From: Bacteroidota bacterium
Lineage (GTDB): Bacteria; Bacteroidota; Bacteroidia; 2-12-FULL-35-15
Length of the DNA stretch: 36,359 bases
Assembly: GCA_947479085.1 (NCBI GenBank)
Contig: CANJYB010000035.1
Span: forward strand, 1 to 36,359
Direction: 5' to 3'
Part shown: one piece after another, positions 1 to 36,359 of the stretch
Numbering within the stretch: the first letter of the stretch is position 1
Layout of the letters: every line of letters starts with the position of its first letter
Position numbers and translations under genes: made by a program
The notes under the pieces: generated by a model
What the model saw: only the letters and a program-made list of their open reading frames with translations
Database searches by the model: none
What the model was told of the DNA's origin: nothing

Positions 1-414
1 GATGCTAATAATACTGCTGTTAATACTCTGGCTGTTTATAATAACGATTTATATTTAGGGGGGTATTTCAGAACTGTACTTGGAGATACTATGAATTATA
101 TTACAAAATGGAATGGTGGAAATTATACGGATACTTGTGGTAGTTTGACGGGAGTAAATGAATTAAGCCCTCTCTCGGATAATATGAATATTTTCCCTAA
201 TCCTTCAAATGGAGTATTTACAATAAGTGCAGTAGCAACAAAAATAAAAGAAGTAAGAGTAATGGATGTGATGGGAAGATTAGTTAATAGTGAAGAATTA
301 AAAGCGAACAGTACGAGTGCTACAATAGATATGAGCGGGTATGCTAAGGGGGTGTATTTTGTAAGGGTACAAACCGAAAACGGAATAATAAATAAAAAAG
401 TAATAATACAATAG
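1..414 (+). CDS. T9SS type A sorting domain protein, C-terminal part (5' end outside window)
   Basis: The reading frame is open from the first base, so this is the tail of a larger protein. The last ~75 residues form a Por-type sorting domain: the 'FPNPSNG' opening motif, a beta strand with 'VRVMDVMGR', then 'GVYFVRVQT' and a Lys-rich end 'NKKVIIQ'. In Bacteroidota this domain directs export through the type IX system and is removed at the cell surface. The residues upstream are Asn/Thr-rich and fit an extracellular beta-rich protein, but nothing there identifies a function. An in-frame ATG at 91 is unlikely to be the start, because the frame continues upstream with similar composition. Confidence 0.85.
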   Translation, partial: DANNTAVNTLAVYNNDLYLGGYFRTVLGDTMNYITKWNGGNYTDTCGSLTGVNELSPLSDNMNIFPNPSNGVFTISAVATKIKEVRVMDVMGRLVNSEELKANSTSATIDMSGYAKGVYFVRVQTENGIINKKVIIQ

Positions 415-663
415 TTCAGGCAAAATAATTGCCACTTCATTTTACAATTACACCTCATTACTGCATTTCTATAAAATGACAGTAAATACTTTGTCATTTA
501 GGCGCAGCCCCTAAAACCCTTCTTTGGGCTATTCTCTCCTTTGTCAGCTTATCTATAGGTTAATGCGTTGTAATCTTTTTCATTACAGAAATGATTGTTT
601 TAGTATTTTTGGAACAAAACAAGTTATAAAAGGTAAAGATTTAATAGATACAACTATTTGAAT

Positions 664-1467
664 ATGACAACAGAGCTTTTTAACCAGGAATTTGAAACGG
701 TAACCGGTCCGTTAAAATCGTATATTTTAAGAATAACTGCAAGTATAGCCGATGCAGAGGATATTTTGCAGGATACCTATATTAAAGCGTTGGAAAAACT
801 GAGTACATTCAGGGAAGAATCTTCGCTAAAAACATGGTTGTTTACCATTGCTTCCAACCTTGCCAAGGATAACCTGAGAGCACAGAAACGATGGGTGGAA
901 AATGTAACAGACATTACCAAGGAAGCTGCATTGACACATAAAGAATTTTTTGAAGAAGCCATGAATATCCGACAGACTTCTCCGCAGGGACAGTTTGAAG
1001 TAAAGGAACATATTGCTTTTTGTTTTACCTGTATTTCAAAATCGCTGCCGCTGGAACAGCAACTTTGTATTTTTCTGAAAGAAGTATATGAATTTAAAGT
1101 GGCGGAAATACAAACCATTTTGAATACTACGGAAGCAATGGTGAAATATTATCTGCATACCGGGAGAAGCAAAATGATAAATATATTTGAAGGCCGGTGT
1201 GCTTTAATAAATAAGGAAGGAGCTTGTCATCAATGTTCGGAACTGAATGGAATATTTAATCCGAAACAAAATACACAGCATGAAATAATGAAAATAGAGA
1301 TGGCAAAAGAGGCAGAAAAAGGTGATAAAGAACATTTATTTGATTTGCGGATGTCTATTTTAAAAGAAATCGACCCTTTTAAATCCAAAGCTTCTGCCCT
1401 GCAATTGCACCATTTGGAGCATAACCGACAGGTGATGGAAAAATATTCAGAAAAAAAATCAGTTTAA
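664..1467 (+). CDS. ECF-type RNA polymerase sigma factor with Cys-containing C-terminal extension
   Basis: A 267-residue sigma-70 family factor. Region 2 covers about residues 10-80 and shows 'DAEDILQDTYIKA' and 'WLFTIASNLAKDNLR', the core-binding and -10-recognition helices. Region 4 covers about 125-175 ('LPLEQQLCIFLKEVYEF', then a helix-turn-helix ending 'KYYLHTGRSKM'). ECF factors usually stop there. This one continues for ~90 residues with a short Cys cluster ('GACHQCSELNG'), perhaps a metal- or redox-sensing tail, which is inference. No anti-sigma gene is adjacent. The ATG at 664 is preferred over an in-frame TTG six bases upstream. The following SRPBCC and two small genes run in the same direction and may be a target operon. 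Confidence 0.85.
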   Translation: MTTELFNQEFETVTGPLKSYILRITASIADAEDILQDTYIKALEKLSTFREESSLKTWLFTIASNLAKDNLRAQKRWVENVTDITKEAALTHKEFFEEAMNIRQTSPQGQFEVKEHIAFCFTCISKSLPLEQQLCIFLKEVYEFKVAEIQTILNTTEAMVKYYLHTGRSKMINIFEGRCALINKEGACHQCSELNGIFNPKQNTQHEIMKIEMAKEAEKGDKEHLFDLRMSILKEIDPFKSKASALQLHHLEHNRQVMEKYSEKKSV

Positions 1468-1525
1468 CCCTATCGTTTTCTTTGGCTCATTCGTCAAAAG
1501 AGTATAAAACAACAAAAACCAAATT

Positions 1526-2002
1526 ATGACAACAACAGAAATAAAACAAACAAACGGAAAAGCAACTACCGAAAGAACGACTTTCAGCCGCACAACTTCG
1601 GTAAGTATTGAAATTAAAGCCGACCCATCTATTATCTGGGCGTTATTAACCAAGGCATCGGATTACCCGAGATGGAATTCGACTGTAACTTCTATTCAGG
1701 GCAGTATTGCTTTAGGAGAAACCATACTACTGAAATCGACATTGGATGCAAAAAGAACATTCAAATTAAAAGTAAAAGAATGGGAACCCGAAAAAAGGCT
1801 GGCTTGGGGAGATGGAATGGGAAACCGGGTTTACACATTGGAAAAGAGCGCAAACGGAAATGTAATATTTATAATGAATGAAAAAATCGGTGGACCTGTG
1901 TTTCCTTTGTTTGCAAAAATGATTCCTTCCTTTGATCAATCCTTTGAACAGTTTGCCAAGGATTTGAAAAAGGAATCGGAAACGATAATGAATTCGAAAT
2001 AA
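1526..2002 (+). CDS. SRPBCC (START/polyketide-cyclase-like) family protein
   Basis: A 158-residue protein with the helix-grip pattern of SRPBCC ligand-binding proteins. 'SVEIKADPSIIWALLTKASDYPRWNSTV' (about 26-54) is the characteristic N-terminal strand and helix, with W and P in 'YPRWN'. 'LAWGDG' and a C-terminal amphipathic helix rich in F, K and E follow. The family binds small hydrophobic ligands, and the ligand cannot be read from the sequence. There is no signal peptide, so it is cytosolic. It lies 58 bp after the ECF sigma gene and 44 bp before the next small gene, so co-transcription is plausible. Confidence 0.8.
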   Translation: MTTTEIKQTNGKATTERTTFSRTTSVSIEIKADPSIIWALLTKASDYPRWNSTVTSIQGSIALGETILLKSTLDAKRTFKLKVKEWEPEKRLAWGDGMGNRVYTLEKSANGNVIFIMNEKIGGPVFPLFAKMIPSFDQSFEQFAKDLKKESETIMNSK

Positions 2003-2046
2003 AAACAAAGATTTAAAATTTAATAAACATATAAAAACGAAGACTA

Positions 2047-2361
2047 ATGAAAATAGTAAAAGTAACCTATACCACCAATGCAGCGTATGCTGAACAAAAT
2101 CAGAACAACATTAAAAATGTAATGGCAGATTTGCAAAAAATAAATAACCCCGGTATTAATTATACTTCCTGCATGAGTGCCGATGGTAAAACATTTACAC
2201 ATACTGCATTTTTTAAATCGGAAGAGGATGAGAAAGTGCTGTTTGCCTTGGCTTCATTCAAACTTTTCCAGGAACAACTAAAAGCAAGCGGACCGGAAAC
2301 GCCACCTAAACAGGAATTACTAACTTTGGTGGGTTCATCAACAAACATATTTAACAACTAA
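2047..2361 (+). CDS. small conserved-looking protein, possible dimeric alpha/beta-barrel fold
   Basis: A 104-residue cytosolic protein of unknown function. It begins with a beta strand ('MKIVKVTYTT'), then an amphipathic helix ('NIKNVMADLQKI'), then strands around 'YTSCMSADGKTFTHTAFFKSEEDEKVL' and another helix with 'FKLFQEQLKASGPE'. This strand-helix-strand-strand-helix order resembles ABM/EthD-like ferredoxin-fold proteins. That assignment is inference from pattern only. It sits in the ECF sigma/SRPBCC cassette, 11 bp before the next gene, which supports a real translated gene. Confidence 0.65.
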   Translation: MKIVKVTYTTNAAYAEQNQNNIKNVMADLQKINNPGINYTSCMSADGKTFTHTAFFKSEEDEKVLFALASFKLFQEQLKASGPETPPKQELLTLVGSSTNIFNN

Positions 2362-2372
2362 ATAATTTAATT

Positions 2373-2780
2373 ATGAAAAATAAAATAGGAACAAAAGAAA
2401 AACCATTGGTTTTAAAAACACCTCCACTGTCATCTGAATACACCATGCACATGGATGTGAAAGATGGGAAAGATATATTGGCGTGTACAGTAGGTAAAAC
2501 CGTTTTGCATTATGATTATCGTTGCCTCACAGATTTACATGGGATGCTAAAGAAACATGGCGACTGGATGGAACTTGGAAGTGCTGACGAACAGAAACCT
2601 GCAAAAGAAGGAACTGTGGAAGCCTGGGGCCGTTCAGAAAAAAATCCTGTTGGTGGATGGTATGGATTAAAGAAAGGGCTTCGCGGCCGCTTTGGAATGT
2701 ACATTCCGCCATTGATGGAAGCATTGGGACTTGCTGAGGTAACCCATGATGCAAAAGGAAATAAAATGAAAGCGAAATAA
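2373..2780 (+). CDS. hypothetical protein, last gene of the sigma-factor cassette
   Basis: A 135-residue soluble, Lys/Gly-rich protein with no family I recognise. Visible features are a beta-rich N-terminal half ('YTMHMDVKDGKDILACTVG'), a helix with 'LTDLHGMLKKHGDWMELG', and a Gly/Trp-rich segment ('VEAWGRSEKNPVGGWYGLKKGLRGRFG') that may contact nucleic acid or fold as a loop. There is no signal peptide or membrane segment. It begins 11 bp after the preceding small gene and ends 9 bp before the convergent alkyltransferase-like gene. Its position suggests it belongs to the cassette headed by the ECF sigma factor. Confidence 0.65.
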   Translation: MKNKIGTKEKPLVLKTPPLSSEYTMHMDVKDGKDILACTVGKTVLHYDYRCLTDLHGMLKKHGDWMELGSADEQKPAKEGTVEAWGRSEKNPVGGWYGLKKGLRGRFGMYIPPLMEALGLAEVTHDAKGNKMKAK

Positions 2781-2789
2781 GGAAAGAAA

Positions 2790-3128
2790 CTAAATTTCGA
2801 GTTCCTTCATTGGTTCCCAGAAATACTTTTTGAAGTCAAGAATTTTATCGTTTTTGATTTTAATCCCTTCTTTTTCCAATAATTCCTGCATCAGGAAAGG
2901 ATTGGCAAAATGATGTTTTCCGGTAAGTTCTCCGTTTCGGTTCACCACCCGATGCGCGGGAACTTTCTTTTTTTGAGTATGAGAGGATTTCATTGCCCAC
3001 CCTACTGCTCGCGAAGAGCGTGCTGCACCCAGGTATTTTGCAATGGCTCCATAATTAGTAACTCTTCCTTTTGGAATTAAACGAACTACATCATAGACAT
3101 TTTGGAAAAAATCTTCCTGCTGTTTCAT
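2790..3128 (-). CDS. alkyltransferase-like (ATL) protein, MGMT family without catalytic Cys
   Basis: A 112-residue protein matching the DNA-binding domain of O6-alkylguanine-DNA alkyltransferase. It has 'IPKGRVTNYGAIAKYLG' (helix-turn-helix region), 'RSSRAVGWAM' (arginine-finger helix) and 'VPAHRVVNRNGELTG' (active-site loop). True MGMT enzymes have PCHR. Here residue 58 is Ala (codon GCG at 2955-2957), so alkyl transfer cannot occur. ATL proteins bind O6-alkylguanine, flip the base and recruit nucleotide excision repair, and that is the probable role here. There is no N-terminal Ada-like domain. It ends 9 bp from the convergent upstream cassette and lies 23 bp downstream of a T9SS cargo gene on the same strand. 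Confidence 0.88.
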   Translation of the reverse strand: MKQQEDFFQNVYDVVRLIPKGRVTNYGAIAKYLGAARSSRAVGWAMKSSHTQKKKVPAHRVVNRNGELTGKHHFANPFLMQELLEKEGIKIKNDKILDFKKYFWEPMKELEI

Positions 3129-3151
3129 TTAAAAAAGGGCAATGAAGAAGG

Positions 3152-3889
3152 TTAGTGACTTACAACAAGTTTTTTGGTTGAAATCATTTTATCATCCACT
3201 AACAACGAATAAAAATAAATACCCGAAGGCATTTCTTCTGTATTTATTTTAGCAATCCCTTGTTTATCATTCAAAGTAATCTGTTTTACTTCTTTTCCGA
3301 TTAAATTGTACATCACCAGTTTTGCTTTTTGAGAAGAGCTGTTTATGTTGTAATTAATGGAAACCAATGAGGAAGATGGATTTGGAGATGGGTTTGAAAT
3401 ATTAGCAACTGCATTCGATGCTTCGTTTACACCCAAAAGTAAGTTATATTTAATGATTACAAAAGAAGAATCGGTTGTGTTGGCTGGGTCTTCAAAACGA
3501 TAATATACATAACGGGTAACATTGGAACTTCCAGATACGAAATCGCAATGGAAACCGTTTCCTGAAAAATCGACTGTGTCATGAGGGGCTACTGTTAAAG
3601 TAAGGCTACCTATATTTGTTTGAAAACCATAACATAAACCACCAAAACAGAATTGAGTTGAGTCGTCTGCCGCCATTGACAATATGGCTCTTCTACATTT
3701 ATACGTTCTGGAAACATTTGTAGAATTACTAATATGAACGTCAGTAATTACATTTGAATTAAGACCTACATATTCATCAACTGTTGTATTTGTTATGATG
3801 TTGTCATTAACGTCTAAAAGCACAATGCTTTGACCCATGCCAACTATTGCAGCAGAGAGGAAAAAGATGGTTGTAATAATTTTTTTCAT
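3152..3889 (-). CDS. T9SS type A sorting domain-containing secreted protein (paralog of 7323-8066)
   Basis: A 245-residue exported protein. The N-terminal signal peptide ends near 'AIVGMGQS'. A central domain of about 150 residues has paired Cys in 'QFCFGGLCYGFQTN' and 'GFHCDFVSG'. The C-terminal sorting domain starts at 'NPSPNPSSSLVSINY' and ends 'STKKLVVSH'. It closely parallels the protein at 7323-8066 in length, in the 'QFCxGGLCYG' motif and in the tail. Function is unknown; the central domain may be an Ig-like beta sandwich. A near-match to the -7 motif (TAATTTTC) lies just upstream at 3902-3909. Confidence 0.82.
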   Translation of the reverse strand: MKKIITTIFFLSAAIVGMGQSIVLLDVNDNIITNTTVDEYVGLNSNVITDVHISNSTNVSRTYKCRRAILSMAADDSTQFCFGGLCYGFQTNIGSLTLTVAPHDTVDFSGNGFHCDFVSGSSNVTRYVYYRFEDPANTTDSSFVIIKYNLLLGVNEASNAVANISNPSPNPSSSLVSINYNINSSSQKAKLVMYNLIGKEVKQITLNDKQGIAKINTEEMPSGIYFYSLLVDDKMISTKKLVVSH

Positions 3890-3976
3890 TGAATTGGTTT
3901 TGAAAATTAATCGTCATTTATAAAATATCAGCAGTAAAAATAGCTAAAAAAAGTCAGCAGATTAAATCTTTATACA

Positions 3977-3984
3977 TATATTCG
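3977..3984 (+). promoter_or_regulatory. putative -7 promoter element, variant TATATTCG
   Basis: This is one base away from the Bacteroidota -7 consensus TAnnTTTG and lies 50 bp before the start at 4034. The related gene at 8339 has the same variant form (TAAATTCG) at a similar distance, which supports a shared promoter type. Confidence 0.4.
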
Positions 3985-4033
3985 CAATTCAAATTGAAAA
4001 CATTATAAGAAAAATTAACCTAAACCTGTTCAC

Positions 4034-5752
4034 ATGAAAAAAACTTTACAATTAATTACAGCTATAACAATTCTGTTTACTGCTGTTGAAAGCAAGGCTC
4101 AACTTGCTGACGGAAAACTTGCACCTGACTTTACATTTACTGATATTGCAGGCAACACACAACATTTGTACGCGCTTCTCGATTCCGGATTCACGACCTA
4201 TATTGATGTTTCAGCTGCCTGGTGCGGACCATGTTGGTCTTATCACAATACAGGAGCATTAGAGACCTTGTATAATACATATGGTCCAGGCGGAACCAAC
4301 GTGGTTAGGGTGCTTTACGTTGAAGGAGAACTAACAAATACAATTAATCAGCTTCATGGTATTACCGGTGCCGGAGGCGGGTATGCCGGTTCAACCCAGG
4401 GAGATTGGACCGCAGGAACTCCTTATCCAATGATTGACCTTTCAAGTTCTACACCTGGAGCAACCGCCTTTTTAGGAAGTTCCGGATATCAGATTGCTTA
4501 CTTTCCAACTGTTTATATGATCTGTCCTGACAGAACCATTACTCTTGTTGGGCAAGCCAATGTCACAAATTTATATGCAGCAAGAGCTTCCTGCGCAATT
4601 GCAGTTGTTGCAGACGATGCTCAATTAATGCACCCCATTACACTTGGTACAACAAACGATAATTTACAATCCTGCGATAGTGTTATTCCAACCTTCCGTT
4701 TAGGAAATGTTGGAACATCTGCTTTAACATCTGCAACCATTACCTATAAAGTAGACGGTGTAACCCAAAAAGTAAAAAACTGGACAGGTAATCTTGCTCC
4801 ATATAACAATACCTTGGTTACAAACGTTAAACTTGGAGGGCCAATAGCTGGTGGTCACACTATAACTGCTAGTGTTTCTAATCCCAATGGAGGCTCAGAC
4901 CCAACAGCCAATAACAATGCTACTACGGCTAATTTTGTTAAGTATAGCGGCACTGTGGTTCCTCTTGTTTCAGAATCTTTTGAAGCTTTCGGAATACCAT
5001 CCGCTTGGGCAATAGCAAATGGAGGGGGTGCTACTACCTGGTCAACAGCAAATGTTGGATTCAACTCTTCGAAAAGCGCGAAATTAGATTTCTACAATAT
5101 TTCTGCCGGAGATATCGATTGTTTTATTTTGGAGCCGATGTCGTTTTTTGGAACAACGGTTGATTCTTTAACTTTTGATATTTCCTATGTTCAATATTCA
5201 TCTACCGTAAACGATAAACTTGAGGTAGACGTGTCGACCAATTGCGGAGTTACCTGGGCGCCAAGGTACGTAAAAGTAGGGGCATCGTTATCTACCAATG
5301 GCACCAGTTATTTCACATCTGCCTATACACCAACTTCTGCATCGCAATGGAGAAAAGAAAGAGTTAATTTAAGTATGTATGCTGGTCAGAATGAGGTTTT
5401 AATCAGATTTAAAGGAGTGTCGGCACAAGGAAATTCTTTATATGTTGATAATATTAACTTTTCCTCCGTTACCGGAATTGATGAAACGTTAGATGTTTCA
5501 GGTGTTTCTGTATTTCCAAACCCAACTTCTGAAGACACACATGTTCGTTTTAATTTAACAGAAGGCGGCTACGTTTCCATAACCTTGGCAAATGAACTTG
5601 GACAAGAAGTAATTCATTCAGAACTTGGAAACTTGTCCTCTGGCTCTCAAAATTATTTGTTGAAAACCGATGGGTTGCCTAACGGGTTGTATTTTATGAG
5701 TATCAAAACCGCAAATGGTTTAATTACCAAAAAGGTCTCTGTAAATAAATAG
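4034..5752 (+). CDS. secreted thioredoxin-like protein with adhesin-type domains and T9SS sorting signal
   Basis: A 572-residue exported protein. It has a signal peptide (1 to about 22, 'ESKAQ'), then a thioredoxin/peroxiredoxin-like domain ('LAPDFTFTDIAG', 'AAWCGPCWSYHN' with Cys64 and Cys67) to about residue 190. A CARDB-like beta domain with 'TYKVDGVTQKVKNWTG' follows at about 200-300. A choice-of-anchor-J-like beta sandwich covers about 310-480, with 'VSTNCGVTWAPRY' and 'VLIRFKGVSAQGNSLYVDNI'. The C-terminal sorting domain starts at 'FPNPTSEDTHVRF' and ends 'KKVSVNK'. An extracellular thiol-disulfide role is plausible, but the substrate is unknown. The domain order is shared with the gene at 8339. 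Confidence 0.85.
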   Translation: MKKTLQLITAITILFTAVESKAQLADGKLAPDFTFTDIAGNTQHLYALLDSGFTTYIDVSAAWCGPCWSYHNTGALETLYNTYGPGGTNVVRVLYVEGELTNTINQLHGITGAGGGYAGSTQGDWTAGTPYPMIDLSSSTPGATAFLGSSGYQIAYFPTVYMICPDRTITLVGQANVTNLYAARASCAIAVVADDAQLMHPITLGTTNDNLQSCDSVIPTFRLGNVGTSALTSATITYKVDGVTQKVKNWTGNLAPYNNTLVTNVKLGGPIAGGHTITASVSNPNGGSDPTANNNATTANFVKYSGTVVPLVSESFEAFGIPSAWAIANGGGATTWSTANVGFNSSKSAKLDFYNISAGDIDCFILEPMSFFGTTVDSLTFDISYVQYSSTVNDKLEVDVSTNCGVTWAPRYVKVGASLSTNGTSYFTSAYTPTSASQWRKERVNLSMYAGQNEVLIRFKGVSAQGNSLYVDNINFSSVTGIDETLDVSGVSVFPNPTSEDTHVRFNLTEGGYVSITLANELGQEVIHSELGNLSSGSQNYLLKTDGLPNGLYFMSIKTANGLITKKVSVNK

Positions 5753-5764
5753 GAATATTTTCTG

Positions 5765-5809
5765 AAATAAAAAACCCCTTCATTAAATTAATGAAGGGGT
5801 TTTTTATTT
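5765..5809. terminator. bidirectional intrinsic terminator
   Basis: Two perfect 22-bp inverted arms are separated by one base. The GC core is CCCC/GGGG, flanked by A- and T-runs on both sides. It sits exactly between the convergent genes ending at 5752 and 5812, so it can stop transcription from both. Confidence 0.9.
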
Positions 5810-5811
5810 CT

Positions 5812-7254
5812 TTAACGCGTGAGAATTACTTTTTTAGAAGAAAAAACCTCACCATTTCTTAATAGTTTACAAAAATAAAGTCCTGAATTTAAATTGGTGA
5901 CGTTTATTAGGGCTCGCCCTTTTTTGTCATTTATATTTACAGAGTCGATTTCCTGTCCCAGTAAATTATACAAAACAACTTTAGTGTTACTATAAATAGA
6001 GAACAAATCATAATTTATTGAAATAAAAAAGGAAGCAGGGTTAGGATAAACATCAAAAACAAAACTGTCTGATTTTATGGTTTCGTTCACTCCCGAAATT
6101 GTTGCACTGTCTGTAAGTTGGAGTAGATAATAATTTGTTGTATTATTAATACTGTCTGTGGTATACCCGGTGAGCACATAACCAGAGCAGACGGTTGACT
6201 TTATAATTTCATATCCAATATCTATACCTGGGCTTCCATAGGTGTTTTTCCATAAAAAAGTACCTGAAGAATCTATTTTAAAAACAACAAGATCAATAGG
6301 TCCTCCTCCGTTATAGCTATTACTATAGCCTGTAAAAACAAAACCGCCATCTGGAGTTTCAATTCCTGAAAATGCGGCATCTGCATATAAACCACCATAA
6401 TTATGTCTCCAGACCAATGTGCCGTTTGAATCAATTTTTTGAATAATAAAATCGAATGGAGAGTTCGTATAGATTTGTCCTTCACCAAAAGAAACGTAAT
6501 TATTGTCTGTAGTTACCAAAAGACCTTTGCATCCATTAGTAAGAGTGTCGCCAAAATTGTTTTGCCAATTCACATTTCCTGCACTATCTAATTCATACAC
6601 TTCCACATCATAATCGCCAGTTATGCTCCAGCTTTGAGAATCACCAGTTAGAATATAATTTCCGTTGCTAATTTGATGAACCATGTCCCCGATATCATTT
6701 CTCGTTCCTCCAACAGACTTATCCCACTGGTAATTTCCTGAAGCGTCCAGTTTCAAAACTAATGCATTATTAAAGCCAAAGGTGTCGTTTTGAAAACCTG
6801 TAATAATAAAACCGCCATCAATCGTTTGCTCAACATAGCTTGGGGATTCATTTACTGAAGTCGCAAAAACCTTATTCCAGATGACATTGCCGGAGGTGTC
6901 TACTTTGTAAATAAGGATGTCTAAATCATTAAATGAAGTTTCTGATTCTGCTACAAATAAGAGATTTCCATCTGATGTCAGATTCAAGTAATAACCATTT
7001 TCGACATTTTGTGTTCCATAATATTCTGTCCATTGAACATTCCCGTATTTGTCTGATTTGGTTAATGAAATGTCATTATTCCCTATATTCCCTGTGGTGG
7101 AATTGCCCAATATATAAATGCTTCCGCTGCTTAATTGTTTAACAGAACGAGAAATATCAATTCCGGCAGTTCCAAAAGATTCCTGAAAATAAAGACTTGT
7201 GTTTTGCGCAAATGCCTGAAAAGGAAAAAGTAAAAGTAAAAGGTATCTTTTCAT
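5812..7254 (-). CDS. secreted repeat (propeller-like) protein with T9SS sorting domain
   Basis: A 480-residue exported protein. The signal peptide ends 'FQAFAQ'. Residues ~20-385 carry about seven repeats of 45-60 residues with the pattern 'DSxGNxxWxxxxG ... DGGFxxTGxxN', as in bacterial beta-propeller/delta-60-type repeat proteins that are T9SS cargo. The C-terminal sorting domain starts at 'VYPNPASFFISINY' and ends 'SKKVILTR'. The family is extracellular, and no enzymatic residues are evident. It is followed by a strong bidirectional terminator, and a second terminator separates it from the upstream gene on the same strand. Confidence 0.82.
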   Translation of the reverse strand: MKRYLLLLLFPFQAFAQNTSLYFQESFGTAGIDISRSVKQLSSGSIYILGNSTTGNIGNNDISLTKSDKYGNVQWTEYYGTQNVENGYYLNLTSDGNLLFVAESETSFNDLDILIYKVDTSGNVIWNKVFATSVNESPSYVEQTIDGGFIITGFQNDTFGFNNALVLKLDASGNYQWDKSVGGTRNDIGDMVHQISNGNYILTGDSQSWSITGDYDVEVYELDSAGNVNWQNNFGDTLTNGCKGLLVTTDNNYVSFGEGQIYTNSPFDFIIQKIDSNGTLVWRHNYGGLYADAAFSGIETPDGGFVFTGYSNSYNGGGPIDLVVFKIDSSGTFLWKNTYGSPGIDIGYEIIKSTVCSGYVLTGYTTDSINNTTNYYLLQLTDSATISGVNETIKSDSFVFDVYPNPASFFISINYDLFSIYSNTKVVLYNLLGQEIDSVNINDKKGRALINVTNLNSGLYFCKLLRNGEVFSSKKVILTR

Positions 7255-7265
7255 TTAATTAAATA

Positions 7266-7304
7266 AAAAAACCAACATTAATAAACTATTAATGTTGGTT
7301 TAAT
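7266..7304 (-). terminator. intrinsic terminator downstream of the 7323-8066 gene
   Basis: Perfect 15-bp arms (7269-7283 and 7287-7301) flank a 3-nt loop. An A-run on the plus strand gives a U-run in leftward transcripts. It lies right after the stop of the minus-strand gene at 7323. Confidence 0.8.
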
Positions 7305-7322
7305 TTTAATACTGTGAATTTA

Positions 7323-8066
7323 TTATTTAGAGCTAATCACTAATTTCTTTGTGGAAATTATTTTATCATCAACTAAAAAAGTGTAGAAATAAATACCTGC
7401 ATCAAAATCATTTGTACTTATTTTTTCAGTGCCTTCTTTACCCGACAAAACAATTTGCTTTATTACCTTGCCCAGCACATCATAAAAAATCAACTTCCCC
7501 TGTTTTGCGTTTTCTTCTAGTTTATATTTAATTGAAGATGACGAAGTAATCGGATTAGGGAACGCAGCAGAAACACTTCCTAATTGGTCAGAATGCTCGT
7601 TAATCCCGGCGGTTGTACATAAATAACGTAAAGTAACTCCTGCCGTATCAGCCGGATTATGAATATTAAAAAAATTATAATGCACCAAACGAGTCACACA
7701 TTCGGGACCTGCCACAAAAACAGCATGGAATCCATTTCCAAGAAAATCAATAGTATCGTTATATGGACAAGCTAAGCTTAGATTAGACGTATTTGTTGTT
7801 GAGCCATAACATAAACCGCCCCAGCAAAATTGAGTTTGGTCTAATGCATCTATATTCATTACTGTTCTATGAACTTTAAAAGTGTCTGTGGTTGCTGCTG
7901 TATTTTTGACAAGGATTTCAGTAATATTTGTAGTGTTGGCAGGCATATTTATGTCCATGATTGTTCCTGTAACAACATTGAATAAAGAGTCCATTAGTAC
8001 GTACGTTTGGCTAAATCCGAAGAAAGAAATGCAAAAGAGACAAATTGTGGTAATTGTTTTTTTCAT
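7323..8066 (-). CDS. T9SS type A sorting domain-containing secreted protein (paralog of 3152-3889)
   Basis: A 247-residue exported protein. The signal peptide ends 'SFFGFSQ'. The central domain has 'QFCWGGLCYGSTTN' and 'GFHAVFVAGPECVTRLVHYNFF'. The C-terminal sorting domain starts at 'AFPNPITSSSSIKY' and ends 'STKKLVISSK'. It is clearly homologous to the 245-residue protein at 3152-3889 over the full length, including the paired-Cys motif and the 'GIYFYxFLVDDKxISTKKLV' type tail. The two genes flank the 4034 and 5812 genes, so an old local duplication is likely. Function is unknown. Confidence 0.82.
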   Translation of the reverse strand: MKKTITTICLFCISFFGFSQTYVLMDSLFNVVTGTIMDINMPANTTNITEILVKNTAATTDTFKVHRTVMNIDALDQTQFCWGGLCYGSTTNTSNLSLACPYNDTIDFLGNGFHAVFVAGPECVTRLVHYNFFNIHNPADTAGVTLRYLCTTAGINEHSDQLGSVSAAFPNPITSSSSIKYKLEENAKQGKLIFYDVLGKVIKQIVLSGKEGTEKISTNDFDAGIYFYTFLVDDKIISTKKLVISSK

Positions 8067-8091
8067 GTTTATTTATTAAAAGTTTGAACTG

Positions 8092-8099
8092 CAAAATTA
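8092..8099 (-). promoter_or_regulatory. putative -7 promoter element TAATTTTG
   Basis: A full match to the Bacteroidota TAnnTTTG consensus on the minus strand, 26 bp upstream of the ATG at 8066. Confidence 0.5.
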
Positions 8100-8279
8100 A
8101 CATAAGTTCTCATTAAACACCAGCAAAAGGATGTTTTTTCTGTTTTTATTTAAATTTTTCTTCTTTTGCAAAATGTAAAAAGAGGAAAGTCCTGGTTTAT
8201 TTGAAAAAAGGGAAATTTATTACCCTTTTTTGTAGAAAATAATTTTATTGAAAAAGATTGCTCATTTAAATATTATCTA

Positions 8280-8287
8280 TAAATTCG
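8280..8287 (+). promoter_or_regulatory. putative -7 promoter element, variant TAAATTCG
   Basis: One mismatch to TAnnTTTG, 52 bp before the ATG at 8339. It parallels the variant upstream of the homologous gene at 4034. Confidence 0.4.
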
Positions 8288-8338
8288 CTGTTCAAAATAT
8301 TGGAAATACCAAAACAGTTTAACTTAAAACAAAAAACA

Positions 8339-10219
8339 ATGAAAAAAATTACATTACTATTAAGTGGATTAGCATTAAGTTGCACCACTTTCGGACAGTC
8401 TCAGAGACTTTGTCTTGCAGAAGAGTTTACGCAGGCTTCATGCCCTCCGTGCGCTGCTGCAAATCCTGGTTACAACACCTTGCTTCAGGCAAACTTAACA
8501 AAGGTTGCCTCTATTAAGTATCAAACTTCATGGCCAGGTTACGACCCAATGAACCTTCAAAATGCAGGAGATGTTCAAACAAGAGTTAGTTATTATGCCG
8601 TTAGTGGTGTTCCTGATGGAAAATTGGATGGTGTTGATTTCTATCCAGGAAGTATTACTCAGGCACAAATTGACGCTGAATATGCTGTTGCTTCTCCTTA
8701 TACCATAACCGTTTCTCACACCTTTTCTCCTGACTATTCTACTGTTACTTATACAGAAGTTATCACCTGTACTCAAGCTGTAACCGGTAATTTGGTTAAC
8801 CACATTGCAATGGTTGAAAAACAAATTCACTTTGCAACTCAGCCTGGGACAAATGGAGAAACAGATTTTTATGAAGTAATGAAAAAAATGTATCCATCAG
8901 CAGCAGGAACACCTGTAACTGCTATGACTGTTGGTGCAACTCAGACTTTTACAGCAACAGTTCCTGTTCCAAATTATGTTTATGATTTAAATCAAGTAAG
9001 TTTTGTTTGTTGGGTTCAAAACACTGCAACCAAAGCTGTTCAACAGGCCGGACAAGACTCTCCTATTGTTTTGCCTCCGTCAACTGAAGATGCTGGGATT
9101 TCTGCTACAACAAACGTAAATGCTATTCAGTGTGCTACTTCTGTTACTCCATCTGTAACTGTGAAAAATTACGCTCCCAACACTTTAACTACCTGTACAA
9201 TCAATTATCAATTAGATGGTGGTGCAGTAATGACACAAGCATGGACAGGTTCTTTAGCAACAAACGGAACTTCAGTTACTGCCTTACCTACCTTAACAGT
9301 TGGTGTTGGTTCTCATACTTTAGTTAGCTGGACCAGCCAGCCTAATGGAGGAAGCGACTATCATATTATTAACAATCTTAATTCTAAAACCTTTAGCATT
9401 ATTGGTGCATCCTCAATGGCTCCTGTTGTTGAACCATTTGTTTCTTTCCCTCCTGCAAACTGGGTAATTGACGATCCTAACAATACATATCCATGGGAGC
9501 ACGTAACCACTGTTGGTGGTTTCGGAACATCTTCTGAATGTACCGCTGTTAATTTTTATAATGACCCTGCAGGTAACATTGAAGATATGTATGTTCAGCC
9601 TACAAACTTAACAACCACAGCAACTCATGCAACTGTAACTTTTGATGTTGCTTATTGCCAGTATTCTACTGAAAATGACAATTTAAAGGTTCAGGTTTCT
9701 ACTGACTGTGGCGTTACTTGGGCCACTGCTTATAACAAACAAGGAGCAACTTTGGCTACAAAACCTGCTCAGACTGCATCTTTTGTTCCAACAGCAACTC
9801 AATGGAGAAATGACGGAGCTGATTTAACACCTTATTTGAATCAAGCAAATGTTTTAATTCGTTTCAGAGCTACCAGTGGTTATGGTAACAATTTATTTGT
9901 AGATAATATCAATATCTTTACTAGTAATTCAGCTTTAGGTATTGCTGACAATTCTGCAAATGTTAATTCAATGGAAATATTTCCTAACCCTATGAAGGAT
10001 AACGCTACTGTTAATTTTAACTTAGCTAATGCTTCTATCGTTCAGGTTACAATGACTAATGTTTTAGGACAAACTGTTTACTCAACATCTTTAGGTCAAA
10101 TGACAGCAGGTGACCACAATACTAAGATTGATGCTTCTAATTTAAATTCAGGCATTTATTTTGTTACATTAAATGTTGCTGATGGAAAAATTACTAAGAA
10201 AGTTTCTATCAATAAATAA
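8339..10219 (+). CDS. secreted Omp28/thioredoxin-like protein with anchor-J domain and T9SS sorting signal
   Basis: A 626-residue exported protein starting at the ATG at 8339. An in-frame TTG at 8300 would put 13 extra residues before the signal peptide and lies next to the promoter. The signal peptide ends 'CTTFGQSQ'. An Omp28/thioredoxin-like domain follows with 'EEFTQASCPPCAAANPG' (Cys35, Cys38) and 'VSGVPDGKLDG'. A CARDB-like domain ('QLDGGAVMTQAWTG') and an anchor-J-like sandwich ('VSTDCGVTWATAYNK', 'VLIRFRATSGYGNNLFVDNI') come next. The sorting domain starts at 'FPNPMKDNATVNF' and ends 'KKVSINK'. It probably acts outside the cell on thiols or as an adhesin. It shares the architecture of the 4034 gene. 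Confidence 0.85.
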   Translation: MKKITLLLSGLALSCTTFGQSQRLCLAEEFTQASCPPCAAANPGYNTLLQANLTKVASIKYQTSWPGYDPMNLQNAGDVQTRVSYYAVSGVPDGKLDGVDFYPGSITQAQIDAEYAVASPYTITVSHTFSPDYSTVTYTEVITCTQAVTGNLVNHIAMVEKQIHFATQPGTNGETDFYEVMKKMYPSAAGTPVTAMTVGATQTFTATVPVPNYVYDLNQVSFVCWVQNTATKAVQQAGQDSPIVLPPSTEDAGISATTNVNAIQCATSVTPSVTVKNYAPNTLTTCTINYQLDGGAVMTQAWTGSLATNGTSVTALPTLTVGVGSHTLVSWTSQPNGGSDYHIINNLNSKTFSIIGASSMAPVVEPFVSFPPANWVIDDPNNTYPWEHVTTVGGFGTSSECTAVNFYNDPAGNIEDMYVQPTNLTTTATHATVTFDVAYCQYSTENDNLKVQVSTDCGVTWATAYNKQGATLATKPAQTASFVPTATQWRNDGADLTPYLNQANVLIRFRATSGYGNNLFVDNINIFTSNSALGIADNSANVNSMEIFPNPMKDNATVNFNLANASIVQVTMTNVLGQTVYSTSLGQMTAGDHNTKIDASNLNSGIYFVTLNVADGKITKKVSINK

Positions 10220-10234
10220 TTATCATTGAAATTA

Positions 10235-10290
10235 AAATAAATCAGCAGTATGGTCTGTTTTTTGACTCATCACTGCTGATTTATTTTTTT
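10235..10290 (+). terminator. intrinsic terminator after the 8339 gene
   Basis: Perfect 15-bp arms (10235-10249 and 10272-10286) with a CAGCAG/CTGCTG core and a 22-nt loop, followed by a T-run. It separates the T9SS cargo gene from the TlpA-type operon. Confidence 0.75.
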
Positions 10291-10312
10291 ATTTATACTT
10301 AATTCTTTTTTT

Positions 10313-10819
10313 ATGAAAAAAATAGTTGCAGGAATTATTGCTTTGGTTTCTTTTGTTAGTGTATCGAGTGCACAAACAATAGCTGCTGCCGATGTAAAAT
10401 CGGTGGATGGAAAAACAGTGAACACTTCGAAATTTACTAATGACGGGAAACCTATTGTTATTAGTTTTTGGGCTACCTGGTGTAAGCCTTGTAAAAAAGA
10501 GTTGGATGCCATATCCGAGAACTATGCCGAGTGGCAAAAAGAAACAGGTGTAAAACTGATTGCGGTCTCAATTGATGATTCCCGCAGTTCAGGAAAAGTG
10601 GCCACGGATGCTAAAAGTCATGCATGGGAGTATGAAGTATATATTGACGAAAACCAGGATTTTAAACGGGCTATGAATGTGAACAATGTACCTCATACCT
10701 TTATTATTGATGGGAAAGGAAATATTGTTTGGCAGCACAACTCTTATGCTGAAGGAGATGAGGAACACCTTTTTGAAGTATTAAAAAAGGTAGCGAAAGG
10801 AGAAAAGGTTACAGAATAA
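10313..10819 (+). CDS. TlpA-family thiol-disulfide oxidoreductase, exported
   Basis: A 168-residue thioredoxin-fold protein with an N-terminal signal peptide (cleavage near 'SVSSAQ'). The active site 'FWATWCKPCKKELDAI' has Cys57 and Cys60. 'VPHTFIIDGKGNIVW' holds the cis-Pro of the thioredoxin fold. The family reduces or isomerises disulfides in the periplasm. It leads a same-direction group with an outer-membrane barrel protein (31 bp downstream) and an Omp28-type lipoprotein. These three probably form one transcription unit in envelope protein biogenesis, which is inference from context. Confidence 0.88.
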   Translation: MKKIVAGIIALVSFVSVSSAQTIAAADVKSVDGKTVNTSKFTNDGKPIVISFWATWCKPCKKELDAISENYAEWQKETGVKLIAVSIDDSRSSGKVATDAKSHAWEYEVYIDENQDFKRAMNVNNVPHTFIIDGKGNIVWQHNSYAEGDEEHLFEVLKKVAKGEKVTE

Positions 10820-10849
10820 GCAATTTAGAAAAACAAACATTTATTTTTT

Positions 10850-12505
10850 GTGAATAAACTAAAACTACGAATACTCTCCGCTATTGTTTGCGGATTAATA
10901 TATAGCAACATTTCTGTTGCACAATTGAATCCGGCCAACTTAAGTAATTTAAATCTTGGCGAAATTCATGGAAACTTTCAATTGGATGCCCAATATTATA
11001 TTCCTGATTCAACCATTGGCGCACCTAATGTGCCCGAAAAAATGCTTTCCAATGGCTTCGCAAACATTATTTACACTAGAGGTAAATTTACTGCCGGTGT
11101 GCGTTACGAAAGTTATTTGAATGCACTTCAGGGTTTCGATTCCCGTTACCAGGGAAACGGTATTCAATATCGTTTTGCTACTTATAAATCAGATGCTTTG
11201 GAAGTAACAGTTGGTAATTTTTACCAGCAATTTGGTAATGGTTTAGTATTGCGCAGCTATGAAGAAAGAGGATTAGGTTTTGATAATGCACTTGACGGTG
11301 TAAGATTAAAATACGAACCTGTAAAAGGAATTTACCTGACGGGCCTTACCGGTAAACAGCGTTCGTTTATGACACAAGGTCCGGGCCTGGTTCGTGGCTT
11401 TGATGGTGAAATGCAGATAAATGAAACCTTTAAAAAATTAGAAGAAAAGAAATTAAAAATTACCTTTGGTGGTAGTTTTGTAAGTCGTTACCAACAGGAT
11501 GACAACCCCGATTTGATATTGCCTGAAAACGTTGGCGCTTATGCCGGTCGTTTCCAGATTAACAGAAACAATTTTAACATGCATGGCGAATGGGCAACCA
11601 AAATTAACGACCCAAATGCTGCAAATAATAATATTTACAAGCCCGGTGAAGCGGAAATAATCTCTGCCAGTTATGCCCTAAAGGGGTTTGCTGTTTCGGC
11701 AAGTGCCAGCAGAGCTGATAACATGAACTTTCGTTCGGATAGAAGTGCAACCTTAAATAATTTATTGTTGAATTACACTCCGGCTCTTAATAAAAACCAT
11801 ACTTATAGTTTATTGACATTTTATCCTTATGCTTCTCAACCTAACGGAGAGTTTCAGTTTTCAGGAGAGGTAAACTGGAAAGCGATTAAAAAACCAAAAT
11901 ATAAATTAGACATTACTGTCAACTATTCCGGGTCAAATGATTTAGATACTACCCGGATTGAAACCAATGCAGACAGCAGCAGACAGGGGTATAAAACCAA
12001 CTCCTATTTTATGGGGAAAAAAGTTTTCTTCCGCGATTTTTATGTGGAGGTAAATCAAAAGTTTGGAAAGAAGTTTAAGGCTTCTGTGATGTATGCCTAC
12101 CAGGAATACAACAAAGGGGTGATACAGGAACCCGGTTTCCCGACCATCTATTCTCATATTGTTATTGCAGATTTAACATACCGATTGAAAGGGGAAAGCA
12201 CTGTTAGACTTGAATTGCAAAACCTGACAACCCGCCAGGATAAGCAGGATTGGGCACAGGCTATGTTGGAATATACGTTCAACTCCCATTGGTTTGCTGC
12301 AGCTTTCGACCAGTATAATTATGGAAACCTGATTGTTAGCGAACGTTATCAGTATTATGGAGGAACCATTGGATATAACAAAAATGCCAACCGTATTACA
12401 TTGAGTTACGGAAGACAACGGGCCGGAATTTTTTGTGTTGGTGGCATTTGCCGTCAGGTGCCTGCCTCTAACGGTATTACATTAAGTGTTACAAGTAGTT
12501 TTTAA
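10850..12505 (+). CDS. outer-membrane beta-barrel protein, resembles DUF6029
   Basis: A 551-residue protein with a signal peptide ending near 'NISVAQL'. The remainder has alternating polar and aromatic strands typical of a large outer-membrane barrel (for example 'FTAGVRYESYLNALQGFDSRYQG', 'LEVTVGNFYQQFGNG') and ends in an aromatic residue ('TLSVTSSF'), the usual barrel C-terminus. It resembles the Bacteroidota DUF6029 proteins; that name is from memory and should be tested. The start is GTG at 10850, 30 bp after the TlpA-type gene, with no better ATG before the signal peptide. It may be exported or folded with help from the flanking thioredoxin-like proteins. Confidence 0.8.
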   Translation: MNKLKLRILSAIVCGLIYSNISVAQLNPANLSNLNLGEIHGNFQLDAQYYIPDSTIGAPNVPEKMLSNGFANIIYTRGKFTAGVRYESYLNALQGFDSRYQGNGIQYRFATYKSDALEVTVGNFYQQFGNGLVLRSYEERGLGFDNALDGVRLKYEPVKGIYLTGLTGKQRSFMTQGPGLVRGFDGEMQINETFKKLEEKKLKITFGGSFVSRYQQDDNPDLILPENVGAYAGRFQINRNNFNMHGEWATKINDPNAANNNIYKPGEAEIISASYALKGFAVSASASRADNMNFRSDRSATLNNLLLNYTPALNKNHTYSLLTFYPYASQPNGEFQFSGEVNWKAIKKPKYKLDITVNYSGSNDLDTTRIETNADSSRQGYKTNSYFMGKKVFFRDFYVEVNQKFGKKFKASVMYAYQEYNKGVIQEPGFPTIYSHIVIADLTYRLKGESTVRLELQNLTTRQDKQDWAQAMLEYTFNSHWFAAAFDQYNYGNLIVSERYQYYGGTIGYNKNANRITLSYGRQRAGIFCVGGICRQVPASNGITLSVTSSF

Positions 12506-12516
12506 AAACATTCAAA

Positions 12517-13416
12517 ATGAAAAAATTTATTTATTCTGCAGTTCTTTCTCTCGGGCTTTTATTTGCTTCCTGCGATTATGTCAGCAGTCCTTATCCCGAA
12601 AAAAACGCAAATATTACAAGTGATACATTAAGCTGTGACGCTTCATTTCCTGTCGTATCAACTCATATTAAAAAAATACTGATTGAAGATTATACAGGCC
12701 ATACCTGCCCTAATTGCCCGAGAGCAGCAAGAGCCATAACAACTATTGATACCACACACCCCGGCAAAATAATTGCTCTTGGTGTGCATGTTGGCGGGTT
12801 TGCTGTTCCTAACAGTACTTTTACTGCAGATTACAGAACCACTGTTGGTAATACCTATGATGCGTTTTTTGGTGCTTCTGCATTTGGTCTGCCGGAAGGG
12901 ATGTTCAGCAGAAAACGGTTCGATGCGGTTAACAATACCCATTTGTTTTTTTATACCAATTTCCCTACTTATTTTTCCACCATTCAAAACGAACCTTCGG
13001 TGGTTGATCTTCAGCTAAATTTGAATTACGATCCTTCAACACGAAAGATTTGTTGTGCTGTCCGCGATTCGTTTTTAACAGCTGTTACCGGAACCTATAA
13101 ACTGGTGATGCTTATTAGTCAGGATAGCATTATAGACTGGCAGGATGATGTGGATGCGCTTCCGCAAACGGTACAATATTATGTTCACCGACATGTTCTT
13201 CGCGATGCTGTTACTCCTGCAGGAGCTTGGGGTGAGCCTTTGATTGGTAACAATGCCGCTGCAGGACTGACACAGGTTCGTCATTTTGCTTATAACATTC
13301 CTGCTGCTTATAACAATATTCCTTGCGATGTAACTAAATGCCATATTGTAGCCTTTATCTATAATACCTCTACTTACGAAATTATACAGGCAGAAGAAGC
13401 AAAAGTAACCCAATAA
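12517..13416 (+). CDS. Omp28-related outer-membrane lipoprotein
   Basis: A 299-residue lipoprotein. The signal peptide ends in a lipobox with Cys19 ('LLFASCDY'). The mature part has 'ILIEDYTGHTCPNCPRAARAI', with Cys64 and Cys67 in a CxxC arrangement, then 'IALGVHVGGFAVPN' and 'YDAFFGASAFGLPEGMFSRKRF', matching the Omp28 family first described in Porphyromonas gingivalis. The family has a thioredoxin-like core, and its biochemical role is not settled. It lies 11 bp after the barrel gene, so it is probably co-transcribed with it. Its stop codon lies inside the downstream terminator hairpin. Confidence 0.85.
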   Translation: MKKFIYSAVLSLGLLFASCDYVSSPYPEKNANITSDTLSCDASFPVVSTHIKKILIEDYTGHTCPNCPRAARAITTIDTTHPGKIIALGVHVGGFAVPNSTFTADYRTTVGNTYDAFFGASAFGLPEGMFSRKRFDAVNNTHLFFYTNFPTYFSTIQNEPSVVDLQLNLNYDPSTRKICCAVRDSFLTAVTGTYKLVMLISQDSIIDWQDDVDALPQTVQYYVHRHVLRDAVTPAGAWGEPLIGNNAAAGLTQVRHFAYNIPAAYNNIPCDVTKCHIVAFIYNTSTYEIIQAEEAKVTQ

Positions 13417-13438
13417 GCCGGGTTACTTTTTCTTCTTT
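13401..13438 (+). terminator. intrinsic terminator overlapping the end of the Omp28-type gene
   Basis: 11-bp perfect arms (13401-13411 and 13420-13430) with an 8-nt loop and a trailing T-rich tract. The left arm encodes the last sense codons of the gene, and the stop codon is in the loop. Confidence 0.75.
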
Positions 13439-13466
13439 TATTATGCTGATTCCTGCTTACTTGCTG

Positions 13467-13474
13467 TAACTTTG
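13467..13474 (+). promoter_or_regulatory. putative -7 promoter element TAACTTTG
   Basis: A full match to TAnnTTTG only 7 bp before the ATG at 13481. An in-frame TTG start at 13472 would lie inside this element, which favours the ATG and implies a very short leader. Confidence 0.5.
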
Positions 13475-13480
13475 CAAAGC

Positions 13481-14101
13481 ATGAAAAAAACAAACATTCT
13501 TCTTTTTCTTTTGTTGTATGCTGCAACTGCATGTGCGCAACAGCGTTTTGTTCCCGGGCTTAAACTTGGTATCAGCACCAGCCAGGTTCGTGGCGATTCG
13601 TACACGGGATTTCACAAAGCTGGAGTGGTGGGAGGAGCAACCCTTACCACCAATTTTAATAAAACATGGTCCGCTCAGTTTGAAATGATTTACGTTCAGA
13701 AAGGAAGCAAGCAGGTATATAATTCAGGCACGGCAGATACTGGCTTTTTTTATTATCTCGGGTTGAATTACCTGGAGGTTCCCGTATTTGTTCAGTATCA
13801 TTTGCATAAATTTACATTTGAATTGGGCCCATCCTTCGGGTACCTGATAGATGAAACAGAATATTACAACACACAGGATTTAACCGGAATGCGTCCTTTT
13901 AAAAAAACAGAAACCAGCCTGAGTGTAGGAGTAAGTTTTACCTTGTTTAAAAAACTTGGGGTGAACTGGCGATATACCAATTCGCTTCTTTCCATTCGCG
14001 ACTTTGCTGCCACCGGAGGAACCTGGGACACAGAAGGGCAACGAAACAATGTGTTGGCTTTTAGCCTGACCTATCAATTTAAAAAGAATGAACCAAAATA
14101 A
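13481..14101 (+). CDS. porin-family (PorT-like) outer-membrane beta-barrel protein
   Basis: A 206-residue exported protein. The signal peptide ends 'TACAQQ'. The rest reads as an eight-strand-type barrel: 'RFVPGLKLGISTSQVRGDSYTGFHKAG', 'WSAQFEMIYVQKGSKQ', 'YLEVPVFVQYHLHKFTFELGPSFGYLI', 'LSVGVSFTLFKKLGVNWRYTNSL' and a final 'LAFSLTYQF'. This matches the small 'porin family/outer membrane beta-barrel' group common in Bacteroidota (PF13568-like). Substrate is unknown. The last 14 bp overlap the ubiX start, so the two are translationally linked. Confidence 0.83.
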   Translation: MKKTNILLFLLLYAATACAQQRFVPGLKLGISTSQVRGDSYTGFHKAGVVGGATLTTNFNKTWSAQFEMIYVQKGSKQVYNSGTADTGFFYYLGLNYLEVPVFVQYHLHKFTFELGPSFGYLIDETEYYNTQDLTGMRPFKKTETSLSVGVSFTLFKKLGVNWRYTNSLLSIRDFAATGGTWDTEGQRNNVLAFSLTYQFKKNEPK

Positions 14102-14660
14102 ACATAAAATAGTAGTGGCCATTACCGGAGCCAGCGGTGCCATTTATGCCAAAGTTCTTTTACAAAAACTTCAGCAACTTGCAGAACAGATAGAAACCGT
14201 TGGGGTGGTAATGAGCGATAATGCCAAAGATGTATGGAAATACGAACTGGAAAATACCGATTACCAGCAGCTGCCCTTTACCATTTACAACAAAAACGAT
14301 TTTTTTGCACCCTTTGCTTCCGGCTCTGCCAGATATAATACCATGATTATCTGCCCCTGCAGCATGGGAACTTTGGGACGCATTGCTTCCGGCATTTCAA
14401 ACGACCTTACTTCCCGCGCAGCGGATGTTATTTTAAAAGAAAGAAGAAAACTGATACTGGTTACCCGCGACACCCCTTTAAGTTTAATACATATTAATAA
14501 TATGAAAACCATTACCGAAGCTGGTGGAATTATTTGCCCTGCCAGCCCTTCCTTTTACAGCAAACCCAAAGATTTTGACGCCTTGGCTTCCACCGTTATA
14601 GACCGGGTGTTGGATTTGGCCGGTTTAGAACTACCCTCGTTTCGTTGGGGGGAGAAATAG
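14088..14660 (+). CDS. ubiX: UbiX-type flavin prenyltransferase
   Basis: A 190-residue flavoprotein. 'KIVVAITGASGAIYAKVLLQKL' (7-28) is the FMN-binding start of UbiX. 'IICPCSMGTLGRIASGISNDLTSRAADVILKERRKLILVTRDTPLSLIHINNM' carries the conserved core, and 'PASPSFYSKP' with 'VDRVLDLAGLE'-type text closes the family signature. The enzyme attaches a dimethylallyl group to FMN to make prenylated FMN, the cofactor of UbiD-type decarboxylases. No ubiD partner is in the window. The length is normal. The start overlaps the preceding porin-like gene by 14 bp. Confidence 0.95.
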   Translation: MNQNKHKIVVAITGASGAIYAKVLLQKLQQLAEQIETVGVVMSDNAKDVWKYELENTDYQQLPFTIYNKNDFFAPFASGSARYNTMIICPCSMGTLGRIASGISNDLTSRAADVILKERRKLILVTRDTPLSLIHINNMKTITEAGGIICPASPSFYSKPKDFDALASTVIDRVLDLAGLELPSFRWGEK

Positions 14661-14680
14661 CAGAACGCACAATATTGCCT

Positions 14681-14980
14681 AAAGAGACTTGTTTATTTAC
14701 AGAAATGTCGTTTCGTTTCTGAAAGTGTCGTTTCATTTCTGAAAGTGTCGTTTCATTTTTGAAAGTGTCGTTTCATTTCTGAAAATGTCGTTTCATTTCT
14801 GAAAGTGTCGTTTCATTTTTGAAAGTGTCGTTTCATTTCCGAAAATGTCGTTTCATTTCTGAAAGTGTCGTTTCGTTTTTGAAAGTATCGTTTCGTTTCT
14901 GAAAGTGTCGTTTCGTTTTTGAAAGTGTCGTTTCATTTCTAAAGAAGCTTGTTTATTTCTAAAGAGGCTTGTTTATTCTT
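14681..14980. repeat. tandem array of fifteen 20-bp units
   Basis: Exactly periodic at 20 bp. Twelve units at 14701-14940 follow the consensus GAAAGTGTCGTTTCATTTCT with few substitutions. One variant unit on the left (14681-14700) and two on the right (14941-14980) follow AAAGAGGCTTGTTTATTTCT. Each unit contains GAAA and TTTC half-sites, so units can pair with each other as hairpins. There are no spacers, so this is not a CRISPR array. No reading frame spans it. It starts 20 bp after the ubiX stop. Confidence 0.95.
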
Positions 14981-14991
14981 TAGGATAACTC

Positions 14992-15223
14992 TTGTCTAAA
15001 AAGACAATGCTATTCCGAACAGTCGAAACCCGTTTGTCTAAAAAGACAATACTATTCCGAAGAATCGGAACCTGTTTGTCTAAAAAGACAATGTTATTCC
15101 GAAGAGAAGGAACCCCTTTGCATAATAAGACAATGCCATTCCGAACAACCGGAACCTCTTTGTCTAAAAAGACAATGCCATTCCGAACGGTCGAAACCCG
15201 TTTGTCTAAAAAGACAATGGTTT
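14992..15223. repeat. tandem array of 42-bp units with paired hairpins
   Basis: Five full units and one partial unit begin at 14992, 15034, 15076, 15118, 15160 and 15202. Each unit starts with TTGTCTAAAAAGACAA (6-bp arms, 4-nt loop; unit 4 is degenerate). It then has a second dyad around TTCCGA...TCGGAA, best preserved in units 2 and 4. Because 42 is a multiple of three, the array keeps an open frame from 14992 to 15261 encoding 14-residue repeats (SKKTMLFRxxxTxL). I regard that frame as a by-product of the repeat. Confidence 0.93.
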
Positions 15224-15319
15224 TTAATAATGCAGAGGGTTATATTATTTATGGCCGGTAAGATTAACTAAACCCCTGTTTTCCGGGAATCCGAAATCGA
15301 ACATCCGAAATCCCAAATT

Positions 15320-18214
15320 TTAATGCGCCTCCAGCCAGTTGCTGCCAGTTCCCATTCCCACCTCCATCGGAACGGTTAAAGAAGGAATGGCATTCATCAT
15401 TCTATCCCTGATAATTGGTTGAATTATTTCCAGTTCGTCTTTCCATACATCAAACACCAACTCATCATGCACCTGCAACAGCATTTTTGATTTAAAATTC
15501 TTTTCTTTAAAATCTTTATGAATATTAATCATGGCAATTTTTATCATATCTGCCGCACTTCCCTGTATAGGAGCGTTGATTGCATTTCGCTCCGCAAAAC
15601 CACGAACCGTATGGTTGCTCGAATTGATGTCGCGCAAATATCTTCTTCGTCCCATAATGGTTTCCACATAGCCCTTTTCTTTTGCCAGGGCAATGCTTTC
15701 GTCCATGTATTCTTTTATACGCGAATATTTTGCAAAATAATTTTCTATGATTTCTGCCGCTTCTTTTCTTGGAATGTTTAATCTTTCTGAAAGTCCGAAC
15801 GCTGATATTCCATAAATGATTCCGAAGTTCACCATCTTTGCCCGGCTTCTCATTTCAGAAGTCACTTCATGCAGCTCCACGTTATACACCTTGGCGGCTG
15901 TGGCTTTGTGAATATCCTGTCCCGATTGAAATGCCTCTATCATCCCGGCATCCTTGCTCAACTCAGCAATAATCCGGAGTTCTATCTGCGAATAATCGGC
16001 AGAAAGAAGAATGTAGTTTTCATCTCTCGGTACAAATGCTTTGCGGATTTCTCTTCCTCTTTCGGTACGAATAGGAATGTTTTGCAAATTCGGATTGTCG
16101 GAACTTAATCTTCCGGTAACAGCAACCACCTGGTTATACGAAGTGTGTATTCTATGTGTTCTCGGGTTAATAAGCAACGGCAGGGAATCCACATAGGTGT
16201 TTTTTAATTTTACCAACTCACGATAGTCCAATATCTTTCCAACTATATCATGCTTGCCGAGTAACTTTGATAACACATCTTCTCCGGTAGCGTATTGCCC
16301 TGTCTTGGTTTTCTTAGGTTTCTCTACAATTTTAAGCACTTCAAACAGTATTTCTCCTACCTGTTTAGGAGAAGAAATATTAAACGGTGTACCTGCCAAT
16401 GTCTGTATTTCGGTATCTACTTTTAAAATATCTGTGGTTAACCCTTCCGATATTTCTTTCAATGCATCTTTATCCAATCGTATTCCTTCGGCTTCCATAG
16501 CTGCCAATACGGGGATAAGCGGTACTTCAATTTCTTCAAATAGTTTCCTTGCATGTGCTTCTTCCAGCATAGGTTCAAACTTGTTTTTAAGCTGAAGCGT
16601 AATGTCGGCATCTTCTGCTGCATACTCTTTAATTTCTTCTATTGGCGCATCGCGCATAGAAGACTGTTCTTTTCCTTTTTTACCTATTAAGGTTTCGATG
16701 GATACAGGAGAATAGTTTAAGTATGTTTCTGCAAGCACATTCATATTATGCCGCATGTCAGGCTGAATAAGGAAATGAGCTACCATGGTATCAAACAGTT
16801 TCCCTTTTATTTCCACTCCATATAAATTAAGAACGGACAAATCGTATTTAATATTTTGCCCTATTTTAGTAATGTTTTCATTTAAAAAAACAGGTTTAAA
16901 TTCGTTTACTATTTCCTGCGCTTCGGCTTTCTCTACCGGAACCGGAACATAATATGCTTCGGAAACAGAGTAGGCAAAGGACATTCCCACCAGGTCAGAA
17001 TTCTGTGCATCCAGTCCGGTGGTTTCTGTATCAAAACAAATGGCAGATTGTTTACTTAAGTCTATTACCAATTGTGCTCTTTTCTCTTTAGTGTCGATGA
17101 GATGATAGGTGTGAGCAACATCTTTGATAGTTACAAATTGGTGATTCGCTTCTTCTGATGCCTCAACCCCTTCTTCAAAAGATAAGTGTTCGCTTCCTAT
17201 TGTTGTTTCGGTTTGTTGCGCTGTCGTTGTTGCTTCTTCCTCTGCTTGTCCAAACATGTCCGTCTGGTCAGGATTGGTTTTAACCGCCTTTTGTTTTGGT
17301 TTTTCGGGCTTCGCTATAGGTTCAGGAGCAGATGTGTTTCCAAAAACTCTATCCGCAAGGTTTCTGAACTCCAACTCCGCAAACAGTTCTTTCAAGGCTT
17401 CTTTATTGGGCTCCTCCATCTCCAATGCCTTTTCATCCAGCTCAATCGGTACATCACAAATTATTGTTGCCAGCCATTTCGATTGTATGGCCTTCTCTTT
17501 ATTAAGCTCTACCTTTTCCTTTAATTTTCCTTTTAGCTTGTCAGTGTTTTGTAATAAATTATCAATACTTCCAAAATCTTTTATCAGCTGAATGGCTGTC
17601 TTTTCGCCCACTCCCGGTATGCCCGGAATATTATCAGAGGCATCACCCATCAACCCTAAAATATCAATTACTTGGTCCACATTCTGAATGTCCCATTTTT
17701 TTAATATCTCCGGAACACCCATTATCTCTGCACCGTTTCCTAATCGTGCAGGTTTGTACATAAATATTTTGTCAGAAACCAACTGACCGTAATCTTTGTC
17801 CGGTGTCATCATATAGGTTGTAAACCCTTTCTTTTCGGCCATCTTAGAAAGCGTACCAATAACGTCATCTGCTTCAAACCCTGGCATTTTAAGGACAGGA
17901 ATATTAAACCCTTCAATAACTTTAATGATGTAAGGAATGGCCAAACGCAGGTCTTCCGGCATTTCTTCGCGATGTGCTTTATAGTCGGCAAACTCTGTAT
18001 GGCGAATGGTTGCTTCCGGAGTATCAAACACCACAGCAATATGCGTTGGTTTTTCCTTTTTCAAAACATCCAACAAAGTATTGGTGAAACCAAACACCGC
18101 AGAAGTGTTTAGCCCTTTTGAATTAATACGATGATTGTTGCTGAATGCAAAATAAGCACGATATATTAATGCAAACGCATCAAGCAAAAACAGTTTTTTA
18201 TTGGTTTCTTCCAT
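15320..18214 (-). CDS. polA: DNA polymerase I
   Basis: A 964-residue family A polymerase acting in repair and Okazaki-fragment processing. The N-terminal 5'-nuclease domain (1 to about 290) shows 'FLLDAFALIYRAYFAF', 'GFEADDVIGTL', 'TPDKDYGQLV' and 'GLMGDASDNIPGIPGVGEKTA'. A low-complexity linker at about 300-365 is followed by a 3'-5' exonuclease with 'FDTETTGLD' (Asp395, Glu397), so proofreading residues are kept. The polymerase domain has motif A 'SADYSQIELR' (Asp740), the finger helix 'RSRAKMVNFGIIYGISAFGLS' and motif C 'VHDELVF' (Asp917). The length is usual for the phylum. It is convergent with ubiX across the repeat arrays. Confidence 0.97.
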   Translation of the reverse strand: MEETNKKLFLLDAFALIYRAYFAFSNNHRINSKGLNTSAVFGFTNTLLDVLKKEKPTHIAVVFDTPEATIRHTEFADYKAHREEMPEDLRLAIPYIIKVIEGFNIPVLKMPGFEADDVIGTLSKMAEKKGFTTYMMTPDKDYGQLVSDKIFMYKPARLGNGAEIMGVPEILKKWDIQNVDQVIDILGLMGDASDNIPGIPGVGEKTAIQLIKDFGSIDNLLQNTDKLKGKLKEKVELNKEKAIQSKWLATIICDVPIELDEKALEMEEPNKEALKELFAELEFRNLADRVFGNTSAPEPIAKPEKPKQKAVKTNPDQTDMFGQAEEEATTTAQQTETTIGSEHLSFEEGVEASEEANHQFVTIKDVAHTYHLIDTKEKRAQLVIDLSKQSAICFDTETTGLDAQNSDLVGMSFAYSVSEAYYVPVPVEKAEAQEIVNEFKPVFLNENITKIGQNIKYDLSVLNLYGVEIKGKLFDTMVAHFLIQPDMRHNMNVLAETYLNYSPVSIETLIGKKGKEQSSMRDAPIEEIKEYAAEDADITLQLKNKFEPMLEEAHARKLFEEIEVPLIPVLAAMEAEGIRLDKDALKEISEGLTTDILKVDTEIQTLAGTPFNISSPKQVGEILFEVLKIVEKPKKTKTGQYATGEDVLSKLLGKHDIVGKILDYRELVKLKNTYVDSLPLLINPRTHRIHTSYNQVVAVTGRLSSDNPNLQNIPIRTERGREIRKAFVPRDENYILLSADYSQIELRIIAELSKDAGMIEAFQSGQDIHKATAAKVYNVELHEVTSEMRSRAKMVNFGIIYGISAFGLSERLNIPRKEAAEIIENYFAKYSRIKEYMDESIALAKEKGYVETIMGRRRYLRDINSSNHTVRGFAERNAINAPIQGSAADMIKIAMINIHKDFKEKNFKSKMLLQVHDELVFDVWKDELEIIQPIIRDRMMNAIPSLTVPMEVGMGTGSNWLEAH

Positions 18215-18317
18215 TGGGTTTTATTTTTATTTGGGGTGATAAAAGTAATGAAATAGTTGATTAGGTAATTGAGTAATTTAGGTAATAGGGCAATAAGGGG
18301 ATTGTCTTTTTATTTCT

Positions 18318-18325
18318 TACATTTG
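18318..18325 (+). promoter_or_regulatory. putative -7 promoter element TACATTTG
   Basis: A full match to TAnnTTTG, 17 bp before the antitoxin ATG at 18343. Confidence 0.55.
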
Positions 18326-18342
18326 CATATCAAAAAACAACC

Positions 18343-18594
18343 ATGAATATACAATCGATAAAATTGGATTTAGTTCAAAAACTGTTATCTGTAAAAGACG
18401 AATTGGTTTTGAAAAAAATAAATAAGATTTTGGACAAAGAAAATGTTGTTGCTTACACAGTGGAAGGAAAACCACTAACATTGGAACAATACAATAAAAA
18501 ACTTTTAACTGCCGAAAAACAAGTTAAAACCGGTAATTTTCTTACTCAGGAAGATCTGGAAAAAAAATCTGCTAAATGGAAGGAAAGGAAATAA
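18343..18594 (+). CDS. putative antitoxin of a type II toxin-antitoxin pair
   Basis: An 83-residue charged, mostly helical protein. An N-terminal helix ('IKLDLVQKLLSVKDELVLKKINKILD') is followed by a short beta segment ('VVAYTVEGKPLTLEQYNKKLL') and a Lys/Glu-rich tail ending 'SAKWKERK'. This layout, and a 19-bp overlap of its 3' end with a ParE-like gene, is typical of Bacteroidota antitoxins upstream of RelE/ParE toxins. No named DNA-binding domain is obvious. The tail probably wraps the toxin, which is inference. The gene is intact although its toxin is frameshifted. Confidence 0.7.
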   Translation: MNIQSIKLDLVQKLLSVKDELVLKKINKILDKENVVAYTVEGKPLTLEQYNKKLLTAEKQVKTGNFLTQEDLEKKSAKWKERK

Positions 18595-18885
18595 CTATCC
18601 TTTGGAGTGCAGACGCAATTGACAGCTTAGAAAAGATTTTCAACTATTATTTTAATTTATCCGAGCAGAGTGCAGAGCGCAGAGCGCATAAGAACAGATA
18701 TTTTAGAAAAAGTTTCAACCCTTCGATTTGTTAACCAATACCAAATAGATGAAATTAATCCGGCTTATAGAAGAATAATTGTGAGACATTATAAGGTAGT
18801 TTACAAGGTAGAAAAACAAACTATTTTGATTTTGAATATTTTTGATACGAGACAAGACCCTTCTAAAAGTAAGATCGAAAAATAG
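18576..18885 (+). pseudogene. RelE/ParE-family toxin, frameshifted by a 7-bp tandem duplication
   Basis: From the ATG at 18576 the frame reads 'MEGKEITILWSADAIDSLEKIFNYYF' and then 'LSEQSAER', the start of a ParE fold. It then runs into nonsense and a stop. A second frame from about 18670 carries the rest: 'SAERIRTDILEKVSTLRF', 'YQIDEINPAYRRIIVRHYKVVYKVE', 'ILNIFDTRQDPSK', which is the conserved ParE C-terminal half. The break falls at three tandem heptamers (18665-18685). Removing one heptamer turns 310 bp into 303 bp, an exact 100-codon gene plus stop, and restores 'EQSAERIRTD'. The start overlaps the antitoxin by 19 bp. The frameshift could be a dead allele, a phase-variable state or an assembly error. 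Confidence 0.85.
18665..18685 (+). repeat. three tandem 7-bp units inside the toxin gene
   Basis: Units are GCAGAGT, GCAGAGC and GCAGAGC, followed by the partial match GCATAAG. The last two are identical and adjacent. A heptamer tract is not a multiple of three, so gain or loss of one unit switches the reading frame. Confidence 0.9.
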
Positions 18886-18952
18886 TATTCCTCCATTCAT
18901 CCTCCACTGAATCCTTTCATAAACATATTTCCAATAAGCATTTCTATTTTAT

Positions 18953-18960
18953 TAATTTTG
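18953..18960 (+). promoter_or_regulatory. putative -7 promoter element TAATTTTG
   Basis: A full match to TAnnTTTG, 18 bp before the gldA ATG at 18979. Confidence 0.55.
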
Positions 18961-18978
18961 TCATCCAATTAACAAGAC

Positions 18979-19887
18979 ATGTCAATACTAGTCAACAATA
19001 TTACAAAGCTGTACGATAAGCAAAAAGCATTGGATAATGTTTCGTTTGAAGTAAACACCGGTGAAATAGTTGGTTTTCTTGGTCCTAATGGTGCCGGTAA
19101 ATCAACAATGATGAAAATACTTACCTGTTTTATTCCTCAAACTTCCGGCTCTGCATCTGTATGCGGATATGATATTGCCGAAGAAAGCCTGGAGGTTCGC
19201 AAGAATGTGGGCTATCTTCCGGAGCACAATCCTTTGTACACCGAAATGTATATCAAGGAATATTTAGAATTTATTGCGGGTTTGCATAAACTTAAAAATG
19301 TAAAACAACGCATTGCTGAAATGATTGAAATGACCGGTCTTCAGGTAGAGCAGAAAAAGAAAATAGGAGCATTGTCCAAAGGTTACAGGCAGCGTGTAGG
19401 ATTAGCCCAGGCATTAATTCACGACCCTAAAGTATTGATACTGGATGAACCTACAACCGGACTTGACCCTAATCAACTGGCGGAAATAAGAAACCTGATT
19501 AAAGAAATCGGCAAACAAAAAACAGTAATGCTTTCTACGCATATTATGCAGGAAGTGGAAGCTATTTGTAACAGGGTGATTATAGTAAACAATGGTCAGA
19601 TTGTGGCAAACGACACCACTTCTGTTTTACAAAATTCGCAAGCGCAAAGCAAACATTTTATTACTGTTGAGTTCGATAAACAAACTTCTGCAGCTGCATT
19701 AAAAACAATAGCTGGTGTAGTGGATGCAAAGAACATCAAAGAAAGCATCTGGCAAATTGAAGCACAAACAGACAAAGATATCCGGCCCGATGTATTTCAG
19801 TTTGCAGTAAAGAATGGTTTGGCGGTGCTTACACTGCATAAGGAAGAACAAAAACTGGAAGATGTATTTAAAGAATTAACTAAATAG
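18979..19887 (+). CDS. gldA: gliding-motility-associated ABC transporter ATP-binding protein GldA
   Basis: A 302-residue ABC ATPase. Walker A is 'GPNGAGKS' (35-42), the Q-loop region is 'VGYLPEHNPLY', the signature is 'LSKGYRQRVGLAQAL' in place of LSGGQ, Walker B is 'VLILDEPTTGLDPNQ', and the switch His is in 'STHIMQE'. The 'GYLPEHNPLYTEM' text and the length fit GldA, which works with the membrane subunits GldF and GldG in gliding motility. In organisms that do not glide, the same ATPase serves as a general exporter subunit. GldF and GldG are not adjacent here. The N-terminal nucleotide-binding domain is complete, and the C-terminal ~80 residues form the usual accessory domain. Confidence 0.85.
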   Translation: MSILVNNITKLYDKQKALDNVSFEVNTGEIVGFLGPNGAGKSTMMKILTCFIPQTSGSASVCGYDIAEESLEVRKNVGYLPEHNPLYTEMYIKEYLEFIAGLHKLKNVKQRIAEMIEMTGLQVEQKKKIGALSKGYRQRVGLAQALIHDPKVLILDEPTTGLDPNQLAEIRNLIKEIGKQKTVMLSTHIMQEVEAICNRVIIVNNGQIVANDTTSVLQNSQAQSKHFITVEFDKQTSAAALKTIAGVVDAKNIKESIWQIEAQTDKDIRPDVFQFAVKNGLAVLTLHKEEQKLEDVFKELTK

Positions 19888-19894
19888 GCCCCAA

Positions 19895-19937
19895 TTAACC
19901 ACAAAGTTCACAAAGATTTTACGCAAAGGGCACAAAG
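19895..19937 (+). repeat. left 43-bp inverted repeat of the GxxExxY unit
   Basis: Rich in CACAAAG half-sites. Differs from the opposite arm at seven positions, four of which are a reciprocal TT/GG exchange at two places. Confidence 0.9.
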
Positions 19938-19940
19938 AAA

Positions 19941-20321
19941 GTGACGGAGAATGAAATAGCAAATAAAGTAATTGGTTTGGCAATTGACGTTCACAAAGCT
20001 CTTGGGCCTGGTCTTCTAGAAAGCGCATATAAAGAATGCCTTTATTATAAAATTATTCAGGCAGGAATGATTGCTGAAAAAGAAAAGGCAATGCCTTTGG
20101 TTTTTGAAGAAGTAAAATTAGAGTGCGGTTACAGGATGGATATTTTAGTGGAAAACAAAATAGTAATAGAAATTAAAAGCGTAGATACATTAAATGATAT
20201 TCACTTAGCTCAAACTCTTACTTATTTAAAACTAGGTAAATTCAAATTGGGGTTGCTTATTAATTTTAATGTTGTTTTACTCAAAGACGGACTTAAACGA
20301 GTTATTAATGGCTCTTTGTGA
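19941..20321 (+). CDS. GxxExxY family protein (PD-(D/E)XK nuclease-like)
   Basis: A 126-residue protein with the name-giving motif 'GPGLLESAY' (G24, E27, Y30). The core 'GYRMDILVENKIVIEIKSV' holds Asp67, Glu77 and Lys79 in the D...ExK order of PD-(D/E)XK nucleases, and 'AQTLTYLKLGKFKLGLLINF' is the following helix and strand. E27, D67, E77 and K79 would form the metal site if it is active. The family is widespread and its biological role is unknown. The start is GTG at 19941, directly after the left inverted repeat. There is no other upstream start in the frame. Base composition is AT-rich, like the surroundings. Confidence 0.9.
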   Translation: MTENEIANKVIGLAIDVHKALGPGLLESAYKECLYYKIIQAGMIAEKEKAMPLVFEEVKLECGYRMDILVENKIVIEIKSVDTLNDIHLAQTLTYLKLGKFKLGLLINFNVVLLKDGLKRVINGSL

Positions 20322-20356
20322 ACTTTGTGTAAAACCTTAGTGCCCTTTGTGGTTAA
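20314..20356 (-). repeat. right 43-bp inverted repeat of the GxxExxY unit
   Basis: Reverse complement of the left arm at 36 of 43 positions. It contains the stop codon of the GxxExxY gene and ends 25 bp before the M13 peptidase start. Confidence 0.9.
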
Positions 20357-20381
20357 ATTTTAAAAACTTATAAAAAACTTT

Positions 20382-22433
20382 ATGAAAAAAACACTTTTAT
20401 TAATTGCCTCAACAACCATTCTTTTTTCCTGTTCTAATACCGAAAAGAAATCAGAAACAACCACAACTTTCTCCGACCCAATAATTGAACACATTGATTC
20501 TTCTGTTTCTCCGAAAGAAGACTTTTTTAAGTTTGCAAACAATGCATGGTTCAAACAACATGCTATTCCGGCTTCGGAAGCTAATAACGGACTTTGGAAA
20601 ACCATCCAGGATACCTTGAACGATAACATTCGCAGGATATGCGAATCGGCTGCGGCAGATACAAAAGCCGGCAAAGGAAGTAACAAACAAAAGATTGGTG
20701 ATTTTTATTTCAGTGGTATGGATACCGTTTCCATTGATAAAGCAGGATATACCCCCCTAAAGGAAGAGTTCTCCAAAATAGATGCAATAAAAAACACTAC
20801 TGATTTACTGGCAGAGGTGGCTTATTTGGAAACCATGGGTGTGGAAACGATGTATGATTTTTCAATAAGTAAAGACGATAAAAACAGTGAACAATATGTG
20901 GTAACCCTTCACCAGGTTGGCTTGGGCCTTCCGGAGAAAGATTACTATTTTAATACCGATGCCCGCACCTCTTCTATTCGTGCAGAATATGTGAAACATA
21001 TTCAAGCTATGTTTCAATTGATAGGTGATGATGAAAAAACGGCTGCTAAAAAAGCGGACAACATTATGAAGCTGGAAACAACCATTGCAAAAAGTTCTAG
21101 GAAAATGGAGGACCTACGGGACCCTTACAAGAACTATAATAAAATGTCGGTGGCACAGGTAAATAAGTTAACTCCTTCTATTAAATGGGAGGAAACCTTA
21201 AAAATGTTAGGATTGAACGCACCGGTAGATTCTATTGTTGTTGGGCAGCCAGAGTTCTATACAGCACTGGAGACCAATTTAAAAAAGACTTCTGTTGACG
21301 ATTGGAAAACCTATCTGAAATGGAGTGTGCTAACCCGCTATGCTTCTCAATTAAGTAAAGATATTTATAAGGAAGATTTCAATTTTTATTCAACTGTGAT
21401 GAGCGGAGTGAAAGTGCAAAAACCCCGCTGGAAAAAAATTGTAACTGCTACCGACCGCTCTCTGGGCGACCTCGTTGGGCAGATATATGTTGAGGAATAT
21501 TGTCCGAAAGGAACCAAGGAAAAGCTTGCTGAAATAGGAAACAGCATCAGAAATGTATATGCTGAACATATAAAAGCATTGGACTGGATGAGCGATGTGA
21601 CCAAGGAAAAAGCCTTGCGTAAACTGAATACAATTAATATGAAGGTGGGCTATCCTGATAAATGGAAAGATCTTTCCTCTATAGAAATAAGCAGGGACAG
21701 CTATTGCCGAAACGTAATGAACATAAGGAAATGGCAATACAATTATATGCTTAACAAATACGGCAAGCCTGTAGACCATACCGAATGGGACATGGAACCA
21801 CAAACGTATAATGCTTATTACGACCCTACCAATAATGAAATAGTGGTTCCTGCCTGCAACATCATTGTTCCGGGATTTGAAGGCCGCATGCCGGATGATG
21901 CTATACTGTATGGAATAATCGGTGGTTCTACTTTTGGTCATGAAATTACACATGGTTTTGACGACCAGGGAAGCCTGTATGATGAGAAAGGAAACCTTCG
22001 CGACTGGTGGACAAAAGAAGACCGAAGCAAGTTTGTAGCCAAAACAAAACGTATTGTTCGCCAGTTCAATAATTATGTGGTGCTGGATAGCTTACACCTG
22101 AAAGGAGCAAACACACAGGGCGAAAACATTGCCGACCTTGGTGGTGTAATCATGGGGCTGGAAGCATTTAAGAAAACAAAACAAGGACAAAGTAACGAAA
22201 AGATAGATGGCTATAAACCCGAACAACGTTATTTCCTTGCTTATGCTTATGCCTGGATGGTTCAGTCTACCGATGCCGCACTTGCAAAACAGGTAATGAG
22301 CAACGTGCATGCACCTCCTGCGTTTCGTGTTCTCGGGCCGCTGTCAAACATGGAAGAGTTTTACAAAGCTTTTGATGTAAAACCGGGAGACAAGATGTAC
22401 AGAGAGGATAGTGTTAGGGTGAAGATTTGGTAG
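20382..22433 (+). CDS. M13 family (neprilysin/PepO-like) zinc metallopeptidase, lipoprotein
   Basis: A 683-residue endopeptidase. A lipoprotein signal with Cys17 ('TTILFSCSN') anchors it to an envelope membrane. The N-terminal M13 domain begins 'EDFFKFANNAWFKQHAIPASEANNG'. The catalytic domain has 'NAYYDPTNNEIVVPA', the zinc motif 'FGHEITHGFDDQG' (His520, Glu521, His524) and 'ENIADLGG' (Glu581 as third ligand, Asp585). The C-terminal 'RVLGPLSNMEEFYKAFDVKPGD' and final W are family hallmarks. It degrades oligopeptides in the periplasm or at the surface. The length is normal. It is separated from the convergent lipoprotein gene by a palindrome. Confidence 0.95.
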   Translation: MKKTLLLIASTTILFSCSNTEKKSETTTTFSDPIIEHIDSSVSPKEDFFKFANNAWFKQHAIPASEANNGLWKTIQDTLNDNIRRICESAAADTKAGKGSNKQKIGDFYFSGMDTVSIDKAGYTPLKEEFSKIDAIKNTTDLLAEVAYLETMGVETMYDFSISKDDKNSEQYVVTLHQVGLGLPEKDYYFNTDARTSSIRAEYVKHIQAMFQLIGDDEKTAAKKADNIMKLETTIAKSSRKMEDLRDPYKNYNKMSVAQVNKLTPSIKWEETLKMLGLNAPVDSIVVGQPEFYTALETNLKKTSVDDWKTYLKWSVLTRYASQLSKDIYKEDFNFYSTVMSGVKVQKPRWKKIVTATDRSLGDLVGQIYVEEYCPKGTKEKLAEIGNSIRNVYAEHIKALDWMSDVTKEKALRKLNTINMKVGYPDKWKDLSSIEISRDSYCRNVMNIRKWQYNYMLNKYGKPVDHTEWDMEPQTYNAYYDPTNNEIVVPACNIIVPGFEGRMPDDAILYGIIGGSTFGHEITHGFDDQGSLYDEKGNLRDWWTKEDRSKFVAKTKRIVRQFNNYVVLDSLHLKGANTQGENIADLGGVIMGLEAFKKTKQGQSNEKIDGYKPEQRYFLAYAYAWMVQSTDAALAKQVMSNVHAPPAFRVLGPLSNMEEFYKAFDVKPGDKMYREDSVRVKIW

Positions 22434-22442
22434 TTGTTGTTT

Positions 22443-22526
22443 TTCAACACAGAGAACACAGAGAATACTGAGTTTCACGGAGCATCCTCTGTGAAACTCT
22501 TTTAATTTTGTGTTCTCTGTGTTGAA
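22443..22526. repeat. 84-bp imperfect palindrome between convergent genes
   Basis: Outer arms of 18 bp are perfect (22443-22460 and 22509-22526). A 9/9 mismatched internal loop follows, then inner arms of 13 bp with one mismatch (22470-22482 and 22487-22499) and a CATC loop. The CACAGAG-rich text resembles the CACAAAG-rich arms around the GxxExxY gene. It may act as a terminator for both genes. It also encodes the last codons of the minus-strand lipoprotein. Confidence 0.92.
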
Positions 22527-23170
22527 TTTTTCTTTGCAATAATTATTATTACCACATCATAAGCTGTTAACAATGCAACAAAGGAAATTGCCACCCAATA
22601 CCCCCAGAGGATGTTATAATCATAAGAATATGGTCTTGAAAACAAAAGGAAAATCAGGGACAAAAAATTAAGTAGCACCGTTGTCTTTCTTGCTTTACTT
22701 TCAATAAATTTTACAACCAAGCTAATAATTAACAAAAGAAAAGAGATAAATATTGAAGCTAAAAAAGCAAGAGATGTTGTATCTATAATTGATGCTAAAC
22801 CTGTATATGTGTTTGGTTTCGGAATTAATATTGGTGAAAGAAAACCATACTTGTCAGAAATTTTTTCTGAATTTGATTTTGATTTATCTTCTTTTTCCGG
22901 CTCTCGGGCTATTGGTGTTGATTCTTTTGTCTGAATTGTTGTGTCTGAAACGTTTTCTTTTATTCTCTCTTTATTAATTGTATCCGGTTTTACAAAAACG
23001 TTTGTTGTCATCGTCTTTTCAACAGCTATAATAGAATCTTGAGTTGCCTTTTCTCTAGCAGCCTTTTCTTCTGCCGAGGGACCGCATCCAGTAAAATAAA
23101 AGAATGGAAGTAGAAAGCAACATAGTGTTGCCAGATGAAGTCGTTTGGAATAGGCGAAGTGTTTTTTCAT
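22502..23170 (-). CDS. hypothetical lipoprotein with C-terminal membrane segments
   Basis: A 222-residue protein of unknown function. The N-terminus has a hydrophobic stretch ending in a lipobox-like 'FYFTGCGPS', then a charged, probably coiled region ('AEEKAAREKATQDSIIAVEKTM'), a Lys/Ser/Glu-rich linker to about residue 120, and three hydrophobic segments ('LAFLASIFISFLLLIISLVVKFI', 'TVLLNFLSLIFLLFS', 'WVAISFVALLTAYDVVIIII'). A signal-anchor reading without lipidation is possible. Its last eight or so codons ('STQRTQN') and stop fall within the 84-bp palindrome, so the native C-terminus was probably replaced by the repeat. Confidence 0.65.
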   Translation of the reverse strand: MKKHFAYSKRLHLATLCCFLLPFFYFTGCGPSAEEKAAREKATQDSIIAVEKTMTTNVFVKPDTINKERIKENVSDTTIQTKESTPIAREPEKEDKSKSNSEKISDKYGFLSPILIPKPNTYTGLASIIDTTSLAFLASIFISFLLLIISLVVKFIESKARKTTVLLNFLSLIFLLFSRPYSYDYNILWGYWVAISFVALLTAYDVVIIIIAKKNSTQRTQN

Positions 23171-23184
23171 GTTGAATGTTTAAA

Positions 23185-23192
23185 CAAATATA
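23185..23192 (-). promoter_or_regulatory. putative -7 promoter element TATATTTG
   Basis: A full match to TAnnTTTG on the minus strand, 15 bp upstream of the ATG at 23170. Confidence 0.5.
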
Positions 23193-23671
23193 GCAGTATT
23201 ATTTTAATTGGTTAGTTAAAACAAACTCCTTTTTTACCCATTTTCTATCCTCTTTGGTTAATTGCATTTTTGTGCAATGCTCCACCGAACCTTTGCGGGC
23301 GCTTTGCTCAAAAATGCAATGTGTCAAATTGTCTTGTTTTTTTTATTTCCTTATGTTTTTGGGCGACAGGAGCAAACAAATTAACTCCTTCCAATAAAGA
23401 GAATAGAAGTTCATCGGCAGGTTCTGCATAGAGTTTGTTCTCTCAGAATTCCTTTTTTCTTTCTACTTTGCATATGTTTTCACAAAAAGAAAGCAGCTTT
23501 TTTGAAAAAGCGGGAATATAAGACCCAACAAAGTTTGTTTTTTTTAAACTTTTTGAAATGGTCGTTTTAGGAAATGAGTGGGGTGTTTTGGGAAATGAAT
23601 GGGTTTTTTAGAACCCGAAATTTTTGCGTTTTTCTGTTTTTTGAGGCTTTTTTAAGGTTCTTTTTAGTACT
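23193..23671. other. intergenic region with no recognised gene
   Basis: No credible coding frame is seen in ~480 bp. It holds a 12-bp inverted repeat (listed separately) and, near 23555-23610, two degenerate copies of a ~21-bp motif built on GGAAATGA and T-runs. The rest is T-rich. Confidence 0.6.
23261..23320. repeat. 12-bp perfect inverted repeat with 36-nt GC-richer loop
   Basis: ATTGCATTTTTG at 23261-23272 pairs with CAAAAATGCAAT at 23309-23320. The enclosed segment (ACCGAACC, GCGGGCGC) is more GC-rich than the flanks. This could be a small interspersed palindrome or a structured RNA. Confidence 0.7.
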
Positions 23672-23807
23672 GAATTTAATTTATCTTTGTGCGTATACTC
23701 AATAAAAGTTTATTTTTTCAATTGTTACCTGGAGGTAACAATTTTTTTAGCAGAAAAAACCTACTGAAACTATTACCCAGTATGGTTTAGGAGTAAATTA
23801 TTTAAAA
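23672..23807 (+). promoter_or_regulatory. leader region, copy 1: promoter, terminator-like hairpin, conserved pre-start segment
   Basis: A -7 element TATCTTTG (23682-23689) is followed 38 bp later by a perfect hairpin (next entry) and then by a conserved stretch ending TTTAAAAATGAA at the ATG (23808). The same arrangement recurs at 24467-24603 with nearly the same spacing (38 and 127 bp, against 38 and 126 here) and high identity in the promoter, the hairpin and the last ~30 bases. A hairpin with a T-run between promoter and gene resembles a transcription attenuator. A short RNA ending there is also possible. Confidence 0.65.
23720..23748 (+). terminator. terminator-like hairpin in leader copy 1
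   Basis: AATTGTTACC (23720-23729), loop TGGA, GGTAACAATT (23734-23743), running into a T-run. The 10-bp stem is perfect. It lies about 30 bp beyond the -7 element, so it would act on the nascent leader. Confidence 0.7.
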
Positions 23808-24419
23808 ATGAAGAAATTCTTCTTTTTGATTGTTTTCCTTTCTTTTTTTTCTTGTAAAAAGGAAGATACCCATGTAAGTGGAAAAATAACAGATGTTTGT
23901 TCGGGTGCTCCTTTGGGAGGGATTAAAGTTGAATTGTGGACAGGAGAAAAATTGTCTTCCCGCCACCGGGCGCTATTAGACACTATGAGAACCTGGCCAG
24001 ACGGTACATATCAATTTAATTTTCATTCCGTGGCCACAGATGGAAACTACTGGATAATGGGAAATGGTTTTAGTTCAGATTATTTTTCGAAAAAAGAAAC
24101 AAAAGAATTTAATTTTACGGTTACTAATTCTTCCGGAAAGTCAGACCTGGCATTAAAAATAAATAACATTTCTCCTTTTAATTTCAACGACAGCATTTAT
24201 GTTAGTTGCCTCGCACCTGTTGTTTCTGGCGTTTATCCAATTTCAGAGTTTTTCAGAGGCGTTTCTGTTGATACCACTATGCACGTTCGCTTTAATAGCT
24301 GTTCTCCCTCGAAGGCTTACATAAACTGGTGGGTTACTAAAAATAATACCACATCTGCTTACGCTGATTCCGTAATGGTTTCTTCCGGTTCTGTCATCAA
24401 TTATAATATAAATTATTAA
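23808..24419 (+). CDS. lipoprotein with carboxypeptidase-regulatory-like N-terminal domain
   Basis: A 203-residue lipoprotein. The signal peptide has Cys16-Lys-Lys at the lipobox ('FLSFFSCKKED'). Residues ~20-105 read as a CarboxypepD_reg-like/prealbumin-type beta domain ('VSGKITDVCSGAPLGGIKVELWTG', 'WPDGTYQFNFHSVATDGNYW'). The C-terminal half is beta-rich with paired Cys ('YVSCLAPV', 'RFNSCSPS'). The role is unknown. It is preceded by the duplicated leader, so its expression may be attenuated. The C-K-K after the lipobox suggests surface or outer-membrane routing, which is inference. Confidence 0.75.
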   Translation: MKKFFFLIVFLSFFSCKKEDTHVSGKITDVCSGAPLGGIKVELWTGEKLSSRHRALLDTMRTWPDGTYQFNFHSVATDGNYWIMGNGFSSDYFSKKETKEFNFTVTNSSGKSDLALKINNISPFNFNDSIYVSCLAPVVSGVYPISEFFRGVSVDTTMHVRFNSCSPSKAYINWWVTKNNTTSAYADSVMVSSGSVINYNINY

Positions 24420-24466
24420 GAAGAGTCCATTGAAAAAACGAATTATCAATACTCCTTATGTATTCT

Positions 24467-24603
24467 GAATTTAATTTACCTTTGTGCATATAATCAATAA
24501 AAGTTTATTTGTTCAATTGTTACCTGGAGGTAACAATTTTTTAAGTACAAAAAAACTCACTCAAACTCTTACTCCGTATGGCTTAGGAGTAAAATATTTA
24601 AAA
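24467..24603 (+). promoter_or_regulatory. leader region, copy 2
   Basis: Near-duplicate of the leader at 23672-23807. It has a -7 element TACCTTTG (24477-24484), a hairpin AATTGTTACC-TGGA-GGTAACAATT (24515-24538) with a T-run, and the conserved pre-start segment ending at the ATG at 24604. It lies 48 bp after the first gene and now precedes only a 15-codon remnant and then the M1 peptidase gene at 24674, which it may also drive. Confidence 0.65.
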
Positions 24604-24651
24604 ATGAAACATTACTGCTTTTGCTTGTTTTTGCCACCAACTATCAATTAA
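24604..24651 (+). pseudogene. 15-codon remnant following leader copy 2
   Basis: The ATG occupies the same place relative to the leader as the lipoprotein start in copy 1. It encodes MKHYCFCLFLPPTIN, a signal-peptide-like beginning, and then stops. The text after the break ('actatcaatta') resembles the end of the copy 1 gene. This fits an internally deleted paralog, but it could be a leader peptide. Confidence 0.4.
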
Positions 24652-24673
24652 ATTATCAAACCGTTTTCTCTTT

Positions 24674-27600
24674 ATGAGGCAAACCTGCAAAACACTCTTC
24701 CTTTTTATTTTATCTCTTCTTTCCTTTCTATTCTCTGCACATGCGCAAACTTATTTTCAGCAGGAAGTAAATTATACCATCAATGTAAAACTGAATGATG
24801 TAAAAAGTGAACTGAGTGCCAGTGAAATTATAAACTACAAAAACAACTCCCCTACTCCACTTTCTTTTATTTATATGCACCTTTGGCCCAATGCGTATAG
24901 GGATAACTCTACTCCGCTAGCCAAACAGTTGCTGGAAGACGGCAACACCAAATTGTATTATGCCAAAGATGATGACTTTGGGTACATCGACAGTCTCGAC
25001 TTTAAAGTAAATGATAAAAGTGTGCAATGGCAATATGTAAAAGACAGCATTGATATCTGCAAATTAGAATTAAATGAGCCATTACAACCGGGAGCTTCCA
25101 TTACCATCACTACTCCCTTTCATGTCAAAATTCCTTCTGCCACCATTTCCCGTTTAGGGCATTTGGGCCAGTCGTACATGATAACCCAGTGGTACCCAAA
25201 GCCGGCAGTGTACGACGGAAACGGCTGGAACTATATGCCCTATCTTAACCAGGGAGAGTTTTATTCGGAGTTTGGAAGTTTTGATGTAAGCATTACTTTG
25301 CCCCAAAACTATGTGCTGGGCGCAACAGGAGACATGGTGGATGGAGAAAAAGAACAGGAATGGCTGAATAAAAAGGCAGAAGAAACGCGGGCAATAACAT
25401 CATTCGACAGAAGCGATATGGCTTTCCCGGAATCAGATGCCACCATCAAAACACTTCGCTTTAAACAAACCAATGTACATGATTTTGCTTGGTTTGCTGA
25501 CAAGCGCTACCATGTGTTGAAAGGAGAGGCGATAACACCATATACACAGCATAAAGTAACCACATGGGCAATGTTCACCAATACCGAAGCCGACCTTTGG
25601 ACAAAAGGAATAGATTATATAAACGATGCCATTCATTATTATTCGCTCTGGAACGGAGATTATCCTTACAACCAATGTACGGCTGTAGATGGAACCATAA
25701 GTGCAGGAACAGGTATGGAATACCCTAACATAACGGTGATAGGCTCTTCGGGTGACGCTTTTACTTTGGATGTGGTAATTACGCATGAAGTAGGTCACAA
25801 CTGGTTTTATGGAATGCTGGGCTCTAACGAACGTGAGCACCCCTGGATGGACGAAGGGATGAATTCCTATAACGAAAGCCGCTACGTTCAAACCAAGTAC
25901 CCAGAAATGGGTTTTGCTGAAGGTGTGGGAGCAAAAAAGCTGCTGGGTTTGTTACACCTTGGTCGTTATAAACATAAAACAGAATACGAAATAGGATATT
26001 TAACCACAGCCAAAAAGAACGAAGACCAACCCATTGAACTGCCTGCTTATAAATACACCGAGTTCAATTACGGAGCCGATGTGTATTATAAAACAGCCAT
26101 TGTGTTTGATAACCTGCGAGCTTATTTAGGCGATACGCTGATGGACAAAGCCATGCAAAATTATTTTAATGAATGGCACTTTAAACACCCGATGCCCGAA
26201 GACTTCAGAAAGGTGATGGAAGAAACCATACAGAAAGAAAATACAGGAAAAAGCGCAGATTGGTTTTTTGATGATATGATTAATTCAACCAAAAAGTTGG
26301 ATTATAAAATAGTTTCGGCCCGCAAATTTTATCAGCATGCCGATTATGCCTGGACCATAACCGTAAAGAATACGGGGCAAATAAATGGCCCTCTTTTTAT
26401 CCAGGCAATTAAGGACAATAAGGTAATACAGGAAATTCCTTTCTCCGGATTTTCCGGAAAGAGGGAGCTGGGTTTTACCGTTAATGGCGATGTAGATAAA
26501 TTCAAAATAGATTACGAAGAAAATATGCCCGAGACAAACCGGAATAACAATACTATCCGCGCACATGGTTTATTTAAAAAAGTGGAGCCCATAAGTATCC
26601 AGTTTCTCGGAAGCATTGATAATCCGGACAAAACACAGCTTTATTATTGTCCTGTTGTTGGCTGGAACGAATACGATAAAGGAATGGTGGGTATGGCTTT
26701 TTACAATAATCTTTTCCCTCAAAAGAAATTTGAATTTCAACTAATGCCTATGTGGAGCTTTGCGCAAAAGGATTTGGCTGGGTATGGGAGGGTGATGTAT
26801 AACATTTTCCCCAGAGGATTCCTTAATAAGTTTGTGCAGAAAATTTCTTTTGGGGCTACCGCAACACGATACGATTATTCTAACGATCCTTTTGAAATGA
26901 ACTTTAACAAACTTGCCCCGGAATTATTGATTGAAATGAAAGAACGAAATCCAAGAAGCCCCGATAAGTTTACCATTCGCTATCGTTCTGTTAATATCAT
27001 GCAAGATTCTTATAAGGGGAATTATGATTTTACTCCACCAATTTATACCCGAGACACCTTAAACTTTAGCTATTTGGATTTGACAATAACGGACGTTCAT
27101 TCAGATGTCATAAATCCTTATAGTATTTCATTGAATTGTCATGCAGGCGGCTCGCAAGAAAACTCTTTCACAAAAGAATCTCTTACAATAAATTATTCTC
27201 ATAATTACAAAAACAAAAACAAAAGCTTTGATGTACGTTTGTTTGCCGGGACTTTCTGGGGTGAAAATAAAGCAAAAAATGATGTGCGGTTTCGATTAAG
27301 CGGTCAGCGGGGCTACCAGGATTATTTATACGACAATATTTATCTGGGAAGAACAGAAGTTGAAGGTGTTCTTGCTAATCAGTTTACAGAGACGGACGGT
27401 GGCTTTAAGTTTTATTCACCAGTAGGACAAACCTCAAAATGGATAGTTGCATTGAATTTAAAATCCTCGCTTGGCAATGCCAAAATACCTATTAACCTTT
27501 ATGCAGATATTGGAACTATAGAATATGACGGAAGGGTAACCGACCAGGTATTGTATGATGCGGGTGTTTGTTTATCATTGCCCAAAAAGATATTTGAAAT

Positions 27601-27739
27601 TTATTTCCCTTTGCTGATTTGCCAGGACTTTAAAAATTACAAAACGGCCAATGGTTTAAAATACCAGGAAACCATACGTTTTACGCTTAACCTGAATTTG
27701 ATTAATCCTTTTGATTTGATAAACAATTTTAAGTTGTAG
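24674..27739 (+). CDS. M1 family zinc metallopeptidase, exported
   Basis: A 1021-residue protein with a signal peptide ending 'FSAHAQ'. The N-terminal saddle-like beta domain begins 'YFQQEVNYTINVKLNDVKSELSASEIINYKNNS'. The substrate-anchoring motif appears as 'GTGMEYPNI', and the zinc site is 'HEVGHNW' (His371, Glu372, His375) with Glu394 in 'WMDEGMNSY', giving HExxH-x18-E. From about residue 650 the chain is beta-rich and ends like an outer-membrane-type domain ('RFTLNLNLINPFDL'). It is longer than typical aminopeptidase N (~870), as in many Bacteroidota M1 proteins. It probably trims peptides in the periplasm. It is 10 bp before lpxH and could share its transcript. Confidence 0.93.
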   Translation: MRQTCKTLFLFILSLLSFLFSAHAQTYFQQEVNYTINVKLNDVKSELSASEIINYKNNSPTPLSFIYMHLWPNAYRDNSTPLAKQLLEDGNTKLYYAKDDDFGYIDSLDFKVNDKSVQWQYVKDSIDICKLELNEPLQPGASITITTPFHVKIPSATISRLGHLGQSYMITQWYPKPAVYDGNGWNYMPYLNQGEFYSEFGSFDVSITLPQNYVLGATGDMVDGEKEQEWLNKKAEETRAITSFDRSDMAFPESDATIKTLRFKQTNVHDFAWFADKRYHVLKGEAITPYTQHKVTTWAMFTNTEADLWTKGIDYINDAIHYYSLWNGDYPYNQCTAVDGTISAGTGMEYPNITVIGSSGDAFTLDVVITHEVGHNWFYGMLGSNEREHPWMDEGMNSYNESRYVQTKYPEMGFAEGVGAKKLLGLLHLGRYKHKTEYEIGYLTTAKKNEDQPIELPAYKYTEFNYGADVYYKTAIVFDNLRAYLGDTLMDKAMQNYFNEWHFKHPMPEDFRKVMEETIQKENTGKSADWFFDDMINSTKKLDYKIVSARKFYQHADYAWTITVKNTGQINGPLFIQAIKDNKVIQEIPFSGFSGKRELGFTVNGDVDKFKIDYEENMPETNRNNNTIRAHGLFKKVEPISIQFLGSIDNPDKTQLYYCPVVGWNEYDKGMVGMAFYNNLFPQKKFEFQLMPMWSFAQKDLAGYGRVMYNIFPRGFLNKFVQKISFGATATRYDYSNDPFEMNFNKLAPELLIEMKERNPRSPDKFTIRYRSVNIMQDSYKGNYDFTPPIYTRDTLNFSYLDLTITDVHSDVINPYSISLNCHAGGSQENSFTKESLTINYSHNYKNKNKSFDVRLFAGTFWGENKAKNDVRFRLSGQRGYQDYLYDNIYLGRTEVEGVLANQFTETDGGFKFYSPVGQTSKWIVALNLKSSLGNAKIPINLYADIGTIEYDGRVTDQVLYDAGVCLSLPKKIFEIYFPLLICQDFKNYKTANGLKYQETIRFTLNLNLINPFDLINNFKL

Positions 27740-27749
27740 TTTTGTTGCC

Positions 27750-28502
27750 TTGAAACTAAACAAAAAGATATACTTCGCTTCCGACTTTCACCTTGGTGCG
27801 CCCAATCACGAACAAAGCCTTGTTCGTGAAAAACTGATTGTTAAATGGCTGGATGAAATAAAAGCCGATGCTGAAGAAATATACCTGATGGGCGATGTGT
27901 TTGATTTCTGGTACGAATACCGACATACGGCACCAAAAGGTTTTGTTCGTTTGCTAGGCAAGCTGGCCGAAATAAGCGACTCCGGCATACCTATCACCAT
28001 GTTTACGGGCAACCACGATATGTGGATGTTTGAGTATTTACCCAAAGAAATAGGTGTAACCATTTATCGCGAACCCATTGAAAGGACCTATAACGGAAAG
28101 AAATTTTTTCTTGGTCATGGAGATGGATTAGGCCCTGGGGATTATGGATATAAATTTATAAAAAGAGTCTTTGCCAACAAAGTGTGTCAATGGCTTTTTG
28201 CGCGTCTTCATCCCAATTTCGGAATGGGAATGGCGCATTACTGGTCGCATAAAAGCAGGGCCTCCAATGGAGGGGAAAACGAAGAAAAATTTGTTGGAGC
28301 AGAACACGAATGGCTGGCCATTTACGCCAAAGAAGTATTACAAAAACAACACTTCGATTATTTTATTTTCGGTCATCGTCACCTTCCGCTGGATATTCCT
28401 TTAACAGAAAACAGCAAATACATTAACCTTGGTGAGTGGGTAACTTACAATAGTTATGCTGTGTTTGACGGGAAAGAATTGGTGTTGAAATATTACAAAT
28501 AG
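27750..28502 (+). CDS. lpxH: UDP-2,3-diacylglucosamine diphosphatase (LpxH-like)
   Basis: A 250-residue calcineurin-like metallophosphoesterase. Metal-ligand motifs appear in order: 'FASDFHLG' (Asp12, His14), 'MGDVFDFWYEY', 'FTGNHDMW', 'LGHGDGLGPGDYGYKF' and 'FGHRHLP'. LpxH cleaves UDP-2,3-diacylglucosamine to lipid X and UMP in lipid A synthesis at the inner membrane. The 'GDGLGPGDYGYK' insertion is typical of the Bacteroidota form. The start is TTG at 27750, 10 bp after the M1 peptidase stop. There is no in-frame ATG before the first metal motif. Confidence 0.9.
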   Translation: MKLNKKIYFASDFHLGAPNHEQSLVREKLIVKWLDEIKADAEEIYLMGDVFDFWYEYRHTAPKGFVRLLGKLAEISDSGIPITMFTGNHDMWMFEYLPKEIGVTIYREPIERTYNGKKFFLGHGDGLGPGDYGYKFIKRVFANKVCQWLFARLHPNFGMGMAHYWSHKSRASNGGENEEKFVGAEHEWLAIYAKEVLQKQHFDYFIFGHRHLPLDIPLTENSKYINLGEWVTYNSYAVFDGKELVLKYYK

Positions 28503-28508
28503 TTGCTT

Positions 28509-29582
<1,074 letters not shown>

Positions 29583-30743
29583 CTATTCCATTTTGTCCAG
29601 CGCCTGCCTTAAATCTTCAATCAACAAATCGGCATCTTCAAGGCCAATGTATAATCTTACCATGTTAAATGGAAGCGGGTTTTCAAAGCTTTTGCTTGCT
29701 GCTAATGCACAAAGCGGGAATACCAGGGATTCGTATCCTCCCCAGGAAGTTGCCATCAGGAAACGTTTAAGACTATCGCAAAAACGCTCCACCTGTTGTT
29801 CGTTTTCGGTATTCAAAACGATGGACAGCAGTCCCCCGCCTTGTTTCATTTGCTTTTTTGCCAGTTCTAACTGAGGATTATTTGCAGCCATTGGGTAGTA
29901 TAGCTTTCTTATTTTAGGATGTTTTTGTAAGAATCCTGACACTTTTAATGCTGTTTCGGCACTTCGGTTCACTCTAAGTTCAAGTGTTCTTAAACCGCGC
30001 AAAATTAGCCCGGCATCATGTGGAGAAATTACCCCTCCAATGGTCATGTATTCTTCTGCCATCATTTTCATTATTCCTGCATGAGAAGAGCAGACCACTC
30101 CTGCCACCACATCGCTGTGGCCGCTTAGGTATTTTGTTCCTGAGTGTACCACGATGTCTGCTCCCATTGCTATGGGTTGCTGGTTTATCGGGGAATTATA
30201 GCTGTTGTCCACTATTGTGACAATGCCTTTTGATTTGGCAATTGTGGTTATTGCCTCAATGTCCTGCACTTCAAAAGTCAATGAATTAGGGCTTTCGAGG
30301 TAGATCAGTTTTGTGTTTTCCTGTATGGCTTTTTCAATGTTTTTAGCCTCTCCCCCATCCGCAAAAGTATGCGTAACGCCATATTTTGCAAGGTATTTAG
30401 AAATCAACGTATTGGTCCAGCTGTATGGTTTTTGAACACAAACAATGTGGTCTCCCGCCTTTGCCACACTCGTGATGGCCGCAGCCACCGCAGCGCTTCC
30501 GCTTGAAAAGACAAGCGCATCTTCTGCCCCTTCCAGTGCCGCAAGTTTCTTTCTAAGTATTGCCACAGTGGGGTTGTAGCCCCTTGTATAGAAAGGCGTT
30601 TCGAGTTCCCGAGTAAGTTTTTCGCGCATTTCTGACACCGATTTAAAACAAAAATTAACCGACTGAAAAATCGGGGGCGCCACCGCCCCATAGTACTCTT
30701 CGCGGTCCTCGCCAAGGTGATTTAAGATGTAAGAAATATCCAT
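29583..30743 (-). CDS. PLP-dependent Cys/Met metabolism enzyme (cystathionine gamma-synthase/lyase family)
   Basis: A 386-residue fold-type I enzyme. It has 'VAPPIFQSVNF', 'FYTRGYNPTVAILRKKLAALEGAEDALVFSSGSAAVAAA', 'VDNSYNSPINQQPIAMGADIVVHSGTKYLSGHSD' with the PLP Lys204, and 'GGLLSIVLN' near the C-terminal domain. The family carries out gamma-replacement or elimination on cystathionine, homoserine esters or methionine. The usual 'YGGT' loop is replaced by 'PYSWTNTL', so the exact reaction should not be assumed. The ATG at 30743 is preferred because an in-frame TTG at 30761 lies inside a promoter motif. It sits 72 bp upstream of gap on the same strand. Confidence 0.9.
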   Translation of the reverse strand: MDISYILNHLGEDREEYYGAVAPPIFQSVNFCFKSVSEMREKLTRELETPFYTRGYNPTVAILRKKLAALEGAEDALVFSSGSAAVAAAITSVAKAGDHIVCVQKPYSWTNTLISKYLAKYGVTHTFADGGEAKNIEKAIQENTKLIYLESPNSLTFEVQDIEAITTIAKSKGIVTIVDNSYNSPINQQPIAMGADIVVHSGTKYLSGHSDVVAGVVCSSHAGIMKMMAEEYMTIGGVISPHDAGLILRGLRTLELRVNRSAETALKVSGFLQKHPKIRKLYYPMAANNPQLELAKKQMKQGGGLLSIVLNTENEQQVERFCDSLKRFLMATSWGGYESLVFPLCALAASKSFENPLPFNMVRLYIGLEDADLLIEDLRQALDKME

Positions 30744-30758
30744 TTTTTTATTTGATTC

Positions 30759-30766
30759 CAAAAGTA
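30759..30766 (-). promoter_or_regulatory. putative -7 promoter element TACTTTTG
   Basis: A full match to TAnnTTTG on the minus strand, 15 bp upstream of the ATG at 30743. Confidence 0.55.
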
Positions 30767-31083
30767 TAATTCTGCAGTGAGATTTAGTAGTTTTTGTTTT
30801 AACTTTTTATTTACAAAATCTGCTTTGACCCCACAAAAAATTGGAACGCGGATTTATCGTGAAAACAGAGATTAAAAATGATTTATGATTTGTTTTATGA
30901 TAAGTCTTCGACTTTTCATGATGAGATAACCACGAACAACCAGCAAAATCAACCATTTCAGGCTTTGCTTGCACAATCAACGTGTGTGTTGCTTTTTCTC
31001 TTCAAAAGGGTTGGAACACTTCGGAAGGGAGAAACGGCAACAGTGGGCTTAAAACAGCGTTTCCTGCTCAAAATTAAGGGCTC
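30767..31083. other. intergenic region with nothing recognised
   Basis: About 317 bp between the PLP enzyme and the methyltransferase. A 74-codon plus-strand frame (30878-31102) shows no domain or signal and overlaps the methyltransferase end, so it is not called. No hairpin or repeat stands out. Confidence 0.6.
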
Positions 31084-31965
31084 TTATTTGCGAATGAGGT
31101 AAATCTGGCTGGAATATGTTTTTCCAGTTTTTATGGCGGCCATGTTTGAGCGAAATCCAATCCAAACAGCTTTTAGAATATTTGGTTTTCCTGTCTTAAT
31201 TTTTTCGCTTAACATGGAGACATAAAAGGAATCAAATACCATTGGCAAAACTTTAAACATTTTTAAGTCGTGTTTCTTAAAAACAGACTCTATGTCTTTG
31301 GGGGTAAAATGATATAAGTGTCTTGGCACATCATAAGCTGCCCAGTTTTCCTGGTAGATTTTTGCATCGAGAGAATTACAATTTGGAACCGCAATTATTA
31401 TTATTCCATTGGGCTTTAGTAATCTTTTTAAATCTTCAACTCTTTCGTTTAGTTTAGGAACATGTTCCAATACATGCCACATGGAAATAATATCAAAACT
31501 TTCGGGTAGGAGATTTTTTATTTCCGGTTCGTCTTTTACATCCAAACCATAGTTTTCAATTGCCATTTTTCTTGCATCCGGACTTGGTTCAATTCCTGTT
31601 GTTTTCCATTTAGCATGTTTGCATGTATTTAAAAACTCTCCTGTTCCACAACCAATATCTAATATGTTTCCTGTCTTAAAGTATTTCGAAATAAGCTGCA
31701 ATTTTTTTAGCAAAGTATATTTTCTTACCATCTGGTAAGTCGAATTTATAAATCCCTTTTTAGTATTTGAATGAGAAACGTAATCTTCCGACTTATAATA
31801 ATCTCCTAATTTGTTTTCTTCCGGGCGAGGGTTGGTAAACTTAAATCCACAGGAATTACATTGAACTATATTAAATGTTTCACGTGAAACGGTGTGGTCT
31901 TTGCAAACTAAAAAAGGGTTAGTTTGCGATGAATTACAGATTGGACAATTGCTTAATGTTTCCAT
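31084..31965 (-). CDS. class I SAM-dependent methyltransferase with N-terminal zinc ribbon
   Basis: A 293-residue protein. The N-terminal zinc-ribbon-like part has 'CPICNSSQTNPFLVCKD' and 'CNSCGFKFTNPRPEE', followed by a Methyltransf_11/23-type domain. Motif I is 'NILDIGCGTGEFL' (SAM binding), 'GIEPSPDARKMA' is motif II, 'FDIISMWHVLEHV' is motif III, and 'LLKPNGIIIIAVPN' is motif IV. This two-part form is common in cell-surface polysaccharide and sugar-modifying methyltransferases; the substrate is unknown. It is the third gene of an apparent mnmG operon. A parS-like site lies within its coding region at 31876-31891. Confidence 0.88.
   Translation of the reverse strand: METLSNCPICNSSQTNPFLVCKDHTVSRETFNIVQCNSCGFKFTNPRPEENKLGDYYKSEDYVSHSNTKKGFINSTYQMVRKYTLLKKLQLISKYFKTGNILDIGCGTGEFLNTCKHAKWKTTGIEPSPDARKMAIENYGLDVKDEPEIKNLLPESFDIISMWHVLEHVPKLNERVEDLKRLLKPNGIIIIAVPNCNSLDAKIYQENWAAYDVPRHLYHFTPKDIESVFKKHDLKMFKVLPMVFDSFYVSMLSEKIKTGKPNILKAVWIGFRSNMAAIKTGKTYSSQIYLIRK
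31876..31891. promoter_or_regulatory. parS-like ParB binding site 1
   Basis: TGTTTCACGTGAAACG matches the chromosomal consensus TGTTnCACGTGAAACA at all but the last base. It lies inside the methyltransferase coding region, where the codons read through the palindrome (Glu-Thr-Phe). Confidence 0.85.
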
Positions 31966-31977
31966 AAATTGCTGGTG

Positions 31978-31993
31978 TGTTCCACGTGGAACT
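31978..31993. promoter_or_regulatory. parS-like ParB binding site 2
   Basis: TGTTCCACGTGGAACT has a perfect 14-bp palindromic core (GTTCCACGTGGAAC). It lies in the 26-bp gap between the methyltransferase start and the stop of the upstream gene. Confidence 0.85.
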
Positions 31994-32630
31994 ATTTACA
32001 TTTATTATAATCTTTGAACATAGTTTCTACGCTGCTGAAGGAATACCATTTCGACCGGAACTTTAATGCCACGTCTTTACAATCCGCTAAGTAGGATTGA
32101 AAGAATTGTAAATATGGTTCTTCTTCATGAAATGCTATGGGTTCTGAATAGGCTTCTGACTTATCTTTTTCTTTTGGGTTGTTGTCCTTTATTTCAGACT
32201 TTGCGCTTATGCTTTCCTGAACAAAATAGAATTCTCTTTGAAAACTCTTTTTAAAAATGTAAAGAGATGGGGTATTCATTAGATCCGGATCATAATAATA
32301 TAAACTAGCCTTTCCCGTAGTAATTTCTTCAGCAAAAAAGTCAACTCTCTTGTCACCAAAGAATGTATTAAAACTTCTATAAAAAACATTTTTAAGCCAA
32401 TATCCTTTTATTTGTTTTGGGTAATAGGTTGCCATGGTTCCCGAAGAATCGATACAATTAATACTTCTTAATTTATTGGCTTCCCTCGCTCTCTTATTTT
32501 GATTAAGCAACAATAGACAAGGTCTCTTTTGTTCCATACTATCAAGATAGTATGTTTTGATAGTATCCATCTGAGAGAACGATTGACTTGCAATCAAGAA
32601 AACTAAAGTAAAGAGGAAGGTGAATCTCAT
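31992..32630 (-). CDS. hypothetical exported protein
   Basis: A 212-residue protein with an N-terminal signal peptide ('FTFLFTLVFLIASQSFSQ'). I do not recognise the family. The mature part mixes charged and aromatic residues ('GYWLKNVFYRSFNTFFGDKRVDFFAEEITTGKASLYYYD') with a Lys/Glu-rich segment at about 150-170 and a final 'FSSVETMFKDYNKCK'. It lies 16 bp after mnmG and 26 bp before the methyltransferase gene, so it is in their transcription unit, between two parS-like sites. An envelope role is all that can be proposed. Confidence 0.7.
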   Translation of the reverse strand: MRFTFLFTLVFLIASQSFSQMDTIKTYYLDSMEQKRPCLLLLNQNKRAREANKLRSINCIDSSGTMATYYPKQIKGYWLKNVFYRSFNTFFGDKRVDFFAEEITTGKASLYYYDPDLMNTPSLYIFKKSFQREFYFVQESISAKSEIKDNNPKEKDKSEAYSEPIAFHEEEPYLQFFQSYLADCKDVALKFRSKWYSFSSVETMFKDYNKCK

Positions 32631-32632
32631 AT

Positions 32633-32648
32633 TGTTCCACGTGAAACT
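32633..32648. promoter_or_regulatory. parS-like ParB binding site 3
   Basis: TGTTCCACGTGAAACT matches the consensus at all but the last base. It lies between mnmG and the downstream gene and overlaps the mnmG stop codon. Confidence 0.85.
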
Positions 32649-34644
32649 ATCTGCCCAGGTATACCATTAATATAGAAACATCGGATGGTGTAATCCCGGA
32701 AATACGAGATGCTTGCCCAATTGTTCTTGGTCTAACTTTGGTTAGCTTTTCTCTTGCCTCTTTTGATAAAGACGTTAGTCTTACATAATCAAAATCATCG
32801 TGAAGAATCAAATCCTCCAGTCTGGTTTGTTTGTCTGCCAATTCATGTTCCTTTGAAATATACCCTTCATACTTCATTAATATCTCTGCCTGCTCAATGC
32901 TTTCCAAATCATATTTTGAGATAAACTCTTTTACCTTTGGCGAATAAATAGCAAAGTCTAAAAGGGTAATTGTTGGCCGAGTTAAGATACCAAACATTTT
33001 TACTTTTTGAATAATAGCAGCGGAGCCAATTGCCTCCAATGCCGGATTAATTTCGGAAGGCTCTATACTTTCCTTTTTGAAATAGTTGATTATTTCATCG
33101 GTTTGTGCCTGCTTAAAATGTACTCTATCCAACCTTTCTTTTTTAGCTAACCCTATTTCATAAGCCTTTGGTGTAAGTCGGATATCGGCATTGTCCTGGC
33201 GAAGTAAAATACGATACTCTGCACGGGAGGTAAACATACGATAAGGCTCTTCCGTTCCTTTGGTCACCAAATCATCAATCAATACTCCGATATATGCTTC
33301 GGAACGGGAAAGAATAAATGGTTCTTTATTGTTTACTTTTAAGTGTGCATTTATTCCGGCCATTAATCCCTGACAAGCTGCTTCTTCATAACCAGTAGTT
33401 CCATTAATTTGTCCTGCGAAATACAGGTTCTTAATTAACTTGGTTTCCAAAGTTAAGTTGAGTTGCTGTGGTGGAAAATAATCGTACTCTATAGCATAAC
33501 CCGGACGGAACATTTTTACATTCTCGAACCCGGGAATTTTTTTTAATGCTTTGTATTGAACATCCTCTGGCAGGGAAGTGGAGAAACCATTGACATAAAT
33601 TTCTACGGTATTCCATCCTTCGGGTTCTACAAATATCTGGTGACGGTTGCGTTCTGCAAATCGTGTAATTTTATCTTCTATGCTTGGACAATATCTTGGT
33701 CCCAAACCTTGAATACGACCCGAGAACATCGGTGATTTTTCGAAACCTGTTCTTAATATTTCATGCACCTCTTCGTTAGTGTAAGTAATGTAACATGGTA
33801 TTTGTCCTTCAGGACCGTTTTCGAAAGCGTCTGTTCGTTTTACTTTAAATGCGAACTCAGGAGTATCTAAATAAGAAAACCTGCTTGGATTTTCGTCTCC
33901 ATGCTGAACTTCCATTTTGGAATAATCCAAAGAACGGCCATCTATACGTGGTGGTGTTCCTGTTTTCATCCTTCCGGATTGAAAGCCGAGTTGTATTAGT
34001 TGTTCTGTAATTCCGGTGCTGGCTTTTTCTCCAGCTCTTCCGCCACCATATTGTTTTTCTCCTAAATGTATTAAGCCATTTAAAAAGGTTCCATTGGTGA
34101 GGATAACAGATTTTGCCCGTATTTCAATGTCCATGCCGGTGATGACACCAACCACCCCTCCCCTTAATCCCCTCCCCGAAGGAGAGGGGGTGTTATCCAA
34201 TCCGCTTACGGAAAGTGTTTCGTTTAATCCTTCTTCGGTAGATGTGCCCTCTACGTTTTCAATAATTAGTCCCTTTACTGTGTCTTGCCAGAAATCGAGG
34301 TTGGGTGTGGCTTCGAGCATTAAACGCCACTCTTCTGCAAACTTCCACCTGTCGCTTTGTGCTCTGGGACTCCACATCGCAGGGCCTTTGGAGCGATTGA
34401 GCATACGGAACTGAACAGCCGTTTTGTCTGTTACAATACCTGAATAACCCCCCATTGCATCTATTTCGCGAACTATCTGACCCTTGGCAATGCCTCCCAT
34501 AGCGGGATTGCAGGACATCTGGGCAATGGTTTGCATATTCATGGTAATCAATAGGGTGGAGGAGCCCATGTTGGCTGCTGCTGCTGCTGCTTCGCATCCG
34601 GCATGGCCGGCTCCTACTACTATTACATCGTATTGTTTAAACAT
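32647..34644 (-). CDS. mnmG: tRNA uridine-5-carboxymethylaminomethyl(34) synthesis enzyme MnmG (GidA)
   Basis: A 665-residue FAD enzyme that works with MnmE to modify wobble U34 of tRNAs. It has the FAD motif 'VGAGHAGCEAA', 'MSCNPAMGGIAKGQIVREIDAMGG', 'QFRMLNRSKGPAMWSPRAQSDR', 'GTFLNGLIHLG', 'MKTGTPPRIDGRSLDYSKM', 'LYFAGQINGTTGYEEAACQGL', and the C-terminal MnmE/tRNA-binding helices ending 'IGQASRISGITPSDVSILMVYL'. Residues ~131-164 are an insertion with 'TPSPSGRGLRGG', absent from the family, which explains the extra ~35 residues over the usual ~625. The ATG at 34644 is used. A TTG at 34665 lies in the promoter motif. Several genomes keep this gene near oriC, and parS-like sites here agree. 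Confidence 0.96.
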   Translation of the reverse strand: MFKQYDVIVVGAGHAGCEAAAAAANMGSSTLLITMNMQTIAQMSCNPAMGGIAKGQIVREIDAMGGYSGIVTDKTAVQFRMLNRSKGPAMWSPRAQSDRWKFAEEWRLMLEATPNLDFWQDTVKGLIIENVEGTSTEEGLNETLSVSGLDNTPSPSGRGLRGGVVGVITGMDIEIRAKSVILTNGTFLNGLIHLGEKQYGGGRAGEKASTGITEQLIQLGFQSGRMKTGTPPRIDGRSLDYSKMEVQHGDENPSRFSYLDTPEFAFKVKRTDAFENGPEGQIPCYITYTNEEVHEILRTGFEKSPMFSGRIQGLGPRYCPSIEDKITRFAERNRHQIFVEPEGWNTVEIYVNGFSTSLPEDVQYKALKKIPGFENVKMFRPGYAIEYDYFPPQQLNLTLETKLIKNLYFAGQINGTTGYEEAACQGLMAGINAHLKVNNKEPFILSRSEAYIGVLIDDLVTKGTEEPYRMFTSRAEYRILLRQDNADIRLTPKAYEIGLAKKERLDRVHFKQAQTDEIINYFKKESIEPSEINPALEAIGSAAIIQKVKMFGILTRPTITLLDFAIYSPKVKEFISKYDLESIEQAEILMKYEGYISKEHELADKQTRLEDLILHDDFDYVRLTSLSKEAREKLTKVRPRTIGQASRISGITPSDVSILMVYLGR
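34153..34254 (-). repeat. in-frame palindromic insertion within mnmG
   Basis: This segment encodes about 34 residues that are absent from MnmG between 'VKGLIIEN' and 'VVGVITGMDIEIRAK'. It contains a strong GC-rich hairpin (arms 34169-34177 and 34181-34189, one mismatch, in a C/G-rich context unlike the AT-rich gene). Length is a multiple of three, so the frame is kept. Confidence 0.7.
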
Positions 34645-34662
34645 TTGTTTTTTATCGGGATG

Positions 34663-34670
34663 CAAAGGTA
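34663..34670 (-). promoter_or_regulatory. putative -7 promoter element TACCTTTG for mnmG
   Basis: A full match to TAnnTTTG on the minus strand, 18 bp upstream of the ATG at 34644. The upstream TTG start overlaps it. Confidence 0.6.
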
Positions 34671-34719
34671 AGTTAATTTGACAATATGGGAATTTGAAAA
34701 TATAAAAAGGGGGAGATTT

Positions 34720-34761
34720 TTAACCACAGAGAAAAAGGAGGAGACGCTGAGGGCGGCAGAG
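34720..34761 (+). repeat. diverged solo copy of the CACAAAG-type arm
   Basis: It begins TTAACCACAGAG and later reads ACGCTGAGGGC, parallel to TTAACCACAAAG and ACGCAAAGGGC in the left arm of the GxxExxY unit. No matching arm or gene is next to it. Confidence 0.5.
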
Positions 34762-34765
34762 CAAT

Positions 34766-34803
34766 AAAAAAAGCCCTGCTAAGCGCTATAGCAAGGCCTT
34801 TTA
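34766..34803 (-). terminator. intrinsic terminator of the fibronectin-III protein gene
   Basis: A GC-rich interrupted dyad (AAGCCcTGCTA / TAGCaAGGcCTT) ends in a seven-base U-run in the leftward transcript, 18 bp after the stop at 34821. Confidence 0.75.
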
Positions 34804-34820
34804 ATCGAATCATTCAATTA

Positions 34821-35417
34821 CTACTTAACCACAATGTCAGTAGCATCTGAATAGTCCAATTGCTCTTCACCCACAACCACAGCTACTCTAAAATAGTAAC
34901 GCTTACCGGAAACCAAATCCCTGATAGTTACCTTAGCTTTAGTGGAGAATTTACTGAATGTCCAGTTTACATTATCTGAACTTATCTGCCATACATACCC
35001 AACATTTTTCTTGAGTTCGTAGGCTTTTCTACGCAAATTAACCGAAAGGGCTTCTCTTCCTTGTTTTGCAGCCAAATCACTGATGTGGATGCTTCCTTTT
35101 CTCTTCCCTTCAAAACCTGCGCTCACTACCATTTCAAGCGCCAGTTCATCGTCTTCCACATCTATCACCACATTCTGCACATGCAACGCCACTTTTTTAA
35201 CTGCTCTGTTAAACTTGGTTTCTTTCTCTGCTATCACTGTCGCTATTCTGCCAGTGTTTGCCAAAACCAATGCTGCCGTGGCACTGTTAAGTGCTGTCAG
35301 TACTGTTGCTGCATCAGGAAAGAACGCATTGCCAGTCATTTTTGCTTTAATAACTGTTCCATACGTTGCTTTTTCCGAAGCATTCTTTCCGGTTAAACCT
35401 TCTAATACTTGTATCAT
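34821..35417 (-). CDS. protein with C-terminal fibronectin type III domain
   Basis: A 198-residue protein without a signal peptide. Residues 1-110 are mostly helical ('AATVLTALNSATAALVLANTGRIATVIAEKETKFNRAVKKVALHVQNVV'). Residues ~115-198 form an Fn3 domain: 'YVWQISSDNVNWTFSKFSTKAKVTIRDLVSGKRYYFRVAVVVGEEQLDYSDATDIVVK', with the Trp, 'GKRYYFRV' and final strand signatures. This combination resembles short structural proteins found in Bacteroidota. The role is unknown. It is preceded on the same strand by a Gly/Met-repeat ORF, 101 bp away, and followed by a clear terminator. Confidence 0.8.
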   Translation of the reverse strand: MIQVLEGLTGKNASEKATYGTVIKAKMTGNAFFPDAATVLTALNSATAALVLANTGRIATVIAEKETKFNRAVKKVALHVQNVVIDVEDDELALEMVVSAGFEGKRKGSIHISDLAAKQGREALSVNLRRKAYELKKNVGYVWQISSDNVNWTFSKFSTKAKVTIRDLVSGKRYYFRVAVVVGEEQLDYSDATDIVVK

Positions 35418-35518
35418 TTTTACCCCCTTCTCTGCCTTATACGCAAGTGCTGCTATGCCTGCACTTCAAAGCTTTAGTTTATATTTAGCATAAATTTGTT
35501 AATTGTATTTTTCATTAT

Positions 35519-35731
35519 TTAGTACCCTTTTATAACTCCTGCCTCCATTCTCATGAATCCGGGTCCAGCTCTCTTAACTCCTGGTCCCGTTCTCATGACT
35601 CCCGGTCCCAATTTCATGAATCCGGGTCCAGCTTTCATAACTCCTGGTCCCACTCTCATGAATCCGGGTCCAGCTTTCATGACTCCTGGTTCCATTCTTA
35701 TGATTCCTGCCCCCATTCTCTTGTTTTTCAT
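35519..35731 (-). CDS. small Gly/Met/Pro-rich heptad-repeat protein (tentative)
   Basis: A 70-residue frame with an ATG in an A-rich, AGGAG-containing upstream region (35732-35760). The product is 'MKNKRMGAGIIRMEPG' followed by seven-residue repeats of the type (VF)MKxGPG and an end 'VIKGY'. The 21-bp DNA repeat keeps both strands open. The opposite frame (35553-35789) encodes MNPGPAL-type repeats. The minus strand is favoured because of its start context and the co-directional neighbour. No family is recognised, and it may not be translated. Confidence 0.4.
   Translation of the reverse strand: MKNKRMGAGIIRMEPGVMKAGPGFMRVGPGVMKAGPGFMKLGPGVMRTGPGVKRAGPGFMRMEAGVIKGY
35529..35717. repeat. tandem array of nine 21-bp units
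   Basis: Unit starts are 35529, 35550, 35571, 35592, 35613, 35634, 35655, 35676 and 35697. The typical unit is TTCATGAATCCGGGTCCAGCT, with substitutions that alternate between two subtypes (AATCCGGGTCCAGCT and ACTCCTGGTCCC-). Units are contiguous. Confidence 0.9.
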
Positions 35732-35978
35732 TGTTTCTTTCTTAATTTGTTTCTCCTCTTCTCACTTTTATAATACCATCACGACTTGAATACGACATGT
35801 TTTTGATAAATTATTTTCTGTTCTTTACTTTTTGTTGGCTTTATTCTTAATTTAAAGAAAGAGACACTTTAATATACATAACGTAAAAACCTTTAAAAAC
35901 CTCCCACTTTTTAAAAAGTATATTTCATTTAGTTTTAATTTAAAAAGAAAGGCCTTTGTATATATAATACCCAAAACC
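35732..35978. other. intergenic region with no recognised gene
   Basis: AT-rich, with several A/T-runs. Its left part is the presumed upstream region of the minus-strand repeat ORF. Its right part ends with GGCCTTTG (35951-35958), a weak relative of the -7 motif before the small ORF at 35979. Confidence 0.5.
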
Positions 35979-36113
35979 ATGAAAACCCGTCATCCTTTTT
36001 TGAAAAATATTTTTCAACCGGTTGTTTTTTGTTTGTTGATTACTTGCTGTAATTGGTTTTACGGGTGTTTTTATAGTATAACGTTAAAAAGAGAAAAAGA
36101 TACAGGGAAATAG
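35979..36113 (+). CDS. possible small membrane or lipoprotein-like peptide
   Basis: A 44-codon frame with an A-rich start context ('cccaaaaccATG'). The peptide is a basic N-terminus ('MKTRHPFLKNIF'), a hydrophobic segment ('PVVFCLLITCC') and a charged tail ('LKREKDTGK'). It resembles a cut-down export signal or a single-pass peptide. There is no family match I can name, and translation is not certain. Confidence 0.3.
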   Translation: MKTRHPFLKNIFQPVVFCLLITCCNWFYGCFYSITLKREKDTGK

Positions 36114-36117
36114 AAAG

Positions 36118-36243
36118 ATGTGCTATTTATGTTTCAATAACGGAAGAGGAAGTGCAATGTGTAATGGCGGGACGCCACTTAATAATCGACACAGGCGAAA
36201 CACGCCTGCACCCAATGTCATTAAGTTAAGGAGACGAAATTAA
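36118..36243 (+). CDS. doubtful 41-codon frame across hairpin repeats
   Basis: Starts 4 bp after the preceding small frame and encodes a Cys- and Arg-rich peptide ('MCYLC', 'RHRRNTPAPN', 'KLRRRN'). Most of it is the translation of the two hairpins at 36165-36208, so it may be only a passenger of a repeat. Confidence 0.15.
   Translation: MCYLCFNNGRGSAMCNGGTPLNNRHRRNTPAPNVIKLRRRN
36165..36208. repeat. two adjacent GC-rich hairpins
   Basis: TGGCG-GGA-CGCCA at 36165-36177 and CAGGCG-AAACA-CGCCTG at 36192-36208. GC-rich dyads in an AT-rich gap suggest an interspersed element or the end of an insertion sequence. Confidence 0.65.
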
Positions 36244-36317
36244 CATTATAGTTTTAATAAGATACAATGAAGTTGGGTAATTCAAGAGGAAACAAGCCCG
36301 AATTTTACAAATAAAAA

Positions 36318-36359
36318 ATGGCAAAAAAAACAATACTCAACTTATTTCAGTATTTAAAA
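36318..36359 (+). CDS. start of a coding region cut by the window edge
   Basis: An ATG in an A-rich context at 36318 opens a frame of 14 codons to the window end (MAKKTILNLFQYLK). This is too short to identify. The basic, helical start and the hairpins upstream would be compatible with a transposase, among many other options. Confidence 0.35.
   Translation, partial: MAKKTILNLFQYLK

Follow-up and report, generated by a model that had tools for sequence, protein, structure and literature searches.

In the window, by which we mean the whole stretch of 36,359 nucleotides analysed here, a small gene of the GxxExxY family is enclosed by two inverted arms built of 7-nt units. Such arms are coupled to genes of this family, their units point inward at regular spacing, copies of them are dispersed through the genomes, the element is present in some relatives and absent from others at the same site, and two letters of the unit tend to switch together with two residues of the protein. 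Taken as a whole statement, we consider it rather probable that this is a cognate nuclease-repeat element that works in the manner of the REPIN-RAYT systems.

The gene and its arms in the window

The left arm (19895..19938, plus strand) consists of TTAAC followed by four inward units in the spacing unit-2-unit-6-unit-2-unit, these being CACAAAG (19900-19906), CACAAAG (19909-19915), CGCAAAG (19922-19928) and CACAAAG (19931-19937). The right arm (20313..20356) is inverted, and its four units on the minus strand, also reading inward, are CACAAAG (20345-20351), CACTAAG (20336-20342), CACAAAG (20323-20329) and CACAAAG (20314-20320). Each arm is 44 nt long, with 37 of the 44 positions matching (a sequence-only reading of the window had given 43 bp and 36/43), and both have TTAACC at the outer end, as that reading had stated. 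Between them lies the GxxExxY gene (19941..20321, plus strand), which encodes 126 residues, with Ala at residue 7 and Ile at residue 122. The arms fit the gene as closely as had been claimed: the GTG start at 19941 is 3 bases past the last base of the left arm, and the TGA stop (20319-20321) falls inside the right arm. The gene is flanked by an ABC transporter ATPase (18979..19887, plus strand), which we name as gldA type, and an M13 peptidase (20382..22433, plus strand).

This pair of arms is the longest inverted repeat among those listed for the window. Its strict alignment score is 53, compared with a 99.9% point of 30.7 for shuffled sequence (665 shuffles over 133 loci), and a chance origin is rejected on these grounds; with looser gap costs the margin is weak, the locus scoring 69 and the highest of 200 shuffles 64. 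The earlier claim that relatives of the arms occur elsewhere in the window is borne out by a hairpin without a gene at 22443..22526, which has 40-nt arms, a 4-nt loop and a single-stranded DNA folding z of -12. Its unit is of a different type, CACAGAG, which is also the unit of a paralogous GxxExxY gene (L003) in the same genome.

The protein belongs to the family that had been proposed, with scores well above the cut-offs for both TIGR04256 (135.2 bits against a cut-off of 35, E 1.2e-39) and PF13366 (131.6 bits against 22, E 2.3e-38). Of TIGR04256 and TIGR02436, it matches only the former. The residues D67, E77 and K79, named earlier as the retained catalytic core, are indeed kept: in an alignment of 29 proteins that includes the window's, D67 and K79 never vary, E77 is present in 90% or more of the sequences, and Q91-x3-Y95 is conserved. 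QxxxY is a signature of RecB-like nucleases. AlphaFold generates a confident model (pLDDT 94.2), for which the best match among solved folds is SSO0001 (4ic1), which we take to be a Cas4, with a Foldseek E of 2.1e-3 and no Foldseek match below 0.001. VIA-align superimposes the model on 4ic1 with Z 9.8 (103 residues aligned, rmsd 4.6, 21% identity), and gives Z 7.2 for a named Cas4 (4r5q) and Z 7.3 for archaeal Hjc, values near 7 being ones that can reflect a common arrangement. A profile search of the PDB sequences returned a single match at E 0.37, and the best Cas4 profile in PADLOC is a weak match (E 0.0076). Judged from the model, the protein has a PD-(D/E)XK fold of the Cas4/RecB kind, and it is predicted to be a nuclease.

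GxxExxY genes are present in 53 of the 59 relatives searched, with up to 20 copies per genome, and are found in other phyla too. The genome of the window (G000) has five, each with inverted arms and each with a different unit: CACAAAG at the window locus, CGCAGAG, CACAGAG, CACATAG, and TACGAAT at the divergent fifth gene.

Three other features of the window are recorded here as separate observations. An open frame at about 18655-18885 resembles a RelE/ParE-type toxin and starts in text similar to the arm units (GCAGAGCGCAGAGCGCA). Two 93-nt copies, 91% identical and containing the palindrome AATTGTTACCTGGAGGTAACAATT, lie at 23670-23762 and 24465-24557, each just upstream of a gene, and are possibly a common operator. 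Tandem repeats of 20, 42 and 21 nt are found at 14652-15266 and 35506-35723.

Arms and gene-less copies across genomes

For each locus, the upstream flank was aligned with the reverse-complemented downstream flank, and arms were called at a score of at least 30. The GxxExxY genes tested come mainly from Bacteroidota. The first set of loci came from G000, its relatives, contigs of named genomes and two viral contigs, of which 133 of 135 were usable, the other two being without flank. Inverted arms were found at 98 of these 133 GxxExxY loci; of 181 neighbouring genes taken from these loci, 6 have them, and the idea that the arms are generic intergenic DNA is rejected. The sequence-only reading had proposed to test for such an association. 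Cross pairs taken from different loci reach a score of 30 in 8.7% of cases. A second set, drawn from relatives in 46 genomes, has arms at 112 of 133 usable loci, one of its 134 loci being left out; 79 of the loci were new, and 64 of these have arms. With the 54 loci common to both sets counted once, arms are present at 162 of 212 distinct GxxExxY loci. Contigs of named genomes show them less often than close relatives do (49/78), and several loci in the relatives' set that score below 30 still show recognisable units. Duplicates were left out (L038, which is the same gene as L002, and L092, the same place as L134), as were two fragments of one gene in genome G087.

Units were scored as CRCNNA[GTA] within the aligned arms, since calling the commonest 7-mer mis-called some loci through AT-rich words. 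The consensus is CRCNNAK, 7 nt long, with a spacing of mostly 8-10 nt and most commonly 9 nt. Across 222 loci, units matching CRCNNA[GT] read inward 613 and 612 times and outward 198 and 176 times. The unit sequence varies from gene to gene, and in other unit families the outer ends are TTTACC, TTCTCG or GGAACG in place of TTAACC. TTAA is therefore not a general target duplication.

The same layout extends to distant groups. GxxExxY genes are rare in cyanobacteria (7 of 39 genomes), and arms are found at 9 of 11 further cyanobacterial loci and at all four genes of Anabaena catenula, with units as dissimilar as CGCAGAG, CGCGAAG and AGGATGTACAGGAT. Going by record titles, arms scoring at least 30 are present at 1/1 planctomycete, 1/3 acidobacterial and 1/2 verrucomicrobial loci, at 2/2 loci of a genome titled Rhizobium, at 3/8 ignavibacterial loci (with two more at 29 that have visible units) and at 0/1 from Chlorobi, where one more locus is without flank; these records are all metagenome-assembled genomes, in which binning errors are possible. 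We are highly confident that the gene and its two arms form a single functional unit.

Copies without a gene are abundant. A two-unit pattern has 1224 matches in the 59 genomes, against 55 for the reversed control. The density of unit pairs, with the arms of genes counted, is 6.0 per Mb in genomes that have GxxExxY genes and 0.84 per Mb in those that do not, and it correlates with GxxExxY copy number (Spearman 0.64, or 0.73 in 23 genomes of separate families). The six genomes that lack GxxExxY together have 13 matches and 6 control matches in 15.4 Mb. The arm sequence occurs both with and without a gene between its copies, which the earlier reading had proposed to look for: paired hairpins without a gene are found in G000 (contigs C24 and C14), G015, G005, G049 and G050, with arms built like those of the window and loops that range from a few nt up to about 30. 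All four gene-less copies tested fold as single-stranded DNA with z between -5 and -12.

In G000 there are 55 unit-pair matches at 36 sites, of which 7 have a plus match followed by a minus match under the strict pattern, so that single or decayed arms are frequent too. Most arm sequence in this genome is thus literally away from its five GxxExxY genes, an outcome that the sequence-only reading had counted against itself; it is to be expected if the gene-less hairpins are a non-autonomous form. The left arm of the window has matches in 13 of the 59 genomes, most of them in G015 (13), G005 (8) and G000 (7); in G000 and in G015, two of these matches are accounted for by the arms of the gene itself. 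At the window's site G005 has no GxxExxY gene; CACAAAG hairpins occur several times in its genome, and none of the five GxxExxY genes examined in it, out of six, has CACAAAG arms. Similarly, G000 contains a large family of gene-less CGCAAAG hairpins (for example L274, L276, L279 and L280), and pure CGCAAAG arms are found at none of its five genes. Over 36 genomes, with the genes' own arms removed, the proportion of dispersed units that end in T is only loosely related to the proportion of gene arms whose units end in T (rho 0.35; p 0.019 by permutation), in a weak test with one clear outlier (G014). The pattern for the rare unit CACATAG is at background (63 matches and 66 in the control), a comparison that is uninformative; the arms of the corresponding gene (L004) have a 1-nt spacer, outside the reach of the pattern. 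It may be added that in G000 the end of contig C4 (L283) and the start of contig C5 (L284) carry tandem arrays of CACAGAG-type hairpins that resemble each other, and the assembly may break at these arrays.

The site of the window was compared within the genus. A search of its 36 genomes located the M13 protein in 33, and 29 loci were examined, a number that excludes one partial M13 gene (L245). The gldA-type gene precedes the M13 gene, within 0.7 kb, in all 29. The element with its gene is present at this site in two species only, G000 and G015. At the same site, G004 has one lone arm of the same build as the window's and nothing else, G018 has a lone arm of CACAGAT type, the near relatives G034 and G012 have only 10-12 bp, and G005 and G014 have a different two-gene module (L217 and L218), which looks toxin-antitoxin-like. 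Arms and gene at one locus in all relatives, with no copies elsewhere, had been named as the outcome that would speak against a mobile element; the gene is found at 2 of 29 sites, and there are many copies elsewhere.

The two gene-bearing copies look to have been inherited together, because identity between G000 and G015 is similar for GxxExxY (93.7%) and gldA (94.4%). In a tree of the two neighbour genes, G000, G015, G004, G005, G014, G034 and G012 group together in a clade whose inner branches are weakly supported, and both a single gain in this clade with later losses and two gains fit. One gene-less copy is at the same orthologous place in G000, G015 and G005. Presence and absence at the gldA-M13 site, together with this shared copy, imply that the elements come and go, slowly. 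The intergenic sequences are too diverged for alignment to define the join at the target site, and TTAA is itself palindromic. On the claim of a minimal mobile element, then, a repeat-associated life cycle is strongly supported by the arms at most genes, the dispersed gene-less copies and the insertion in only some relatives. Mobility is plausible, and the alignment of gldA-M13 regions did yield sites without the element as foreseen; movement was not seen, the predicted TTAA duplication was not established, one copy is shared by three species and the G000 and G015 copies look co-inherited.

Protein residues that change with the units

If the protein reads the units, its residues and the unit letters are expected to change together. 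On the protein tree, unit letters change far less often than when shuffled: 3 changes against 37.5 at position 7, 17 against 53 at position 2, and 26 against 55 at position 5. Such a pattern, in which unit type follows the protein tree, could be co-inheritance alone, and for this reason a test on path-disjoint pairs was done. The tree (a quick FastTree) contains 218 proteins, 159 of them with callable units, four duplicate loci being skipped. The closest pairs with a difference in a single unit letter were taken from it in such a way that their paths are disjoint, and the protein column that switches along with the letter was sought.

For unit position 5 (A/G), the column is residue 7, which is Ala/Ser or Thr and lies in the first (N-terminal) helix: of 23 independent pairs, 16 switch in the same direction and 1 in the opposite direction, and the next-best columns reach 8 net. 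For unit position 2 the column is residue 122, Ile or Val in the last strand, with 14 of 16 pairs in the same direction, none opposite, and a next-best column of 9 net. When evolution of the letter is simulated along this tree independently of the protein, the top-scoring column out of 126 attains the observed value in 0 of 992 runs for position 5 and in 0 of 692 for position 2; scored as a ratio to the number of pairs, the figures are 1/992 and 0/692, and an earlier, smaller run gave 1/140 and 0/88. Residue preferences were calculated with the pair left out, yet come from the rest of the same tree, a feature that the simulations share.

Over the labelled loci, Thr7 is found with G 63 times, A 3 times and T 4 times, Ala7 with A 20 and G 2 times, and Ser7 with A 34, G 17 and T 2 times; Ile122 accompanies A 42 and G 6 times, and Val122 accompanies G 60 and A 26 times. 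The rule was fixed beforehand and applied to 27 unused loci, and was right in 11 of the 16 that could be scored for position 5 (11 of the 27 could not) and in 9 of 13 for position 2 (14 could not). This hold-out includes 11 cyanobacterial loci whose arms, though not their residues, had been viewed before the rule was written. Split by residue after the fact, it is right for Thr7 in 6/6, Ala/Gly7 in 4/4 and Ser7 in 1/6, and for Ile122 in 4/4, Ala122 in 1/1 and Val122 in 4/8; all five misses at position 5 are Ser7 and all four at position 2 are Val122. The hold-out thus agrees in part: it supports Thr, Ala and Ile as signals, with Ser7 and Val122 ambiguous. From these sequence comparisons, recognition of the units by the GxxExxY protein is supported, and it would presumably involve direct contact.

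Co-switching points to recognition and not to its purpose, which leaves a place for another explanation: the arms could be operators or stem-loops of the gene itself, with a protein that autoregulates or binds its own mRNA, and copies without a gene would serve as decoys or be what is left of decayed loci. The units do abut the start and sit inside the stop region, no movement was observed, and the gene-less copy at one site in three species is in keeping with such a role. Autoregulation, however, needs neither four units per side in inverted order nor paired hairpins without genes in many places, unit pairs scale with the number of genes, and the catalytic residues are conserved. We regard this explanation as unlikely, while taking it seriously.

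Alternative readings and known systems

A nuclease gene is not required for the layout, since the layout is also found around a second family. Among the neighbour genes that have arms, 5 of 6 at a score of at least 30, and 5 of 8 at a score of at least 28, are four-helix-bundle (S23-type, TIGR02436) genes, which lie between inverted arrays at L159:1445-1774, L172:1255-1632, L179:1251-1622, and L207:1569-1961 and 4065-4424. This family is present in 57 of the 59 genomes. Taking the best locus from each of 30 genomes (L437-L466), arms of the same design are found at 24, cross pairs reaching the threshold in 11.4%, and the units are of the types GAGATNT, GTTAGTT and AGTATCAGG. A layout common to two unrelated proteins argues for a common logic, and leaves room for the hairpins to be the mobile part, moved by other machinery of the host or of an element, with the enclosed gene as cargo or as a helper that stabilises the hairpin. 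The CACAAAG hairpins of G005, whose examined GxxExxY genes have no such arms, fit this as well. Five of the six GxxExxY-less genomes, however, do have four-helix-bundle genes, and CRC-type pairs are near background in all six, so that these genes alone bring no CRC-type repeats; and the co-switching of residues and units couples the GxxExxY protein to the repeats. We therefore think it decidedly unlikely that the gene is a passenger or a mere helper of hairpins moved by other machinery.

A role in defence or addiction, in which the nuclease attacks DNA that lacks or bears the arrays (restriction, or distinction of self from non-self), appears very improbable. The PD-(D/E)XK fold is common to restriction enzymes and Cas4, and there are the weak Cas4 matches in PADLOC, the best of them at the E value given above. 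Against this, the direct neighbours are the ABC ATPase and the M13 peptidase, and of eight neighbouring proteins PADLOC matches only that ATPase and a polymerase-like protein, matches that in our reading are due to shared ATPase or polymerase domains. With no convincing PADLOC model, an anti-phage system is rejected. Equally little is expected of an IVS-like RNA element, whose transcript arms would form a processed stem, the protein acting on the RNA hairpin. For the IVS of Coxiella, an RNA stem is described whose loop carries an S23 ORF, preceded by tandem GACAGAT heptamers (PMC4990558), but the window locus lies between protein genes and not in rRNA, and many fold neighbours of the protein are DNA nucleases. 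Carriage by phages or plasmids is rejected, since tblastn with the window protein gave no match in 50,697 phage records and matches in 8 of 72,556 plasmid records, and GxxExxY genes were found on 2 viral contigs.

The nuclease-repeat element that we favour would work as follows. It would consist of one gene and its two arms, the gene-bearing form being autonomous. The product would be a small PD-(D/E)XK nuclease directed to the heptamers in the arms around its own gene. Two or more positions of the unit would be read, with residue 7 of the N-terminal helix and residue 122 of the last strand doing the reading. As each GxxExxY lineage would have its own unit, several nuclease-repeat pairs could coexist in one genome, each independent of the others. 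Hairpins that share these arms but lack a gene would be non-autonomous members acted on in trans. They would probably be attacked as single strands in folded form, or as cruciforms, when replication exposes them, and a cut that is then repaired or copied would let the hairpins spread or be maintained. We infer that the target is DNA rather than RNA, that contact is direct, and that cleavage and mobilisation take place.

The closest parallel is REPIN-RAYT (also TnpAREP or 'REPtron'), where a dedicated endonuclease gene is described beside the same repeats, with separate flavours in a genome, one per gene (PMC3116915, PMC8266576). Dispersed inverted repeat pairs, predicted hairpins of single-stranded DNA and several copies are seen here too. 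The RAYT enzyme, however, is an HUH (Y1) tyrosine transposase, whereas the GxxExxY protein is of PF13366 with a PD-(D/E)XK fold; and REPs are described as palindromes of 20-40 bp, mostly with GTAG or CGTC tags (PMC3733652), whereas here each arm strings together 7-nt units at intervals of about 9 nt, the two arms being inverted. Both the enzyme and the repeat design differ, and the nuclease-repeat element would be unrelated to REPIN-RAYT, with a working logic that is like theirs if our reading is right.

Other systems share single features. S23/IVS and TIGR02436 loci have a small single gene, heptamers beside the ORF in Coxiella and, in the TIGR02436 loci examined here, the inverted-array layout, but an unrelated protein family and other unit sequences. 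Cas4/RecB nucleases share the fold, D67, E77, K79 and Q91-x3-Y95, but the GxxExxY protein has only 126 residues and matches Cas4 profiles weakly. S23-type genes (23S_rRNA_IVP) are described beside Cas4 or Cas6 at cas loci (PMC3936711). As to a CRISPR-cas context around the window gene, the eight neighbouring proteins gave only a weak DEDDh match (E 5e-4), in the polymerase-like protein. MITEs are likewise short, dispersed, gene-less inverted-repeat elements, and, as for DNA transposons, relatives without the element are found at the gldA-M13 site; the difference is that here there is no transposase and no established target-site duplication. TAACTGA and other heptamer arrays, described from intergenic regions of Beggiatoaceae, Bacteroidetes and cyanobacteria, resemble the present arrays in being intergenic, built of 7-nt units and spread across distant phyla, and their author raised the possibility of a mobile protein that binds the repeats (PMC4679880). 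They are direct repeats, and the excerpted text describes no inverted arms around a gene and identifies no such protein (PMC4679880).

GxxExxY proteins themselves appear in the excerpted literature as listed or labelled items, in a CRISPR-RT annotation and in a gene table of an algal virus, and those excerpts assign them no role. Within a literature search confined to sources other than subscription journals and preprints, the matches listed contain no description of an inverted-heptamer layout around a gene, and 'PDDEXK_3' gave no match.

A broader picture is plausible but held tentatively. Many GxxExxY lineages would each use a private heptamer, read through a small code in which residue 7 goes with position 5 and residue 122 with position 2, and propagate their cognate hairpins within genomes; the four-helix-bundle S23 genes, in elements of the same inverted-array design, would be either another engine, unrelated to the first, or cargo. 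This would link the IVS, orphan heptamer arrays and GxxExxY.

The co-switching of residues and letters turns a protein labelled 'function unknown' into one that can be tested at the bench, with named residues and named DNA. A protein of 126 residues that reads a 7-nt unit by a residue code would be of interest for DNA recognition. If cutting or copying follows, GxxExxY elements would have solved the REPIN-RAYT problem a second time, independently, and a large class of repeats between genes would have its explanation.
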